From Cellulophaga algicola DSM 14237 (GTDB taxonomy: Bacteria; Bacteroidota; Bacteroidia; Flavobacteriales; Flavobacteriaceae), in NCBI RefSeq assembly GCF_000186265.1, contig NC_014934.1:4464001-4528000 (forward strand): a stretch of DNA of 64,000 bases, given 5' to 3'. Shown here in pieces: positions 1 to 64,000 of this stretch (its first letter is position 1; each line of letters begins with the position of its first letter). The position numbers and the translations under genes were made by a program. The notes below the pieces were generated by a model. The model ran no database searches. It was not told the origin of the DNA and saw nothing but the letters and a program-made list of their open reading frames with translations.

Positions 1-196
1 GTTTCTCCTTCTAACTTTCTCATGCTTTTTTTATTTAATCAAGACAATTTGCTGTCCTGCTTTATTTGGACACTAAAAAAATGATGGTGTTACAAACACT
101 ATATTTCTATGTGCCCATATTAATCCCTATACGGAATAAACCGAAAATAGAATTACTTACCTGAAGCCTCCTATAGTGCTAGAAAAATCATTTTAT

Positions 197-236
197 TTAC
201 CAATCGTTCGGTAATTGATTTATTTTTTTATCTTTG
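197..236 (+). promoter_or_regulatory. tetR promoter with TetR-type operator
   Basis: An imperfect 18-bp inverted repeat, TTACCAATCGTTCGGTAA at 197-214, lies where the -33 element should be. A perfect flavobacterial -7 element, TATCTTTG, follows at 229-236. The start codon at 241 is only four bases past the -7 element, so the transcript should have little or no leader. The reverse complement of this repeat matches the repeat at 824-841 in 15 of 18 positions, so one regulator probably binds both (inference: autorepression). Confidence 0.75.
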
Positions 237-240
237 CAGC

Positions 241-804
241 ATGAGACCACAGAAAGTACAAGACGCCGAAATCATGACAAGCTTAGTAAAAACCTTTCGT
301 TCTAAAGGATATGAAGGGACTAGTCTTGCCGAATTAGCGGCAAGTACCGGATTAAAAAAAGCGAGTCTTTATCACCGTTTTCCGAAGGGCAAGCAAGAAA
401 TGGCCTCTGCTGTTCTCGATTTTTTAGAAGAATGGGTAGATCAACATCTGTTTACACTATTGTTAGATGAGAACAAAACCCCTGAAGAACGAATAAAAGA
501 AGGCATCGCCGAAATTAGAAAATCTTATGATCATGGTAAAGAAACTTGCATTTTTAGGGCGCTTTCTTTGGGCCAAAGTTTAGAATTATTTGAAGTCCAA
601 ATTAATAGAGGAATGAGCAAATGGATTCATGCCTTCAAGAATATAGGAATAGCTTTAGGCTTAACGGCATCTGAAGCACAGCAGCAAGCTGTTGATACGC
701 TGATAAAAATACAGGGAAGTCTTATTGTTACAAGAGGCATGAATGACTTAGCTATATTTGAAACTACCCTACAAGAAATACAAACTACCTACCTAAAACC
801 ATAA
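241..804 (+). CDS. TetR/AcrR family transcriptional regulator
   Basis: A 187-residue TetR-family repressor. The N-terminal helix-turn-helix is clear: residues 10-50 carry the pattern FRSKGYEGTSLAELA followed by GLKKASLYHRFPKGKQEM, close to the family pattern in which a tyrosine-phenylalanine pair precedes the helix boundary. The C-terminal half should be the ligand-binding and dimerisation domain; its ligand cannot be read from sequence. ATG 241 gives the usual short arm before helix 1 and lies just after a perfect -7 box, so the mRNA may be leaderless. Matching inverted repeats lie in its own promoter and in that of the hydrolase pair downstream, so it probably represses both. The family call is firm; the regulon is inference. 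Confidence 0.93.
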   Translation: MRPQKVQDAEIMTSLVKTFRSKGYEGTSLAELAASTGLKKASLYHRFPKGKQEMASAVLDFLEEWVDQHLFTLLLDENKTPEERIKEGIAEIRKSYDHGKETCIFRALSLGQSLELFEVQINRGMSKWIHAFKNIGIALGLTASEAQQQAVDTLIKIQGSLIVTRGMNDLAIFETTLQEIQTTYLKP

Positions 805-823
805 AAAAATTTATATACTTATT

Positions 824-859
824 TTACCGAATGGTCGGTAATTACATCTTTTATACTTG
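824..859 (+). promoter_or_regulatory. Hydrolase promoter with TetR-type operator
   Basis: The inverted repeat TTACCGAATGGTCGGTAA at 824-841 is followed by a -7-like element TATACTTG at 852-859, one base off the consensus. The repeat occupies the -33 region, the same arrangement as in the tetR promoter. Binding of the neighbouring TetR here would block the hydrolase pair. Confidence 0.72.
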
Positions 860-874
860 AAATTTAAAAAAATT

Positions 875-1861
875 ATGAAAAATATAGCAACAACAGTACT
901 CTTAGCAATTACGTTATTCTCGTGTGTTTCTAAAAATGAAGTTCCCACTCCTACCTCCAATACAAGCGTGAACGAGCCGAATACATCAGTAGAGTTTGGC
1001 ACACAATACAAATCCATAAAAATAGATGGGATTAGTATTGCTTATCGAGAAGCGGGTAATCCTGAAAACCAAACTATTGTTTTGTTGCACGGTTTTCCTG
1101 CATCATCCCATCAATACAGAAAAGTATTTTCACAATTGTCTGGAGCATACCATTTAATAGCTCCCGATTATCCTGGCTTTGGAAATAGCGATTTTCCTGA
1201 CGCGAAAGATTATACCTATACTTTTGATACTATCGCCACCACTATAGATACTTTCCTAGAACAAAAAGGAATTAATTCTTACGCCTTAATGATCCAAGAT
1301 TACGGAGCGCCTATTGGTTTTAGAATTGCAACAGCACACCCAGAACGCGTAACGGCTATCATCAACCAAAACGGAAATGCTTATGAAGAAGGATTAGGCG
1401 CAGCTTGGGCGGATACTAGAGCCCTTTGGGAAAATAGAACGAAAGACACCGAAGCTGCCTTGTTACCCGCCTTTTCATTAGAAGGTTTAAAATGGCAATA
1501 CACGCATGGCGTACGAAATATAGAAACCGTAAATCCTGATAATTGGAATTTGGATTATTCACGTTTGTCTAGGCCTAACGCACATAAAATAAATCTAGAT
1601 TTATTTTATGATTACCAGAACAACGTAAAACTATACCCTAAATGGCAACAATATTTAAGAGATCATCAACCTCCATTATTAATTGTTTGGGGTAAAAACG
1701 ATGCATATTTTCCTGAAAGTGGCGCAGAAGCTTTTAAGAAAGATGTTAAAGACATAGATTACAACATTTATGATACGGGCCACTTTGCGCTTGAAGAAGA
1801 GGGTGATGCTATCATCAAAAAAATTAGCGCTTTTATGAAAACATTACATACACGAGCATAA
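875..1861 (+). CDS. Alpha/beta hydrolase lipoprotein, haloalkane dehalogenase-like
   Basis: A 328-residue alpha/beta-fold hydrolase made as a lipoprotein. The signal peptide ends in the lipobox LFSC with Cys17 as lipid anchor. The oxyanion-side motif HGFP is at 72-75. The nucleophile elbow reads IQDYGAP with Asp142, an acidic nucleophile like that of haloalkane and fluoroacetate dehalogenases or epoxide hydrolases rather than a serine esterase. WGKNDAYF and TGHFALEE near the C-terminus supply the remaining acid and the histidine. The tryptophan that usually follows the nucleophile in haloalkane dehalogenases is a tyrosine here, so substrate is open. ATG 875 is chosen over an in-frame TTG at 857, which lies inside the -7 element. 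It overlaps the next gene by one base and probably descends from the same duplication. Epoxide hydrolase remains an alternative. Confidence 0.85.
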   Translation: MKNIATTVLLAITLFSCVSKNEVPTPTSNTSVNEPNTSVEFGTQYKSIKIDGISIAYREAGNPENQTIVLLHGFPASSHQYRKVFSQLSGAYHLIAPDYPGFGNSDFPDAKDYTYTFDTIATTIDTFLEQKGINSYALMIQDYGAPIGFRIATAHPERVTAIINQNGNAYEEGLGAAWADTRALWENRTKDTEAALLPAFSLEGLKWQYTHGVRNIETVNPDNWNLDYSRLSRPNAHKINLDLFYDYQNNVKLYPKWQQYLRDHQPPLLIVWGKNDAYFPESGAEAFKKDVKDIDYNIYDTGHFALEEEGDAIIKKISAFMKTLHTRA

Positions 1862-2823
1862 TGAAAATTAGCACCTATTTGCTTGGTACCTTAAGTTTAT
1901 TCGTGATAGGCTGCCAGGAATTACCCACATCAATACAAGAGGATAGTGTCTTTTTTCTTCCTCCACCCACTACCTATAATACCTTAGAAGTAAACGGTGT
2001 AGATTTGTTTTATAGAGAAGCTGGCGATCCTAAAAAACCCACGATTGTATTATTACATGGCTATCCATCTTCTTCCCATAGTTACCGAAATTTGATTCCC
2101 ATGTTAGCCAGCCAATACCATATTATTGCACCAGATAATCTAGGTTCGGGATATAGCGATCATCTAAATCCAGAAACTACTACATATACGTTTGATTTAC
2201 TTGCAGAATATACCAATGAGTTACTCGATGAACTAAAAATAACAAATTACACCTTGTATATGCAAGATTTTGGTGCTCCTGTTGGTTACCGAATGATGAT
2301 GAAGGATCCTGAAAGAATAGATGCTTTAATTGTACAAAATGCTAATGCATATTTAGACGGCTTGACCCAAGAAAGACAAGCATTCTTTAAAAAGGCACAA
2401 GAAGATACCTCAGAAGAAGAACTAGATTTTTTATATCATATCACTAGTGAGGAGGTTATTATTAATAAACAATATTTATTTGATCTTGAAACGACCAATT
2501 ACAACATCCAAAGTCCTGATGCTTGGACACATGACCTAACGTTCTTAAATACCAGAGTAGATAGATTAATTCAAGTACAATTATTTCAAGACTATTACAA
2601 CAACCTTCTTGCCTACCCTACTTGGCAAAAGATGTTGAAAGAAACACAACCCAAAACATTAATTACATGGGGCGCAAAAGATGTGAAATTTAATGCGGAT
2701 GGCGCCAGAGCTTATTTAAGAGATTTACCCAATGCAGAACTACATTTATTGGATGCTGGCCATTTTGCAGCGGAAGAAAAGACTCGCGATATAGCGCTAC
2801 TTATCCTTAATTTCCTTGAGTAG
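1861..2823 (+). CDS. Alpha/beta hydrolase lipoprotein, tandem paralogue
   Basis: A 320-residue paralogue of the preceding hydrolase with the same layout: lipobox FVIGC with Cys18, HGYP at 66-69, nucleophile elbow MQDFGAP with Asp136, an acid in WGAKDVKF and the histidine in AGHFAAEE. The nucleophile is followed by phenylalanine where the first copy has tyrosine, and the cap regions differ, so substrate ranges may differ. The start codon shares a base with the stop of the first copy (TAATG), which suggests translational coupling. A terminator follows immediately. Family is clear; substrate unknown. Confidence 0.84.
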   Translation: MKISTYLLGTLSLFVIGCQELPTSIQEDSVFFLPPPTTYNTLEVNGVDLFYREAGDPKKPTIVLLHGYPSSSHSYRNLIPMLASQYHIIAPDNLGSGYSDHLNPETTTYTFDLLAEYTNELLDELKITNYTLYMQDFGAPVGYRMMMKDPERIDALIVQNANAYLDGLTQERQAFFKKAQEDTSEEELDFLYHITSEEVIINKQYLFDLETTNYNIQSPDAWTHDLTFLNTRVDRLIQVQLFQDYYNNLLAYPTWQKMLKETQPKTLITWGAKDVKFNADGARAYLRDLPNAELHLLDAGHFAAEEKTRDIALLILNFLE

Positions 2824-2833
2824 TTTAAAGCAT

Positions 2834-2867
2834 AAAAAAAGCGTATTCCCATGGATACGCTTTTTTT
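2834..2867. terminator. Rho-independent terminator, probably bidirectional
   Basis: Stem AGCGTAT/ATACGCT flanked by seven A on the left and seven T on the right. It lies between the convergent hydrolase pair and the PRPP-synthetase-like gene and can end transcripts from both sides. Confidence 0.85.
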
Positions 2868-2930
2868 AATTTAAGCTTTTAATGATCTTCTAACATCAAA
2901 TATAGCTCCCTAAAAAAAACTATAGTATAA

Positions 2931-3689
2931 TTAAATGACGGAATATTGTGTTACAAATTCATCTGTAATATCTTTAAAACTATTGGTACAGTAGACGTGG
3001 TCAATGCTTTCTTTTAACTCCTCAAAGCCATAGTTAAATTGCGCATGTGTTACGTATAAAAATACTTTTGTAGCCCCTTGAGATTTTAAGGCTTCTGCTA
3101 AGAATTTAAAGGTTCTTCCACCGTCTGCTAAATCATCTACAATCAAGCATTCTTTTCCTTTTACATCGCCTTGAATACTTATCTCAGGAGCGCCGTTTAC
3201 GCGAACTTTATTAGAAGGTACTAAATCTGCTTGCAATTTTTCAGCAATTTCATGTGTGGTCTTATAAGCCCCCGCATCTGGGCTCACCAATACCGGATTA
3301 CCTAATACCTTAAACGTTTTTTCTACAAATTGAAAATGAGAGATCATTTCACTATTCGCTATCAATGCCAGAGATATAGGACTGTGCGGATGTAAAATAG
3401 AAACTTTATCGAACTTCATGCTATTGATAAAATTAGCAATCACTTTTAAATCAAAAGATTCTGCTTTATGAAACCGTCTATCGGAACGCTGCCCAATTAA
3501 ACATAAAATGGTTAAAGTCGCAACGGCATTTTTATGCATCGCATTTTCTGCATCCCAAGCCTCTTTTACAGCAGCTATGGTAAATAAATCTTGATAACTA
3601 TTCCCTCTAATTTTAAGGTCTAAATTACCTCCTTCTGTAATTTTGGCGGTTACTTGCCCGTCATTAAATTTCTTTATGTCGTATTTCAT
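2931..3689 (-). CDS. PRPP-synthetase-like protein (short Prs or ADPR-PP synthetase)
   Basis: A 252-residue member of the ribose-phosphate pyrophosphokinase family. Residues 67-73 (QRSDRRF) match the ATP-binding stretch of Prs, VSPDAGAY at 135-142 matches the VSPDxGG segment, and IVDDLADGGRT at 183-193 is the phosphoribosyl-binding loop. It is about 60 residues shorter than housekeeping Prs (about 315), and the lysine/arginine-rich catalytic flexible loop is not obvious. It is the last gene of the NAD operon, ten bases after its neighbour. The simple reading is PRPP supply for the NAMPT-like enzyme. An alternative is the NARP1 pathway, where a Prs relative pyrophosphorylates ADP-ribose. Sequence reading cannot separate these. 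Confidence 0.82.
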   Translation of the reverse strand: MKYDIKKFNDGQVTAKITEGGNLDLKIRGNSYQDLFTIAAVKEAWDAENAMHKNAVATLTILCLIGQRSDRRFHKAESFDLKVIANFINSMKFDKVSILHPHSPISLALIANSEMISHFQFVEKTFKVLGNPVLVSPDAGAYKTTHEIAEKLQADLVPSNKVRVNGAPEISIQGDVKGKECLIVDDLADGGRTFKFLAEALKSQGATKVFLYVTHAQFNYGFEELKESIDHVYCTNSFKDITDEFVTQYSVI

Positions 3690-3699
3690 CTGTACTATT

Positions 3700-4692
3700 T
3701 TAACTATTATATTTCGCTATGGCTTTTTTTAGTTCTGTATTTGAATTACCATAACTTACTACTTGAACATCCAATGGAGTATTCTTAAACTTTTCAATAG
3801 CATTAATTAATGATTCTATGATCCAATTAATATCATTGCCAAATGCACCACCACCAACTAAGGTTAAAAAAACTTTATTTGATTTTCCTTTCTCCATGTT
3901 AATCTTCGCGGCACATAAAGATGCTTCATATGTGGCTTCTAAAATTATTCTCGCAAAATTTTCCCAATAAAAAAAATCAATTTGAGAATATGCCACAGGT
4001 AGTGCCGAACAATAAACTTGTGATACAATTTGATTTTCATCGATGAGGGTCACTTCTGTATTCCATTGTATCCCTACTTTTAACTTTCCTTTTAAACGTT
4101 CTCTTTCCGAGTTATTTAAATGACTCAATTGTTTGTTGATGGCAAGAAGTCCATTTTGATGCACTAAGGCATATCCATTTTTCATTTCCCATAAATGTAG
4201 CTGTTCATTATTCAATTCTTTCCCTATTGCATCCAAACAGTCTATTTGATTTGAGCTAGTCTGCCCTAAAGCATTTGCTATAGGTAGAAAATAATTCCGA
4301 TATATAGTCCCTGCTCCACAAGCAATAGCACAAGCTGGTCCTTGTGTAAAATCGTTTTCATAAATAGCTATCCCTTTTTCTGGAGTAACAAAAGGATCAA
4401 CCATCTCTAATAAATTAAATTGAGAAGCTGCTTGAAAAAGTGCATGGTTATTGTTTAAATCACAATGTAAGTCCTGAATATCTGCTACAATTTCTGATAT
4501 CTTTAGCGTTCCTAGAACTGCTGGTCCTTCACATTGTATTCTTAGTTCTTCTAAGGAAACAATCTCTAATGCTCCAAATTGATACGATTTACCGTTACGA
4601 GTAGAAACAAGGGTTTGTTCATCAATATGGATGTTATTTTGCACATTTTCATGTGATATTTCCTTAAAACCAGTCAATTTCTCAAACCACAT
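3700..4692 (-). CDS. Unknown NAD-operon protein, possibly macrodomain-like
   Basis: A 330-residue protein I do not firmly recognise. No signal peptide or membrane segment is visible. The C-terminal third contains a hydrophobic strand followed by GGGAFGNDINWIIESL (about residues 280-295), which resembles the GCGxFGN segment and following helix of PARG/macrodomain proteins that bind ADP-ribose. Around residue 125 there is TQGPACAIACGAGTIYRNYF, rich in glycine, alanine and cysteine. It sits between the NAMPT-like and Prs-like genes under an apparent NrtR promoter, so an ADP-ribose-related role is attractive but is inference. A new NAD-associated fold is the alternative. Confidence 0.45.
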   Translation of the reverse strand: MWFEKLTGFKEISHENVQNNIHIDEQTLVSTRNGKSYQFGALEIVSLEELRIQCEGPAVLGTLKISEIVADIQDLHCDLNNNHALFQAASQFNLLEMVDPFVTPEKGIAIYENDFTQGPACAIACGAGTIYRNYFLPIANALGQTSSNQIDCLDAIGKELNNEQLHLWEMKNGYALVHQNGLLAINKQLSHLNNSERERLKGKLKVGIQWNTEVTLIDENQIVSQVYCSALPVAYSQIDFFYWENFARIILEATYEASLCAAKINMEKGKSNKVFLTLVGGGAFGNDINWIIESLINAIEKFKNTPLDVQVVSYGNSNTELKKAIAKYNS

Positions 4693-4735
4693 ATTTTTTA
4701 AATTGAGTTTTTAATAGCCTCTCTTATTTCATTTT

Positions 4736-6190
4736 TTATAGATTCTCATTAATCCGATCTCTTATCTCTTGCAGGTTTACTTGATTCATAAATTTTCCGT
4801 CTTCATAAATTACCTGCAATGCTCCTTCGTTTTCTATTGCTGGTGTTACTTGATCTACTAAAACAAACTCACCATCAATCACATCCACTTTTATCAATCC
4901 TTTAGCTGATTTTTTAACTCCGTCATCTGTAATTGGATCTTTAAAAATTTCTCTTCGTTCACCATGTACCACTACAGAAGTAGCTTTCATTGCAAAACCA
5001 AAAGTATCTCTGGTATTAAATTGGTAGGTAAAAGAACCAATTCCTAATACCACATTAGTAGTAGCGAAACCTTTATCACTCAAACGCTGACAAATACTTT
5101 CTGCTCTTTCCGTAGTAATACTATCCCCATATATAGCACCAATATGTGCATCTAAAACTTTAAACCCTTGTGCATTTACCGTACCTCCAAAGATGTCCCA
5201 AAGGAGTTCTACCACGCCTTTATCTTTAGGGCTTTCTGCCCCAAGTGCTGCAGCTTCTCCGCAGATAATGTCTACAGGGTCTCCACTATCTGGTCTAATC
5301 ACCAATTTACCATCTCTTGCTAGAACTTCTTCTTTTAACTGCGGTAAATACTCGGTAAGTACTTTCCATAAATCCCACGTATCACTTACTACAGATAATA
5401 TTCCCGTTGGGTAGGTATTCATTAAGGCTCTAAACGTTCCTATTTCATCGTCTTTTGTTCCTGCACACATTACGGAGTGCTCTGTAGCATTAACAGAACC
5501 TACAACAAAGCCTTTGGCATGGTAATAATTGCGAAGTGTACTTATTACAGGCAAGGTATCTGATCCCAAAAATACTGCTGCGTGCCCCATACCTGAAGAA
5601 ACTGCACTTTGCAAGCCTCCCATTCCACGCATAGAAAAATCATGCCCTTGAAAATCTATAAAGCCTAAATTTTCTTTATCGGTGGCTAAAGTCCATTTTT
5701 TGAAAATTCTTTTATAACATAAGGCAATAGATGCAGAGGTCATTGGTTGCCATAACATGGTAGATAAAATAGTTTCTAAAAAGTTCGTAATCCAATAAAA
5801 CTTTTTATCTGTATTTACCACCGTTACCATAGGCACTCTAATAGGAACCTCTAGTCCTTCTGGCAACGATTTAGCCCTGATAGGCAAATATTGCAAATCA
5901 TGTAGTTCTTCATAATGCGTCACATCATAATCGGTTCCCAAATACAAAGACAGCTCCTCTTTTAACTCATTACATACTTGCGCTTTTGGTTTAGAAAAGA
6001 AATTATCCTGAAAATAGTCATGCAACCATTGAAATACATATTGCTGGCCAAAAGAAACTACTTTATCGCAGCCTTTAGGTGCATATTTATTGCTTCTAGG
6101 CGTCCAATTGGAATATACTTCTTCTGTTCCTTTTGGGTATTGTTGGTGGTGTCCTGTTTTGTATCCGTCTGTTAAAAATAATCCGTTCAT
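4736..6190 (-). CDS. nadV: Nicotinamide phosphoribosyltransferase (NAMPT/NadV family)
   Basis: A 484-residue NAMPT family enzyme, which normally makes NMN from nicotinamide and PRPP in the cytoplasm. Conserved active-site blocks are visible: DFSMRG at 184-189, GSD at 209-211 (equivalent of the Asp that selects nicotinamide), ATEHS with His238 (the phosphorylated histidine of human NAMPT, His247), and IRPDSGDP with Arg299 and Asp301. The length is normal for bacterial NadV and slightly shorter than the animal enzyme. Its start is 11 bases after the upstream gene. Because its partner is a short Prs-like protein, it could instead be a Namat that joins nicotinamide to ADP-ribose pyrophosphate. 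The family call is firm; substrate choice is not. Confidence 0.92.
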   Translation of the reverse strand: MNGLFLTDGYKTGHHQQYPKGTEEVYSNWTPRSNKYAPKGCDKVVSFGQQYVFQWLHDYFQDNFFSKPKAQVCNELKEELSLYLGTDYDVTHYEELHDLQYLPIRAKSLPEGLEVPIRVPMVTVVNTDKKFYWITNFLETILSTMLWQPMTSASIALCYKRIFKKWTLATDKENLGFIDFQGHDFSMRGMGGLQSAVSSGMGHAAVFLGSDTLPVISTLRNYYHAKGFVVGSVNATEHSVMCAGTKDDEIGTFRALMNTYPTGILSVVSDTWDLWKVLTEYLPQLKEEVLARDGKLVIRPDSGDPVDIICGEAAALGAESPKDKGVVELLWDIFGGTVNAQGFKVLDAHIGAIYGDSITTERAESICQRLSDKGFATTNVVLGIGSFTYQFNTRDTFGFAMKATSVVVHGERREIFKDPITDDGVKKSAKGLIKVDVIDGEFVLVDQVTPAIENEGALQVIYEDGKFMNQVNLQEIRDRINENL

Positions 6191-6201
6191 GTTATGTTAT
6201 T

Positions 6202-6633
6202 TTAAGTTAGTGTGTCTATTGCCTCTTGGAGTGTCTTAAAAGTTGGTGTGTGATACCTTTCGCACAAGGTAACCACATAACTACTTTTATAAAACGCTTT
6301 AGGACAGACTACATATAATTTTTTAAAACTTGCATACAAGCCCAATTCTACTAAAGATATGGGCGATAATGCGTTGGGAAGGAAATTAAGAAGTACGATA
6401 TCTGCCATGGCCATAGCGTCTAACTCCCACTCCACATGTTTTTTCATTTGTAATGCATTTAAAGTATCATGATGCTCATTCGTAGGATCTAAAAACTGAT
6501 AGGAATTAGGTAAGCTTTTAACCACTTGAGTTCTCCAATTTACTGATTGATTAGGCGCCATACTTCCTGCTAAGAAAATATAACGTTGGTCTGTTTCTTT
6601 TATTGGAAGTTCTGCTTGCGATGTGAATACCAT
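6202..6633 (-). CDS. Nucleoside 2-deoxyribosyltransferase-like protein
   Basis: A 143-residue protein with the layout of the nucleoside 2-deoxyribosyltransferase-like family (Nuc_deoxyri_tr2 type): an early strand ending in IFLAGSM, then a tryptophan-arginine pair, FLDPTNE, and MADIVLLNFLP followed by SPISLVELGLYA, which holds the glutamate expected in the active site. Such proteins act on N-glycosidic bonds of nucleosides or nucleotides. As first gene after the operator-bearing promoter in an NAD operon, it might process nicotinamide riboside, NMN or related nucleosides; this is inference. ATG 6633 lies about 20 bases after the predicted transcript start. Confidence 0.75.
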   Translation of the reverse strand: MVFTSQAELPIKETDQRYIFLAGSMAPNQSVNWRTQVVKSLPNSYQFLDPTNEHHDTLNALQMKKHVEWELDAMAMADIVLLNFLPNALSPISLVELGLYASFKKLYVVCPKAFYKSSYVVTLCERYHTPTFKTLQEAIDTLT

Positions 6634-6641
6634 AATTTTTA

Positions 6642-6716
6642 TTTGCGTAATTATGACACAAATATAAAATGCTTTTACAGAATCTGCAACTTTTATTTGT
6701 GTTATTTTTACACAAA
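6642..6716 (-). promoter_or_regulatory. NAD operon promoter with two NrtR-type operators
   Basis: Two 21-bp inverted repeats of the form TTTGyGT-N7-ACACAAA lie at 6642-6662 and 6696-6716, centres 54 bp apart (about five helical turns). On the minus strand a perfect -7 element TATATTTG occupies 6666-6659 and a TTG -33 element 6689-6687, with 20 bases between them. The downstream repeat covers the -7 and start region; the other lies just upstream of -33. This suits looping or cooperative repression by the NrtR-like protein encoded upstream. Assignment of the regulator is by proximity. Confidence 0.72.
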
Positions 6717-6731
6717 CTAATTTTTTGTCCT

Positions 6732-7406
6732 TTAAATTTCGAAAATTATACCTTCCTTCTTGAGTTTAAAGTAACGTTTGTTATTGAACTTAAACAAGTT
6801 AGCAGGTCTTCCTGAACCCTTAGAAACTTTTTCATCAAGTTCATCTAAAATATTAAGACTTAACATTTTCTTTCTAAAATTACGTCGATCAATAGCTCTT
6901 CCTAAAAGCGTTGTATATAGTTTTTCTAAATCAGAGAAGGGAAATTTAGTATCTAATAATTCAAACCCAATAGGCTCATAAGTAATTTTTCCTTGCAACC
7001 GCGTTATAGCCATTTGCAGTATTGCTTCATGATCAAAAAACAAACTTGGTAATTCTGTTATATTAAACCACTGAACTTCTTCCGCATCGGTAGCCGCTAA
7101 AATTTTAAAAGCACTGGGTTTAATTAAACCAAAATAAGCTACAGACACTACCCTACTTCTTGGATCTCTTTTTGGATGACCAAATGTATACAGTTGTTCT
7201 AGGTAATTTATAGCGATACCTGTTTCTTCTTTAAGTTCTCTTGCTACAGCTTCTTCTAAGGATTCCTCTTCTAAAACAAAACCTCCTGGAATTGCCCATT
7301 GTCCCTTAAATGGTTCATATTTTCTTTTGATAAGTAATACAGATATGGTTCCAGATTCATAGCCAAAAACTACGGCATCTACAGAAAGTTGAATTGATTG
7401 GTGCAT
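6732..7406 (-). CDS. nrtR: NrtR-type Nudix transcriptional regulator
   Basis: A Nudix domain fused to a C-terminal winged helix, the layout of NrtR, repressor of NAD synthesis and salvage genes that responds to ADP-ribose in characterised members. The full Nudix signature is present at residues 42-64 (Gly42, Glu48, Arg56-Glu57, Glu60-Glu61, Gly63). Many NrtR proteins have lost catalytic residues, so this one may also hydrolyse its ligand. The winged-helix part, about 145-224, contains GRAIDRRNFRKK. I start at ATG 7406 because the family begins just before LSVDAVVFGY; ATGs upstream to 7448 add 14 unlikely residues. It lies directly upstream of the NAD genes and their paired operators. A sugar-type NrtR relative (AraR-like) is the alternative, but context favours NAD. 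Confidence 0.87.
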   Translation of the reverse strand: MHQSIQLSVDAVVFGYESGTISVLLIKRKYEPFKGQWAIPGGFVLEEESLEEAVARELKEETGIAINYLEQLYTFGHPKRDPRSRVVSVAYFGLIKPSAFKILAATDAEEVQWFNITELPSLFFDHEAILQMAITRLQGKITYEPIGFELLDTKFPFSDLEKLYTTLLGRAIDRRNFRKKMLSLNILDELDEKVSKGSGRPANLFKFNNKRYFKLKKEGIIFEI

Positions 7407-7572
7407 CTTATGCGTATTTAGTACGCTAATATATAACATAATTAGCAAGTTTTTATCCTAAGAAGAAATACCTAGCATACTCCCCTACTAATAAGTCTAC
7501 CTCTTATTTAAAAAATAGCTACCTCAATTTCTTTAATTAACATAATTTTAAATAGTTAACAAAAATAATTCC

Positions 7573-7580
7573 TAAATTTG
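7573..7580 (+). promoter_or_regulatory. Copper operon promoter -7 element
   Basis: TAAATTTG is a perfect match to TAnnTTTG. It lies nine bases before ATG 7590, so the leader is very short. A clear TTG -33 element is lacking; GTTAAC at 7555-7560 is the nearest candidate, which may mean activator dependence. Confidence 0.6.
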
Positions 7581-7589
7581 CATTTAATT

Positions 7590-8003
7590 ATGAAGCAATC
7601 ATCCCATAAAATAGTGTCCCTATTAATGGCTATTGTAGTGTTATTCGCTACAATGTCGTTTACGGTGAACATGCATTATTGTGGTGATACTTTAGTAGAA
7701 ACTGCATTATTTCACAAAGCAAAAGGTTGCGGAATGGAAATGCAAAAACCTGTAACCGAAGATTGTTCCATCACAAAAAAGAATTGTTGTAATGACAAGC
7801 AATCGGTCGTTGATGGTCAAGATGAATTACAATTACAAATTGACCAAGTTTCTTTTGAGCAATTCGTATTCATTGCTTCTTTTGTTTACAGCTACCTAGA
7901 TCTATTTGAAGGACTAGAAGAAAAAGCACCTTCATATGAAAGGTATGCACCACCACTCGTCACCAAGCAAATCTTTAAGCTTGACGAGACGTATTTAATT
8001 TGA
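7590..8003 (+). CDS. HYC_CC_PP family protein, copper operon
   Basis: A 137-residue exported or membrane-anchored protein. A hydrophobic N-terminal segment (8-26) is followed by the three hallmarks of the family: HYC at 29-31, CC at 66-67 and PP at 121-122. Additional cysteines at 31, 47 and 59 could bind metal or form disulfides. The family has no established biochemical function, but it recurs beside copper/heavy-metal efflux genes, as here, where it is first in the operon. ATG 7590 is preferred to the in-frame TTG at 7578, which lies in the -7 element. Confidence 0.82.
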   Translation: MKQSSHKIVSLLMAIVVLFATMSFTVNMHYCGDTLVETALFHKAKGCGMEMQKPVTEDCSITKKNCCNDKQSVVDGQDELQLQIDQVSFEQFVFIASFVYSYLDLFEGLEEKAPSYERYAPPLVTKQIFKLDETYLI

Positions 8004-8024
8004 TTTTTAAACAATAGATCGTAT

Positions 8025-8051
8025 TATCCAATGAATTATTTCATTAGGATA
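8025..8051. other. Hairpin in the HYC-cusA intergenic region
   Basis: TATCC-AATGAA and TTCATT-AGGATA can pair with one bulged base around a four-base loop. There is no U-tract, so it is not a standard terminator. It could stabilise or partially attenuate the message before cusA; nothing else supports a function. Confidence 0.35.
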
Positions 8052-8119
8052 GTTCACTGTATTCGGTGTTTTCCTATTTAAGACAACGCCACTTTCTAAC
8101 TGTTTAATAATCAAACTTC

Positions 8120-11100
8120 ATGCTAAATAGAAGCATCAAATTCTTAATTGAGAATAAACTCGTAGCCGTTTTATTACTTGTCCTTTTTATTGGATGGGGA
8201 ACTGTAAATGCACCATTTAATTGGGATACTGGATTTTTACCTAGTAACCCTGTAGCGGTAGATGCTATTCCTGATATTGGTGAAAACCAACAAATTGTAT
8301 TCACAAAATGGGATGGTCGTTCTCCTCAAGATATCGAAGACCAAATTACGTATCCTTTAACCACTTCTTTACTCGGTATTCCCGGAGTAAAAACCATTCG
8401 TAGTTCGTCTATGTTTGGGTTTTCAAGTATCTATATCATTTTTGAAGAAGATATTGAGTTTTACTGGAGCCGAAGTCGCATTTTAGAAAAACTAAATTCG
8501 CTACCAAACGGATTATTACCAGAAGGCGTTAACCCTGCTTTAGGGCCAGATGCAACAGGATTAGGTCAGGTTTATTGGTACACTCTAGAAGGTAGAGATA
8601 AAGACGGAAACGTTACTGGCGGTTGGGATTTACAAGAATTACGAAGCATACAAGATTATTATGTAAAGTATGCATTATCGTCTGCAAGCGGAGTTTCTGA
8701 AGTGGCTTCTATTGGTGGTTATGTTCAAGAATACCAGATAGATGTGAACCCAGAATTGATGCGGCAATACAAAATTGGTTTAAATCAAGTTGTAAAAGCA
8801 GTTAAAAGTAGCAATCAAGATATAGGTGCACAAACTTTAGAAATTAATCAAGCAGAGTATTTAGTCCGTGGTTTAGGGTATATAAAATCGGTTGAAGATA
8901 TTGAAAATGCCGTAGTAACTTCCGAAGGTTATACCGCTATTAAAATTAAAGATATTGCTAAAGTATCCTTAGGCCCTGCAGCACGACGTGGTTTATTAGA
9001 TAAAGAAGGTGCAGAAGTTGTTGGCGGAGTTGTGGTTGCTAGATATGGTGCAAACCCAATGGAAGTTATCACCAACGTAAAAGCTAAAATAGCAGAACTA
9101 AAAGACGGTTTACCTACTAAGGTATTAGCAGACGGACGGACATCACAACTAACTGTCATCCCTTTCTACGATCGTTCTGAACTTATTGTAGAAACTTTAG
9201 ATACGCTTAGTGAAGCATTAACTTTAGAGATATTAATTACCATTTTGGTGATTATTGTAATGGTCTTTAACCTAAGAGCATCCCTTTTAATTTCTGGCTT
9301 GTTACCTGTTGCTATTTTAATGGTTTTTGTGGCGATGAAACTATTTAATGTTGATGCTAATATTGTTGCCCTTTCAGGTATTGCAATTGCCATAGGAACC
9401 ATGGTAGATGTTGGTGTCATACTTGCCGAAAATATGATTCGTCATCTCGATGATGAAAAACTAAGAACTCGTGAGAATGGAACAACATTAACTATAAATG
9501 AAGTAGTTTACAATGCTACTTCGGAAGTTTCCGGAGCTATTTTAACAGCTGTTTTAACAACTATTATCAGTTTTGTACCCGTATTTACAATGGTTGGCGC
9601 AGAAGGTAAATTGTTTAGACCTTTGGCTTTTACAAAAACAATGGCGTTATCCGCGTCTTTAGTGATTGCTTTGTTTATAATTCCGCCTTTAGCAGCTTTT
9701 TTATTCCGTAAAACAACATTTAAAAACTCATTTAAATACATTGTAAGTGGTGCTTTAATCCTTGCCGGAATTGCAATTGTGATAAGTGATAACTGGTTGG
9801 GAATTATTTTAATTGCTTTCGGAGTTTTATCATTTTGGAGTTTATATTTTAATAAATCTGAAATAAATTTTTCGCTTTTTAATTTTCCCTTTTCACTTTC
9901 AAAAAACCTTATAAATATTATTATTTCTTCAGCAGCCATTGTATTTCTATTGGCCGAATATTGGAGACCCTTAGGTTTTAACCGTAGTATTTTTATCAAC
10001 TTAATTTTTGTTGCTATTATTTGCTTCGGAATTTTAGGACTGTTCTCTATTTTTAGAAAATATTACGGACAAATTTTACAATGGGCTTTAGCGAATAAAT
10101 TATTGTTTTTAATGATTCCTGCAGCTGTTCTTATTTCTGGAGTTTGGATTATGAACAACACTGGAAAAGAATTTATGCCCTCCTTAAATGAAGGTTCTTT
10201 TCTACTCATGCCTACTTCGCTACCGCATGCTGGAGTCGAAGAAAACAAACGTGTGTTACAGCAATTGGATATGGCAGTTGCTACCATTCCTGAAATTGAA
10301 ACTGTGGTTGGAAAATCTGGTAGAACAGCATCTGCTTTAGACCCTGCTCCTTTATCGATGTACGAAAACATGATTCAGTATAAACCGGAATACATGCGTA
10401 ATTCCGAAGGTAAAAGACAACGCTATAAAGTAAATGAGGATGGCTTATTTACATTGAAAAACGGACAATTGGCGACTGACGGTAGTGAAAGACTAAATAG
10501 AATGTCAGGTCGAGTATCACGAGGTACGAGTGCTATATCTAGACCCTATACTTCTCGATACAATTCTGAAGAAAAATCAGAATCACTCGAAGTGACAACC
10601 ACAGTTTCAAATTCCCTACTAATAGAAGATGAAGATGGAGAGTTCTACCGTAACTGGCGACCAGAAATACAATCACCAGATGATATTTGGAAAGAAATTA
10701 TAAAAGTCACCAAGTTACCAGGTGTTACATCTGCTCCCAAATTACAGCCTATAGAAACCAGGTTGGTCATGCTACAAACAGGTATGCGAGCACCTATGGG
10801 AATTAAAGTAAAAGGGCAAGATTTAAAGCAAATTGAAGCTTTTGGACTAGAACTAGAAAGTCTTTTAAAACAAGCAAAAGGTGTTAAAGTAGAAGCTGTT
10901 TTTGCCGATAGAATTGTGGGTAAACCGTATTTGCTAATTGATATTGATAGAGAAAAAATAGCACGATATGGAATTTCTATAGAAGATGTTCAAAGTGTGC
11001 TAAAAGTTGCTATTGGTGGTATGGCTTTAACGCAAACTGTGGAAGGCCGAGAACGTTACGGAGTTCGTGTACGTTACCCAAGAGAATTACGTGGCAACCC

Positions 11101-11977
11101 TGAAGACATCAAAGACATTTATATTCCTGTAGAAAAAGGGAGTCCTGTGCCATTAAGTGAGTTGGCTACGATTCGTTATGAACAAGGTCCGCAGGTAATA
11201 AAAAGTGAAGACACCTTTTTAGTAGGTTATGTGTTGTTTGATAAAATAGACGGTTTTGCAGAAGTAGCTGTGGTAGAAAATGCACAAGCCTTATTTCAAC
11301 AAAAAATAGCTTCTGGAGAATTAATTGTTCCTAAAGGCATCAGTTACAAGTTCACAGGAACGTATGAAAATCAATTACGTGCAGAAAAAACATTGGCTGT
11401 TGTAGTTCCTTTAGCGTTGGCTATTATCTTTTTAATCCTGTATTTTCAGTTTAAATCGGTAACCACATCGTTAATGGTATTTACGGGAATTGCGGTTGCA
11501 TTTGCGGGTGGTTTTATTATGATTTGGTTATACGGACAAGAATGGTTCTTCAACTTTAGTTTCTTTGGTGAGAATATGCGAGACCTTTTCAACATGAAAA
11601 CCATCAATTTAAGTGTAGCTGTTTGGGTTGGTTTTATTGCCTTATTCGGAATTGCAACAGATGATGGTGTTGTAATGGCAACCTACCTTACACAAACTTT
11701 TGATCGTGAAAAACCATCGGATAAAATGAGTATTAGGGCAGCTACTTTAGAAGCTGCTAAAAAACGTATTCGTCCGTGTTTAATGACCACAGTTACCACC
11801 ATTTTAGCTTTATTACCTGTTTTAACATCCACCGGAAAAGGAAGCGATATTATGATCCCGATGGCAATTCCAATTTTTGGAGGAATGGTGATTGATATCA
11901 CGTCTTACTTTATTGTTCCGGTTTTATATAGCTGGAGAGAAGAGATGAAATTGAAGAGAGTGAAAAGTTTAAAGTGA
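8120..11977 (+). CDS. cusA: CusA/CzcA family heavy-metal RND efflux pump
   Basis: A 1285-residue inner-membrane RND pump that should use the proton gradient to export Cu(I)/Ag(I) with CusB and CusC. Family signatures include the N-terminal first helix, DIGENQQIV, the charged TM segment GIAIAIGTMVDVGVILAENM, and the C-terminal repeat GIATDDGVVMATYL. Methionines in DPAPLSMYENM and MLQTGMRAPMG lie where CusA places its metal-binding methionines. The protein is about 240 residues longer than E. coli CusA. Residues about 530-655 add roughly four hydrophobic segments in the central loop, and about 757-857 add a charged soluble insert. The cognate CusC follows directly and CusB is the last gene of the operon. 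The Cu/Ag assignment rests on the neighbours. Confidence 0.93.
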   Translation: MLNRSIKFLIENKLVAVLLLVLFIGWGTVNAPFNWDTGFLPSNPVAVDAIPDIGENQQIVFTKWDGRSPQDIEDQITYPLTTSLLGIPGVKTIRSSSMFGFSSIYIIFEEDIEFYWSRSRILEKLNSLPNGLLPEGVNPALGPDATGLGQVYWYTLEGRDKDGNVTGGWDLQELRSIQDYYVKYALSSASGVSEVASIGGYVQEYQIDVNPELMRQYKIGLNQVVKAVKSSNQDIGAQTLEINQAEYLVRGLGYIKSVEDIENAVVTSEGYTAIKIKDIAKVSLGPAARRGLLDKEGAEVVGGVVVARYGANPMEVITNVKAKIAELKDGLPTKVLADGRTSQLTVIPFYDRSELIVETLDTLSEALTLEILITILVIIVMVFNLRASLLISGLLPVAILMVFVAMKLFNVDANIVALSGIAIAIGTMVDVGVILAENMIRHLDDEKLRTRENGTTLTINEVVYNATSEVSGAILTAVLTTIISFVPVFTMVGAEGKLFRPLAFTKTMALSASLVIALFIIPPLAAFLFRKTTFKNSFKYIVSGALILAGIAIVISDNWLGIILIAFGVLSFWSLYFNKSEINFSLFNFPFSLSKNLINIIISSAAIVFLLAEYWRPLGFNRSIFINLIFVAIICFGILGLFSIFRKYYGQILQWALANKLLFLMIPAAVLISGVWIMNNTGKEFMPSLNEGSFLLMPTSLPHAGVEENKRVLQQLDMAVATIPEIETVVGKSGRTASALDPAPLSMYENMIQYKPEYMRNSEGKRQRYKVNEDGLFTLKNGQLATDGSERLNRMSGRVSRGTSAISRPYTSRYNSEEKSESLEVTTTVSNSLLIEDEDGEFYRNWRPEIQSPDDIWKEIIKVTKLPGVTSAPKLQPIETRLVMLQTGMRAPMGIKVKGQDLKQIEAFGLELESLLKQAKGVKVEAVFADRIVGKPYLLIDIDREKIARYGISIEDVQSVLKVAIGGMALTQTVEGRERYGVRVRYPRELRGNPEDIKDIYIPVEKGSPVPLSELATIRYEQGPQVIKSEDTFLVGYVLFDKIDGFAEVAVVENAQALFQQKIASGELIVPKGISYKFTGTYENQLRAEKTLAVVVPLALAIIFLILYFQFKSVTTSLMVFTGIAVAFAGGFIMIWLYGQEWFFNFSFFGENMRDLFNMKTINLSVAVWVGFIALFGIATDDGVVMATYLTQTFDREKPSDKMSIRAATLEAAKKRIRPCLMTTVTTILALLPVLTSTGKGSDIMIPMAIPIFGGMVIDITSYFIVPVLYSWREEMKLKRVKSLK

Positions 11978-11994
11978 TAAATGAAAAATATACA

Positions 11995-13239
11995 ATGAAA
12001 AAAAATAATAATCATATCGTACAGAAAGTAGTCTTGTTTCTTGGTTCTTGTTTCTTGAGTCTTTTTACAAACGCACAAGAACTAGAAACATACATTAATA
12101 AGGCTTTAGATACTAGTCCTGAAATTCAAAAATTTGAGTTGCAATATAACATTGCTTCCGAAAAAGTGAATGAAGTAAACACCCTGCCTAACACAGAATT
12201 TGGAGTTGGTTATTTTATAAGTGAACCAGAAACCCGAACTGGAGCACAACGTTTTAAGGTGTCTGCAAAACAAATGTTTCCTTGGTTTCATACTATTTCG
12301 GCAAGAGAAAATTATGTAAATGCATTGGCTGATGCAAAATATGAAGACATTGTTATTGCTAAAAGAAAATTGATGGCTTCGGTTTCGCAATCGTATTACA
12401 ATTTGTATGCTAATAAAGTAAAACAAAATGTTTTAGTTGAAAATATAAAGCTATTAGACACCTATGAAACATTAGCATTAACTTCTGTTGAAGTTGGTAA
12501 AGCTTCCGCTGTAGATGTCTTGCGCTTACAAATGAGACAGAATGAAATGCAACAATTATTAGAAGTATTAGGGCAACAATTTCTTGCAGAACAAACAAAT
12601 TTTAACAAGCTTTTAAATCGTGATAAAGAGATTGCGGTTTCTATAGTAAATGAGTTGAATTTACCTTCGGAAGATTTTGAAATAAATACTAAAAACTTAG
12701 CATTACATCCTGAATTATTAAAATATGATAAACTATATCAATCTGTAGAAAAATCAGAATTATTGAATCAAAAAGAAAGCAATCCTTTAATTGGTTTTGG
12801 GTTAGATTATATCAATGTAGATGAAAGACCAGACATGAGTTTTAGTGATAATGGAAAGGATATTGTAATGCCAATGGTATCGGTTTCCATTCCAATTTTT
12901 AATAAGAAATATAAATCACAAACAAAGCAAAACGAGTTTCAGCAACAAGAGATTGAAGCTCAAAAACAAGAACGTTTAAACACCTTAGAAACACTTTTAG
13001 ATAAGGCTGTAAATGACCGAATTTCCGCAAGAATTAGTTACAATACACAAGCTAAAAACCTGCAGCAAGCTAAAGATGCAGAAACTATTTTGGTAAAAAG
13101 TTACGAAACAGGAACTATCGATTTTAATGATGTTTTAGACATTCAAGAATTGCAATTAAAGTTTCAAATGAATCAAATTGAAGCTGTAAAAACCTATTAC
13201 GTACAAACAACAATTATCAACTATTTAATAACAAAATAA
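11995..13239 (+). CDS. cusC: TolC/CusC family outer membrane efflux protein
   Basis: A 414-residue outer membrane factor forming the exit duct for the CusAB pump. A signal peptide ends near FTNAQ. The rest has the two-repeat, helix-rich, glutamine- and asparagine-rich pattern of TolC proteins, with IGFGLDYINV and MPMVSVSIPIFNKKYK in the second repeat. ATG 11995 is chosen over the in-frame GTG 11974, which overlaps the cusA stop and would place seven polar residues before the signal. It is followed after one base by the multicopper oxidase gene. Confidence 0.9.
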   Translation: MKKNNNHIVQKVVLFLGSCFLSLFTNAQELETYINKALDTSPEIQKFELQYNIASEKVNEVNTLPNTEFGVGYFISEPETRTGAQRFKVSAKQMFPWFHTISARENYVNALADAKYEDIVIAKRKLMASVSQSYYNLYANKVKQNVLVENIKLLDTYETLALTSVEVGKASAVDVLRLQMRQNEMQQLLEVLGQQFLAEQTNFNKLLNRDKEIAVSIVNELNLPSEDFEINTKNLALHPELLKYDKLYQSVEKSELLNQKESNPLIGFGLDYINVDERPDMSFSDNGKDIVMPMVSVSIPIFNKKYKSQTKQNEFQQQEIEAQKQERLNTLETLLDKAVNDRISARISYNTQAKNLQQAKDAETILVKSYETGTIDFNDVLDIQELQLKFQMNQIEAVKTYYVQTTIINYLITK

Positions 13240-13240
13240 T

Positions 13241-15589
13241 ATGAAAGCTAATATAATATTACTGTTTTTACTAGCTTTAACAACAGGTGTTTTTGCGCAA
13301 AAAGAATTGATACATTTAGAAAATATAAATCATCTTCCCGTAAGAGAACACACTATTACTTTACGCAAGGCTACTGTTAATAAAGCAGGAAAAGAAGTTA
13401 TGGGAATGACCGTAAACGGGACAATCCCCGGTCCTACCCTAGAATTTACCGAAGGTGAATACGCAATTATCTATGTAAAAAATGAGATGGATGTAGAAAC
13501 TTCTGTGCATTGGCACGGACTTTTATTACCTAATTTTTACGATGGCGTTCCTTATTTAACAACACCTCCAATTGAACCAGGTCATACTCAGAAGTATGAA
13601 TTTCCTATAAAACAATCTGGTACTTATTGGTACCATTCTCATACTATGTTACAAGAACAAAGTGGTGTATTTGGTTCTATTGTTATAAAACCCAAAGTAC
13701 AGACTTTAGATTATGATAAAGAATTAGTCTTAATGTTGTCTGACTGGACTAATGAAAAACCAATGAATGTGCTTCGTAATTTAAAGCGAGGAAATGAATG
13801 GTACAGTATTAAAAAAGAAACGGCTACACCCCTAAATAAGGTTATTGCTCGTGGCGCTTTTGGAGCACAATTAAATTTTTGGAGACAACGAATGGAAGGT
13901 GCAGATATAGCCGATGTATATTATCCTGCATTTCTTATTAATGGAGAAGAAAGTATCGAATATCCAGAATTTAAAACAGGAGAAAAAGTACGATTGAGAA
14001 TCATTGATGGAGGTGCTTCTACGTCATTCTGGATGACTTTTGGTGGTGAGGATCCACTATTGGTTTCGGCAGATGGCCTTGATGTAGTACCCGTAAAAAA
14101 GAACAAAACCTTTATAGCCATTGCAGAAGCTTATGATTTTATTGTTACGATTCCCAAAGAGGGGAAAATAGAATTTAAAATTACGGCACAAGACGGTTCT
14201 GGCACTGCTTCTGCTTTTATAGGAAACGGAAAAGTGTTACCTGCTATGAATATTCCAAAACCAGATAAGATTGGAATGATGCAAAAAATGGCAAAAATGG
14301 ATATGAAAATGGGTGCACACGCTTTAAAGTTTCAACCTAAAAAAGATGAGCGCTTTAAAATAAAGGAGGAATATGGAATGCAGATGAAGAATATGCAAGG
14401 TATGGATATGAATCATTCTGAAAAGAAAGAGGATGCTATGGCAAGCATAAATACTTCTAAAATGGATGGAATGAATATGAAGAAAGATACTATGCAAATG
14501 GATCATTCTAAAATGAAGGAAATGAACATGAAGAGTGATGATTCCACGCAAAGAATGGAAGGTATGGATATGTTTTCTGAGTATAATTACGATTACTTAA
14601 AATCACCAGGAAAAACAACGTATGACATTTCCCTACCTGTCAACGATATCTTGTTAAACCTTACAGGAAACATGAATCGCTATATCTGGAGTATGAATGG
14701 CGTACCACTTTCTGAAGCGGATAATATTAAAATAAAAGCCAACCAAGTAACTAGAATTACTTTTAATAATTTAACAATGATGCATCATCCGATGCATTTA
14801 CATGGTCACTTCTTTAGAGTACTGAATAAAAATGGAGCGTATTCACCTTTAAAGCATACCGTCAATGTTCCACCAATGCAAAAAGTAACCTTAGAGTTTT
14901 ATGGAAATAACGGAGATGAAAATGGAGACTGGTTTTTTCATTGTCATATTTTGTATCATATGATGGGCGGAATGGCCAGAGTACTGTCTTATGACAAACC
15001 TAGAGATTCAAGAATGGCAGATTTTCCTGCAGCAAAAATTATTGAAGAAACTGATAAATGGTATTCTTGGGGAATGGTAGATGTTGCCTCACATACAACA
15101 GGTTTTAATCTTGTAACTTCAAATATTAGAAATCAATTTAATACTTCCTTGGAATATGGTTGGAACAAAAATTTAGAAGGAGAATTTACCTACGAGCGCT
15201 ATTTACATGATTATCTAAGAGTCTTTGGAGGCGTTAATATAGAAAATGAAACACCAGAAAGTTTGGGAAATTTTAAGACAACCGCTGTCGTTGGTATTCG
15301 GTATTTAACACCTTACTTATTCAACCTAGATGCACGTATTGATAATGAATTAAGGCCAAGAATTGGTTTAGGAAGAAGTATAATGCTATTCCCTAAATTA
15401 TCAGTTTTTGGCTATTATGAATATCAAATAGATTTAGGTATCGTAAATAATCTACCAATAAATAAAGACTTTACTTCAGAAACTGTATGGAGTGCAGGAG
15501 CTGAATATATGCTTTCTAGAAATTTATCACTAATAGCAAGTTACGATAATCGTTATGGTGCTGGAGGTGGATTATCTATAAGGTTTTAA
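13241..15589 (+). CDS. Multicopper oxidase fused to CopB-like outer membrane barrel
   Basis: A 782-residue exported protein (signal about 1-19). Residues 20-600 form a CopA/PcoA-type multicopper oxidase that should oxidise Cu(I). Copper ligands are HWHG near 90, HSH near 131, HHPMHLHGHFF near 514 and HCHILYHMMGGM near 566. Residues about 345-445 hold a methionine- and histidine-rich insert (repeats like MDMNH, MDGMNM, MDHSKM) typical of copper loading. The last 175 residues are a second domain of amphipathic strands (YLTPYLFNLDARID, SIMLFPKLSVFGYYEYQIDL) ending in Phe, matching the style of the CopB/PcoB barrel. The oxidase would thus be tethered to the outer membrane. The oxidase call is firm; the CopB call is moderate. 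Confidence 0.88.
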   Translation: MKANIILLFLLALTTGVFAQKELIHLENINHLPVREHTITLRKATVNKAGKEVMGMTVNGTIPGPTLEFTEGEYAIIYVKNEMDVETSVHWHGLLLPNFYDGVPYLTTPPIEPGHTQKYEFPIKQSGTYWYHSHTMLQEQSGVFGSIVIKPKVQTLDYDKELVLMLSDWTNEKPMNVLRNLKRGNEWYSIKKETATPLNKVIARGAFGAQLNFWRQRMEGADIADVYYPAFLINGEESIEYPEFKTGEKVRLRIIDGGASTSFWMTFGGEDPLLVSADGLDVVPVKKNKTFIAIAEAYDFIVTIPKEGKIEFKITAQDGSGTASAFIGNGKVLPAMNIPKPDKIGMMQKMAKMDMKMGAHALKFQPKKDERFKIKEEYGMQMKNMQGMDMNHSEKKEDAMASINTSKMDGMNMKKDTMQMDHSKMKEMNMKSDDSTQRMEGMDMFSEYNYDYLKSPGKTTYDISLPVNDILLNLTGNMNRYIWSMNGVPLSEADNIKIKANQVTRITFNNLTMMHHPMHLHGHFFRVLNKNGAYSPLKHTVNVPPMQKVTLEFYGNNGDENGDWFFHCHILYHMMGGMARVLSYDKPRDSRMADFPAAKIIEETDKWYSWGMVDVASHTTGFNLVTSNIRNQFNTSLEYGWNKNLEGEFTYERYLHDYLRVFGGVNIENETPESLGNFKTTAVVGIRYLTPYLFNLDARIDNELRPRIGLGRSIMLFPKLSVFGYYEYQIDLGIVNNLPINKDFTSETVWSAGAEYMLSRNLSLIASYDNRYGAGGGLSIRF

Positions 15590-15600
15590 CATAGAAAAAT

Positions 15601-15621
15601 TAATAATAATAATAATAATAA
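15601..15621 (+). repeat. (TAA)7 microsatellite before the DUF3347 gene
   Basis: Seven perfect TAA units lie in the 50-bp gap between the oxidase gene and the DUF3347 lipoprotein, ending 18 bases before its start codon. Repeat number changes would alter leader length but not reading frame. Confidence 0.85.
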
Positions 15622-15639
15622 CATTTAAATAAATAAAAA

Positions 15640-16242
15640 ATGAAACATTTAAAATTAACAACAATTTTGGCAATGGCTTTTTTAAGCTTAACAATAATGT
15701 CTTGTAAAGACGGTAAGAAAAAGCAGGCAAAAACAGAAAAGCATTCAGAAATGAATCATGACGCGAATGATGGTCATCACGATAGTGAAGAGAAAGGAAT
15801 GGTGATGAGTCACAATCAAGATGGAAATGCAGAAATGGTACTAAAAGATTACTTTAATCTTAAAGATGCTTTAGTGGCAGATGATAATACAAAAGCAAAA
15901 GAATTAGGAGCAACATTAGTAAGAAGTCTAAAAAGTTTAGATGTTTCTAAATACACAGATGCAGAACAAGAAGAATTAAATGAAATTATTGAAGATGCTG
16001 CGGAACATGCAGAACACATTTCTGAAAGCCCAATGGCACACCAAAGAGAACATTTTAAAGTACTGAGTAAAGATGTTACAGATATGGTTTCTATTACAGG
16101 AACAGCAAACACTTTATATGAGCAATTTTGCCCAATGTACGATAAAGGTTCTGCTTGGTTAAGCATGAGTAAAGACATTAAAAATCCTTACTACGGCAGC
16201 AAAATGCTAAACTGTGGGAAATTGCAAAAAGAGATTAACTAA
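15640..16242 (+). CDS. DUF3347 lipoprotein of the copper operon
   Basis: A 200-residue lipoprotein: the signal ends in IMSC with Cys22. A histidine-rich linker (HSEMNHDANDGHH) follows. Residues about 65-200 are a DUF3347 domain: a helical bundle beginning with YFNLKDALVADD and ending in FCPMYDKGSAWLS and MLNCGKL. The conserved cysteines, methionines and histidines suggest metal binding; the domain has no settled function. The same domain forms the C-terminus of the CusB protein five genes downstream, so this may be a free-standing copper carrier for the pump (inference). It abuts the next gene directly. Confidence 0.85.
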   Translation: MKHLKLTTILAMAFLSLTIMSCKDGKKKQAKTEKHSEMNHDANDGHHDSEEKGMVMSHNQDGNAEMVLKDYFNLKDALVADDNTKAKELGATLVRSLKSLDVSKYTDAEQEELNEIIEDAAEHAEHISESPMAHQREHFKVLSKDVTDMVSITGTANTLYEQFCPMYDKGSAWLSMSKDIKNPYYGSKMLNCGKLQKEIN

Positions 16243-16695
16243 ATGAAAATTGTTAAAATCATAGCAATTATTGCACTGGTCGTTTTTGTGGGTATACAAT
16301 TTATATCCACAGAACGCAACCAAAGTAACGTTGTACCAATAACCGATTTTATGCTCGTTAATAATGTACCTAATGTCATTAAAAACAAGCTGCAAGTTTC
16401 TTGTTATGATTGTCATAGCAACAATACTGTATATCCTTGGTACAATAAAATACAACCTGTTACTTGGTTTTTAGAGAAGCATGTTAAAGAAGGAAAAGCA
16501 GAATTAAACTTTAGTGAGTGGGATATATTATCTAACCGAAGAAAAGGGAGTAAGCTAAGGTCAATAATAAAACAATTAGAAAGTAATAAAATGCCTTTAG
16601 AATCCTATATATGGATTCATGAAAAAGCAAAATTTTCTAAAGAAGATAAAACGACCATCATTAAATGGATATCGCAACTAAAAGACAGTCTCTAA
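16243..16695 (+). CDS. Haem-binding domain protein with CxxCH motif
   Basis: A 150-residue protein with an N-terminal membrane anchor (about 4-20) and one c-type haem attachment motif, CYDCH at 54-58, followed by SNNTVYPWYN. This is the layout of the Bacteroidota haem-binding domain (Haem_bd). It should face the periplasm and carry one haem c. It starts directly after the stop of the DUF3347 gene. Its presence in a copper operon suggests an electron-transfer partner for the multicopper oxidase or a redox step with copper; this is inference. Confidence 0.82.
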   Translation: MKIVKIIAIIALVVFVGIQFISTERNQSNVVPITDFMLVNNVPNVIKNKLQVSCYDCHSNNTVYPWYNKIQPVTWFLEKHVKEGKAELNFSEWDILSNRRKGSKLRSIIKQLESNKMPLESYIWIHEKAKFSKEDKTTIIKWISQLKDSL

Positions 16696-16697
16696 AA

Positions 16698-17255
16698 ATG
16701 AAAGAAACTATTTACATAAAAAACATGGTATGTAATCGTTGTATTGCTTCGGTATTATCCATTTTTATTGCTGAAAACTATACAGTTGAATCTGTCGATT
16801 TAGGTAAAGTTGTGGCCATAAAAGGAGTAAATAGTAATCGTCAAGATTTAAACAATGCACTTGAAAATATAGGTTTTGAAATTATAAAAAATAAAACTGA
16901 AACATTGGTTGAGCAAATAAAAGTTATGCTTATTCATAAAATTGAAGTCGCAGAAACTGCCGATTTATTTAAATCTTTAGGACAAGAATTTGGTGAAAAT
17001 GAAACAGCTATAAGCAAACTATTTAGTAAACCTGAAGGTATTACTTTAGAGAAATATGCCATCAATTTAAAAATTGAAAAAGTAAAAGAACTTATACAAT
17101 TGGGACAATTAAATTTCTCTGAAATAGCATATACTTTAAATTATAAAACAAGCAGCCATTTGGCAAGACAATTTAAAGAAATTACAGGAATGTCTATGTC
17201 AGACAATAAAAATTCACAAGATTGGGATAGAAAATCTTTAGCCCAAATTATATAA
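16698..17255 (+). CDS. HMA-AraC fusion regulator, probable copper sensor
   Basis: A 185-residue protein joining a heavy-metal-associated fold (about 1-68) with the metal motif MVCNRC (Cys12, Cys15) to an AraC-type DNA-binding region (about 72-185) with both helix-turn-helix units, including SEIAYTLNYKTSSHLARQFKEITGMS. It is the only regulator in the operon, so direct sensing of Cu(I) through the two cysteines is a reasonable inference. I start at ATG 16698, two bases after the previous stop; the longer in-frame extension overlaps the previous gene and lacks family support. Confidence 0.84.
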   Translation: MKETIYIKNMVCNRCIASVLSIFIAENYTVESVDLGKVVAIKGVNSNRQDLNNALENIGFEIIKNKTETLVEQIKVMLIHKIEVAETADLFKSLGQEFGENETAISKLFSKPEGITLEKYAINLKIEKVKELIQLGQLNFSEIAYTLNYKTSSHLARQFKEITGMSMSDNKNSQDWDRKSLAQII

Positions 17256-17322
17256 ATAAGAAGCACAATTGTGAGAATAAAACAAATAGCACCTGTTTAA
17301 TTTTGATAAAAAAAATGATAAA

Positions 17323-19842
17323 ATGAAACATACTTATCACATACATGGAATGACTTGCAATGGTTGTCGCGGTCATGTTGAAGAAACCCTTTCAAAAGTA
17401 AAAGGTGTTTCTAAAGTTTCTGTAAATTTAGAAAAAGCAGAAGCTACTATAGAAATGGAAGTACATATTCCTTTAGAAAAATTTAAAGAAGTTCTAAAAA
17501 AGGATGGTGGACAATATAGTATTCACAAACTGGGCGAACATCATCATACTAAAGAAGTAAAAAAAGAAAAAACGGATGAGATTCCTGCCTTCGCTGGAAC
17601 AGGAGGAACAGGAACTTTCTATTGTCCAATGCATTGCGAAGGCGATAAAACGTATGATAAAGCGGGAGATTGTCCTGTCTGTGGAATGGATTTAGTGGAA
17701 GAACAAAACCTATCTAATACTACTTCAGGTCAATGGACGTGCTCAATGCATCCAGAAGTTATAAAAGATGAACCAGGAGCTTGCCCTATTTGCGGAATGG
17801 ATTTAGTGCCATTAGAAGCCGATGCTTCAGCAGAAGAGAAAACCTATAAAAAACTCTTAAAAAAGTTTTGGATTGCAGTCATTTTTACCTTGCCTATATT
17901 TATAATTGCCATGAGCGAAATGATTCCAAACAATCCATTATATACTATTCTAGAACAGAAAAAATGGAATTGGGTTCAGTTTGTACTGTCCATTCCTGTA
18001 GTTTTTTATGCCACTTGGATGTTCTTTGAACGTGCATATAAAAGTATAAAAACATGGAACCTCAATATGTTCACACTTATCGGAATTGGTGCAGGTATAT
18101 CTTGGCTATTTTCATTATTCGGAATGTTCTTCCCAGACATTTTTCCTAGTCAATTTAAAACAGCATCTGGTTCAGTACATGTTTATTTTGAAGCAGCAAC
18201 GGTTATTCTAACATTGGTACTTTTAGGACAACTTTTAGAAGCGCGTGCGCATAGTAAAACCAATTCCGCTGTAAAAGAGTTACTAAAATTAGCACCCAAT
18301 AAAGCAACAAAAATAGTAGATGGCGAAGCTATTGAAGTTAGTATCGATAAGATTACATTACACGATATTCTAAAAGTAAAACCAGGAGATAAAATCCCTG
18401 TAGATGGTGTTATTTCCGAAGGAAACACAACTATTGATGAATCTATGATTTCTGGAGAACCCCTCCCGGTAGACCGGTATGAAGGCGACAAAGTTAGTGG
18501 TGGTACCATCAATGGAAATCAATCTTTTTTAATGAAAGCAGAAAAAATTGGTAGCGATACCCTACTTTCTCAAATTATTAAAATGGTGAATGATGCTAGT
18601 AGAAGTCGTGCACCAATTCAGAACTTAGCAGATAAAGTTTCTGGATACTTTGTGCCTGTTGTGGTTGTTATTTCTTTAATAACATTTGGTATTTGGGCTA
18701 TTTGGGGACCAGAACCTGTTTATGTGTATGCTTTTGTAAATGCCATTGCCGTATTAATTATTGCCTGTCCGTGTGCATTAGGATTAGCGACGCCAATGTC
18801 TATAATGGTTGGTGTTGGCAAAGGTGCTCAAAATGGTGTATTGGTTAAAAATGCAGAAGCTTTAGAAAGAATGGCTAAAGTAGATACTTTAATTATTGAT
18901 AAAACAGGAACCATTACCGAAGGAAAACCTACGGTAGAAAAAGCTGCAGCATTTAATACCATTTTAAGTGATACAGAAGTATTGCAATACATTGTGTCTT
19001 TAAATACGAATAGTGAACATCCTTTAGCCGAAGCCACTGTAAAATATGGTAAAGAGCAAAAGGTAGCTATGCTAAAATCGGAAGAATTTAGTGCGGTAAC
19101 AGGAAAAGGGGTTGAAGCGACAATAAATGGTAAAAAGGTAGCTTTAGGAAACCCTAAAATGATGGATTATGTAAACGCTAAAATTACTTCTGAAATGGAG
19201 GAAGTAGCTAAAACCTATCAGAAACAAGGGAAGACGGTTTCCTTTTTATCTATAGATAAAAAAGTTGTTGGTTATATCGTTATTGGTGATAAAATTAAAG
19301 CAACCAGTGCTAAAGCTATTAAAGCACTTCAAGATAAAGGGATTTCGGTAATAATGCTTACAGGTGATAATCACGATACAGCACAAGCTGTAGCTTCTGA
19401 ACTTAATTTGACCGATTTTAAAGCAAGCATGTTGCCTGAAAATAAATTACAAGAAGTAGAAAAGCTACAACAACAAGGAAAAGTAGTCGCTATGGCGGGT
19501 GATGGAATTAATGATGCACCAGCATTAGCGAAAAGTGATGTTGGTATCGCTATGGGAACAGGAACAGATGTTGCCATCGAAAGTGCTATGATTACTTTGG
19601 TAAAAGGAAATTTACACGGTATTGTAAAAGCACAATATTTAAGTGAAGCCGTAATGAAAAATATTAAGCAGAACCTGTTTTTTGCATTGATTTATAACGC
19701 CATTGGAATACCAATTGCAGCAGGCGTTTTGTTTCCCGTTTTCGGAATTTTATTATCACCAATGATTGCAGCTTTAGCCATGAGTTTTAGTTCGGTTTCC
19801 GTAATTGTAAATGCATTACGATTAAAAAATATTAAAATATAA
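17323..19842 (+). CDS. copA: Copper-translocating P1B-type ATPase
   Basis: An 839-residue P-type ATPase that should pump Cu(I)/Ag(I) out of the cytoplasm. Domains in order: HMA domain with GMTCNGC (about 1-65); two heavy-metal-binding zinc-ribbon-like modules, CPMHCEG..CPVCGMDL (about 102-130) and CSMHPEV..CPICGMDL (about 139-165); transmembrane bundle; actuator loop with SGEP; CPC ion channel motif near 481; phosphorylation site DKTGT near 525; and GDGINDAPAL near 725. The CPC motif and partners place it with copper exporters. Two HMBD modules in tandem are notable; the same module recurs once in CusB. It follows the regulator gene after 67 bp and ends three bases before cusB. Confidence 0.95.
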   Translation: MKHTYHIHGMTCNGCRGHVEETLSKVKGVSKVSVNLEKAEATIEMEVHIPLEKFKEVLKKDGGQYSIHKLGEHHHTKEVKKEKTDEIPAFAGTGGTGTFYCPMHCEGDKTYDKAGDCPVCGMDLVEEQNLSNTTSGQWTCSMHPEVIKDEPGACPICGMDLVPLEADASAEEKTYKKLLKKFWIAVIFTLPIFIIAMSEMIPNNPLYTILEQKKWNWVQFVLSIPVVFYATWMFFERAYKSIKTWNLNMFTLIGIGAGISWLFSLFGMFFPDIFPSQFKTASGSVHVYFEAATVILTLVLLGQLLEARAHSKTNSAVKELLKLAPNKATKIVDGEAIEVSIDKITLHDILKVKPGDKIPVDGVISEGNTTIDESMISGEPLPVDRYEGDKVSGGTINGNQSFLMKAEKIGSDTLLSQIIKMVNDASRSRAPIQNLADKVSGYFVPVVVVISLITFGIWAIWGPEPVYVYAFVNAIAVLIIACPCALGLATPMSIMVGVGKGAQNGVLVKNAEALERMAKVDTLIIDKTGTITEGKPTVEKAAAFNTILSDTEVLQYIVSLNTNSEHPLAEATVKYGKEQKVAMLKSEEFSAVTGKGVEATINGKKVALGNPKMMDYVNAKITSEMEEVAKTYQKQGKTVSFLSIDKKVVGYIVIGDKIKATSAKAIKALQDKGISVIMLTGDNHDTAQAVASELNLTDFKASMLPENKLQEVEKLQQQGKVVAMAGDGINDAPALAKSDVGIAMGTGTDVAIESAMITLVKGNLHGIVKAQYLSEAVMKNIKQNLFFALIYNAIGIPIAAGVLFPVFGILLSPMIAALAMSFSSVSVIVNALRLKNIKI

Positions 19843-19845
19843 ATT

Positions 19846-21621
19846 ATGAAAAAATATATAATTTACATAGCAACTTTAGCTATTGGCTTACTGTTTGGTT
19901 GGTTGCTTTTTGGAGGATCGGATAAAACAGAAGCGATCCATAATCACGATAAAGCAGAAGAAATTACTCAACTCTGGACCTGTTCTATGCATCCTCAAAT
20001 TATGCAACCAGAACCTGGTGATTGTCCTATTTGCGGAATGGATTTAATTCCTGCTGCAAGCAGCGCTGAAGGATTATCTGCAGATCAATTTAAACTTTCT
20101 GAAAACGCCATGGCATTAGCCAACATACAAACCTCAATTGTGGGAGAACATATTTCTGATGTTGAAACTGGTTTTGTTTTATCAGGAAAAATCACAGAGA
20201 ATGAAGATGAAACAGCAACCATGCCCGCCCATTTTAATGGTAGGGTTGAAAAACTGTATGTAAATTCGTTAGGAGAACATGTTAAAAAAGGACAAGCCAT
20301 TGCTCAAATATATTCTCCAGAATTAATTGCAGCACAGCAAGAATTAATTACAGCTTATAAATTAAAGACTTCGCAACCTAAACTGTATACTGCAGTTAAG
20401 AATAAGTTTAGAAATTGGATGATTCATGGTGCGCAATTAGATGAAGTAGAACAAACGGGACAAGTAAAAAATAGTTTTACAATTTACTCCCATGTATCTG
20501 GTGTCGTTACAGAAATTTCGATAAATGTAGGCTCTCATATTATGGACGGAAAACCTATTTTTAAAGTTTCTAACTTAAACACTGTTTGGGCAAATTTTGA
20601 TGTGTATGAAAATCAAATCAGTCAATTTAAAAAAGGGCAAGATATTGAGGTAACAACTAATGCATATGCAAATAAAGTATTTAAAGGGAACGTAGATTTT
20701 ATAGATCCTATTTTAGATACGCAAACTAGAACGGTAAAATTACGAGTTGTATTAAATAATGAAAACGATCTTTTTAAACCAGGAATGTTTGTAGAAGGAA
20801 AGATTAAAGGCATTGTTTCTTCAAGTAAAGAAGAAGTAGTTACAATACCTGCTTCGGCTGTTTTATGGACAGGAAAACGCTCTGTTGTGTATGTAAAAAT
20901 GAATCCGAAAGAAGCTATTTTTGAAATGCACGAAATTACTTTAGGAAATCAAACAGGAACTAATTATCAAGTTTTAGAAGGTTTAAATAATGGTGATGAA
21001 ATAGTAACAAATGGAACATTTACTGTAGATGCTGCCGCGCAATTACAAGGAAAAAAATCTATGATGAACAAAAAAGGTGGCAAAACAATGACAGGCCATG
21101 AGGAACATCTTGGAATGGAAATGAGTAGTTCTGTAGATGAAAAAACTATAAATAAAAATGAAAGGATAAAAGTATCTAAGGAGTTTCAAAATCAATTAAA
21201 AGTGGTTTTTAATGATTATATTAATCTAAAAAATGCGTTAGCAAAAGATGATACTAATATGCTTAAAACTCAGTCTCAACTATTATTAAAAAGTTTAACT
21301 AAAGTTGATATGAAACTATTAAAAAGTAAAAATGAGCATGAGCATTTTATGCCTTTACGTAAAGAAATAAAAGCAACCACTAATTTGATTTTAAATACAA
21401 CTGATATTAAAATGCAAAGAACCTATTTTAAGCATTTATCATCAAACATGGCAAATCTTTTGGAAGTATTTGGAATCAATGAAAAAGTGTATCATCAATT
21501 TTGTCCCATGGCAGATAATAACAAAGGAGCGTATTGGTTAAGTAAAGAAGAAAAAGTGGTAAATCCTTATTTTGGAGGTGCCATGCTAACTTGCGGAGAA
21601 GTAAAACAAATAATAAAATAA
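19846..21621 (+). CDS. cusB: CusB-type periplasmic adaptor with HMBD and DUF3347 domains
   Basis: A 591-residue membrane fusion protein linking CusA to CusC. An N-terminal anchor (about 5-23) is followed by a heavy-metal-binding module CSMHPQI..CPICGMDL (about 45-70), the HlyD-type barrel-sandwich and helical domains (AHFNGRVEKLYV, GVVTEISINVGSHI), and a C-terminal DUF3347 domain (about 440-591) ending in FCPMADNNKGAYWLS and MLTCGEV. The adaptor thus carries two potential metal sites beyond those of E. coli CusB. It is unusual that cusB lies at the far end of the operon from cusA and cusC. A terminator follows. Confidence 0.93.
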   Translation: MKKYIIYIATLAIGLLFGWLLFGGSDKTEAIHNHDKAEEITQLWTCSMHPQIMQPEPGDCPICGMDLIPAASSAEGLSADQFKLSENAMALANIQTSIVGEHISDVETGFVLSGKITENEDETATMPAHFNGRVEKLYVNSLGEHVKKGQAIAQIYSPELIAAQQELITAYKLKTSQPKLYTAVKNKFRNWMIHGAQLDEVEQTGQVKNSFTIYSHVSGVVTEISINVGSHIMDGKPIFKVSNLNTVWANFDVYENQISQFKKGQDIEVTTNAYANKVFKGNVDFIDPILDTQTRTVKLRVVLNNENDLFKPGMFVEGKIKGIVSSSKEEVVTIPASAVLWTGKRSVVYVKMNPKEAIFEMHEITLGNQTGTNYQVLEGLNNGDEIVTNGTFTVDAAAQLQGKKSMMNKKGGKTMTGHEEHLGMEMSSSVDEKTINKNERIKVSKEFQNQLKVVFNDYINLKNALAKDDTNMLKTQSQLLLKSLTKVDMKLLKSKNEHEHFMPLRKEIKATTNLILNTTDIKMQRTYFKHLSSNMANLLEVFGINEKVYHQFCPMADNNKGAYWLSKEEKVVNPYFGGAMLTCGEVKQIIK

Positions 21622-21760
21622 TACAGGAAGTTGTAGTAAAAGGAAACACATATCTAATACTTAACTCCTATTTAAAAAACTCCAAAGATTTATTATAATA
21701 GAAACCTATGAGGTAGTTACCCTTTTTGTTGAATAAACAACGAATATAAATCTATAAAAA

Positions 21761-21797
21761 AACCGTCTCGATGAAGAGACGGTTGCTTTTTATTTTT
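21761..21797. terminator. Rho-independent terminator after the copper operon
   Basis: Perfect 9-bp stem AACCGTCTC/GAGACGGTT with a six-base loop, A-rich on the left and T-rich on the right. It lies between the convergent copper operon and the cellulase gene and can serve both. Confidence 0.88.
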
Positions 21798-21820
21798 ATT
21801 AAAAAACTTTATTATTCTTA

Positions 21821-23590
21821 TTACGGCTTTTTAATAAAGCTTTTGGTAACTTCTTTTTTACCCGATAGTTTCACAAAATACATTCCCTCTTTATAGTTAT
21901 TTAAAGGAATTTCAATAGTTCCTTTTGAGGTGATTTTATTCTCATACACTACGCTTCCTTGAAAATCTAAAATGGTTATTCTAGAAAAATCTTCGGTGTC
22001 ACCAACTTCAATTTGTATTTTATCACTGGAAGGATTCGGGTATATTTTTATTTCAGAGCTCGCGCTTGTAGCATTTATTGTGGTACAAGAACTTACTAAA
22101 GTCCACACCTGCCATTGTCCCGAATTGGTAGCGGGACTTTGGTTTTTTGTATACCAGTTATTTTTATAAATATTCCCATTGAAAACAACTTGAGCTTCGG
22201 CATTCGCATACACGGTATTGGCATTCCATACCGGTACATTAGTACAGGTTCCTCCACCACCAGGCAAAGTTCCTATAGTAACTGTCACTGCAGTACTTGT
22301 AGTTTTGGCTCCCGCATTATCAGTTGCTATAGCCGTTAAACTATAATCTCCTGATGCAGGGTTCCAACTTTGTGTATAAGGACTACTCACATCTGTACCA
22401 ATAAGGCTCCCGTTTGCATAAAATGTAACTTGAGTTACTGTGCCATCCGCATCACTAGCAGTAGCTTTTACTTGAATCGTAGTTCCTGTAGCAGAAGAGC
22501 TGTTTGCCGTAGGACTTGTAATACTCACGCTAGGTTTTTGATTGGTCGTACCACCACCAGTTCCACCATCTGTGCAATACTGTTTCCAGTTTTTCACAAT
22601 ACTTTTTACTTTAATACCTGAAGCTGTTAAATTAGAAGCTGCCCAACCTCCTGTTGAACTTGCTCCTGGATTTAAGACAGAAGCTCCTTCACTTTTATCA
22701 TGAAGAGACCAATTAGCATGCGTAATATTATTAGTAGCTAAAAAAGACATCCAAGCATCGGTAGAGGCTGTATCTACCGCACCATTACCACTAGCTTCTA
22801 CACTACCCCATTCGGTAACCATAAGCGCAACCCCATTGTTCAATGCTGTTTGTGCTTTTTGGCGTAGACTTTCTTTATGCGTTGCTGCATAAAAATGCAA
22901 AGTATATGCAATATTAGTGGTACTGGTAATAGGATCATTTGAAGCAATATCTACATCCTGAGACCAAGTAGATGTTCCAACAATAATTAAATTATCAGGA
23001 TCTATAGCTCTAATGGCTGCGCTTACTTTTTCTGCATACGGCTTAATGGTATTAGACCAAGATACTTGTAAAGGCTCATTGTAAATCTCATAAATTACAT
23101 GTGGATTGTTGCCGTAGGTTTGAGCCATTTCTTTGAAAAAAGAAATCGCAGCAGCTTCATTATCCTCTGCATGATGAGAATGCCAATCTATAATAACATA
23201 AATACCTTTAGCTATCGCAGCATCTACTACCGCTTTAACTCTGTTTTTATTCTCAGTAGGGTTACTCAAATACCCTCCAGAATCTTCTACTCCCATTGCT
23301 GCTCTCACAATAGTTGTATTCCAATCAGCAGCCAACCAATTTACAACATCAGCGTTGTAATATTTCTCTGCCCCCCATCCGCTATTGGACCAGAAAAAAC
23401 TATTTCCAGCAAAACTTACAGGGTTATTGTTTTTGTCTACAATCTTATTCCCACTTACGCTTAAACTACCGTGAACTGCTACAGGTGTAGAAGAACAGTA
23501 ATTTTGTGCTTGTAAGACGAAGGAACTACACAATAGACTTGTGAAGAATAAACAGGCGTTTATTCTTTGTTTAAAGTTACTTTTTTTCAT
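21821..23590 (-). CDS. Secreted GH5 endoglucanase with CBM5/12 and T9SS tail
   Basis: A 589-residue secreted beta-glucanase. Signal peptide about 1-29. Residues about 35-340 are a GH5 (subfamily 2-like) barrel with acid/base Glu172 in IYEIYNEP and nucleophile Glu260 in VTEWGS. After a Gly-Thr linker comes an Ig-like domain (about 355-445, PSVSITSPTANSS), then an aromatic-rich module (WNANTVYANAEAQVVFNGNIY cut at Trp..Tyr, about 455-505) of the CBM5/12 chitin/cellulose-binding type, and a Por-type sorting domain starting at IYPNPSSDKI and ending in FIKKP. It should leave the cell by type IX secretion. Cellulose or mixed-link glucan is likely; the CBM could also bind chitin. It is monocistronic on the minus strand. 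Confidence 0.93.
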   Translation of the reverse strand: MKKSNFKQRINACLFFTSLLCSSFVLQAQNYCSSTPVAVHGSLSVSGNKIVDKNNNPVSFAGNSFFWSNSGWGAEKYYNADVVNWLAADWNTTIVRAAMGVEDSGGYLSNPTENKNRVKAVVDAAIAKGIYVIIDWHSHHAEDNEAAAISFFKEMAQTYGNNPHVIYEIYNEPLQVSWSNTIKPYAEKVSAAIRAIDPDNLIIVGTSTWSQDVDIASNDPITSTTNIAYTLHFYAATHKESLRQKAQTALNNGVALMVTEWGSVEASGNGAVDTASTDAWMSFLATNNITHANWSLHDKSEGASVLNPGASSTGGWAASNLTASGIKVKSIVKNWKQYCTDGGTGGGTTNQKPSVSITSPTANSSSATGTTIQVKATASDADGTVTQVTFYANGSLIGTDVSSPYTQSWNPASGDYSLTAIATDNAGAKTTSTAVTVTIGTLPGGGGTCTNVPVWNANTVYANAEAQVVFNGNIYKNNWYTKNQSPATNSGQWQVWTLVSSCTTINATSASSEIKIYPNPSSDKIQIEVGDTEDFSRITILDFQGSVVYENKITSKGTIEIPLNNYKEGMYFVKLSGKKEVTKSFIKKP

Positions 23591-23750
23591 GATATTGGGG
23601 TTTTAATTAGGTGCGAAGCTAATTGATATTTTTTCTCAATCAAAAAAATAGCTACTAAAATCTCAATAAATTGATGTTATATCCTGTAAACTATAGCCGC
23701 TTAAAGGAAATTTGAAATTGCTTTCTTCTTGCGTTTAGGAAAAATAATGC

Positions 23751-23789
23751 CACAAAAAAAAGCCCATCTAACTAAATAGATGGGCTTTT
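23751..23789 (-). terminator. Terminator of the cold-shock gene
   Basis: Perfect 13-bp stem AAAAGCCCATCTA/TAGATGGGCTTTT with a six-base loop. Read on the minus strand it ends in a run of eight T, 20 bases after the cold-shock stop codon. Confidence 0.88.
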
Positions 23790-23808
23790 GTAAAACTTGA
23801 AGTATATA

Positions 23809-24000
23809 TTAGATAACTTTTACGTTTACTGCGTTTAAGCCTTTGTTTCCTTCTTGAAGATCAAACTCAACTACGTCGCCTTCGCGTACTTCGTCAATTA
23901 ATCCTGAAATGTGCACAAAGTGATCTTTTTCAACTCCTTCTTCAGTGATAAATCCAAATCCTTTAGCGTCATTGAAAAATTTTACTGTTCCTTTACTCAT
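23809..24000 (-). CDS. Cold-shock domain protein (CspA family)
   Basis: A 63-residue single cold-shock domain that binds single-stranded RNA/DNA and melts RNA structure. The RNP1 motif KGFGFI and the RNP2-equivalent HFVHIS are present, and the length is typical. RNP2 starts with His instead of the common Asp-Val. A promoter-like pair (TTG, 19 bases, gACCTTTG) reads toward it from about 24070-24040. It has its own terminator and no operon partner. Confidence 0.95.
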   Translation of the reverse strand: MSKGTVKFFNDAKGFGFITEEGVEKDHFVHISGLIDEVREGDVVEFDLQEGNKGLNAVNVKVI

Positions 24001-24198
24001 GGTAATTTAATTAAATTTATAATACTTATCGAATTACAAAGGTCGTGCCATTTTCTTAATAAACAACATATTACGTGATATTTTATCGTTTTTTATTTGA
24101 AACCTACTATAACACTGCTTTCAACTACCATAACTACTCCCAAATCATCCCTCAGAAATAAAACTAGTTAAAGTAAAGTAATTGCCTTTAGGGATACC

Positions 24199-24206
24199 TA
24201 TTTTTG
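24199..24206 (+). promoter_or_regulatory. mscS-like gene promoter -7 element
   Basis: TATTTTTG is a perfect TAnnTTTG match, about 58 bases before ATG 24265. The -33 side is weak: TTG at 24182-24184 is only 14 bases away. Confidence 0.5.
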
Positions 24207-24264
24207 TAGCCAATTAAACGTCTACTTGGTAGTACCGAGTACCATTTTTGAAAACTGCAGTATT

Positions 24265-25512
24265 ATGAATTTAGAACACTTTTTATACGATTATTTAGTA
24301 AGGATAGGAATTTCTCCTATGTCTTCTAAATATTTAAATATGATTGCTTTATTAATCTTGCTCTTAATCATAACCGTTTTAGTAGATTTTCTTATACGTA
24401 AGATTATCGTAAAACTTTTTACACAGTTTACCCTAAAGTCTAAAACTAATTTTGACGATTTACTGGTGAAAAATAAAGCACCCCGTAGTATCGCTCATAT
24501 CATTCCATTAATCGTTGCTTTAGAGCTTATTCCTCATGTATTTATTGATTTTCCTTATTTTGAAAATATCGTTGAAAAAGGATTACAAGTATTTGCTATT
24601 ATCCTAACGCTGTGGATTGTACGTAGCTTTTTAAACACCCTTAAAGATTACTTTAAAACCCTGCCTAGTTTAAGAGATAAACCTATAGATAGCTACATAC
24701 AGGTATTTATGATTTTTGCTTGGATGCTTGGTATTATGTCTGCTTTTGCTATAATTACCGGAATAGAATTCATCAAATTTATTACTACGATTGGAGCCGC
24801 ATCTGCTGTTATCATTCTTGTTTTTAAAGATACTATTCTAGGATTTGTAGCCAGTATTCAAGTCTCTATAAATGACATGGTACGCATTGGTGATTGGATA
24901 ACCATTGAAAAGTATGGTGCAGATGGCGATGTTAGTGAAATTAACCTATCTACAGTAAAAGTTCAAAACTTTGATAAAACCATTACAACAATACCAACGT
25001 ATGCCTTAATTTCAGATTCGTTTAAGAATTGGAGAGGAATGGAAAGTTCTGAAGGAAGGCGTATAAAAAGATCCATAAATATTAAATTAGCCAGTATTCA
25101 CTATTTATCTAACGATGCTATTACAGCCTTAAAAAAAATTGATTTACTCTCCTCCTATTTAGAAACTCGTCAATCTGATATTGATACCTACAATACATCA
25201 AATAATATAAACAAGGACTTACTTTTAAATGGTAGAAACCTAACCAATATTGGTGTTTTTAGAAAGTATACAGAAACCTATATTGAAAACCATTCTGGTA
25301 TCAATAAAGAGATGATGATTATGGTACGCCAGTTGGCGCCAGGAACGCAGGGAATTCCTATAGAAATTTATGCTTTTAGTAGAGATAAACGCTGGCAGAA
25401 TTATGAATATATCATGGCAGACATCTTTGATCATATCATTGCAGCAGTTCCTTATTTTAATTTAGAAATTTTTGAGTTACCCAGTAATTCAAGCTTTATA
25501 GATGCTAAATAA
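24265..25512 (+). CDS. MscS-family mechanosensitive channel, YbdG-like
   Basis: A 415-residue membrane protein of the small-conductance mechanosensitive channel family, which opens under membrane tension to release solutes. About five hydrophobic segments occupy residues 20-190. The pore helix and the start of the MscS beta domain follow: ASAVIILVFKDTILGFVASIQVSINDMVRIGDWI. A long cytosolic C-terminal domain with an insert around 275-330 matches the YbdG/MscM branch, including its length of 415. ATG 24265 is chosen over a TTG 39 bases upstream. It is monocistronic. Confidence 0.92.
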   Translation: MNLEHFLYDYLVRIGISPMSSKYLNMIALLILLLIITVLVDFLIRKIIVKLFTQFTLKSKTNFDDLLVKNKAPRSIAHIIPLIVALELIPHVFIDFPYFENIVEKGLQVFAIILTLWIVRSFLNTLKDYFKTLPSLRDKPIDSYIQVFMIFAWMLGIMSAFAIITGIEFIKFITTIGAASAVIILVFKDTILGFVASIQVSINDMVRIGDWITIEKYGADGDVSEINLSTVKVQNFDKTITTIPTYALISDSFKNWRGMESSEGRRIKRSINIKLASIHYLSNDAITALKKIDLLSSYLETRQSDIDTYNTSNNINKDLLLNGRNLTNIGVFRKYTETYIENHSGINKEMMIMVRQLAPGTQGIPIEIYAFSRDKRWQNYEYIMADIFDHIIAAVPYFNLEIFELPSNSSFIDAK

Positions 25513-25546
25513 AGCTCTTTTACAAGACTTTAATGTATGTGTATAA

Positions 25547-25576
25547 AAAAGTCCATCATAAAAATGATGGACTTTT
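25547..25576. terminator. Bidirectional terminator
   Basis: Perfect 13-bp stem AAAAGTCCATCAT/ATGATGGACTTTT with a four-A loop between the convergent mscS-like gene and the secreted DUF6503-like gene. Confidence 0.87.
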
Positions 25577-25598
25577 AACAAGTACGCTATTGCTTCTA

Positions 25599-26387
25599 TT
25601 AGTTTAATAAGAAAGCTTCTTTTTTGAAACCATTGTTAAACTTTACATCACTAAATGTAAAAACTCCCATAGGAGAACCATCAGGACCAAATCCTTTACG
25701 TACAGTAGATACCAAAATACCATCAATCTCTTCGTATGCTAAAGTCATTTTTAATACGGGGGTATTAATTCCCCATGCTGGTAATGAAAAGAAAAATTGA
25801 TCTACTAAATGTGTTTCAGGATTAAAATACAAAATGTATTCGTCATTCTGTTCTTTTTTAGTAACATCAGAACTATAGGTTAAGCTTACTTTATCATAGG
25901 TGATTTTACCCACCTTTTCAGTTCCTAAAAATTTATAATTAGCACCCTCATTTTTAAGTTTGTACATCATTGCAAACCAATAAAAGTTTACTTCACGTAA
26001 AAATTTTGTACCACCAAGAGCTTTAGCATCAGTTATAGCTTTACCATCTAAGGTTAATGCAGGTATACCATCTACTAAAGATTGTACCGCTACTCCTTTT
26101 TTTCCTGGCAAAACATTAAGATCATGTTGTGAGTAAGAAGCCCATGACTGCTCTCCATTAAAGATATGACGTTCTAAAGAAACATCTTTTCCTTTTTCAA
26201 AATTATCATACACATAATTGAATTGCACATCTTTTTTAGAAGACAATTTATTATACCCTCCATTTACAGACTCTAATGCGGCTATTAATTCCGCAGATTT
26301 AGTATCGGTATTTTGTGCAGTTATAGAGAACGTAAAAACGAATGCTACCATAACACTTGCAAGCATATTCTTAATTTGTAATTTCAT
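25599..26387 (-). CDS. Secreted DUF6503-like protein
   Basis: A 262-residue exported protein with signal peptide cleaved near SITAQ. The mature part is rich in aromatic beta strands (QFNYVYDNFEKG, YILYFNPETHLVDQFFFSLP), resembling the LolA/outer-membrane-carrier-like families common in Flavobacteriaceae; DUF6503 is my best label from memory, not verified. No catalytic motif is visible. It stands alone, with an intergenic region of 505 bp upstream. Function unknown; periplasmic lipid or hydrophobic ligand binding is a guess based on the fold style. Confidence 0.6.
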   Translation of the reverse strand: MKLQIKNMLASVMVAFVFTFSITAQNTDTKSAELIAALESVNGGYNKLSSKKDVQFNYVYDNFEKGKDVSLERHIFNGEQSWASYSQHDLNVLPGKKGVAVQSLVDGIPALTLDGKAITDAKALGGTKFLREVNFYWFAMMYKLKNEGANYKFLGTEKVGKITYDKVSLTYSSDVTKKEQNDEYILYFNPETHLVDQFFFSLPAWGINTPVLKMTLAYEEIDGILVSTVRKGFGPDGSPMGVFTFSDVKFNNGFKKEAFLLN

Positions 26388-26892
26388 AGTTGTATTGATT
26401 ATTTAAATAATGAAAACATTTAGTCGACTCTTCTTAGGTAGCTTACAATTAAATTAATTTTTTCAAAAAAAGAAGTTTTGGAAAAAAAATAATCTGCTTT
26501 CATTTTCGTCACGATACAATTTGAACTATTCAATATGCGCCTACCTTATCTAGTTTTTTCATAGACAAAACTTTTCAGAACGCTTTTAATTTAAACACAA
26601 TGGTAGGCACAGTGCTTTGCTTTTTGCTTCCAATAGTAAATTTCTAATACAATAGTAAGACTTAGCAATTCCGCTATCAATAGTTCAACTTTACTCTAAA
26701 TCCTATTCCCATATCATATTTTATAAGAAAAAAAATCGATTCATCCCAGCCATCATAGGATCCAGATTAGGATTATAAAAAACCAATTGGATTCTGCCTT
26801 CACCCAAAAATTCTATGAGACTAAGGCACTCATTATTATATAAGCCATAACACCTAAAAAAAAGCTTTTTTAAAAATCCTTTACGAGCCTAA
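26388..26892. other. Intergenic region, no feature seen
   Basis: About 505 bp of AT-rich DNA between two minus-strand genes. I find no convincing reading frame, RNA gene or strong hairpin. A promoter for the DUF6503-like gene should lie in the first 100 bp but no TAnnTTTG match on the minus strand stands out. Confidence 0.5.
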
Positions 26893-27936
26893 TTATCGTT
26901 TAGACAATAATAATTTGTGAATGAATTTTAGTTTTTCTACTACTGGTGGTGTTATTACAAAAGGATACACATCTGGTACTCCCATTGCCCTATTAATACT
27001 ATTTACGGCAAAAGATAACGGCACACAGGTCTGTACAATAACATCAAAGTCTTCTTTGGTATAGGGATCAAAGGATACTTTAGTTTTCATTATTCTAAGT
27101 TTCTTAATGGGCTTCACATTTACACCAAAAAAATAAGCGGTCTCCACCATATCCATAATGTGAAGGTAATGTGCCCAAGTTTCTGCCCAATCTTCCCAAG
27201 GGTGTGCCGTGGCATACTTACTTATATATGATTTTTCCCAATCTTTAGGTGCGCCATTCTTATAATACGCTGTTAGAGCATCGCCATAATTGTATTGCTC
27301 ATCTCCAAAAATAGCTCTAAATTCTGCTAATATATTTTGATTGGTGTACACTAACTGATCCCAGAAATAATGCCCAACTTCATGCCTAAGATGCCCTACT
27401 AACGTTCGGTAAGGTTCAGAAAATTGCTTTCGCATTTGCTCTCTTTTAACAGAATCTGCTTCTTTTAACAGAATAGTAACTACACCATTGGCATGACCTG
27501 TCATTAGATTAGGATCATCTTGTTGTACTACAAAATCAAAACACAGCCCGTTTTCATGGCGTAATTTACTCTTTAACGGCAAGCCTATTTTTTGCAATTG
27601 ATAAATTAATCGATGTTTAGCAATCTCTAAGTGCTGCCACTTTTCAAAATTTTCTACATCTGAAAGGTTAGGTATGGTGCGGTTAAGCTGACAAGCACTG
27701 CAATAGTCTTCCTTACTGCTTTTTTTAAGAACCCAATTACAAACATCGTATTCTTTATTTTTACAATATTTATATTCAATATTTTGACGATCAGAAAACA
27801 GAGACACTTCATTAGATTTAAAAGTCAGCATCTTGCGATCTTTAGCTCTAAACCCTGTTAAATGTCCACAATTTTCACACGAATAATTTTCAAAAAAAAC
27901 AGAGTGGTTACAGTGACCACATTGAAATATTTTCAT
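26893..27936 (-). CDS. Zinc-ribbon zincin metallopeptidase (Peptidase_Mx type)
   Basis: A 347-residue cytoplasmic protein. The N-terminus has two zinc-ribbon units (CGHC at 6-9 with CENC at 20-23; further cysteines at 58, 66, 79 and 82). The catalytic domain carries HEVGH at 185-189, preceded by HLR, and the downstream helix PWEDWAETWAHYLH that should supply the third ligand. This is the putative zinc-binding metallopeptidase family often found beside transglutaminase/ATP-grasp/alpha-E genes, as it is here, 102 bp downstream of the last of them. Cleavage of a peptide made or attached by that system is inference. Confidence 0.85.
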   Translation of the reverse strand: MKIFQCGHCNHSVFFENYSCENCGHLTGFRAKDRKMLTFKSNEVSLFSDRQNIEYKYCKNKEYDVCNWVLKKSSKEDYCSACQLNRTIPNLSDVENFEKWQHLEIAKHRLIYQLQKIGLPLKSKLRHENGLCFDFVVQQDDPNLMTGHANGVVTILLKEADSVKREQMRKQFSEPYRTLVGHLRHEVGHYFWDQLVYTNQNILAEFRAIFGDEQYNYGDALTAYYKNGAPKDWEKSYISKYATAHPWEDWAETWAHYLHIMDMVETAYFFGVNVKPIKKLRIMKTKVSFDPYTKEDFDVIVQTCVPLSFAVNSINRAMGVPDVYPFVITPPVVEKLKFIHKLLLSKR

Positions 27937-28038
27937 CTAAATTAGATTGTATTATTTTTTAAAGTCAGAAGGGATAATACCATTGACATTTTATAAATAC
28001 AAAATGGCGGCAAAAATAAGTAGAAAATTAATATTAAC

Positions 28039-28881
28039 TTATAATTTTTCAATGATTAATTCTGTATTTAGTTTAGAACTAGCACTACCTCTGATACCAC
28101 CAGAAACAGGCATTGTATGCTCATAATGTGCACTTGAAGCAATAGGAAAATGAGTGTTTCCCGTTAAAATACCATGACTTGGATCTAAACCAAACCAACC
28201 AATACCTGGTAAATACACATCTACCCAAGCATGGAGCTCATAAGCTGGTTTTACCATATCAAAATAATAATAACCACTAACAAAACGTGCCGCAAGACCT
28301 TGTTGCCTCAGTACGTTAATCAGCATCCAAGATAAGTCTCTACACGAACCTCTCTTTAATTGAAAAGTTTCATCTGGTATAAATGGCGCTCCATCTGCTC
28401 TATATTCAACACTAAAGTCATCATGCAATTGCTTGGTAAGATTGGTGAGGTATGGAATGGTATTAAAATTTGAACGCTGTAAAATGGATAAAGCATAATC
28501 ACTCAATACTTTTGAGATAGGCACTACTTCTAATGCAGAAAAAAGTAATTTTTTCTGTAAAACATTATATTGAAAAGGTAATGTATTAAAATTTTGGGGG
28601 TAAATTAAAAAATTAAAAGGGTTGTAAGGTTTCGTTTCAAGAACACTCTCTGCTTTAATGGTTAATTGAGAGGTCATACCTTCAAACCAGCAAAAATCTA
28701 CACTATTATTATCTTCATCTTGTACCATTTTATGACCCGCTGGTTGCGGAAGAATTGTTAATGCAAGCTCAGAAACATTAACATAAGATGTTTGGCTTGG
28801 ACGAAATCTTAAATAATGAGGTTCTAAAAAAACTTCTGAATCAAATAGATACGTTGTAATATGGGTGATTTTAAATTTCAT
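28039..28881 (-). CDS. Transglutaminase-like protein, block A
   Basis: A 280-residue transglutaminase-like (COG1305 type) protein without a signal peptide. An N-terminal beta domain (TYLFDSEVFLEPHYLRFRP) is followed by the papain-like core with Cys180 in KRGSCRDLSW, His217 in ELHAWVDVYLPG and Asp233 in GLDPSHG, so the catalytic triad is intact. Such proteins act as peptidases, amidases or amide transferases; the substrate here is unknown. It lies 56 bp after the alpha-E gene and probably shares its transcript. It is one of four transglutaminase modules in the 15-kb cluster. Confidence 0.88.
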   Translation of the reverse strand: MKFKITHITTYLFDSEVFLEPHYLRFRPSQTSYVNVSELALTILPQPAGHKMVQDEDNNSVDFCWFEGMTSQLTIKAESVLETKPYNPFNFLIYPQNFNTLPFQYNVLQKKLLFSALEVVPISKVLSDYALSILQRSNFNTIPYLTNLTKQLHDDFSVEYRADGAPFIPDETFQLKRGSCRDLSWMLINVLRQQGLAARFVSGYYYFDMVKPAYELHAWVDVYLPGIGWFGLDPSHGILTGNTHFPIASSAHYEHTMPVSGGIRGSASSKLNTELIIEKL

Positions 28882-28937
28882 TGACTACCTATTTTAGTGC
28901 TGACTTCATAAAGGTGATGAGGAAAAAAAATTTCCGT

Positions 28938-29897
28938 TTAATTAGTTATTTGATTTTCAATGGAAAAAAAAGATTCATAAACAGCTGTAGATACCCCATT
29001 TAGTTTTTGCTGAATATCATCTAGGTATTCATGCATACCTTTAGCAATAACATCATTTATAGCAGTATATTCCAGTTGTGATTTTAAAGCTCCTAATTGT
29101 TTTTGAGCGCTATTGCTAAATCCAAAAGAACTCCCTGATAACGTAATAAGAGATTGCTCTGCACTAATTAAGCATGCTAGTATTGATCTAGGAAATTCTG
29201 TATCTAAGATTAAAAACTCTGCTATACTTGACGAAGTGAGTTTTCCATGTTTTTTTCTATACATATCATAAGCACTTACCGACTTTAAAAGTGATGACCA
29301 CTGAATTAAGTCTAATGAAGAACCTACCTCATTAGGAGAATCTAATAAAAGATGATATTTTGTATCTAAAACTCGAGAGGTTTTATCTGCACGTTCTATT
29401 GCTTGTCCTAATTTGCCAAAATGCCATCCTTCATTTCTAGAAATAGTAGCATCGTACATACCATAAAGTAGTTGACACCCATTTTTAACATTAGTGAAAA
29501 ATTCTCTTAAATTGTTCTCTTTATGACACTTGTTTTCTAAACCTGCTTTAACTAGATAATTTAGGGCGTTAATTTGCTCCCAAAATTCTTTCGTTATTTC
29601 AGGGCGTATGGCACGCGCATTTTCCCTTGCATTTAAAATACAATTGTAAATAGAATTTGGATTTTTTTCATCAAAAGCTAAAAAATAAATCACCTTAGAT
29701 TTAGATACTTTCGTGTTTAATGATTTATACAATTCCCAATCTCCAGTAATCACTACAATAGGTTTCCATTGCTGCTCTTCATCGGGCGGCATTTCTAGTG
29801 ATAAGTTATAATTTACATCCATAAATCGCGCATAATTTTCTGCACGTTCTAGATACCTATTCATCCAATATATTGTGTTCGCTACTCTACCAAGCAT
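28938..29897 (-). CDS. Alpha-E domain protein (COG2307)
   Basis: A 319-residue all-helical protein of the alpha-E family, beginning MLGRVANTIYWMNRYLERAE, the characteristic N-terminal helix with its RYLERAE motif. Alpha-E proteins occur almost only beside circularly permuted ATP-grasp and transglutaminase genes; their activity is unknown. It starts 11 bases after the ATP-grasp stop. A diverged copy is fused to an ATP-grasp domain in block B (35182-37734). Confidence 0.9.
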   Translation of the reverse strand: MLGRVANTIYWMNRYLERAENYARFMDVNYNLSLEMPPDEEQQWKPIVVITGDWELYKSLNTKVSKSKVIYFLAFDEKNPNSIYNCILNARENARAIRPEITKEFWEQINALNYLVKAGLENKCHKENNLREFFTNVKNGCQLLYGMYDATISRNEGWHFGKLGQAIERADKTSRVLDTKYHLLLDSPNEVGSSLDLIQWSSLLKSVSAYDMYRKKHGKLTSSSIAEFLILDTEFPRSILACLISAEQSLITLSGSSFGFSNSAQKQLGALKSQLEYTAINDVIAKGMHEYLDDIQQKLNGVSTAVYESFFSIENQITN

Positions 29898-29908
29898 AAT
29901 TTTTTAAT

Positions 29909-31348
29909 TTAATGATTTAATACCCATGTATCTTTACTTCCGCCACCTTGTGAAGAATTAACTACAATTGATCCTTTTTTTAATGCTACACGAGTTAATG
30001 CTCCAGGGATAATTTTAATATCATCACCATAAAGTGCGTATGGTCTTAAATCAACATGTCTTCCTTCTATTGTATTTTCATCAGTAATAGTAGGCACCCT
30101 AGACAAATTAATCATAGGTTGCGCTATATAATTTCTAGGGTTATGCTTAATTTTCGCAATGAATTCTTGCTGTTCTTTTTTTGTAGATTTTGGACCTACA
30201 AGCATTCCATACCCCCCAGAGGCATCTGTTTGCTTAACTACTAAATTATGTATATTTTCAAGAACATATTTGCGGTCTTGTTCTTCATCACAGATATATG
30301 TTTTTACATTTGGTAAAATCATATCTTCTCCTAAATAATACTTTATAATTCTTGGAATATAGGCATAAACGGCTTTATCATCCACTACTCCTGTTCCTGG
30401 TGCATTAACCAAAACCACATTACCTTTTAAATAGGCATTAAATAATCCAGGGGTTCCTAGAACTGAATTTTTGTTGAATGCTAAAGGATCAATAAATTCA
30501 TCATCTACACGACGGTAAATAACATCTACACGTTTTAAACCATTGGTTGTAATGGTATAAACGATTTCATCTTTTACGATTAAATCTTTACCTTCTACCA
30601 ACTCTGCTCCCATTTGTTGTGCTAGATAGGAATGCTCAAAATAGGCAGAATTAAATATTCCAGGCGTTAAGACAACTACCGTTGGGTTTTCTGCATCGGT
30701 AAGTGATTCTAAAGTATCTCTTAAAATATGCGTATAGTCATACACAGGCTTTACCCCTAGTTTTTCAAATAGCTCAGGAAAAGTTCGTTTTAAAATTTCT
30801 CTATTTTCTAGCATATAGGATACCCCAGAAGGACAGCGCAAATTATCTTCGAGTACATAATATTGCCCGTCTCCTCCCTTAATTAAATCAGACCCTGTGA
30901 TGTGACACCAAATATCTTTTGGGGGCTTAAAACCTTCTAATTCTTTCAAATACGAAATACTTGAAAAAATCATCTCTTTAGGAATAATTTTATCCTTTAA
31001 AACCTTTTGATCGTTATAAATATCTTGAATGAACAAATTAAGGGCTTTAATACGTTGCTGTAAGCCTCTTTCTAAATGTGTCCATTCCTTGTGATCAATA
31101 ATTCTTGGAATAATGTCTAAATGAAGAATACGTTCTACGCCTTGATTGTCACTATACACATTAAAAGTCATACCCAGAGATAGTTGTGCTCTATCTGTAG
31201 CATGCTGTAAAGTGCTTAGTTTTTTAGGACTCATTTTTTGGAGTCGCTCTAAAAACAATTTGTAATTTGGCCTAACGGTGTTATTTTCATCAAACATTTC
31301 ATCATAAAACCCTTTGGTTTCGTAAGCTGAGAAATCTAATTTTGGCAT
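29909..31348 (-). CDS. Circularly permuted ATP-grasp protein (COG2308), block A
   Basis: A 479-residue circularly permuted type-2 ATP-grasp protein, predicted in the literature on amidoligases to form amide or peptide bonds using ATP. Visible blocks: DNLRCPSGVSYMLENRE, a strand-loop LTPGIFNSAYFEHS, the metal/nucleotide motif YRRVDDEFIDP, a glycine-rich loop VVKQTDASGGYGMLVG with its lysine, and the terminal IIPGALTRVA..GGGSKDTWVL. All expected ATP-site elements look intact, in contrast with the fused copy in block B. It is first gene of block A. Confidence 0.9.
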   Translation of the reverse strand: MPKLDFSAYETKGFYDEMFDENNTVRPNYKLFLERLQKMSPKKLSTLQHATDRAQLSLGMTFNVYSDNQGVERILHLDIIPRIIDHKEWTHLERGLQQRIKALNLFIQDIYNDQKVLKDKIIPKEMIFSSISYLKELEGFKPPKDIWCHITGSDLIKGGDGQYYVLEDNLRCPSGVSYMLENREILKRTFPELFEKLGVKPVYDYTHILRDTLESLTDAENPTVVVLTPGIFNSAYFEHSYLAQQMGAELVEGKDLIVKDEIVYTITTNGLKRVDVIYRRVDDEFIDPLAFNKNSVLGTPGLFNAYLKGNVVLVNAPGTGVVDDKAVYAYIPRIIKYYLGEDMILPNVKTYICDEEQDRKYVLENIHNLVVKQTDASGGYGMLVGPKSTKKEQQEFIAKIKHNPRNYIAQPMINLSRVPTITDENTIEGRHVDLRPYALYGDDIKIIPGALTRVALKKGSIVVNSSQGGGSKDTWVLNH

Positions 31349-31806
31349 GAAAAAAGTGTGAATTTATTCCAGATTTAATGCACCTTTTTTTTGCTGAAAA
31401 ATCAGCTTAAAAAAAAGATTATTTGTAAATTAAAAAAGGAGTGATTAAAAAATGTGATATACTACCCATTGTAGCATATGCTCTCAATATACAAAAAATA
31501 AGGGAATATCCTACACTTTTACAGCATAAACTATGAGTTTTCTACTATTTAAGTGCTAAACACTTATAAATCAATAATTACATAAATTATAGTTTTACAC
31601 CAAATACACTTTAATCCTATGCATTAGTATTAGCTCAGTAAAAGTAATATATTATAAAAATACTTGATGTAAACTTGTCGTGTATTTTTTAATAGGTACG
31701 CTAGAATAAATCAATGAGTCCAAAGCCTAATTAATGGGTTATACCCAATTCACAAATAGCTATAGTTTTTTTCAAATGCAACAACGCTTTTAGCTTAAGG
31801 ATAATT
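31349..31806. other. Intergenic region upstream of block A
   Basis: About 460 bp, strongly AT-rich, without a supported gene. It should contain the block A promoter, but I see no clean TAnnTTTG/TTG pair on the minus strand. No hairpin other than the terminator next to it. Confidence 0.45.
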
Positions 31807-31810
31807 ACCC

Positions 31811-31850
31811 CACAAAAAAAAAGCTCCTACATTAGGAGCTTTCTTTGTGG
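31811..31850 (-). terminator. Terminator of the glycine-rich protein gene
   Basis: A 10-bp stem AAAGCTCCTA/TAGGAGCTTT with a CAT loop, extended outside by CCCACAAA/TTTGTGGG pairing. On the minus strand it ends in a T-run, just after the gene stop at 31862. Confidence 0.87.
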
Positions 31851-31861
31851 GTAAACTTTTC

Positions 31862-32635
31862 TTATTGACTCAGATCTGCCTTGAACCAAAAATCTATAGT
31901 TACTTCTTCTGGTCTTTGATCTTGGTCTGGTCGATCTCCACCCTGAGATCCACCTCGGCCTCCTCCGCCACCAGGTCCACCGCCTTGACCACCACGACCT
32001 CCTTGGTCTCTGCCTCCAAAACTAACATTTGAGGATTCTTTCTGTTCCTTTTCTATTTTTGTAGTTACTATACCTATCGTCAATTTTGAGACATCAATAG
32101 GATTTACTGTGATATTTTTTATAGGCATTATTAGCTCATAATGTAAGAGTCCTGCATCTTTATCATAGTCATATGCTATACTGATCCCTAGATTATTGAG
32201 ATCTAAATGAAATTCTTGAACCAAATCAGGAGTACTATAGCGTGCCATTTTTGACAGCCCTACCAATACAGCCAAAATATCTGGTCTTTTTTCGTGCTCT
32301 ATTTCTTGTCGTACTCCACTTGTGCCGCGTGCGTTTTCACTTCCATTGCCCATAGCTTGTGGTGCAGTTACTTCAGAAGGATATTGCACAGATACGTTCT
32401 TTTTCCGTTTCCCTTTTACATCAAAATAAATAGAAAACCCACCATGTAACATAGAGACCATCGTTGCCTCATCTGTTGTACCTAAGTGTACATAAATATT
32501 TTTAGCATCCATAGTACTGCTATAGTTTATAGTCCCTTCACTATTTTCATGAGGTGCTTGAGCCTGAGTTTTTAAAACCCCGAACACTCCTAGAATACAA
32601 AGCGACATTAAAATCTTATTAAAAATAAACTTCAT
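31862..32635 (-). CDS. Secreted protein with Gly/Arg/Asp-rich segment
   Basis: A 257-residue exported protein of unknown function; signal peptide ends near KTQAQA. The body (30-205) is a beta-rich domain without recognisable catalytic motif. Residues about 206-245 are a low-complexity stretch of glycine with arginine, aspartate and glutamine (units like GGRGGQGG and GGDRPDQDQ), followed by a short strand EVTIDFWFKADLSQ. The Gly-rich part may be a flexible linker or calcium-interacting loop. It sits between the two blocks of the transglutaminase cluster but with its own terminator, so membership in that system is doubtful. Confidence 0.7.
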   Translation of the reverse strand: MKFIFNKILMSLCILGVFGVLKTQAQAPHENSEGTINYSSTMDAKNIYVHLGTTDEATMVSMLHGGFSIYFDVKGKRKKNVSVQYPSEVTAPQAMGNGSENARGTSGVRQEIEHEKRPDILAVLVGLSKMARYSTPDLVQEFHLDLNNLGISIAYDYDKDAGLLHYELIMPIKNITVNPIDVSKLTIGIVTTKIEKEQKESSNVSFGGRDQGGRGGQGGGPGGGGGRGGSQGGDRPDQDQRPEEVTIDFWFKADLSQ

Positions 32636-32799
32636 TTTTTTTTAATTATGTACGATTTGCGCTAAACCTAAGAAATAATAAATGGCAAATTCCATATGTT
32701 CAGTGAACGCCCTATAGTTCTTGGTGAATACAGCATAACTTCCTATTCCATTAATTTAGTTCTCGCTATGCATCTCTCTATAATCCTAACAGGAATCCT

Positions 32800-32807
32800 T
32801 ATCTTTA
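32800..32807 (+). promoter_or_regulatory. Crp-like gene promoter -7 element
   Basis: TATCTTTA, one mismatch from TAnnTTTG, 28 bases before the TTG start at 32836. Confidence 0.45.
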
Positions 32808-32835
32808 CAGACCTAATTATGATGATTAAATAATT

Positions 32836-33405
32836 TTGCAACAGATAAAAGCTTACTTAGATCAAATAGCGACCATATCTACTAAAGATTGGGAATATTT
32901 TACGTCTAAATTACAAGGTCGTGTGATTCCGAAAAAGACTATTTTTTTAAAAATCAATGAGATTGAAAACCATATTTCATTTATTGAATCTGGTGTAGTA
33001 CGCTTGTTTATTCCCAAAGAGGACCCTGAAAAAGAAATTACTTTTGGTTTTAGTTTTGAAAACCAATTTATCAGTGCTTATGACTCATTCTTAACACAGC
33101 AACCTTCTGCATATCAACTAGAGACCCTTACAGAAACAACCCTTTTGAGTATTACCTATAGCGATTTACAAGCGGTCTATCAGAATACCCAAATAGGAAA
33201 TCTTATTGGTAGGCTAACCGCAGAACGTCTCTTTTTATTAAAATCTAAACGCGAACAAAACTTACTAAATCTAACTGCAGAAGAGCGTTATTTAAAATTA
33301 TTTAAAGAACGTCCGGAGCTCATAAAAGTGATTCCCTTAAAATATATTAGCTCCTACATTGGTGTTACCGCACAAGCCTTAAGCCGTATTAGAAAGCGTC
33401 TATAG
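32836..33405 (+). CDS. Crp/Fnr family transcriptional regulator
   Basis: A 189-residue regulator with an N-terminal cyclic-nucleotide-binding-type beta roll (about 15-115; FIESGVVRLFIPKEDPEKEITFGF cut to its core SGVVRLF) and a C-terminal winged helix (about 150-189) with the recognition helix ISSYIGVTAQALSRIRKRL. There are no Fnr-like iron-sulfur cysteines. The start is the TTG at 32836: no in-frame ATG lies nearby and the preceding in-frame stop is only nine bases upstream. It precedes the desaturase gene on the same strand by 68 bp, but that gene has its own strong promoter; control of lipid desaturation is possible but unproven. Confidence 0.85.
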   Translation: MQQIKAYLDQIATISTKDWEYFTSKLQGRVIPKKTIFLKINEIENHISFIESGVVRLFIPKEDPEKEITFGFSFENQFISAYDSFLTQQPSAYQLETLTETTLLSITYSDLQAVYQNTQIGNLIGRLTAERLFLLKSKREQNLLNLTAEERYLKLFKERPELIKVIPLKYISSYIGVTAQALSRIRKRL

Positions 33406-33430
33406 TACGCGTTTTATTGATTTAGGTTCA

Positions 33431-33461
33431 TTGTTTTTCGATAAACAACACCTTATCTTTG
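33431..33461 (+). promoter_or_regulatory. Desaturase promoter, textbook flavobacterial form
   Basis: TTG at 33431-33433, 20-base spacer, TATCTTTG at 33454-33461. ATG 33474 is 12 bases downstream, so the leader is only a few bases long. Confidence 0.82.
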
Positions 33462-33473
33462 TAAAAAAAAGTT

Positions 33474-34217
33474 ATGGCAGTAATCATTTTTGTTTTAGTG
33501 CTTTGGTATGGAGGCTTGTTTTTTCAATCTTTCTTTTTACACCGTTATGCAGCACACCAAGTATTTACCATGTCTAAAACCATGGAGCGTATTACCTTTA
33601 TTCTAACTTGGATATTTCAAGGATCTAGTTATTTAAGCGCGTATGGCTATGGTGTTATGCACCGCATGCACCACGCTTATACAGATACCGATAAAGATCC
33701 GCACTCCCCTTCTCATGATGCAAATTTATTTGCGATGATGTGGCGTACAAAGAACATCTATCAAGATATCAATAAAGAACGGATTGCTATTGATCAGCGT
33801 TTTACGAAGAACGTACCACAATGGAAAGCGTTTGATAAATTCGCTAGTTCACGTATTTCTAGAGTTCTTTGGATTTCTATGTACATTCTATTTTTCGCCT
33901 TATTCACCACAGCAACATGGCAATGGGCTTTACTTCCTATCACCTTTTTAATGGCACCTATTCATGGGGTAATTATTAACTGGTTTGGTCATATTTATGG
34001 TTATGTAAATTATCAAATGAAGAATACAAGTAAAAACTTATTCCGATTTGATTTTCTAATGATGGGCGAAGGCTATCATAACAACCACCATAGGCATGCA
34101 AATAGAGCCAATTTTGGGGTTAAATGGTACGAGATTGATGTTACTTATGTGATCATAAGATTATTAGACGCCTTCGGATTTATTCAATTAAAGAGAATTG
34201 CGATTAAAGATAAATAG
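33474..34217 (+). CDS. Acyl-CoA/fatty acid desaturase
   Basis: A 247-residue integral membrane diiron desaturase that introduces a double bond in fatty acyl chains. The three histidine clusters are present: HRYAAH at 23-28, HRMHH at 63-67 and HNNHH near 197-201. Two pairs of hydrophobic segments separate them. It is shorter than many delta-9 desaturases (about 300) but typical of compact bacterial members. It is monocistronic between a strong promoter and a long terminator. The regulator upstream may act on it. Confidence 0.93.
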   Translation: MAVIIFVLVLWYGGLFFQSFFLHRYAAHQVFTMSKTMERITFILTWIFQGSSYLSAYGYGVMHRMHHAYTDTDKDPHSPSHDANLFAMMWRTKNIYQDINKERIAIDQRFTKNVPQWKAFDKFASSRISRVLWISMYILFFALFTTATWQWALLPITFLMAPIHGVIINWFGHIYGYVNYQMKNTSKNLFRFDFLMMGEGYHNNHHRHANRANFGVKWYEIDVTYVIIRLLDAFGFIQLKRIAIKDK

Positions 34218-34238
34218 TTTAAGCTATTAAGTAAATTT

Positions 34239-34295
34239 AAAAAACCATAAAATAAAAATACAGCATTGCTGTATTTTTATTTTATGGTTTTTTTT
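34239..34295. terminator. Long bidirectional terminator
   Basis: A perfect palindrome of about 26 bp per arm centred at 34266 (core CAGCA T TGCTG), with A-rich left and T-rich right ends, between the convergent desaturase and block B genes. Confidence 0.88.
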
Positions 34296-34309
34296 AATCT
34301 AAGCTCCTA

Positions 34310-35185
34310 TTACGCTTTACGAGTCACATCTACGGTAACCTCCATATGCTGACCTCCTCCAGAATACACGATTCCTTTTAACGGAACAACATCAGAAAAA
34401 TCACGCCCTTTAGCAACACGTATATGTTGGTCTGATACTAAAAGATTATTTGTAGCATCAAACTCTACCCAGCCAGTATCAGGAATATATAAAGACATCC
34501 AAGCATGTGAGGCGTCTGCGCCTGCTAACTTTGGTTTCCCTGGCGGTGGAATGGTTTCAATATATCCGCTTATATACCTAGCAGACAAACCAATAGAACG
34601 AACGCAGGCCAAACCAAAATGCGCATAATCTTGACATACTCCCTTTTTATGTTTAAACACTTCTGCTAAAGGAGTACTTATTTCAGTAAATCCTGGTGTA
34701 AACGTAAAATCGGTAAAAATACGCGTATTTAATTCAAGCATAGCTTCCATTATAGGCCTATTAGGTGTAAAAGATTCTAAAGCGTACGCACGAATGTCCC
34801 TTAAAAAGGTAACATGGGGCGATTCTAAATAAAATTGCCTTATATCATTAGAGGTATCTATTGATTGCAGGAGTTTAACTACCGATTCCCAAGCAGGAGT
34901 TTCTGCAGGAGGTATCGTTAACCAAGTAGGTGGAAATACGGTAATGAGATTGGTACTCTCTACCACAAGCTTTTTATGAGCTTTTTGAACTGAAAAGTAG
35001 AAATACTTATTTTCAAAAAAATCTTCACGTTCCATTACAAAGTTAGGTTCAGGATCAATGGTACACTTCGTGGAATTGATCTCCTGAAACTCATTATTAC
35101 CACTAACTTGAAATACTATATTATGGCACAACGAAACCAGTGACTGATATTCGTATACTGTTTTATGCTTCACTTCGTAAATCAT
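34310..35185 (-). CDS. Transglutaminase-like protein, end of block B
   Basis: A 291-residue transglutaminase-like protein without signal peptide. Catalytic residues: Cys184 in KKGVCQDYAHF, His227 in ASHAWMSLYIPDTGW and Asp243 in EFDATNN. Its N-terminal beta domain starts MIYEVKHKTVYEYQ. The start overlaps the stop of the ATP-grasp/alpha-E gene by four bases (ATGA), so translation is likely coupled. Proteins of this type always accompany COG2308/COG2307 pairs; substrate unknown. Confidence 0.89.
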   Translation of the reverse strand: MIYEVKHKTVYEYQSLVSLCHNIVFQVSGNNEFQEINSTKCTIDPEPNFVMEREDFFENKYFYFSVQKAHKKLVVESTNLITVFPPTWLTIPPAETPAWESVVKLLQSIDTSNDIRQFYLESPHVTFLRDIRAYALESFTPNRPIMEAMLELNTRIFTDFTFTPGFTEISTPLAEVFKHKKGVCQDYAHFGLACVRSIGLSARYISGYIETIPPPGKPKLAGADASHAWMSLYIPDTGWVEFDATNNLLVSDQHIRVAKGRDFSDVVPLKGIVYSGGGQHMEVTVDVTRKA

Positions 35186-37734
35186 ATTTCTGGTATTTTA
35201 GTGCTTACAAAACCAAATGTAGTTTCCGTATGGTTAAAATATTGGCTAATAAACAAGCTTGAAGCTTCCCCTAGTAATTGTTCTAATTTTTCCATTAGTA
35301 AGATCAAATCTTTTCTAGAACCTGACTTTTTCTTTCCTTTTTTTAAGAGGTTGGGTTCACATAAACGAACTAATGTAGTTGCTTCTAATAATTTCTTTTG
35401 TATTAAACTCAACTGTACTCCTGACGTTTTTGGCATGCGATTTACACGCTTTTCAAGTTGTGTAATTTGGTATACAACTGATCTAGGATTCAATTCATTT
35501 AACATTAATAGTGTTAAGGTATTCGTAAATTCAATAGTAGATCTATACATATAACGATAGGTAATTAAACTTTCGTTATTTATTAAAACACACTCTAAGA
35601 GCGACTTTTCTGTTTCGCTATCCAATGCTTTAGAAAGTATATTTTTTAGAAAAGTACAGGTCATATAAGAAGATTCTAAATCACTACCTATACACTGTAA
35701 ATTCCAAGAAACATCTCTTGTCATCGTATCTACTCGCAAACCATGGTAGGCCATAAGTCGTACAATTAGGCCATCTAGAATATAACTAATATCATTAATT
35801 CGCGTACAGTCTTTAAGTTTGCTACTTTGCTCTGAAATATTGTCTAGTATACGCCAACTATCTAGACCTAAACGGTCACGAACAGCATAAGCATTACGTA
35901 AGAATGCTTGTAATGATTGATTTAGAGATCCTGTTTTCGTGACATCAGTAATCACCGAGATTAATTCCTTTTCTGGGTTTACAAGTGTTTCTTTTGCCTC
36001 AAAACCAGGCAATAACAAGGTGATATTAGAAAAAGATTTTAATAAAGAGCAGAGTACAACATCGTTTTCAATATTTAAATTATCCTCGGTCTCATAATAC
36101 TTTTTAATAATAACACGAGCCAATCTAACTAGAAAAATAGAACGTTCTACATACCTTCCTAACCAAAATAATTTTTCTGCTGTACTACTAGGCAGTACAT
36201 TCTCGGTTTGTAAACTTGTATTTTGTACGCTTTCTAATTTTGTGTTTTTATCAGTACCAAGCACCCAAGTATCTTTACTGATCCCTCCCGATTGATTGGA
36301 AACAATAAAAGCACCTTCATCTGCAGAACTTCTGGTTAAACCACCAGGCATAACCTGATACGAATTATCTGTAGTATCTGCTACTACATAACTTCTAAAA
36401 ACTGCATTTCGCGAAGCCAACTTACCATCAATATATGATGGCGTAGTAGAAAAATCAACAATTTCTTGACCTACAAATAAATAAGGTCGCATATTAATCT
36501 CATTCTTTAAGCTAGCAATCTGTTGTTGGTCTAATGAGGAACCGTACACGGCACTGCTTGTATCATCACTATATATTTTTCTGATAATTAACTTTTCTAA
36601 ATTATCAAATACATATTGTTTTGCAGGTGCTTGTCCGCACCACCAAGTAGCCACTGAAGGTAAAATAAGTTCTTCTCCCAAAATATGCCTACACAATTTT
36701 GGTAAAAAAGCCATTAAGCCTGGATTTTCAAGAATACGGCTACCTAAGGGATTAATAAGCATTACTTTTTCCTGCCTCACCGCTTCCATAAGACCTACGA
36801 CTCCCAACTGAGAGCTCATTTTAAACTCTAATGGGTCACAAAAAACATCATCGACCCTGCGTACAATAACATCTACTTTTTTAAGCCCTTTAATTGTTTT
36901 TAACCAAACATACCCATCATTAACTTTAAGATCTGCACCACTTACTAGGGTAAAACCCATTAATGAGGATAGATAGGCATGCTCAAAATAAGCTTCATTC
37001 TCAGAACCTGGTGAAAGAAAAACTACTCTTGGTTCTTCTTTATTTTGCCAAGCTAAATTTGTAATTGTTCTTTTTAAGGTTTCGTAATACGTATTAATCT
37101 TTCTAATCTGATTTTCTCGAATCATTTCAGGAAATACACGGGTCATAGCTACCCTATTTTCAAAGGTATACCCTGCTCCCGAAGGCGCATCTGTACGGTC
37201 ATGCAAAACCCACATTTTGCCATTAGGACCACGGGCTAAATCTGCAGAATACTGTATTAATTGCTGCTCTCCTGGTATTTTTAACTTGTCTACCTGCCGC
37301 AAAAATCCTTTGTGATTATAGATCAGTTCAAAAGGAATATGCCCAGAACGAATAAGCGTCCTATTGCCATAAATATCTTTTAAAATATGATTTAATAAAA
37401 TGGTACGTTGCTTTAAGCCTGACTCTATAACGTTCCAATCTTCTTGACCAAAAATCATAGGTACAGCATCAAGCATCCATGGCCTATTCATCCCATTTGG
37501 ATCCCCATAAATATTGTACGTAACTCCATTTTCTTTCAATTGACGCTTTAGTTGTAGTTGGCGCTCATCCATCTCCTCTTTACCTAGCGTATTGAAACTA
37601 TCTAATATCTTTTCCCAATGAGGATGCACCGAACCATCTGGCGAAGTTATTTCATCAAAATAAGGAGAGTTACTTTTTACTCTTTTATTTAGTAAAGAAG
37701 AGATCATGTCTTCTTTATAAATTTGGTTGTCCAT
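35182..37734 (-). CDS. ATP-grasp/alpha-E fusion protein, block B
   Basis: An 850-residue fusion. Residues 1-500 are a circularly permuted ATP-grasp domain (DRTDAPSGAGYTFENR, FLSPGSENEAYFEHAYL, VRRVDDVFCDP, MPGGLTRSS..GGISKDTWVLG). Residues about 515-850 are an alpha-E domain starting AEKLFWLGRYVERSIFLVR. It corresponds to the adjacent pair of separate genes in block A. The glycine-rich loop of the block A copy (DASGGYGM) is replaced by DDTSSAVYGS and the lysine position reads IIRK, so ATP binding may differ. It overlaps its neighbours on both sides by one and four bases, a tight operon. Confidence 0.92.
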   Translation of the reverse strand: MDNQIYKEDMISSLLNKRVKSNSPYFDEITSPDGSVHPHWEKILDSFNTLGKEEMDERQLQLKRQLKENGVTYNIYGDPNGMNRPWMLDAVPMIFGQEDWNVIESGLKQRTILLNHILKDIYGNRTLIRSGHIPFELIYNHKGFLRQVDKLKIPGEQQLIQYSADLARGPNGKMWVLHDRTDAPSGAGYTFENRVAMTRVFPEMIRENQIRKINTYYETLKRTITNLAWQNKEEPRVVFLSPGSENEAYFEHAYLSSLMGFTLVSGADLKVNDGYVWLKTIKGLKKVDVIVRRVDDVFCDPLEFKMSSQLGVVGLMEAVRQEKVMLINPLGSRILENPGLMAFLPKLCRHILGEELILPSVATWWCGQAPAKQYVFDNLEKLIIRKIYSDDTSSAVYGSSLDQQQIASLKNEINMRPYLFVGQEIVDFSTTPSYIDGKLASRNAVFRSYVVADTTDNSYQVMPGGLTRSSADEGAFIVSNQSGGISKDTWVLGTDKNTKLESVQNTSLQTENVLPSSTAEKLFWLGRYVERSIFLVRLARVIIKKYYETEDNLNIENDVVLCSLLKSFSNITLLLPGFEAKETLVNPEKELISVITDVTKTGSLNQSLQAFLRNAYAVRDRLGLDSWRILDNISEQSSKLKDCTRINDISYILDGLIVRLMAYHGLRVDTMTRDVSWNLQCIGSDLESSYMTCTFLKNILSKALDSETEKSLLECVLINNESLITYRYMYRSTIEFTNTLTLLMLNELNPRSVVYQITQLEKRVNRMPKTSGVQLSLIQKKLLEATTLVRLCEPNLLKKGKKKSGSRKDLILLMEKLEQLLGEASSLFISQYFNHTETTFGFVSTKIPEI

Positions 37735-40700
37735 TATTTAATTTTCTTTTTCGCTTTATATTGCCTCAAATCCATAGTGTATGGATAATCAGGATTTACT
37801 ACTTCGCCACTAATATCATACTGCGTTGTAATTTGTATTGGCGTAATATAGCGTCCTGCAGACTGTTGTGTTGCTACGGTAGGTTCTACCAAATTAACGG
37901 TATGTCCAAAATCAAAAAATCTAGAAATACGTCGCGATTCTGCCTCATAACTATTCACTGGAAAAGTTTCATAATTGCGCCCTCCTGGGTGTGCCACGTG
38001 GTATTTGCAAGCCGCTACAGATTTTTTAGACCAGGTATCATACAAATCAATTACCAAAGGAGTATCCGCCCCTAGCGTAGGATGCAATGCAGAAGGCGGT
38101 TGCCATGCTCTGTATCGTATTCCTGCCACATATTCGCCCTGAACGCCTGTGTTCTTTAGTGGAATACGGCAGCCATTACAAATAAGTATATAACGAGAAT
38201 CTGTTAATCCGCTTACTTTTACCTGAATTCTTTCTAATGATGAATCTACAAACCGTGCTGTTCCTGTACTAGACATCTCTTCGCCAAGTACATGCCAAGG
38301 CTCAATTGCCATAGTTAATTCTATATGGATATTGTCTACTTGTAACTCTCCTAAAAATGGAAAACGGAAGGCAAAAAATGGATCAAACCAATCCAAATTC
38401 ATCTTATACCCTGCATTTTGTAAGTCTTTCATCACATCACCTAAATCATTAGAACAATAATGGGGCAATAAAAACCGGTCATGGAGTGCTGTTCCCCAAC
38501 GTACTAATTTATGTTCATAAGGTTTTTCCCAAAACCAAGCCATTAAGGAGCGTATCAATAAAAATTGTACCATACACATTTGATAATGTGGTGGCATATC
38601 AAATCCTCTAAATTCTAGAATTCCCAAACGACCTGTTGAAGAATCTGGAGAATACAATTTATCAATACAAAATTCTGCTCTATGCGTATTCCCTGTAATA
38701 TCTACCAATAAATTTCGGAAGATACGATCTACCAACCAAAACGGTACTTCGTTTTCTTTTAGGTCTTCTGGTATTTGCTGAAAAGCTAATTCTAGCTCGT
38801 ATAACATTTCATCACGCCCTTCATCTACTCGTGGCGCCTGACTCGTAGGGCCAATAAATTGTGTAGAAAACAAATAGGATAATGAAGGGTGATGCTGCCA
38901 ATACGTAATAAAACTACGCAATACATCTGGTCTGCGCAGTAAAGGACTGTCTGCTGGAGTTACACCTCCTAGCGTTACGTGGTTCCCTCCACCAGTTCCG
39001 GTATGTTTCCCGTCTAGATTAAACTTTTCTGTAGTTAAATACGTTTCCGCAGCTTTTTTATAAAGAATATCATAATTATTAAGTATTTCTTTCCAACTAC
39101 TCGCTGGGTGTATATTTACTTCAATTACACCTGGATCGGGTGTGATTTGAAATTTCTGTACGCGATTATCAGAAGGCGGATCATAACCCTCTATAAGAAT
39201 AGGCATCTGTAACTTCTCTGCCACAACCTCGATGTGATTTACCAATTGAAGGTAATGCTCAAAATGCGTAAACGGTGGTAAGAATATAAAGAGCTTTCCT
39301 GCTCTTATTTCTACCGATAAACTAGTGATGAAAATTGTAGCACTATCTGCTAGTTGCAGTTTATCTTCTTTGTTTAATGTGTTTTCTTTTATCGTAGGTA
39401 ACGGACCCTTTTTTTCAAATAAACTAGGCTCTGGCTTTACTTTCACTTCTTCATGATCGAATGCTTGAATAGATTTCAATGGCAATCGTAAGCCTAAAGG
39501 AGAGTTCCCTGGAACTAGAAAAAGATTTTTTCTGCGAAATTTCCACGCGCAGGTTTCCCAGGTACTATTTTCAAAATTCCACGCTATAGGTATAGAATAA
39601 CCAATAGGTTTATTCATACCATGTTGTAACAATTCTGATAAACGTTGGCGTTCTAAAGGAGCTTCTAAATCGAGTTTTAAAGGGTCTATATCTATAGGTA
39701 TATTACTTTCTTCCCATGCAAAATAAAACGGATCTTCATACGCAGGGTGTATACATTCTTGGTTTAATTGTAATGATTTTGCTAGAGCGTTCATAAACGT
39801 ATCCGCATCATCAACCGTAAATTTATAATCGTGAGATAGGTCTGCTAAAAGCGCATCATTATTCCAAATTGGCAAGCCATCTTTACGCCAATAACATCCT
39901 AACTTCCATCGGGGTAAAGGTTCTCCTGGATACCATTTTCCTTGACCATACAGCATTAAGGCTCCAGTACCAAACTCATCTTTTAATTTATGAAAAAGTT
40001 CATTGGATAATTTACGTTTTTGCGCACCATCTGCCGCAGAATTCCACTCTGGCGCATCTTGATTATCTGTAGCTACAAAAGTGGGCTCCCCTCCCATGGT
40101 TAGCCGCACATCTTTAGCTAACAATACCGCATCAACTTGCTCCCCTAATGCTACAATTTCATTCCATTGTTCATCGGAATAAGGTTTAGTTACTCGAGGT
40201 TTTTCTACAATACGGGTCACCGTATTTTCAAAATGAAATTCTGTTTTGGCAGCTTCTGCTAATCCTGAAATTGGGGCTGCACTATCTGGGTTTGGAGTAC
40301 AGGCTAAAGGAATATGCCCTTCCCCAGCAAACAAGCCTGAGGTTGCATCTAAACCTATCCAACCCGCTCCTGGCACATATACCTCTGCCCAAGCATGTAA
40401 ATCTGTAAAATCTTCCTCGGCTCCAGAAGGTCCTGTAAGCGATTTAACATCTGCTTTTAATTGAACCAAATACCCTGATGCAAAGCGAGATGCTAAACCT
40501 AAGTGACGCAACAATTGCACTAATACCCAAGTAAAATCACGACAAGAGCCAGATTTTAACTGCAAGGTTTCTTCACAGGATTGTACTCCTGCTTCCAACC
40601 GAATATTATAGGATAATTGATTGTATATTAACTGATTTAAGGCGACTAAAGAATCAACCATATTCATGTCTTCCGTCAAAAGTGCTTTTGCTTCCTTAAC

Positions 40701-41090
40701 CAAATTGAGCATTAAGGCCTCTTTTTCTTTAATTTCTAAATAAGGCGATAATTGTTGCAACAAACCTTCTTCATACGTAAAACCTGGTTTTGATGCATAT
40801 TCTTCAATAAAAAAATCGAAAGGATTAATCACCACCAAATCTGCAATAACCTCTACATCTACCGAAAAATGATCTACTTTATCTGGAAAAACAATTCTGG
40901 CCATATAGTTTCCAAAAGGATCTTGCTGCCAGTTGATAAAGTGATTTTTAGGATTGATATTTAAACTATATCCTTTAATCGGGGTACGAGAATGTGGTGC
41001 AGGACGTAGCCTAATTACCTGTGGCGATAATTTAATATGCTTATCATATTTGTATTCTGTGTAATGCCTTATGGCTACTTGTATTGACAT
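37734..41090 (-). CDS. Transglutaminase-DUF2126 fusion protein
   Basis: An 1118-residue protein. Residues 1-290 are a transglutaminase-like domain with an intact triad: Cys183 in KSGSCRDFTW, His232 in DLHAWAEVYVPG, Asp248 in GLDATSG. Residues about 300-1118 are the large DUF2126 region (COG4196), including VRLTMGGEPTFVA, the asparagine/histidine-rich TGGGNHVTLGG and EFRGFDMPPH. DUF2126 has been grouped with glutamine-synthetase-like amidoligases, which fits ATP-dependent amide formation; that is family knowledge, not shown here. It shares one base with the next gene. Confidence 0.92.
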   Translation of the reverse strand: MSIQVAIRHYTEYKYDKHIKLSPQVIRLRPAPHSRTPIKGYSLNINPKNHFINWQQDPFGNYMARIVFPDKVDHFSVDVEVIADLVVINPFDFFIEEYASKPGFTYEEGLLQQLSPYLEIKEKEALMLNLVKEAKALLTEDMNMVDSLVALNQLIYNQLSYNIRLEAGVQSCEETLQLKSGSCRDFTWVLVQLLRHLGLASRFASGYLVQLKADVKSLTGPSGAEEDFTDLHAWAEVYVPGAGWIGLDATSGLFAGEGHIPLACTPNPDSAAPISGLAEAAKTEFHFENTVTRIVEKPRVTKPYSDEQWNEIVALGEQVDAVLLAKDVRLTMGGEPTFVATDNQDAPEWNSAADGAQKRKLSNELFHKLKDEFGTGALMLYGQGKWYPGEPLPRWKLGCYWRKDGLPIWNNDALLADLSHDYKFTVDDADTFMNALAKSLQLNQECIHPAYEDPFYFAWEESNIPIDIDPLKLDLEAPLERQRLSELLQHGMNKPIGYSIPIAWNFENSTWETCAWKFRRKNLFLVPGNSPLGLRLPLKSIQAFDHEEVKVKPEPSLFEKKGPLPTIKENTLNKEDKLQLADSATIFITSLSVEIRAGKLFIFLPPFTHFEHYLQLVNHIEVVAEKLQMPILIEGYDPPSDNRVQKFQITPDPGVIEVNIHPASSWKEILNNYDILYKKAAETYLTTEKFNLDGKHTGTGGGNHVTLGGVTPADSPLLRRPDVLRSFITYWQHHPSLSYLFSTQFIGPTSQAPRVDEGRDEMLYELELAFQQIPEDLKENEVPFWLVDRIFRNLLVDITGNTHRAEFCIDKLYSPDSSTGRLGILEFRGFDMPPHYQMCMVQFLLIRSLMAWFWEKPYEHKLVRWGTALHDRFLLPHYCSNDLGDVMKDLQNAGYKMNLDWFDPFFAFRFPFLGELQVDNIHIELTMAIEPWHVLGEEMSSTGTARFVDSSLERIQVKVSGLTDSRYILICNGCRIPLKNTGVQGEYVAGIRYRAWQPPSALHPTLGADTPLVIDLYDTWSKKSVAACKYHVAHPGGRNYETFPVNSYEAESRRISRFFDFGHTVNLVEPTVATQQSAGRYITPIQITTQYDISGEVVNPDYPYTMDLRQYKAKKKIK

Positions 41091-41261
41091 CGACTGAGAA
41101 ATTAATGTGAAAATTATCTAAGAGCAAAATTAACTATTAGATTTTATTTATTTAGACTCGTATTCGTAATGCTTAGGCTCACCTGCAACAAAAACGTTAA
41201 TAAAGCGATTTTTTATGAAACATACTATCATTCATTTGTTTTTTATTTCTGCCTGTAAGTA

Positions 41262-42077
41262 CTAAAATTTGGTGTGAAAATTCTCCTGTTCCTCCGCTAC
41301 TTTCTCAACAGTTACCAGCTGTTTTAAAGGAACAACACCTGGACCAAATTGATTAAAAACGGCAACGTCTGCTGCATCGGTACCATAGCCTAAAGCTACA
41401 TAACCTCCTTTTTTATCAGATTGTGTTGCATCAAACGTATACCAGCATCCACCTACATATACTTCAAACCAGGCATGCATATCCATCGGTTTTAAATCAT
41501 GCAAATATCCCACAACAATACGAGCAGGAATGCTTATACTACGGCATAAGGCAATGCCTAAATGGGCTAAATCTCTACAAACCCCAGATTGTCGATAGTT
41601 AACATCTACCGCTGAAATAGGAAAATTGCTGCTACCTGGAATATAGCTGATTGTATTCCGCAGCCAAGACTCAATGGCAGCAACTTGGTTATATCCTGGT
41701 AATTCATTTGCTGTAATAGACACCGCTAAATCATTGAAACGATCAGATTCACAATATCTACTCGGTAATAAATAACGCAAAATTGCATCTGGTAAATTTT
41801 GAATTTCTACAAACGGAGCCCCAAAATGAACAGCAACTACATCTGGAACTTGTACCTCTGCCTTGGTACTAATAGAAAAAGTTCCCGAAGGAGCAATCAA
41901 TCGCTGACAAAGGTTGCCCGCAATATCTGTATGTTCAACCACCGGTATCATGGGCGAAATTTTGTATTCCTCACGTTCTACCCATTGTGCAGCATTACTT
42001 CGTGGGCGCAGCATTAATATAAACGGCGTAGGTACTTCTAACTCAAACAATAAGTAAAAACTAATTCGCAATACCAT
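41262..42077 (-). CDS. Transglutaminase-like protein, start of block B
   Basis: A 271-residue transglutaminase-like protein with triad Cys167 in QSGVCRDLAHL, His201 in DMHAWFEVYVG and Asp216 in TFDATQS. The N-terminus has the family pattern LFELEVPTPFILMLRPRS. I start at ATG 42077 because family members begin just before this strand; an in-frame ATG at 42146 would add 23 residues without family support. It is separated from the DUF2126 gene by 171 bp, more than the other gaps in block B, so a second promoter is possible. Confidence 0.86.
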   Translation of the reverse strand: MVLRISFYLLFELEVPTPFILMLRPRSNAAQWVEREEYKISPMIPVVEHTDIAGNLCQRLIAPSGTFSISTKAEVQVPDVVAVHFGAPFVEIQNLPDAILRYLLPSRYCESDRFNDLAVSITANELPGYNQVAAIESWLRNTISYIPGSSNFPISAVDVNYRQSGVCRDLAHLGIALCRSISIPARIVVGYLHDLKPMDMHAWFEVYVGGCWYTFDATQSDKKGGYVALGYGTDAADVAVFNQFGPGVVPLKQLVTVEKVAEEQENFHTKF

Positions 42078-42146
42078 AGGGAAGTGTTTTATAAAATACG
42101 TAAAAATAGGTTTGCCTATATCTACAGGATATTTTCCAATGCCCAA

Positions 42147-42482
42147 CCAATTTAAGTATTATTTAGGTAGTAAAAGAGTTCTATTTTAGTTGATTAAGTA
42201 TTATTTATGAATCTTAACTTTTAGTCCTATTAATTTCCTAATTAGATAAAAAACCAGAGGATATTATTTTGATTTAGGGTGATAAATTATAAGCATCTTA
42301 CAAAAATAGCAACACGAAGATCCCCGTAAAAGCACCCATTCCCCGTTCTACTTGTACTGTAGGAATCAGTTGTAATAACGCATAAGTTAAACGCTGATAA
42401 GGTTTTACACCGCATGGATTAATCAAAAAAAAAGATCTAAAAACAACTATAGGTTCACTATTTACGTACATCCTTAAACCCC
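42147..42482. other. Divergent intergenic region, little seen
   Basis: About 336 bp between block B and the plus-strand lipoprotein gene. It must hold two divergent promoters, but no clear TAnnTTTG element could be assigned on either strand. No gene or strong hairpin found. Confidence 0.4.
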
Positions 42483-43814
42483 ATGATTATGAATCTTATA
42501 AAACATTTAAAACTTTACTTCGGGATCCTATGCCTCAGTTGTGCATTAAACGGCTGTACCAGTGATGATGCCAAAGTTGTATTGCCTAGTGAAGCCGAAG
42601 AAGCGGTAACGCCTATTGAAGAAGGTACAGACACTCCAAATGAAAATACGGTTGCTGTTGCCACTTCCTTAGTTGCTAATGATTTAGAGCTACACCCAAT
42701 GCAAGATATTGCAAGGCCTAACTATTTAGAAACCATTGTAGACCCTTCTTTCGGAACGATCATTCGCAGAATATCCAATGCCGGAGATGGCGGGGTAATT
42801 AAACCCATGTACAGTACCATTCAGGCATGGAATGCCGATGAAACTAAAATGATTCTATACGATCAAACCAATGGTGTACACCAATTACTAGACGGGATGA
42901 GTTATGCCTTTATTCGGAATCTTGATGATGTATGGCCTGATGATGTAGAACAACTATTTTGGGATTTTAATGATGCGGATGTTTTGTATTACTTAGATGC
43001 AAATACTGATGATTTTATCAAATACAGCATTTCATCTTCAACAAAAACCATTTTGGTTAATTTAAAAGAGGTCTCAGGCTGTGACGGAACCATTACCATG
43101 GGCAGTGATGTTCAAATGATGTCTTGGGATTCTGATGTGATAGGATTTAGATGTAATAATGATAACACCTATTCATACCGTTTTTCAACGCAAGAATTAA
43201 CACGTTTTAATCTTGACGATGTGAATTATGCTGCAGTAATGCCAGCACCTAGTGGTACTTTATTTTACCACAATGTATCATCTTATGATAGCAATGGCAA
43301 TTTTGTAGCAAGACTTAACAAAAGCAAACCAGAGCATTCTTGTTTAGGTCAAATGACCGATGGCACCGATACGGACTATTCCGTAAGTTTTAATGGCGGA
43401 CCTAATGGCGGCTGCGAAGGGAATATCATAGCCTTTAATTTAAATACAGGAGAGTGCCTTCCCGTAATAGCTGAAGCTATGGGCTATGACTATCCAAAAT
43501 CAGGAACACATATTTCTGCCGTTGCCCATAAAAACCCGGGATGGATAGCTGCTTCAATGATTGGCTATGAAGAAGACGGGCAAGCACTATTAGACCAAGA
43601 ATTAGTTATTGCGCATGTAGCACCAGGTAGTGTTGATGTATATAGAATTGGACATCATAGAGCAGATGAAGACCAATTTGACTATTGGGGAGAGCCTCAT
43701 GCTGTAATTAGTCCTACAGGTACTAGAGTACTTTTTGGTTCTGATTGGAGCGGTAGTGAAGATGGTAAATCAGTTGAATCTTACGTCGTAGAACTCCCTT
43801 CTTTTAATCGATAA
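42483..43814 (+). CDS. Lipoprotein of unknown function, beta-propeller-like
   Basis: A 443-residue lipoprotein (signal ends in ALNGC). An acidic, threonine-rich linker follows to about residue 65. The rest resembles a beta-propeller sugar-lyase or WD40-like protein: repeated strand blocks such as IIRRISNAGDGG, AWNADETKMILYDQTNG, VISPTGTRVLFGSDWSG. HHRADEDQFDYWGEPHAV near the C-terminus contains a His/Asp cluster that could bind metal or substrate. Oligogalacturonide-lyase-like (PL22) is a loose comparison only. ATG 42489 is an alternative start. A terminator follows, so it is monocistronic. Confidence 0.7.
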   Translation: MIMNLIKHLKLYFGILCLSCALNGCTSDDAKVVLPSEAEEAVTPIEEGTDTPNENTVAVATSLVANDLELHPMQDIARPNYLETIVDPSFGTIIRRISNAGDGGVIKPMYSTIQAWNADETKMILYDQTNGVHQLLDGMSYAFIRNLDDVWPDDVEQLFWDFNDADVLYYLDANTDDFIKYSISSSTKTILVNLKEVSGCDGTITMGSDVQMMSWDSDVIGFRCNNDNTYSYRFSTQELTRFNLDDVNYAAVMPAPSGTLFYHNVSSYDSNGNFVARLNKSKPEHSCLGQMTDGTDTDYSVSFNGGPNGGCEGNIIAFNLNTGECLPVIAEAMGYDYPKSGTHISAVAHKNPGWIAASMIGYEEDGQALLDQELVIAHVAPGSVDVYRIGHHRADEDQFDYWGEPHAVISPTGTRVLFGSDWSGSEDGKSVESYVVELPSFNR

Positions 43815-43856
43815 AAAAAAGGTCTAGCATGTTCCTGAACTTGCTAGACCTTTTTT
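43815..43856. terminator. Bidirectional terminator
   Basis: Perfect 15-bp stem AAAAAAGGTCTAGCA/TGCTAGACCTTTTTT with a 12-base loop between the lipoprotein gene and the NO detoxification operon. Confidence 0.9.
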
Positions 43857-43909
43857 ACTTTGTACGCTTTTTCCGTTCAGAATACTAACGCACTACATTT
43901 TATAACCTC

Positions 43910-44308
43910 TTAGCGCATGCAGGTTGGCCTGTTCTTAGAAATATGTTGAAACTGACCAATAGCCATTCTTCTAGAACCTTCCTTAGCACGTTCTGCTACG
44001 GTACCCACATATAAGGTATCAATAGTTGCCGCCCACAAGTTTAACCAAGTATCAAAATGCTCTTGTGCTATACTATGTTTCATATGCGCATCTACTTTTA
44101 AATGCGCTTCACTAGGGTTGCCTTTGAAACACACATTTCCTAATAATGCAGTCTCCCAGAAATCGGTTAGTTTTTCTAAATGCGCAGGCCACAGATCTGC
44201 TGCAATATGTTCATTGAAGATAGGCCCCAACAAATCGTTTTTTCTAACTTCTGCATAAAAAGTATGCACCAATAGGGTAATCTCTGCTCTGTTTTCTATG
44301 TCTTTCAT
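43910..44308 (-). CDS. Group III truncated haemoglobin
   Basis: A 132-residue truncated globin. The N-terminal helix LVHTFYAEVRKNDLLGPIFN, the LEKLTDFWETALLG segment and the following helix with VDAHMKHSIAQEHFDTWL, which holds the proximal histidine, match group III. It should bind oxygen or NO through haem in the cytoplasm. It lies 54 bp after the NO reductase gene, last in the operon, consistent with NO detoxification. Confidence 0.88.
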   Translation of the reverse strand: MKDIENRAEITLLVHTFYAEVRKNDLLGPIFNEHIAADLWPAHLEKLTDFWETALLGNVCFKGNPSEAHLKVDAHMKHSIAQEHFDTWLNLWAATIDTLYVGTVAERAKEGSRRMAIGQFQHISKNRPTCMR

Positions 44309-44362
44309 TCTTCTGTTGATAAGAATCAGTACAACCCAAAATTGGATGGTACTGATTTTTAA

Positions 44363-46582
44363 TTAATTTTTCTTTTTTATACAATACACACTTTCTTGTA
44401 TGGTAAACCAGCAGAAATAAAATATCCCAACAGAGAATATAATATCGCCAATCATACGCATCCATTTTAAGGTTTGTACGGTTGGTGAATATAGTAATTC
44501 TGCATCTCTAGCAAAAGAATATCCTTTAGTTATAGACGTATACGCTTGTATAATTCCTATGGGTAATAAACTCAAGACCACCATGGCTACTAATCCAATA
44601 TTCAAGAACCAAAAGGCTCTTTTCAATTTTACAGAATTCCACACCCGGTCTGAGTAAAAACGCAAACAGATGATGATAAAGCCCATTCCCAGTAAACCAT
44701 ACACCCCAAATAAAGCGGTATGTGCATGTACTGCAGTAGTATTTAATCCTTGAATATAATAGAGTGCGATAGGCGGATTAATTAAGAACCCGAAGACCCC
44801 TGCGCCTACCATATTCCAAAAGGCTACCGCAATAAAAAAGAATACAGGCCATTTGTATTTTTGCATCCATTCATTGGATTTTAAAAGGTTCCAGTTTTCA
44901 CGAATTTCGAAACCCATTAGCGTTAGCGGCACCACTTCTAGTGCACTAAACGTAGCGCCTAATGCAATGGCTTGCACCGGTGTGCCCGAATAATATAAAT
45001 GATGTAAGGTTCCTATGATTCCACCTGCTAGAAAAATCGTCGCCGAAGCAATGGATGCTTTTCCTGCTGTTTTTGCGGATAGAATTTTCATCCGTAAAAA
45101 AATAAAAGCAATTATTACCGTCGCAAATACTTCAAAGAAACCTTCTACCCAAAGGTGTACCAACCACCAGCGCCAATAATTAATTACCGGCAAACTACTA
45201 TTTTCACCATACATTAATCCAGAGAAAAAGAACATTCCTATAGCTATTACAGAAATGAGTAGAATGATTAGCAAGTGTTTAGAATCGTCATTTTTCTTAA
45301 TCGCAAAAACTACGTGTCTGCCTACCATCAACACCCACAATACTAAACCTATGCCCAAGAATATTTGCCAAAACCTACCTAAATCCATGTATTCATAACC
45401 TTGATGGCCGAAAAAGAAATTGGTGGTTAAATCTAAAAACTGATGTACGCCTAACCACTCCCCTAACATCGATCCTAATACAATTATAATTAAGGCGATA
45501 AATAGAAAATTGATCCCGAATACTTGTAACTTCATTTCTTTACCGCTAATCATCGGTGCTAGAAACAAACCAGTAGCAAGCCATGTAGCAGCAATCCAAA
45601 ATACCGCCAATTGGGTGTGCCATGTTCTGGTAATGGAATAGGGTAAGAAACTAGACAAATCAAATCCAAAGAACGCTTGCCCTTCTACCGTATAATGCAC
45701 CGTTAGTGCGCCTAAAACAACCTGTAGCGCTATCAATAGAGAGATTACAATAAAGTACTTTAAGACTGCTTTCTGTGATCTGGTTAACACCAAGGTATCT
45801 AAGGGATCTTGCTTAGGGTGAATTACCGCATCTCCTTTTTCATGGTTGCGGATGTAATAATAACTCAAGGCGCCTATAAATAACAACAAGAGTACAATAG
45901 AAAATCCTGACCAAATTTGAGATTCTGGCGTAATGGTATTCCCTATTAAAGGTTCATGTGGCCAGTTAGAGGTGTAGGTATAATTCTCATTAGGCCTATT
46001 GGTACTCGCTGCCCAAGAGGTCCAGAATAAAAAAGCATTTAACTGTGCTAGTTTCACTTGATCTGTTAGTGCCCCTTCTGGAATGGCATATTGTTCATAG
46101 CCTTCGGAAAAAATACGGGTATAATGAGCAGTATTGCTCCTAATTGCAGCATAACGTGCGGCAGAAATAGTTATAGCTCCGGTCTCTGGGTTGTAGCTAT
46201 TGGTTTTAATATCTTTAATTAACCGCGCTTTTAGCGCTGCCTTATTTTCAACGTCTAGGTTTTCGTAGGTAGAATTAAAGTCTTTTTTAGCCCATGCGGC
46301 TAACATAAAAACGGCTTCTTTATGAATCCAATCGGCAGACCAATCAGGAGCCACATAACTCCCGTGGCCCCAGATGGAACCTACTTCCATCCCTCCTATA
46401 GATTCCCAGACATTCTGACCTATTTGTATATCGGCCTTGGTAAAAACCGTTTTTCCCGTTTCTTTAATAGTAACGGTTTCCGGAATTGGTGGTTGTGTTT
46501 GATATACTTCTGTTCCTACCCATATTAAGGCTATAAACGAGAGTATAACAACGCTGGAAAATGCAATCCAAACTTTTTTCAT
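44363..46582 (-). CDS. norB: Quinol-dependent nitric oxide reductase
   Basis: A 739-residue integral membrane haem-copper family enzyme that reduces NO to N2O. The N-terminal part (about 1-220) has one membrane helix and a periplasmic domain carrying GQNVWESIGGMEVGSIWGHG, the NorC-like extension of single-subunit qNOR. About 12 more helices follow. RTWHTQLAVFWIA, HLWVEGFFEVFATV (with the glutamate typical of NOR), HHLYYSGTP and AVHAHTALFGVYG hold the haem and non-haem iron histidines. The CxxCH haem c site of NorC is absent, as expected for qNOR. It is part of the Rrf2-controlled operon. Confidence 0.95.
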   Translation of the reverse strand: MKKVWIAFSSVVILSFIALIWVGTEVYQTQPPIPETVTIKETGKTVFTKADIQIGQNVWESIGGMEVGSIWGHGSYVAPDWSADWIHKEAVFMLAAWAKKDFNSTYENLDVENKAALKARLIKDIKTNSYNPETGAITISAARYAAIRSNTAHYTRIFSEGYEQYAIPEGALTDQVKLAQLNAFLFWTSWAASTNRPNENYTYTSNWPHEPLIGNTITPESQIWSGFSIVLLLLFIGALSYYYIRNHEKGDAVIHPKQDPLDTLVLTRSQKAVLKYFIVISLLIALQVVLGALTVHYTVEGQAFFGFDLSSFLPYSITRTWHTQLAVFWIAATWLATGLFLAPMISGKEMKLQVFGINFLFIALIIIVLGSMLGEWLGVHQFLDLTTNFFFGHQGYEYMDLGRFWQIFLGIGLVLWVLMVGRHVVFAIKKNDDSKHLLIILLISVIAIGMFFFSGLMYGENSSLPVINYWRWWLVHLWVEGFFEVFATVIIAFIFLRMKILSAKTAGKASIASATIFLAGGIIGTLHHLYYSGTPVQAIALGATFSALEVVPLTLMGFEIRENWNLLKSNEWMQKYKWPVFFFIAVAFWNMVGAGVFGFLINPPIALYYIQGLNTTAVHAHTALFGVYGLLGMGFIIICLRFYSDRVWNSVKLKRAFWFLNIGLVAMVVLSLLPIGIIQAYTSITKGYSFARDAELLYSPTVQTLKWMRMIGDIIFSVGIFYFCWFTIQESVYCIKKKN

Positions 46583-46602
46583 GGTTGTTTCTTTTTCAAT
46601 TC

Positions 46603-46941
46603 CTAGTTGGCTACATTTTTTACACGGTCTACACTATCTGCCGTAGAAATGGTCAAACGGATAATAGCGTCTTCAATACAAAATAAATCATGGGGAACAC
46701 TAGCCTCCAAGGCAATTAAGTCTCCCCTTTTTAATTGCTGTTTTTCTCCAGCTACGCCAAAATCTATAAGGCCTTCAAAGAGTTCTACTACTATTGGAAA
46801 AGGAGCTTTATGCTCTTTCATCTGTTGTCCTTTTTTCATGAGGATTCGCACCTCTTTTGTGCTGTCTGTTTTTAATAAAACACTCACGGCTGGTCGGTCT
46901 TCCAAATAGTTAAGATTCGCTGTTATTGATGCTGTTTTCAT
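46603..46941 (-). CDS. Small cupin-domain protein in the NO operon
   Basis: A 112-residue single-domain cupin. The beta-strand pattern PIVVELFEGLIDFGV..KRGDLIALEASVPHDL is clear. An HKAPFP motif and a late histidine (PHDL) could be metal ligands, but the full two-histidine, one-glutamate cupin set is incomplete. It lies 20 bp before norB. Such cupins recur in Bacteroidota NO operons without known function; a sensor or haem/iron-handling role is speculation. Confidence 0.8.
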   Translation of the reverse strand: MKTASITANLNYLEDRPAVSVLLKTDSTKEVRILMKKGQQMKEHKAPFPIVVELFEGLIDFGVAGEKQQLKRGDLIALEASVPHDLFCIEDAIIRLTISTADSVDRVKNVAN

Positions 46942-47005
46942 AGTATATATATTTGTTGTTGTTTTAATTTTAATATTCTTAATTAGAGGTACTTACGTAT
47001 TCCTA

Positions 47006-47449
47006 TTACTTGTTTGTATTTAAATGTTTAAAGCTCCTAAATCCAAATAAAATAAGACAGGTTATTTTTATGATTTCTACGAGCACGTACCACAGATGCA
47101 ACTTACTTTTTGCTAGCGATACTCCCGCTCGTATGAGGTCTGCTCTGGTATCTAATGCGGGCAATAACCACACACTCTGTAAGACCAAAATGACTACTGC
47201 TGTATAAAACAATCCCTGCAACCGCAATGCTTTTTTTTCTTTGGATGCGATACTTAAAATCAGTATTAAAACAGCACTGGTGATCTCTACTCTATTGAGT
47301 GCACTAAATACCAATTGTCCAATACCTAAGCCCAATGCAGTATCTATGCCTGGAGCTCTAAATTTTAGCCATGCCTCCATAAAGCTGATGGCGCCTATAA
47401 ACCCTACCCAGATAAATGTAATGGCAATACTATACTTCTGTTTTTTCAT
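47006..47449 (-). CDS. Four-helix membrane protein in the NO operon
   Basis: A 147-residue membrane protein with four predicted hydrophobic segments (about 9-27, 44-65, 77-97 and 120-137). No domain recognised. Polar residues within membrane (Glu25, Arg52, Glu54) and histidine 117 are potential cofactor or proton sites. It sits between the Rrf2 regulator and the cupin gene with short gaps (41 and 64 bp), so it is very likely co-transcribed with the NO reductase. Confidence 0.75.
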   Translation of the reverse strand: MKKQKYSIAITFIWVGFIGAISFMEAWLKFRAPGIDTALGLGIGQLVFSALNRVEITSAVLILILSIASKEKKALRLQGLFYTAVVILVLQSVWLLPALDTRADLIRAGVSLAKSKLHLWYVLVEIIKITCLILFGFRSFKHLNTNK

Positions 47450-47490
47450 AACGGATTAAAAGACCTTTTTATCTTCTATTGAATTAAATT

Positions 47491-47922
47491 TTAGCGTTTT
47501 AGTATAATGCTTTCTAAACTTAGATCATTCACAACCGATTTAATCGAGGTGGTTTCTAACATTTCTTGCAAATTATCACGGATTTCGACGAACTTAAAAT
47601 GTAGTGGACAAGGTGAATTGGCATCACATTGTTTTAAGCCCAAGGCACACCCTTTATAAATACTGTCCCCATCTAGTATGGTCACAATTTCACTTAGTTT
47701 TGTATCCATCTTCTCGGGCAAAATACTAAATCCTCCATAGGGTCCTTTTAAGGAATGTACAATCTGTGTTTTCGTAAGCTTCTGTAATATTTTTGCGGTA
47801 AATGCCTGTGGAGAGTTTATTTCTTCCGAAATAGTGCTCATGCTCACCTTAGTATCTTTATCGCTCTGTTGTGCGATAAAAAGTACTGCCCTAAGTCCAT
47901 ACTCACATGATTTTGAAAACAT
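47491..47922 (-). CDS. Rrf2 family regulator, NsrR-like
   Basis: A 143-residue Rrf2 regulator. The winged helix at the N-terminus (MFSKSCEYGLRAVLFIA..TAKILQKLTK) is typical. Three cysteines, Cys92, Cys99 and Cys105 (GCALGLKQCDANSPC), match the iron-sulfur ligand positions of NsrR, the NO-sensing repressor. As first gene of an operon with NO reductase and a globin, NO sensing through a cluster is a well-supported inference. An inverted repeat lies in the -33 region of its promoter. Confidence 0.9.
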   Translation of the reverse strand: MFSKSCEYGLRAVLFIAQQSDKDTKVSMSTISEEINSPQAFTAKILQKLTKTQIVHSLKGPYGGFSILPEKMDTKLSEIVTILDGDSIYKGCALGLKQCDANSPCPLHFKFVEIRDNLQEMLETTSIKSVVNDLSLESIILKR

Positions 47923-47941
47923 AACTCCCCTATTTAGATGC

Positions 47942-47979
47942 CAAAGATATATAATTTTTATAGAGGATAAAAATATCCT
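47942..47979 (-). promoter_or_regulatory. NO operon promoter with inverted-repeat operator
   Basis: On the minus strand TATCTTTG (47949-47942) is a perfect -7 element. A perfect inverted repeat, AGGATA-N4-TATCCT on either strand at 47964-47979, covers the -33 position. It is the likely binding site of the Rrf2 regulator whose gene starts 20 bases past the -7 element. Confidence 0.72.
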
Positions 47980-48030
47980 TTATGGAAATTTATACTTTTC
48001 ACAGATCCATCATAAATATCGCTTATAAAA

Positions 48031-48171
48031 CTAATCATTCGGCTTATGTCTATGCGGTTTTAAATTAGGATGATTTGATTTATTATCAGGAGTAACTCGT
48101 CTTCTTCTATCTGGAGTACCATCTGGTTTGTTTGGTTTTGGTCCTGGCTTAATGGCTTCTACTTTTATCAT
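48031..48171 (-). CDS. Small basic proline-rich protein, 46 residues
   Basis: A short open frame too small for most gene callers. It encodes 46 residues beginning MIKVEAIKPGPKPNKPDG, then DRRRRV and a His/Pro/Lys-rich end HKPND. Lysine, arginine and proline dominate. Codon choice (AAA, CCA, AGA) resembles neighbouring genes. No domain or signal peptide is recognisable, and no clear promoter was found. It could be a small nucleic-acid- or ribosome-binding protein, or a chance frame. Confidence 0.45.
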   Translation of the reverse strand: MIKVEAIKPGPKPNKPDGTPDRRRRVTPDNKSNHPNLKPHRHKPND

Positions 48172-48460
48172 AGTACTTAATTTAATTGCTTGAGAATAAA
48201 ACTACCAAAAACAAAAATCACAACACTTCGGTTTCCCGCAGTGTCAAGAAAAAAGATTGTAGTATGACACTTTGCTTTCCTCCTTCGTATTTCGAGTAAC
48301 ATTCAAAAAAAAGGAATTTTCCACTGCGCTTCAAGACACTAGTGCGGTGCCGCTATACTAATTCATAAAAAAATCTGTTTACTATCTAATGGGTAAGCTA
48401 TGTTCAAAAAGTTGGGGTAGCATGTCCGCTTATATTTTAAATTATTTCTAAAAAAATAAT
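48172..48460. other. Intergenic region before the beta-helix gene
   Basis: About 290 bp without a supported gene. No convincing promoter element or hairpin was seen. Confidence 0.4.
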
Positions 48461-49837
48461 ATGAAAAAGACCTACTATACCTTACTTCTTGTCGTGCTAT
48501 TGGCTTTAAACTCCTGTAAGCAAGACGAGCTCAACGTACTGCAAACAGTAACTACAGAAAATTTAGATGAAGGTGGTTTGCCTGAGCTTACCTTTAGCTC
48601 TGTACTTCCTGCAATGACCAGCACCGAAGCCTATACTATAGATGTAGCACAATGGAATATTCCTAATGATGGCACCGATGCGGCAACGACCACCACCAAT
48701 TTACAGGCAGCTATAGATTGGGCACATGCGGAAGGTTTTAGTACCGTTACGCTTCCGGAGGGCACTTATTTAGTAGGCGAAGAGAAAAATGACATCTACC
48801 AAGGGGGAATAGAAATACACGAGAATACGGAGTTTGTGTTTGGTGAAGGAGCTATTTTAGAAATAGACACCAATGATAAATGGAACTACTGCGTACTTAG
48901 TTTAGATGGCGATAATATTATTGTTAGAGATGGTATTATCCAAGGCGATAGAGACACCCATGTATTTACGCCTCGCGAGAGTGATACTAAGGTAGCACAT
49001 GATGAAGGCCATGGAATTTGTGTTTGGAACGATAGTAACGTTGTCCTTATTGACAATATGATTATTAGAAATACCACTGGTGATGGTTCTCTTGTCTTAG
49101 AAGCTACGGATGTTACTTTTACCAACAACACCATTTACAACAACCGCAGACAGGGAATTTCTGTAGTGGGCGGCACCCGTATTACCATCACTGATAATGA
49201 AATACACCATATGAATGGTACGAGTCCACAATTTGGAATAGATATAGAAGGTGCTGGGCGTGTAGATGAAGATATCCTGATCCAGAACAATTATTTTCAT
49301 CATAATACGGGTGGAGATATTGTGAATACTAGTGGTAAAAATGTATACATTTTAGACAATGTTTTAGAACAAGGAGAAGGCAATGAGTATATAGATGGTC
49401 CGCTTGTGTCTTGGCATAAAACCCACAATATTATTGCAAGAAATACCATTACCATGCTTAGTGGTTCTGTAAATGGTAGGTTAGGATACATACAATACTC
49501 TAGCGGTGGCGACAAAGGCCATAGCCGTGCTACTTATGTACATGATAATGTCATGAACAATTGTGGCATGTATATGTATAAAAGTGCTGATGCCGATGTG
49601 CGTAGAAATAAATTCTATGGCTACTTTGCAGCATTCTCAGATTTTGACAATTTAATCTTAGAAGATAATTTAGTAACCTATTCTCAGGAACATACAAATC
49701 TTAGGTATTGCTGGTCCTATCGTTTTAAAGAAGCTACGGGTACCGCTAGTGGTAATTATTTGGAGGATGAATTGCAAGACCTTCCATTATCAGAAACAGA
49801 ACCGTATACTATGCAATGTGTTTTAGATGGTTGGTAG
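48461..49837 (+). CDS. Right-handed beta-helix lipoprotein
   Basis: A 458-residue lipoprotein (lipobox ALNSC). After a linker, residues 60-450 show the repeated short-strand, asparagine-rich coils of a parallel beta-helix (NVVLIDNMIIRNTTGDGS, VTFTNNTIYNNRRQGIS, ITITDNEIHHMNG), starting with a pectate-lyase-superfamily entry motif IPNDGTDAATTTTNLQAAI. The fold is typical of polysaccharide lyases and epimerases acting on pectin or alginate; catalytic residues cannot be fixed. It is followed by a terminator and appears monocistronic. Confidence 0.85.
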   Translation: MKKTYYTLLLVVLLALNSCKQDELNVLQTVTTENLDEGGLPELTFSSVLPAMTSTEAYTIDVAQWNIPNDGTDAATTTTNLQAAIDWAHAEGFSTVTLPEGTYLVGEEKNDIYQGGIEIHENTEFVFGEGAILEIDTNDKWNYCVLSLDGDNIIVRDGIIQGDRDTHVFTPRESDTKVAHDEGHGICVWNDSNVVLIDNMIIRNTTGDGSLVLEATDVTFTNNTIYNNRRQGISVVGGTRITITDNEIHHMNGTSPQFGIDIEGAGRVDEDILIQNNYFHHNTGGDIVNTSGKNVYILDNVLEQGEGNEYIDGPLVSWHKTHNIIARNTITMLSGSVNGRLGYIQYSSGGDKGHSRATYVHDNVMNNCGMYMYKSADADVRRNKFYGYFAAFSDFDNLILEDNLVTYSQEHTNLRYCWSYRFKEATGTASGNYLEDELQDLPLSETEPYTMQCVLDGW

Positions 49838-49857
49838 GCTTAGGGTAGATATTAAAT

Positions 49858-49899
49858 AAAAAATGCCTTTCTGAAGAATGTTTCAGAAAGGCATTTTTT
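49858..49899 (+). terminator. Terminator of the beta-helix gene
   Basis: Perfect 18-bp stem with core TGCCTTTCTGAA/TTCAGAAAGGCA, A-run before and T-run after, six-base loop, 20 bases after the stop codon. Confidence 0.92.
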
Positions 49900-50046
49900 G
49901 TATACCTGATTTTAGAAAAGAAATGCCACTACTATCCTTTAGAGAATACAACGCTTGAGTCGTGTCTTCACCGTCTGGTTATACTGGTAAATGAATAGAA
50001 AATAGCGCAAAAACGTTTTTTACCACACTCCTATTTTCTTTGAAAT

Positions 50047-50100
50047 GACGAAAAAACACCCTTTTTCGTCAAAAAATAGCCATTTTGGGCCTTTTTTTGA
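50047..50100 (+). other. Tandem hairpins upstream of the sigma factor gene
   Basis: GACGAAAAA/TTTTTCGTC forms a perfect 9-bp stem at 50047-50070. A second, imperfect inverted repeat (TCAAAAAA..GCC with GGC..TTTTTTTGA) runs 50069-50100 and shares two bases with it, so the two structures could compete. The second has a terminator-like T-run. The surrounding 340 bp (49838-50177) hold no gene. Confidence 0.5.
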
Positions 50101-50177
50101 TAAAATATGCCTTTTTATTAGGAATAACGTAGAAAAAAGTGTATAATAAGGAAAGAAATAATAACTAAAACATATAT

Positions 50178-51038
50178 ATGAGGCAACTAAAGATCACTAA
50201 GCAAATTACAAACAGAGACACAAAATCATTAGAAAAGTATTTTCAGGAAATATCAAAATTAGACATGATTACCGCTAATGAGGAAGTAGAACTGGCCATA
50301 AAAATTCGTGAAGGAGATCAAGTTGCACTTAACACCTTAGTAAACGCCAATTTGCGTTTTGTAGTTTCCGTGGCAAAGCAATATCAAGGAAGTGGTTTAC
50401 GCCTTTCAGATTTGATTAATGAAGGCAATGTTGGACTGGTTAAAGCTGCCAAACGCTTTGATGAAACCCGAGGCTTTAAATTTATTTCGTATGCCGTATG
50501 GTGGATAAGACAATCTATTTTACAAGCGATATCTGAATTATCACGTATGGTACGTTTGCCTTTAAATAAAATTGGAGAGATTGGTAAAATAAATAAGGTG
50601 TTTTCTTATTTAGAACAGAGCCTACAACGCCCGCCAAATGCTATTGAAATAGCTAGAGAATTAGACATGAGCACGTCACAAGTAAAGCTTGCCATGAAAA
50701 ACACAGGGAAACACTTGTCTATGGATGCTCCTTTTGCAGAAGGAGAGTCTTCTAACTTGTACAATGTGGTACAATCAAAAGAAGCCAATAGTCCAGATAC
50801 GAATTTAATGCAAGAATCGCTTTCTTCGGATATCGGTGATTTACTAAGTACATTACCAAGTAGAGAAAGTGACATCATCCGTTTGTATTATGGAATAGGA
50901 GAAAAAGCGCCTATGAGTTTAACAGAAATTGGTGAAATTTTTGATATTAGCAGAGAGCGCGTAAGACAAATTAGAGAAAAAGCAATTAGAGTATTGCGTA
51001 GAAAATCTCAAAAAGAGGTATTGAAAGCATACTTGTAA
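50178..51038 (+). CDS. rpoD: RpoD-type sigma-70 factor, probably a paralogue
   Basis: A 286-residue sigma-70 with the short architecture of Bacteroidota RpoD: a brief region 1.2, region 2 (NANLRFVVSVAKQYQGSG, DLINEGNVGLVKAAKRFDETRGFKF, SYAVWWIRQSIL), region 3 and region 4 with ISRERVRQIREKAIRVLRR. Compared with my memory of the primary flavobacterial sigma factor, several near-invariant positions differ (NVGLVKAAKRF for NLGLIKAAQRF; SELSRMVRL for AEQSRIVRL; C-terminal LRRKSQKEVLKAYL). I infer a second, group 2-like copy; if it is the only copy in the genome it would be the primary factor. Tandem hairpins precede it and a terminator follows. Confidence 0.85.
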   Translation: MRQLKITKQITNRDTKSLEKYFQEISKLDMITANEEVELAIKIREGDQVALNTLVNANLRFVVSVAKQYQGSGLRLSDLINEGNVGLVKAAKRFDETRGFKFISYAVWWIRQSILQAISELSRMVRLPLNKIGEIGKINKVFSYLEQSLQRPPNAIEIARELDMSTSQVKLAMKNTGKHLSMDAPFAEGESSNLYNVVQSKEANSPDTNLMQESLSSDIGDLLSTLPSRESDIIRLYYGIGEKAPMSLTEIGEIFDISRERVRQIREKAIRVLRRKSQKEVLKAYL

Positions 51039-51060
51039 AATATTCTCAACTTAATACTTG

Positions 51061-51092
51061 AAAATCCGACCTGAGAAGGTCGGATTTTTTTT
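51061..51092. terminator. Terminator of the sigma factor gene
   Basis: Perfect 11-bp stem AAAATCCGACC/GGTCGGATTTT, six-base loop and T-run; convergent with the hxlA gene. Confidence 0.92.
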
Positions 51093-51110
51093 ATACTTTA
51101 ATTTTTAGCC

Positions 51111-51740
51111 TTAAGCCATTGCTAATGCTTGTAATTCTTTAGCGGCTTTTGCAGGATCTTCTGCTCCATAGATGGCTGCACCGGCTACGGCAACAATAAC
51201 ACCTGCATTTTTAACTGCAGCTATGCTCTTTAAATTAACACCACCAGCAATAGAAACGGCAACGCCTGCTCTTGCTGCTTCGTCTATCAGTACTTGTATA
51301 GAGTATCCATCTTCTGCCTGCTCATCTAAACCTGCATGTAATTCTACAAACTCTGCGCCTAAAGCAATAGCTTCTTGCGCACGTTTTACTCTATCTTTTA
51401 CACCTATAGTATCTACAACAACACCTTTACCATGTGCTTTTGCTGCTTTTACAGCGCCCGCTATAGTAGCATCTCCTGTTGCTCCTAATACTGTAATATA
51501 ATCTGCTCCGGCTCCAAAAGCCATATTTGCTTCCAATTCCCCTGCATCGGCCGTTTTAAAATCTGCCAAAACCAGTTTATCAGGAAAAGCATCTTTCATC
51601 TTTCTTATTCCCGCTAAACCTTCACTTTTAATAAGCGGAGTTCCTAATTCTATAATGTCTATGTACGGAGCTACTTTTGTTGCTAATGCGATAGCGTCGT
51701 CTATGTTTAATAAATCTATTGCTACTTGTAATTTTGCCAT
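51111..51740 (-). CDS. hxlA: 3-Hexulose-6-phosphate synthase
   Basis: A 209-residue TIM-barrel of the orotidine decarboxylase/HPS family that condenses formaldehyde with ribulose 5-phosphate, or runs in reverse to make pentose phosphate. Motifs AIDLLNIDDAI, IIELGTPLIKSEG, LADFKTADAGE and VSIAGGVNLKSI are characteristic. It follows hxlB after 47 bp, completing the two-enzyme ribulose monophosphate module. Formaldehyde detoxification or pentose supply are both possible. Confidence 0.94.
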   Translation of the reverse strand: MAKLQVAIDLLNIDDAIALATKVAPYIDIIELGTPLIKSEGLAGIRKMKDAFPDKLVLADFKTADAGELEANMAFGAGADYITVLGATGDATIAGAVKAAKAHGKGVVVDTIGVKDRVKRAQEAIALGAEFVELHAGLDEQAEDGYSIQVLIDEAARAGVAVSIAGGVNLKSIAAVKNAGVIVAVAGAAIYGAEDPAKAAKELQALAMA

Positions 51741-51787
51741 AATTTTCTATTTAAACTATTCTTAATTTATATTTGTGTGCTTCTTAA

Positions 51788-52372
51788 TTATTCCATATTT
51801 GCGTGACGCTTCCATAATTCGGAAGTCGAAGTGCCTTCTATTTCCCAAAGGCTTTGTATTAATGCATCGAAAACTAAAAGCAACGATTGCTCAAAAAGGC
51901 TCCCCGCGTATTGTTTGGATACAGCTTCAACTCGTTCTTGTTTTTGTGCTGCAGGTATCGTTACCGTTTGGTTTGCCAATTGTGCTAAAGGCGATTCCTT
52001 ATTGGTAGTAAAACAAAGGACAGCTGCACCTACTTTTTTAGCAGTTTCTGCCGCACTAACGATCCCGCTAGTATTTCCAGAACCAGAACCTGCAATAAGT
52101 AAATCTCCTTTCATTATTGCGGGCGCAGTAGTTTCTCCTACCACATGAACCGTATAGCCTAGATGCATTAAGCGCATGGCTGCAGCTTTCATCATAAGGC
52201 CCGTTCTCCCCGCTCCCATTACAAATAGCCGATCTGCATTGTTTATCACAGGGATCAAGGCTGCTATTTCTTCATACTTAAGAGTATGTATTAGTTTTAT
52301 ATGCTCATTGATAATCGTATTCATGGCATTTTCTACTACTTGGGTTTCCTTATTTTTAAGTATGTTTTCCAT
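51788..52372 (-). CDS. hxlB: 6-Phospho-3-hexuloisomerase
   Basis: A 194-residue SIS-domain isomerase that converts the HPS product hexulose 6-phosphate to fructose 6-phosphate. GAGRTGLMMKAAAMRLMHLG, SGSGNTSGIVSAAETAKKVG and the C-terminal SLLLVFDALIQSLW fit the PHI family. It is first in the hxlBA operon with a perfect -7 element at 52421-52414 on the minus strand and repeat elements of a divergent AraC regulator next to it. Confidence 0.93.
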   Translation of the reverse strand: MENILKNKETQVVENAMNTIINEHIKLIHTLKYEEIAALIPVINNADRLFVMGAGRTGLMMKAAAMRLMHLGYTVHVVGETTAPAIMKGDLLIAGSGSGNTSGIVSAAETAKKVGAAVLCFTTNKESPLAQLANQTVTIPAAQKQERVEAVSKQYAGSLFEQSLLLVFDALIQSLWEIEGTSTSELWKRHANME

Positions 52373-52413
52373 CGTTAATCTTCCTTTATGCTATTGCTTC
52401 TCAATATCGAAAG

Positions 52414-52528
52414 CAAAATTAGGGACGCTCCTGAACTAAAGAGTTATACAATTTGACAGATGTCTGGTACAATTTGCCCTTATCCTAAAAAAGGGTGGTG
52501 TTATTCACTATTTTTGTGGTACATTTTG
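52414..52528. promoter_or_regulatory. hxlB promoter and phased repeats for the AraC regulator
   Basis: On the minus strand TAATTTTG (52421-52414) is a perfect -7 element, but no TTG is present at the right distance. Upstream lie three direct repeats TACAATTTG (52447-52455), TACAATTTG (52468-52476) and TACATTTTG (52520-52528), spaced 21 and 52 bp, close to two and five helical turns. The last two share the longer core TGGTACAwTTTG. This suits binding of the divergently encoded AraC protein as an activator in place of a -33 element. Confidence 0.62.
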
Positions 52529-52596
52529 GAAACTGTCATTTTAAAGGGGTAATAGGCAACTTACAAACCCCAATGTAGTGCCATAAAAAAACTAGT

Positions 52597-53439
52597 ATGC
52601 TTAGTGATAAAGTTTTATATATTCGAGATTTAGGGAATTGCCCTCCAGCCTATTTAAACGATCCTGCACGAAGAGATTTTTTTGAGATTGTTTGGCTGCG
52701 CAATGAGGATGCTCTTCATGTTCCGCAACACGATTTTCAAACCCTAAAAGGAGATTGGATTTATTTGATTCCACCTTACCGTGTACATCAATTAAACAAG
52801 GCGGGAAAAAATGGAGTATTAATTTCTTTTAAGCAAGAATTGTTGGAAGGAGATTTAAAAGAGTTTTTATTGGATGTTTTTCGTATGTTCAATATTCAAG
52901 GAGAATTTTCTTGTTTACAAGTCAACGAAGAAACCTCTAAAAGCTTGGTCTCTGTACTTCAGCTTTTAAAAGAAGATTATGACAAACCCACGGTGAATTT
53001 AATTATGATAAAAGCCCTATTAAAAGTGTTTTTATTAAAGTTGATTCATTTAAAAGAACAGCATTTTACACTACAGGATATTAATGAAAAGCGCGTTTAT
53101 GAGTTTATGCTATTGCTTGAGAATAATTATAAAGAGGAGCGCACCGCTAATTTTTACGCGGAACAATTGGGCATAAGCGCAAAACGGCTCAATCAGATAT
53201 TAAAAGAAAAGCTTGACAAAACTGGGGTTCAATTAATACATGACCGTGTAATACTGGAGGCAAAACGTCAAATCATACATAGCGAGAATACGATTAAAGA
53301 AATAGCGTATAATTTAGATTTTAAGGATCACTCCTACTTCAGCCGTTTTTTTAAACAGCACGCTGCACAAACCCCACAAGAATTTCAGAATAATGTAAAG
53401 GAGCATGTCATTTCGCATGACAACACTTTATATAGTTAG
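52597..53439 (+). CDS. AraC family regulator divergent from hxlBA
   Basis: A 280-residue AraC regulator. The N-terminal half is a cupin-like ligand domain (FFEIVWLRNEDALHV, GDWIYLIPPYRVHQL). The C-terminal 100 residues carry two helix-turn-helix units, ANFYAEQLGISAKRLNQILK and KEIAYNLDFKDHSYFSRFFK, followed by AAQTPQEFQ. It is divergent from hxlBA with helically phased repeats between them, so it is the probable regulator of that operon. The inducer is unknown. Confidence 0.9.
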   Translation: MLSDKVLYIRDLGNCPPAYLNDPARRDFFEIVWLRNEDALHVPQHDFQTLKGDWIYLIPPYRVHQLNKAGKNGVLISFKQELLEGDLKEFLLDVFRMFNIQGEFSCLQVNEETSKSLVSVLQLLKEDYDKPTVNLIMIKALLKVFLLKLIHLKEQHFTLQDINEKRVYEFMLLLENNYKEERTANFYAEQLGISAKRLNQILKEKLDKTGVQLIHDRVILEAKRQIIHSENTIKEIAYNLDFKDHSYFSRFFKQHAAQTPQEFQNNVKEHVISHDNTLYS

Positions 53440-53490
53440 TTGCTGTTTTTTGGAGTATTTCCTACATCTATGTTATCGTATAACAGGAAA

Positions 53491-53529
53491 AGAAACACCT
53501 CTTTAATTTTTAATTAAAGAGGTGTTTCT
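53491..53529. terminator. Convergent hairpin, probable terminator
   Basis: Perfect 18-bp stem starting AGAAACACCTCTTTAATT with a three-T loop, between the convergent AraC and phytase-like genes. No long T-run follows, so termination efficiency is uncertain. Confidence 0.65.
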
Positions 53530-53547
53530 CATTATTAAAAGGAAAGA

Positions 53548-54708
53548 CTACTGCTCTATTTCCAATAAAATAAATTGGTTTAATTGTGGACCAAAAAAAC
53601 TAAAATTATTATCGGCCACAAGAACTAAAGACCTATTTCCGTTTTCTAAAAGGGGGCCAAAAGTAATTCCCTCTATATTATCAATAATACCACCCGTAAG
53701 CTCACTTCTGATGGTTTCAAAATCTAGCAACAGTGTTTTGCTAACTTCCGTATACTCCGCTCCTTTTAGGCTAGCTAATCCGCTTACATCAGTAGCATTC
53801 GTAGCATCTACGTCGTAAATTTTTATCGTATTCCCTCCATCAAGATACCCCGTTGAAAAAGAACGCTCTAGTACCAAAAATTTGTTCTCCGCATAAGCAA
53901 ATAATTCTGCGACGCCATTAACTTCAAACGTAGTTCCCAATAGTGCTGGGCGGGCTACAGGATCAAGATCATAGACTATTTCTTTTTCAAAGGCATTTGT
54001 AGCTTTGTTGATATAGGCTATTCGTATTTTGGCATCTGTGTCTTCTAATGTGGGTACTTCGCTATCTTGTTTTAATGGTAGCTCCATAGAAACCCAATAT
54101 CCTTCACGATCATAGCTTACACAAAGACCTTCAAACACCCCATTTTGTCGCGGTCCAAAAGTACTAGCTGCATTGGGCATGTATCGTTCTGGCAACGTAG
54201 CTTCACTAACAAAAGTTCCGTCTAAAGATGCCGTACGCAAAAAAGGAGCTATTCCCTTGTCAATATTTCCTTCGCTGGTCCAAACTATATTTTCATGCCC
54301 GTAACGAATCGCTTCTGGATCCGTGATACTTTCCTTTACATTTGCTCCATTAGCATCTTTGAAATTGGTAATCCCTGTGAAGTTTATAGCGGCAATCCCT
54401 TCTGAACTCAACGCAATAGCTGCCGTATAAAAGCGAGGCGCTATTCTATCATCACTAATCATATACCAGGTGTTATTGGCATAATCTATACCTGATATTC
54501 CTCCTACTATTGTATTCTGGAATACCGTACCATCTGGAATGATATATTCATCAATAAAACGCAATTGCGTAATAGTCTGATGCTCTTCTGAAAGTTGATT
54601 GGTTTCTTGATTTGGATTCTCGTTTTTTTCTTGTCCTTCAACAGATCCGCAAGAACCTACAGCCAAAAGGACTGCAAATGCACATAGTTTAATCATTATT
54701 CTATTCAT
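53548..54708 (-). CDS. Esterase-like phytase-family lipoprotein
   Basis: A 386-residue lipoprotein (lipobox AVGSC). It matches the esterase-like activity of phytase family (PF13449 type), a beta-propeller: GGISGIDYANNTWYMISDDR, DPEAIRYG..IVWTSEGN, NGVFEGLCVSYD and ADNNFSFFGPQLNQFILLEIE. Members hydrolyse phosphate esters or lipids in the periplasm or outside; the exact substrate is not evident. It appears monocistronic. Confidence 0.88.
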   Translation of the reverse strand: MNRIMIKLCAFAVLLAVGSCGSVEGQEKNENPNQETNQLSEEHQTITQLRFIDEYIIPDGTVFQNTIVGGISGIDYANNTWYMISDDRIAPRFYTAAIALSSEGIAAINFTGITNFKDANGANVKESITDPEAIRYGHENIVWTSEGNIDKGIAPFLRTASLDGTFVSEATLPERYMPNAASTFGPRQNGVFEGLCVSYDREGYWVSMELPLKQDSEVPTLEDTDAKIRIAYINKATNAFEKEIVYDLDPVARPALLGTTFEVNGVAELFAYAENKFLVLERSFSTGYLDGGNTIKIYDVDATNATDVSGLASLKGAEYTEVSKTLLLDFETIRSELTGGIIDNIEGITFGPLLENGNRSLVLVADNNFSFFGPQLNQFILLEIEQ

Positions 54709-54985
54709 TTCATTCGTTTATTAGACCCGCAATTAACTTTGCTTTATCTAGTATTACCAGTATGTAAACAGTAAGTTTTGGGGCACTAATGTACTAGTTT
54801 ACGATCACATTATTTCATTGAGAGCCTTTTTTTAAAAATGAAGATTATAATTATATGAAATGGTTGCGCTAATTCAATTAAAAAAGGGCATTTAAAACTA
54901 AAAAGTTAAGGCCTACAAAGAGGTACAATACAGACCACTCTCACCTCCTTTCTAAAGGAATAGTTATGTCGCTATGTAGAGGATA

Positions 54986-55360
54986 ATGAGTAACTTTACT
55001 AAAAAAAAATTGGATCTCTTAACCCTCTTAATTTGGTTTTCAAGCCTAGCCTTCGTGTATTTCGGAATAAGTTGTTTTTATTCCGACTTTATAATTTCGG
55101 AATTTGTACGCTATAATTTAGCGAAGTATCGGCGCGCTACCGGTTACCTTCAACTGCTGGGAGCAGTAGGATTGCTATTTGGACTTTATTTTAATGCAAT
55201 TGTAGTTGTTTGTGCTTCCACAGGCTTATTTTTATTAATGCTTGCAGGGTTTATAGTGCGACTAAAAATTAGAGATAATTTCATTAAATCTTCTCCTGCT
55301 TTTATTTTTGCAGGCCTCAACTTATATATAGCCTTTAAAGCTTTCTATACGTATTTCTAA
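54986..55360 (+). CDS. DoxX-family membrane protein
   Basis: A 124-residue protein with four membrane segments typical of the DoxX/DoxD-like family: FVYFGISCFYSDFIISEF, RRATGYLQLLGAVGLLFGLY, GLFLLMLAGFIVRLKIRDNF and a final helix. The family is loosely linked to quinone or redox chemistry. Its stop codon overlaps the stop of a convergent second DoxX gene by four bases. Confidence 0.8.
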   Translation: MSNFTKKKLDLLTLLIWFSSLAFVYFGISCFYSDFIISEFVRYNLAKYRRATGYLQLLGAVGLLFGLYFNAIVVVCASTGLFLLMLAGFIVRLKIRDNFIKSSPAFIFAGLNLYIAFKAFYTYF

Positions 55361-55734
55361 TAGGCTAAAGAGGCAATTACTAAATTCATAGCAATAAACA
55401 AAAAGGCTGGAAAAGATTTAAACAATTCGTCTTTTACTTTTAAGTGCATAATAATAGAACCTAACAAAAGTGTCGCTAAGCCCAAACTGCCAATTAAAGT
55501 TAATCCTTCAAATTTTATGGAAGCCAATAGCATCAGCGCTAAACTAACTTTTAAAAACCCAATTACATAACAGAAAGTTTCGGATAAGCCATACACCTTA
55601 AACTCTTCTTTTATAGTTGTGGCATTACCACCGCGCCACTTTGTAGCTTTCTTAGGTTGAAGTAACCACACATTTAGAATACTTAATCCCACTATTATTT
55701 TTAGCCCTATACTCACATAATCCATTACTTCCAT
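55357..55734 (-). CDS. DoxX-family membrane protein, convergent paralogue
   Basis: A 125-residue DoxX-like protein with four membrane segments, including YVIGFLKVSLALMLLASI and LATLLLGSIIMHLKVKDELFKSFPAFLFIAMNL, closely parallel to the end of the plus-strand neighbour (KIRDNFIKSSPAFIFAGLNL). The two share a common family ancestor but are in tail-to-tail orientation with a CTAA overlap, so there is no room for a terminator between them. ATG 55725 is an alternative start. Confidence 0.8.
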   Translation of the reverse strand: MEVMDYVSIGLKIIVGLSILNVWLLQPKKATKWRGGNATTIKEEFKVYGLSETFCYVIGFLKVSLALMLLASIKFEGLTLIGSLGLATLLLGSIIMHLKVKDELFKSFPAFLFIAMNLVIASLAY

Positions 55735-55992
55735 TTGTTATTTTTAGTTGTTGGCAATTTTCATAAAGCTACAACAAATAATAAACTAATGTTTGCCCAA
55801 TTCGCACTTTAAATAACACAAAAGCAAATTGTTTATATATGCTATCCTATTCCTTGTTTTATGCTTAGCTAGTGGTGATAATTGCTAAAGAGTTTTTAGA
55901 ATAAACACTACTCTAATTCGGCTTATCGAACGCTTTACTCAATGAATATTAAAGTTTTACAGATTGATTACCTAGCGGGATCAAATATTTTG

Positions 55993-56027
55993 TACCTTTG
56001 TTAACCATATGGTTAAACCATATAGTT
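55993..56027 (+). promoter_or_regulatory. Export operon promoter with tandem operators
   Basis: TACCTTTG at 55993-56000 is a perfect -7 element. A perfect 16-bp palindrome TTAACCATATGGTTAA at 56001-56016 follows directly and a second half-related site AACCATATAGTT lies at 56016-56027, 13 bp centre to centre. They cover the transcript start, so TetR binding would block initiation. Confidence 0.75.
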
Positions 56028-56031
56028 TATT

Positions 56032-56646
56032 ATGAAAAAATCAAAAGACAAAAATACGGAGGAACAAATACTTGCTGCTGCAAAAAGTGTTTTTCAAGCC
56101 AAAGGAATGGATGGCGCGCGAATGCAAGAAATAGCAGATAAAGCGGGTATAAATAAAGCGATGCTTCATTATTATTTTAGAAGTAAGCAACTGTTATTTG
56201 AAGCCGTTTTTAAGAATGTATTTTTATTATTAGCGCCGCAATTAAATGCTATTCTAAATGATGATTCTTCTATTGAAGAAAAGATAAAAAACTTTACGGC
56301 AAATTACATCTCTTTTATTAGTCAGCATCCGTACTTGCCCAACTTTATCATTCAGGAGTTAAACAGGAATCCTGAATTTATATTAAAATTTAAAAACAAT
56401 AAAGGGTTTCCTGACATCACAAAATTTAAAAAGAAAGTTGCTGATGAAGTGCAACAAGGGGTTATAAAACCAATACGTGCTGAACAATTATTCATTAATA
56501 TTTTAGCGCTTAATATTTTTCCTTTTGTAGCACAACCTTTAATCATGGCATTTACTGATCTTGACAATCAGGCGTACCAGAAATTAATGGAAGATAGAAA
56601 AACAGATGCCGCAAATTTCATTATCAATGCAATAAAGAACACTTAA
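56032..56646 (+). CDS. TetR family regulator of the export operon
   Basis: A 204-residue TetR repressor with the DNA-binding pattern ILAAAKSVFQAKGMDGARMQEIADKAGINKAMLHYYFRSKQLLFEAVF in residues 11-58 (core KAMLHYYF). The C-terminal domain resembles the CecR/YbiH-type regulators that control YbhGFSR-type exporters, as here. It is first gene of a nine-gene operon; two bases separate it from the TolC gene. Confidence 0.92.
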   Translation: MKKSKDKNTEEQILAAAKSVFQAKGMDGARMQEIADKAGINKAMLHYYFRSKQLLFEAVFKNVFLLLAPQLNAILNDDSSIEEKIKNFTANYISFISQHPYLPNFIIQELNRNPEFILKFKNNKGFPDITKFKKKVADEVQQGVIKPIRAEQLFINILALNIFPFVAQPLIMAFTDLDNQAYQKLMEDRKTDAANFIINAIKNT

Positions 56647-56647
56647 T

Positions 56648-57892
56648 ATGAAACGTTTCCTATGTATTCTGATAAGCATAACCGCATTCTCTGGTAGCGC
56701 ACAACAAAGCATCTCCTTACAAGAATGTTATGACCTCGTCACACTAAACTACCCTTTAGCGAAACAAACCCAATTGTTAGAAGCTCAAAATACCTTAGAG
56801 ACTGCTGTGGTCTCTAATGCAAAATTGCCACAATTGAGTTTAGATGCGCAAGCCACTTATCAATCTGATGTGATAGAAATTCCAATATCGAGTATTGATC
56901 CGTTGAATAAAGACCAATACCGCGCTACATTTTCGGTAAATCAATTGCTCTATAATGGTGGTGCAACCGGCGCTTCATTAGCGCTTAAATCGGCGCAATT
57001 AAAAACAAATCAAAAACAAATAGAAGTTAGTTTATATCAACTAAGACAACAAATTAACCAACTGTACTTTTCAATTTTATTAGCACAAGAATCTAAACTA
57101 TTAGTAAAAGCAAAACAAGAACAGTTACAAGCAAAACTTGATGAAGTACGTGCTGGGGTTACCTATGGTATGCTTATGCCCTCTTCTGATAAAGTACTAG
57201 AAGCAGAATTACTAAAGATAGACCAACAATATCAAGAATTAGAAAGCAGTAAAAATAGCTTGATAGAAACACTTGGGAGTTTAATAAAAAAACCGCTGAC
57301 TGGGGCTACCCAATTTCAAAACCCGTTGATTGAAATTAAAGTACAGCCAGAATTAACACGACCAGAATTAGAATTATTTCAATATAAAAAAGAAGAAATA
57401 GCGCATTCAGAACGCTTTATAGGAAAACAAAATGCGCCTAAATTACATGGTTTTGCTACTGGTGGATATGGCAACCCAGGGTTAAACATGCTAGATAATT
57501 CTTTTCAGGCTTTTTACACTGCTGGTGTAAAATTACATTGGAATGTATTTGATTGGAATGCGAACAAAAAACAACGTGAATCATTAGCCATTAACAAAGA
57601 CCTCGTAGACACGGAAGTCGAAATTTTTAAGCTTAATACTCATATTGAACTGAACAAACAGCAGCAAGAAATTGATAAAATGGAGGCGATTATCACTGCA
57701 GATGATGCCATAATAGACTTAAGAAAAGACGTCTTACTAACGGCAAGTTCTCAACTAAAAAATGGCGTAATAACAGCATCTGCGTACCTCACAGAGCTTA
57801 CCAATTTATATGAAGATGAAAATACTAGGGTACGGCACAAGATTCAGTTGCAGCTCGCTAAAGTAAATTATAATGTTATCAAGGGACTTTAA
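56648..57892 (+). CDS. TolC family outer membrane protein
   Basis: A 414-residue outer membrane factor with signal peptide ending near GSAQQ. Helical, Gln-rich TolC repeats are clear (LEAQNTLETAVVSNAKLPQL; FSVNQLLYNGGATGASLALK; GVKLHWNVFDWNANKKQRES). It should be the exit channel for the ABC exporter encoded downstream. Different from the CusC protein of the copper operon. Confidence 0.9.
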   Translation: MKRFLCILISITAFSGSAQQSISLQECYDLVTLNYPLAKQTQLLEAQNTLETAVVSNAKLPQLSLDAQATYQSDVIEIPISSIDPLNKDQYRATFSVNQLLYNGGATGASLALKSAQLKTNQKQIEVSLYQLRQQINQLYFSILLAQESKLLVKAKQEQLQAKLDEVRAGVTYGMLMPSSDKVLEAELLKIDQQYQELESSKNSLIETLGSLIKKPLTGATQFQNPLIEIKVQPELTRPELELFQYKKEEIAHSERFIGKQNAPKLHGFATGGYGNPGLNMLDNSFQAFYTAGVKLHWNVFDWNANKKQRESLAINKDLVDTEVEIFKLNTHIELNKQQQEIDKMEAIITADDAIIDLRKDVLLTASSQLKNGVITASAYLTELTNLYEDENTRVRHKIQLQLAKVNYNVIKGL

Positions 57893-57902
57893 ACATTTAA
57901 AA

Positions 57903-58805
57903 ATGAAAAAACACAACGCTATACTAGCGATCAGCATGAGTGCCACTACCCTATTTTCCTGCAGCGATGCTAGCGGTACAGCAGATGGTTATGGCAATTT
58001 TGAAGCTACAGAAATTACCATTTCTGCCGAAAACAACGGAAAACTACTGCAGTTTGATGTGCAGGAAGGTGATACGCTTAGTAAGGCTCAATTTATAGGC
58101 TATATTGATACCATACCACTTGCTTTAAAACGGGAACAATTACAGGTTTCTAAGGCGATAATTAGTTCAAAATCTAAAGGAGTTTTATCTCAAATTAATG
58201 TGCTAAATGCCAAATTAAAAACAGGAAACATCAATAAAGATAGAATGCAGCATTTGATTCGTGATAATGCAGGTACACAAAAACAACTAGATGACGTGCA
58301 GGGAGAAATAGCGGTTATTAAAAGTCAGATAAAAAGTGTAGAAATCCAGAATGCCCCCGTAGTGAATGAACTTAAGGCCATTGATGTGCAGTTAAAACAG
58401 CTCGACGATCAAATAGGAAAAAGTAAAATTATTAATCCTATTGCTGGAACAGTATTAACCAAATATATGGAGCCTAATGAAATTGTAAGTTTTGGAAAAC
58501 CGCTATATAAAATTGCGAACCTAAAGATGATGCAATTGCGCGTTTATGTAAGTGAAACGCAATTAGCAAGCTTAAAAATAGATCAAGAAGTTACCGTAAA
58601 AATAGATGATGGAGCTGCTATGAAATCTTATAAAGGACGTATTCGTTGGGTTGCTTCTGAGGCTGAATTTACACCAAAAATTATTCAAACAAAAGAAGAG
58701 CGTACCGCCTTAGTATATGCTGTAAAAATTGATGTAGAAAATGATGGTCGCATAAAAATTGGTATGCCCGCAGAACTATGGTTAAAAAATAATACCCAAA
58801 ATTAA
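57903..58805 (+). CDS. HlyD/YbhG-like membrane fusion lipoprotein
   Basis: A 300-residue periplasmic adaptor. It has a lipobox (LFSC) and is thus anchored in the inner membrane through lipid. A lipoyl-like half (GNFEATEITISAENNGKLL), a long coiled-coil hairpin (about 70-165) and a second half (NPIAGTVLTKYMEPNEIVSFG) follow. Start at ATG 57903: an in-frame upstream start overlaps tolC and adds no signal features. It links the ABC exporter to TolC. Confidence 0.9.
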   Translation: MKKHNAILAISMSATTLFSCSDASGTADGYGNFEATEITISAENNGKLLQFDVQEGDTLSKAQFIGYIDTIPLALKREQLQVSKAIISSKSKGVLSQINVLNAKLKTGNINKDRMQHLIRDNAGTQKQLDDVQGEIAVIKSQIKSVEIQNAPVVNELKAIDVQLKQLDDQIGKSKIINPIAGTVLTKYMEPNEIVSFGKPLYKIANLKMMQLRVYVSETQLASLKIDQEVTVKIDDGAAMKSYKGRIRWVASEAEFTPKIIQTKEERTALVYAVKIDVENDGRIKIGMPAELWLKNNTQN

Positions 58806-58815
58806 TTCCTAGAAA

Positions 58816-59286
58816 ATGAAAAAAATAATAGGGCTTTTATTCGTAATTACAACGCTTACGGCAAGCTGTAAAAATACAAACAAAAAAACAGCAACAGATA
58901 CTTCAACGGACTCCACGACGTCGCAGACAGATGCATTATTTGAAACAGCATGGATGAATGATCTTAGTTTGAATAATGGCCGTAAATGGGAAGCGAATAA
59001 GGAAACTACGGAAGGTGTTCTTAAAATGCAAACCCTTTTACAATCTGAAACTACACATACTATTGAAGAATATGTACATTTAGCCGGTAAACTTAACGTA
59101 GTAAAAAACGAAGTGGTAAAAGAATGTACTATGGAAGGTGCTTCTCATGATAATTTACACCTTTGGCTTTATCCATTAATTAAAAAAATAAAAGCGTTTT
59201 CGGAAGTTAAAAGCTTGGAAGAGGCTTTAAAATTAAAACAAAGTATCGAAGAGCATCTCAAGGTTTACGCTACTTATTTCCAATAA
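58816..59286 (+). CDS. Small lipoprotein of unknown function in the export operon
   Basis: A 156-residue lipoprotein (lipobox TASC, Cys18) with a Thr/Ser/Lys-rich linker to about residue 42. The remainder is helical, with a conserved-looking core VVKECTMEGASHDNLHLWLYPLIKKI containing Cys, Met and two His that could bind metal. I do not recognise the family. It is embedded between adaptor and OsmC genes with 10- and 19-bp gaps. Confidence 0.7.
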   Translation: MKKIIGLLFVITTLTASCKNTNKKTATDTSTDSTTSQTDALFETAWMNDLSLNNGRKWEANKETTEGVLKMQTLLQSETTHTIEEYVHLAGKLNVVKNEVVKECTMEGASHDNLHLWLYPLIKKIKAFSEVKSLEEALKLKQSIEEHLKVYATYFQ

Positions 59287-59305
59287 CGATCTTAAAATAA
59301 ATACC

Positions 59306-59764
59306 ATGGAAAAACATACTTATAATGTCAATGTTCGTTGGACGCAAGACCGAAAAGGTCTGCTTTGCTCTCCTGAGCTTCACAATAATGAAACCAATGC
59401 ATCTAATTGTTTAGAAGTTGCCACACCCCCAGAATTTCCTGGAGGAATGCCAAATATTTGGTCGCCAGAACATTTATTTACGGCAGCAGTCAGCAGTTGT
59501 TTAATGACTACTTTTTTGGCCATTGCCGAATTTTCAAAATTAGAGTACCTAAGTTTCGAATGTGACTCTAGAGGTATTTTAGAGAAAGTAGATGGCAAGT
59601 TTGTCATTAGTGAAGTGCTCTTATTTCCTGAAGTGGTTATTGCCGATGAAACCAAGCGCGAAAGAACCGAACGCATTCTTGAAAAATCTGAGAAAGCATG
59701 CTTAATTTCAAATTCTATTACGTCAAAAATTACAATGGAAACGAAAATAACTGTTCAAAATTAA
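59306..59764 (+). CDS. OsmC family peroxiredoxin-like protein
   Basis: A 152-residue OsmC/Ohr-type hydroperoxide reductase. The two active-site cysteines are in AVSSCLMTTFLA and EKACLISNS, and the ATPPEFPGG segment is typical of the Flavobacteria branch. It reduces organic hydroperoxides at the expense of dithiols. Its place in an export operon suggests lipid or toxic electrophile protection. Confidence 0.9.
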   Translation: MEKHTYNVNVRWTQDRKGLLCSPELHNNETNASNCLEVATPPEFPGGMPNIWSPEHLFTAAVSSCLMTTFLAIAEFSKLEYLSFECDSRGILEKVDGKFVISEVLLFPEVVIADETKRERTERILEKSEKACLISNSITSKITMETKITVQN

Positions 59765-59770
59765 TACGAA

Positions 59771-60676
59771 ATGAGCATCACCGTAAACCATATTGGTAAA
59801 TCCTACAAAAACATACCCGCTTTACATGATATTTCTTTTGAAGTGAAGGAAGGAGAACTCTTTGGTTTAATTGGTCCCGATGGTGCGGGAAAAACAAGTT
59901 TATTTCGGATTCTTACGACCCTATTGATCGCCAATGAAGGTACTGCAACAGTCGCAGGATATGATGTGGTTGAAGATTATAAAAAAATTAGGAATTGTGT
60001 GGGCTATATGCCTGGGAAATTCTCATTGTATCAAGATTTAACGGTTCAGGAAAACCTAAAATTTTTCGCTACTATTTTTGGAACTACAATAGAAGAAAAC
60101 TACGATTTAATTAGAGAAATATACGTTCAGATTGAGCCTTTTAAAACCCGTAGGGCAGGAAAACTTTCTGGGGGGATGAAACAAAAGTTAGCTTTGTGCT
60201 GCGCTTTAATTCACAAACCAAAAGTGCTCTTTTTAGATGAACCTACCACGGGAGTTGATCCGGTATCCCGAAAAGAATTCTGGGAGATGTTAAAACGATT
60301 ACAACTAAAAGGAATTACCATTTTAGTATCTACCCCATATATGGATGAAGCGGCCTTGTGTGACAGAATTGCACTGCTGCAAGATGGGAAAATTTTACAG
60401 ATAGATACTCCAGAAGCAATAGTAAAACACTATCCTAAAGAGATTTACAATGTGGGAGCCCATTCGATGTATGAACTTATCAATAGCTTAAAAGCGTATG
60501 AGCACCAACATAGCGTGTATCCTTTTGGCGAGTATGTTCATTATACCGATAAAAGATCGGACTTTAATCCGGCGGACTTAAAAGCATATTTGGCGGCTAA
60601 AAACCTCTCGGAGCTCACTATAGAAAAAACGACTGCCAGCATTGAAGATACCTTTATGGAATTAGCAAAAAAATGA
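59771..60676 (+). CDS. ABC transporter ATP-binding protein 1
   Basis: A 301-residue ABC ATPase. Walker A GPDGAGKTS, signature LSGGMKQKL, Walker B VLFLDEPTTGVDP and the H-loop position are present, though the switch histidine region reads STPYMDEAALCDR. About 70 C-terminal residues extend beyond the core. It corresponds to the first half of E. coli YbhF. The next ATPase gene overlaps it by four bases (ATGA). Confidence 0.94.
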   Translation: MSITVNHIGKSYKNIPALHDISFEVKEGELFGLIGPDGAGKTSLFRILTTLLIANEGTATVAGYDVVEDYKKIRNCVGYMPGKFSLYQDLTVQENLKFFATIFGTTIEENYDLIREIYVQIEPFKTRRAGKLSGGMKQKLALCCALIHKPKVLFLDEPTTGVDPVSRKEFWEMLKRLQLKGITILVSTPYMDEAALCDRIALLQDGKILQIDTPEAIVKHYPKEIYNVGAHSMYELINSLKAYEHQHSVYPFGEYVHYTDKRSDFNPADLKAYLAAKNLSELTIEKTTASIEDTFMELAKK

Positions 60677-61407
60677 ACGATAACAAAGTCATACACGTAG
60701 AAGGGTTAACGAAAACATTTGGAGATTTTACCGCTGTAAATGCCATTACATTTGATGTGCATAAAGGTGAAATATTTGGGTTTTTAGGTGCCAATGGGGC
60801 TGGAAAAACTACAGCTATGAAAATGCTCATCGGGATTTCTAATCCAACATCTGGCAAGGCAGAAGTAGCAGGTTTTGATGTATTTACACAAGCAGAAGAC
60901 ATCAAAAAAAACATTGGCTATATGAGTCAGAAATTTGCCTTGTATGATGATTTAACGGTTCAAGAAAATATTACTTTCTTTGGCGGTATTTATGGTTTGT
61001 CAAGAAAACAAATCAAAGAAAAGTCTGCCTTATTAATCCAAGAACTAGGGCTAGAAAATGTAGATCATCAATTGGTAGGCGCATTACCCTTGGGGTGGAA
61101 ACAAAAATTATCATTTTCGGTGGCTTTACTCCACGATCCAAAGATTGTGTTTTTAGATGAACCTACCGGTGGTGTTGATCCTATTACCAGACGCCAATTT
61201 TGGGAAATGATTTACAAAGCCGCACATCAGGGAACGACCATTTTTGTAACTACCCATTATATGGATGAAGCAGAATATTGCGATCGCGTTTCCATTATGG
61301 TGAATGGTAAAATAGAAGCTTTAGACACCCCTAAAAACCTCAAAAAAAAATACAAAGCAGACAGCATGAACGATGTGTTTCTAAAACTTGCCAGAGTGCC
61401 CTCCTAA
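60673..61407 (+). CDS. ABC transporter ATP-binding protein 2
   Basis: A 244-residue ABC ATPase corresponding to the second half of YbhF. Walker A GANGAGKTT, Walker B VFLDEPTGGVDP and the switch TTHYMDEAEYCDR are intact. The signature motif reads LPLGWKQKLSF instead of LSGGxxQ, as usual for the second nucleotide-binding domain of this transporter type. In E. coli both halves are one fused polypeptide; here they are split. Confidence 0.94.
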   Translation: MNDNKVIHVEGLTKTFGDFTAVNAITFDVHKGEIFGFLGANGAGKTTAMKMLIGISNPTSGKAEVAGFDVFTQAEDIKKNIGYMSQKFALYDDLTVQENITFFGGIYGLSRKQIKEKSALLIQELGLENVDHQLVGALPLGWKQKLSFSVALLHDPKIVFLDEPTGGVDPITRRQFWEMIYKAAHQGTTIFVTTHYMDEAEYCDRVSIMVNGKIEALDTPKNLKKKYKADSMNDVFLKLARVPS

Positions 61408-61496
61408 CTCCTGCTAAGAAAAAGAAGACTTTACTTTTAAAAGTAGCATCAAAATTAAAACTAGAAAAATTATCCCATTAGGGAATTATACCAAAA

Positions 61497-62603
61497 ATGA
61501 AAAGATTTATAGGCTTCATAGAAAAAGAATTTTACCATATCTTTAGAGATAGACGCTCCTTGTTTATTCTCTTTGGAATGCCTATTGCCCAAATTTTATT
61601 ATTTGGCTTCGCAATAACCAATGAAATTAATAATGTTGATATTGCTATCCTAGACCATTCAAAAGACGCAAACACCACCGAAATTATTTCAAAAATAGGG
61701 TCCTCAAAATACTTTAGTATTAAACAAGTTATCACTAAAGAAACAGACATTGCTGCTGTTTTTAAAAAAGGCGAAGTAAAGGCTGTTTTAAATTTTGAGA
61801 AAGACTTTAGCAAAAACCTTATAAAAGAGCATAAAGCTAGCGTTCAAATTGTTACCGATGCTACGGACCCGAATACCGCAAATACCATCAGTAACTATGT
61901 CAATGCTATTCTACAGCAATATCAAAAAGAATTAAACAAAGACAGCAGCACGCCATACCAAATAGTTCCTGAGACCCGAATGGTCTATAATCCAGAATTA
62001 AAAAGCGTGTATATGTTTGTTCCGGGAGTCATGACCATTATCCTTATGCTCGTTTCTGCCATGATGACCTCTATTTCTATCACAAAAGAAAAAGAATTGG
62101 GCACTATGGAAATATTATTAGTCTCCCCGATAAAACCAATTCAAGTCATTATAGGCAAGGTTTTTCCTTATATTTTTCTATCCATCATAAACGCTATTGT
62201 CATTGTAGTCTTAAGTATTTTCATCTTTAATATGCCGGTACAAGGCAGCTTATTTCTGTTGGCTTTAGAGAGTATCCTTTTTATTGTGAGTGCTTTGGCA
62301 TTGGGCATTTTAATTTCCACCATTTCTAAAACACAACAAACCGCCATGATGATTTCTCTAATGGGATTAATGCTACCCGTTATTTTACTCTCGGGTTTTA
62401 TTTTCCCTATTTCAAGCATGCCGGTTCCCCTACAGGTCATTAGTTCTATTATTCCTGCCAAATGGTTTATTCTTATCATTAAAGGCATTATGCTAAAAGG
62501 GGTAGGTTTAGAGTATTTATGGAAAGAAACCCTTACTTTATTAGGAATGACGGTGTTTTTCATAGCCTTGAGTGTCAAGAAATATAAAATTAGACTAGAG
62601 TGA
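61497..62603 (+). CDS. ABC-2 type permease 1 (YbhS-like)
   Basis: A 368-residue ABC-2 permease: one N-terminal helix (IAQILLFGFAI), a large external loop (about 45-170) and five C-terminal helices, starting GVMTIILMLVSAMMTS and containing the KEKELGTMEILLVSPI elbow motif. It should form a heterodimer with permease 2. The start is MKRFIGFIEKEFYHIF, parallel to permease 2. Confidence 0.92.
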   Translation: MKRFIGFIEKEFYHIFRDRRSLFILFGMPIAQILLFGFAITNEINNVDIAILDHSKDANTTEIISKIGSSKYFSIKQVITKETDIAAVFKKGEVKAVLNFEKDFSKNLIKEHKASVQIVTDATDPNTANTISNYVNAILQQYQKELNKDSSTPYQIVPETRMVYNPELKSVYMFVPGVMTIILMLVSAMMTSISITKEKELGTMEILLVSPIKPIQVIIGKVFPYIFLSIINAIVIVVLSIFIFNMPVQGSLFLLALESILFIVSALALGILISTISKTQQTAMMISLMGLMLPVILLSGFIFPISSMPVPLQVISSIIPAKWFILIIKGIMLKGVGLEYLWKETLTLLGMTVFFIALSVKKYKIRLE

Positions 62604-62688
62604 AACAGTACCTAGTGAAATAAAAAAATAGCAGTAGAACGCGAGTGTTAAAAACTAAAAAGAGATTCCCGGTTTCATGGGAAATAAT

Positions 62689-63810
62689 ATGAAAATAATA
62701 CTATACATCATACAAAAGGAGTTTAAGCAAATCTTTAGAAATAAAGGGATGCTGCCTATTATTTTTGTTTTACCCTTACTCCAATTAATCATTTTATCAA
62801 ATGCTGCGACTTTTGAAATAAAAAACATCAAATTTGGAGCTATAGATCATGATCATACGGCTACTTCCAGAGCATTAATAGAAAAATTTAATGCCTCTAA
62901 CTATTTTGATGTACTGACCAATTATCCTTCTCAAGAAAAAGCGAGTGCCGCCATGCTAAAGGGAGAAGTAAATGTGATTTTAGAAATACCAAGCTATTTT
63001 CAACGTGATTTACAAAAGGAAAAACACCACACTTTAGGGGTAACCATAAATGCTATTGATGGTGCAGCAGCGGGTGTAGAAAATGTGTATGCTACACAGA
63101 TTATTCAAAGTTTTAATCAACATCTAAAAGTTGATTTATTACAGCCCTCAGACCAACTTATAACCACAACACGTATAGAAACTATTCCTTTATTTTGGTA
63201 CAATGAAACCTTAAATTATAAAACCTTTATGGTACCTGGCATTTTAGTGCTATTGGTCACCATGATTACACTATTTCTTTCAGGAATGAATATTGTGCGC
63301 GAAAAAGAAATAGGCACCTTAGAACAGATTAATGTAACTCCCATTAAGAAAAGTCAGTTTATTATAGGCAAGCTCTTTCCTTTTTGGGTTATAGGAATGG
63401 GCTTACTGACTGTTGGACTTATAATTGCTAAAGGAATCTTTAATGTTCCTATGATAGGCAGCTTACCCCTCATGTATTTATATACAGGAGTCTATATTTT
63501 AGTGATATTAGGAATTGGATTGTTTATTTCAAATTTTACAGACACGCAACAACAAGCCATGTTTATCGCTTGGTTTTTTACCGTTATTTTTATATTGATG
63601 AGTGGCTTGTTTACGCCTATTGAAAGTATGCCAAAATGGGCACAGATGATGACGGCCTTTAACCCTATAAAATATTTTGTGGAAGTAATGCGGATGGTGA
63701 TGCTTAAAGGATCTGGTTTTATGGATATTCTTCCACAATTATTAAAAACCGTATTGTACGCTTTTATAATGAATGGCTTGGCGGTTTGGAGTTATAAAAA
63801 ATCGACATAA
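62689..63810 (+). CDS. ABC-2 type permease 2 (YbhR-like)
   Basis: A 373-residue ABC-2 permease with the same plan: first helix, external loop, and the KEIGTLEQINVTPIKKSQ elbow before the last helices, ending with AFIMNGLAVWSYKK. I start at ATG 62689, which aligns MKIILYIIQKEFKQIF with the paralogue, rather than ATG 62677. It ends the operon; no strong terminator follows within 30 bp. Confidence 0.91.
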   Translation: MKIILYIIQKEFKQIFRNKGMLPIIFVLPLLQLIILSNAATFEIKNIKFGAIDHDHTATSRALIEKFNASNYFDVLTNYPSQEKASAAMLKGEVNVILEIPSYFQRDLQKEKHHTLGVTINAIDGAAAGVENVYATQIIQSFNQHLKVDLLQPSDQLITTTRIETIPLFWYNETLNYKTFMVPGILVLLVTMITLFLSGMNIVREKEIGTLEQINVTPIKKSQFIIGKLFPFWVIGMGLLTVGLIIAKGIFNVPMIGSLPLMYLYTGVYILVILGIGLFISNFTDTQQQAMFIAWFFTVIFILMSGLFTPIESMPKWAQMMTAFNPIKYFVEVMRMVMLKGSGFMDILPQLLKTVLYAFIMNGLAVWSYKKST

Positions 63811-63842
63811 CTTGATCTTTTATAAACCCTGAGATTGTTCTC

Positions 63843-64000
63843 CTAGAAAACGTCGGCTTTAAATTGGATACTTACTTCCCCATTTACTAATCTATTTTCA
63901 TTATCAATACCACTAAAAGCACCATTTTGTATTTCACTTCCCGGTTTCAAAAAATAAGTTTTAAAATACATATGCACTTGATCAAAAGCGATAATCCCTG
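63843..64000 (-). CDS. Partial CDS, C-terminal 51 residues of an unknown protein
   Basis: The minus-strand frame from the window edge to a TAG at 63845-63843 encodes the end of a protein containing QVHMYFKTYFLKPGSEI and ending in VSIQFKADVF. Alternating hydrophobic and polar residues and the terminal Phe suggest a beta-rich, possibly outer-membrane, protein. The rest lies beyond the window. Confidence 0.55.
   Translation of the reverse strand, partial: GIIAFDQVHMYFKTYFLKPGSEIQNGAFSGIDNENRLVNGEVSIQFKADVF

Follow-up and report, generated by a model that had tools for sequence, protein, structure and literature searches.

A regulated chromosomal operon of Cellulophaga algicola that very probably turns ADP-ribose back into NAD+

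ADP-ribose is the main leftover of NAD+ breakdown. A chromosomal operon of Cellulophaga algicola DSM 14237, judged from the families of its proteins, very probably turns ADP-ribose straight back into NAD+. It lies in a window of 64,000 nt (NC_014934.1, 4,464,001-4,528,000; assembly GCF_000186265.1). The original prediction described a five-gene unit with a NARP1-like function. All five open reading frames are present where it placed them, on the minus strand, and the NARP1-like reading is supported by a Namat signature and by placement of two proteins in the Namat and Adps clades. One regulator gene is followed by a tight four-gene operon, D-C-B-A, with intergenic gaps of 98, 11, 43 and 10 bases from the regulator gene through gene A. 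The genes are as follows.

6732..7406, minus strand: regulator, NrtR-family (Nudix plus winged helix), 224 aa from its ATG; NUDIX and NrtR_WHD (PF21906)
6202..6633, minus strand: gene D, nucleoside 2-deoxyribosyltransferase-like, 143 aa; PF15891
4736..6190, minus strand: gene C, putative Namat-type nicotinamide ADP-ribose transferase, 484 aa; PF04095 and PF18127
3700..4692, minus strand: gene B, predicted macrodomain/PARG-like fold, 330 aa; no Pfam family above cut-off
2931..3689, minus strand: gene A, putative Adps-type ADP-ribose pyrophosphokinase (Prs relative), 252 aa; PF00156/PF14572

The regulator frame is listed from a TTG at 7448; the ATG start gives the coordinates above. The domains expected for a Nudix-winged-helix regulator, a deoxyribosyltransferase-like protein and a NAMPT family enzyme were all recovered as these profile matches. 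In PADLOC the regulator scores 41 bits to PDC-S07, a Nudix-type match, genes A and D score at most 21 bits, and B and C have no matches.

Families of genes C and A

By sequence, gene C belongs to the Namat family and gene A to the Adps family. Residues 385-395 of gene C carry the Namat signature GSFTYQFNTRD. This agrees with the published SCH signature (GSX-phi-X-phi-X-phi-TRD, with positions 3 and 7 aromatic), including both aromatic positions. In the clamp loop K35 takes the place of R40 and is followed by Y36, in line with the SCL stacking rule of Arg, or Lys or Tyr with a stacking next residue. Seventeen of the 20 residues that contact NAD+ in the solved Namat are identical, and the other three differ as R40K, A362S and Y396F. 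Gene C scores 520 bits to 9w5x, versus 224 bits to 7yqo and 203 bits to human NAMPT (6e68).

In the tree, one split separates Namat from NAMPT sequences (40 versus 10 rows, SH-aLRT 100%), with gene C on the Namat side. Likewise, one split separates Adps from Prs (37 versus 11 rows, SH-aLRT 100%), with gene A on the Adps side; the Prs rows are the 10 of 17 housekeeping Prs loci that passed a motif filter, plus L078. Clustering with housekeeping families had been named in advance as the refuting outcome at the sequence level, and both proteins fall outside them.

Motif comparison shows Adps marks in gene A instead of the Prs forms. The claim that this Prs relative lacks an evident catalytic loop did not stand. 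The K-x-R loop is kept as K161 and R163, both invariant in 29 of 29 Adps sequences, and MAFFT pairs them with the K-x-R of the housekeeping Prs of the same genome. A beta-hairpin is predicted at residues 156-172. A HMMER alignment to E. coli Prs places the gap elsewhere and leaves the lysines unpaired. The loop is about 2 residues shorter than in the genome's own housekeeping Prs, and about 28 N-terminal residues are absent. Window-type Adps are strongly diverged (stem branch of 2.43 changes per column) and do not have the D--TG segment of most other Adps loops. The AF2 model of gene A (pLDDT 87.4, below 50 at residues 68-75) matches E. coli PRPP synthetase in Foldseek with E 1.7e-18 and a TM by query of 0.85. 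The genome has a separate housekeeping Prs and a match to TIGR00482, which we take to be NadD. The operon is therefore not its sole NAD or PRPP route.

Regulator, operators and promoter

The regulator scores 83 bits to PF21906, 78 bits to NUDIX and 69 bits to AraR_C, and 154 bits to NCBIfam NF050029, under the cut-off of 400. Its closest PDB relative is BtAraR (176 bits); 3gz5, presumably the NrtR of Shewanella, scores 117 bits. The Nudix box, GX5EX7REUXEEXG, is intact, unlike the impaired box that one account reports for NAD-type NrtRs (PMC4666351). We therefore name the protein only as NrtR-family.

A pair of candidate operators lies between the regulator gene and the operon and overlaps a predicted promoter; a third, weaker palindrome directly precedes the regulator ATG.

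6696..6716, no strand: candidate distal operator TTTGTGT-N7-ACACAAA, exact site
6687..6689, minus strand: predicted TTG promoter element with a 20-base spacer (TTG at 17-23 bases in 22 of 29 operator pairs)
6659..6666, minus strand: -7 element of the predicted promoter, TATATTTG, sharing 4 bases with the proximal operator
6642..6662, no strand: candidate proximal operator TTTGTGT-N7-ACGCAAA in minus-strand reading, exact match
7409..7429, no strand: weak operator-like palindrome with 2 mismatches

These two are the only exact operator sites in the 4.89 Mb genome, with 0.14 expected by composition. At one mismatch there are four, two of which form a second pair before a second operon. Sites with up to two mismatches are no commoner than in a reversed control (105 versus 114 per strand), so only exact or paired sites were used. 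Among 32 Namat loci, the window and 31 others, operator pairs occur in 28, which with the pair before the second operon makes 29. The three genes of this second operon sit within the Namat cluster in seven of the 31 other loci. A pair at one mismatch is missing from L062, L068, L063 (two single sites) and L070 (one exact site only), and the regulator gene was not found at L062 and L068 in the DNA examined there. The sigma-A consensus given for a flavobacterium is TAnnTTTG (PMC9723704). TAnn precedes the proximal box in all 29 pairs and the distal box in 8 of them, in loci that are related, not independent. Palindromes near the regulator start also occur in L029, L031 and L032, and at one mismatch in L033, L063, L073 and L135-L141; the third palindrome may possibly serve autoregulation.

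The conserved operators back the link between regulator and operon, and they would act for repression by the NrtR-family protein. From the gene context, ADP-ribose would be its effector. Some other ligand, whether NAD+, a pentose sugar or a phosphate of ADP-ribose, is unlikely. Such a ligand fits the intact Nudix box, AraR as the closest solved relative, and the arabinose or, in Corynebacterium, NAD that NrtR relatives are described to sense (PMC4666351). The regulator gene, however, is present in 27 of the 32 Namat loci (the window and 26 of the 31 others), and this, with the 28 operator pairs, ties it to NAD/ADP-ribose genes.

Genes B and D and the neighbourhoods of Namat loci

A macrodomain-like segment had been noted in gene B. 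This was correct but understated, as the whole protein is predicted to be PARG/macrodomain-like. With its AF2 model (pLDDT 93.3), Foldseek finds bacterial PARG from E 4e-6, with a query-based TM of 0.40-0.46 and a target-based TM of 0.49-0.55 in loose superpositions (rmsd 6.5-11), and E. coli YmdB with TM 0.65-0.68 by target. We aligned 20 B members, comprising 18 of 21 genome loci (three partial ones omitted), L004 and the window. None matches PF10021 or PF01661 at E 1, and the QEE of the PARG GGG...QEE motif was not found by eye in their consensus; gene B is therefore not classed as a PARG. Neither profile searching of the PDB nor hhalign against two macrodomains yielded a usable sequence match. 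On its predicted fold, gene B may release ADP-ribose from adducts.

Five of the 21 genome loci of B are in NARP1 operons, and 16 have no Adps or Namat match in the DNA examined, which is partly short. Seven viral-contig loci carry B relatives, with no Adps or Namat matches there. A phage origin of B was considered and rejected, with no matches in 50,697 phage records. In a sister species (L132) an ADP-ribosylglycohydrolase replaces B at the same site; judged by this gene content, the slot is exchangeable between the two. Gene D scores 73.8 bits to PF15891 and 68 bits to PDB 4mcj, an uncharacterised protein, and has relatives in 42 phage records. It is presumably a glycosidase of an NAD/ADP-ribose derivative.

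Might reversal of ADP-ribosylation come first, with B, D or glycohydrolases undoing modification by phages or competitors and NARP1 merely disposing of the product? ARG-centred host systems with Nudix regulators are known (PMC9503650), and ARG, NADAR, macro, KptA and phosphatase genes cluster around Namat in some loci. PF03747 and PF01661 have no matches in the C. algicola genome, so B may be its sole such enzyme. Yet Adps and Namat stay constant from locus to locus while the hydrolases vary. ADP-ribose-handling hydrolase genes occur in 22 of the 32 Namat loci, and 10 have none of the ADP-ribose-releasing hydrolases sought. Eight of the latter are L134-L141, and seven of these (all but L140) hold NrtR, Adps and Namat alone. 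We regard this alternative as unlikely.

A domesticated phage anti-defence module, guarding the cell against NADase defences that it encodes itself, is quite improbable. Phage Namats are interspersed among bacterial ones in the tree, and phage NARP1 is described as countering NADase defences (PMC12774641). Against this, the four flanking proteins scanned match no phage family, the regulator has conserved operators, and within the genus a Namat occurs in 13 of 18 genomes. A profile search of the genome for two NADase families, TIR_2 and SIR2_2, also gave no matches. Phage-defence NADases could be a source of the ADP-ribose, and this result weakens that idea too.

Ordinary nicotinamide salvage, in which A converts ribose 5-phosphate to PRPP, C forms NMN and a NadD-type adenylyltransferase completes the route, draws on the Prs fold and loop K and R retained in A, the TIGR00482 match and the NMN that Namat is reported also to form from PRPP in vitro (PMC12774641), but is very improbable given the Namat signature and clade of C, the position of A outside the Prs clade, the existing housekeeping Prs and the absence of a NadM-like gene from the Namat loci. 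None of the 32 Namat loci has such a gene, which is what direct NAD+ synthesis predicts, whereas 4 of the 6 ordinary NAMPT loci covered, a set without L027 and L028, do have one; its products score under NCBIfam cut-offs. Counting against the main reading, as do the 10 Namat loci with none of the hydrolases sought, an ADP-ribosylglycohydrolase is paired with NAMPT at one ordinary NAMPT locus, L075.

Known NARP1 systems and a proposed circuit

The operon shares its Namat signature, clamp, NAD+-contact residues, Adps motifs and single-operon arrangement with the Adps-Namat NARP1 of phages SPbetaL1 and Bas63. Unlike these, it is chromosomal, has its own regulator gene and operators, places Adps last, adds B and D, and has a shorter Adps loop and N-terminus. 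Bacterial NARP1 is already published, and the window operon is a regulated variant. An Adps-Namat pair with demonstrated activity, which was also co-expressed with an NADase defence in laboratory E. coli, is reported from Paenibacillus foliorum, in an account that, as far as it was available, describes no regulator or ADP-ribose-releasing partner (PMC12774641). ARG-centred host systems likewise set a Nudix-winged-helix regulator over ADP-ribose-handling enzymes; their description, in the portion available, names no Adps or NAMPT relative, and the window has B and no ARG (PMC9503650). NrtR - NadM-like - NAMPT loci of Bacteroidota (L075-L078) also combine an NrtR-family regulator with a NAMPT-family enzyme, but carry no Adps, show an ordinary NAMPT signature and include a NadM-like gene; at L078 a relative from the Prs clade is present. 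In phage DyoEdafos, NARP1 adjoins RyDEP, an enzyme described as yielding free ADP-ribose that Adps-Namat convert to NAD+, a phage precedent (PMC13232231). RyDEP acts on 2'/3'cADPR as an RyR-domain glycosidase, whereas the window encodes macrodomain-fold and NDT-like proteins.

What is new here is the operator pair at Namat loci, the macrodomain/PARG-like B in an exchangeable slot, and the co-occurrence pattern of hydrolase and NadM-like genes. Our literature search did not find Namat and NrtR together, nor, from 2023 on, ADP-ribose, NrtR and anti-phage joined in one paper; an earlier description is still possible.

From the A and C family membership, operators, slot exchange and co-occurrence seen in the sequence, we infer the protein activities, repression, effector and roles of B and D as follows. 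The NrtR-family protein would repress the operon in resting cells by occupying both operators, which are spaced 54 bp apart and of which the proximal covers the -7 element. As ADP-ribose builds up, it would bind the Nudix domain, the repressor would leave and D-C-B-A would be made. B, or ADP-ribosylglycohydrolases in sister species, would convert adducts to ADP-ribose. A (Adps) would use ATP to add pyrophosphate to ADP-ribose, and C (Namat) would join this product with nicotinamide to give NAD+, two steps overall. D would probably cleave or rearrange another NAD/ADP-ribose derivative. We think it likely that this is a chromosomal, regulated NARP1 operon, with ADP-ribose-induced D-C-B-A making NAD+ in these two steps.

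We are evenly divided on a broader reading. NARP1 would be, by origin or present role, a general bacterial ADP-ribose-recycling circuit in which ADP-ribose induces the enzymes that make NAD+ from it and the gene in an interchangeable feeder slot sets which adducts are recovered. B would then be a new ADP-ribosyl hydrolase family of several bacterial phyla and giant viruses. The feeder slot in that reading holds B or two kinds of ADP-ribosylglycohydrolase, and longer clusters hold NADAR, macro and KptA.

The operon's likely on-switch, together with a swappable gene that may set ADP-ribose free, suggests that a pathway known first from viruses has a regulated role in bacteria as well. The linked regulator gene, defined operator and ADP-ribose-release slot make the question of a bacterial NARP1 role testable, and the B family, which has no Pfam match, gains a first candidate activity.

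Identity of the NAMPT-family and Prs-like genes

The ORF listing of the window bears out the positions originally predicted for the five ORFs. They are transcribed in the order regulator, gene D (NDT-like), gene C (NAMPT family), gene B (unknown) and gene A (Prs-like); the successive gaps measure 98, 11, 43 and 10 bases. In Pfam the regulator matches NrtR_WHD and NUDIX, D matches PF15891, C matches NAPRTase and NAMPT_N, and A matches Pribosyltran/Pribosyl_synth; B matches no family above cut-off. In PHROGs, C matches the phage nicotinamide phosphoribosyl transferase family (628 bits) and A the phage ribose-phosphate pyrophosphokinase family (187 bits).

Judged by sequence, gene C is a Namat and gene A is an Adps. 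PMC12774641 defines the Namat signature, GSX-phi-X-phi-X-phi-TRD, together with a rule for the clamp loop; C has GSFTYQFNTRD at the signature and K35-Y36 at the clamp-loop position. Among 38 NAMPT-family proteins compared, 28 show the Namat form and 10 the GG-x-LLQ form. A tree of 50 proteins splits the 40 Namat-motif rows from the other 10 with 100% SH-aLRT. In the PDB, C scores highest against 9w5x and 9w5w, at 520 bits, and 9ke8, at 469 bits; 7yqo follows at 224 bits, then human NAMPT entries, for example 6e68 at 203 bits. Because all 20 residue numbers named for SPbetaL1 Namat (PMC12774641) fit chain 9w5x, this chain is probably that protein, and C is identical to it at 17 of the 20.

For gene A, a tree of 48 proteins splits 37 Adps rows from 11 Prs rows (100%), the latter being the 10 of 17 available housekeeping Prs loci that passed a motif filter, plus the ordinary NAMPT locus L078. 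The A motifs DDLADGGRTF, PHSPIS and SPDAGAYK resemble by eye those of many other Adps, not all marks being kept in every row; their counterparts in the genome's own housekeeping Prs are DDMVDTAGT, HADQIQGFF and SPDMGGSK. All 29 Adps compared share the K and R of the loop. MAFFT pairs them with the K-x-R of housekeeping Prs, the A loop being about 2 residues shorter; aligned to E. coli Prs by HMMER, A has the loop gap elsewhere. The A model has a pLDDT of 87.4, falling below 50 at residues 68-75; its match to E. coli PRPP synthetase has an E of 1.7e-18 and a TM by query of 0.85. Against this assignment, Adps of the window type have diverged strongly and do not have the D--TG segment present in most other Adps, so the use of ADP-ribose by A is a prediction.

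Namat neighbourhoods and the slot of gene B

We counted neighbours in 32 bacterial Namat loci, the window and 31 others. Of these, 29 have Adps and 27 have the regulator; in the rest, the gene in question is absent from the DNA examined around Namat. At least one of ADP-ribosylglycohydrolase (ARG), NADAR, macro, DarG-like macro (profile score below its cut-offs) or B occurs in 22; the ten loci without any are L063, L073 and L134-L141. Accessory identities were profile-checked on one or few examples each and elsewhere assigned by BLAST to those examples. Related Flavobacteriaceae (L060-L072) have longer same-strand clusters, in which Adps and Namat are separated by NADAR, KptA, macro, ARG and calcineurin-like genes.

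The original prediction offered ordinary nicotinamide salvage with a PRPP supplier as the plain alternative. That arrangement may be the one in L078, ordered NrtR, NadM-like gene, NAMPT and a Prs-clade relative (6406-7338) that is perhaps a real PRPP supplier. A NadM-like gene occurs in four of six ordinary NAMPT loci and in none of the 32 Namat loci (the window judged on its own five proteins); these proteins resemble NCBI bifunctional NMN adenylyltransferase/Nudix models, with scores below cut-off. One ordinary locus, L075, also has an ARG, and the ARG link is therefore not unique to Namat.

The B model (pLDDT 93.3) is nearest to bacterial PARG and macrodomains, in loose superposition. B matches neither macro nor PARG profiles and shows no evident QEE motif of PARG. 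Giant-virus proteins match the model at 30-32% identity and a TM by query of 0.85-0.90; one Bodo saltans virus match (BFVD A0A2H4UUF0; 0.85, 30%) is labelled RING-finger. In an Acidobacteria MAG, an ORF that looks RES-domain-like by eye (L036, ~9480-9932) lies close to a relative of B.

Locus L132 is the same chromosomal site as the window, with DNA identity of 86-87% on both sides, and has an ADP-ribosylglycohydrolase gene in place of window 3695-4734, the entire B. The profile search of the window's own genome gave no PF03747, PF01661 or PF10021 match. Other loci fill this exchangeable slot, a putative feeder of ADP-ribose, as follows:
L130: glycohydrolase of the same kind as in L132
L131: glycohydrolase of a second kind
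L133: B
L134: nothing

Operators and regulator

Two exact TTTGYGT-N7-ACRCAAA palindromes are the only such sites in the 4.89 Mb genome (0.14 expected by composition), and a second operon carries a similar pair:
6642-6662: proximal box
6696-6716: distal box
L142, C1:2100000-2116000, locus 4755-7703, minus strand: second operon of the same genome, operator pair as in the window

The L142 boxes, at C1:2107949 and 2108001 with one mismatch each, precede genes for a 111-aa protein, a DxTGS-motif protein without a Pfam match, which we take to be vWA-like, and an adenylosuccinate-synthetase-like protein. All three genes are found within the Namat cluster of L061, L062, L068, L069, L070, L072 and L140.

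With up to one mismatch allowed per box, 29 of the 33 loci examined have such a pair (28 of the 32 Namat loci, plus L142), at a spacing of 51-54 bp; these loci are related to one another, and the counts are not independent. TAnn directly precedes the proximal box in 29/29, giving TAnnTTTG with its last four letters varying by the allowed mismatch, and the distal box in 8/29. TTG lies 17-23 bases upstream in 22/29. PMC9723704 gives TAnnTTTG as the sigma-A -7 element in a flavobacterium. A repressor bound at the proximal box would cover the promoter.

ADP-ribose is the presumed effector of the regulator, although the nearest solved relative is AraR. Since its Nudix box is intact, the regulator might also consume ADP-ribose. 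A weak palindrome at its start codon (7409-7429) suggests autoregulation.

Distribution and possible sources of ADP-ribose

NAMPT-family matches occur in 23 of 296 genomes sampled across the phylum, 15 of which reach at least 55% identity, and in 13 of 18 genomes of the window's genus, this genome being included in both. The genus matches fall at 89% or more (6, with this genome) and at 58-59% (7); both Namat clades are therefore found within one genus. Phage Namats sit between the two clades in the tree. In Pseudomonas phage MAG1, the second gene after Namat is annotated as a macro domain gene (L058 4871-5350).

In the phage RyDEP-NARP1 pair, as described in PMC13232231, a neighbour enzyme supplies ADP-ribose to Adps-Namat. 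This is the nearest experimental precedent found. The genome gave no match to TIR_2 or SIR2_2, so a source other than these NADases may be likelier, the candidates being ADP-ribosylation turnover, sirtuin products and other NADase families.
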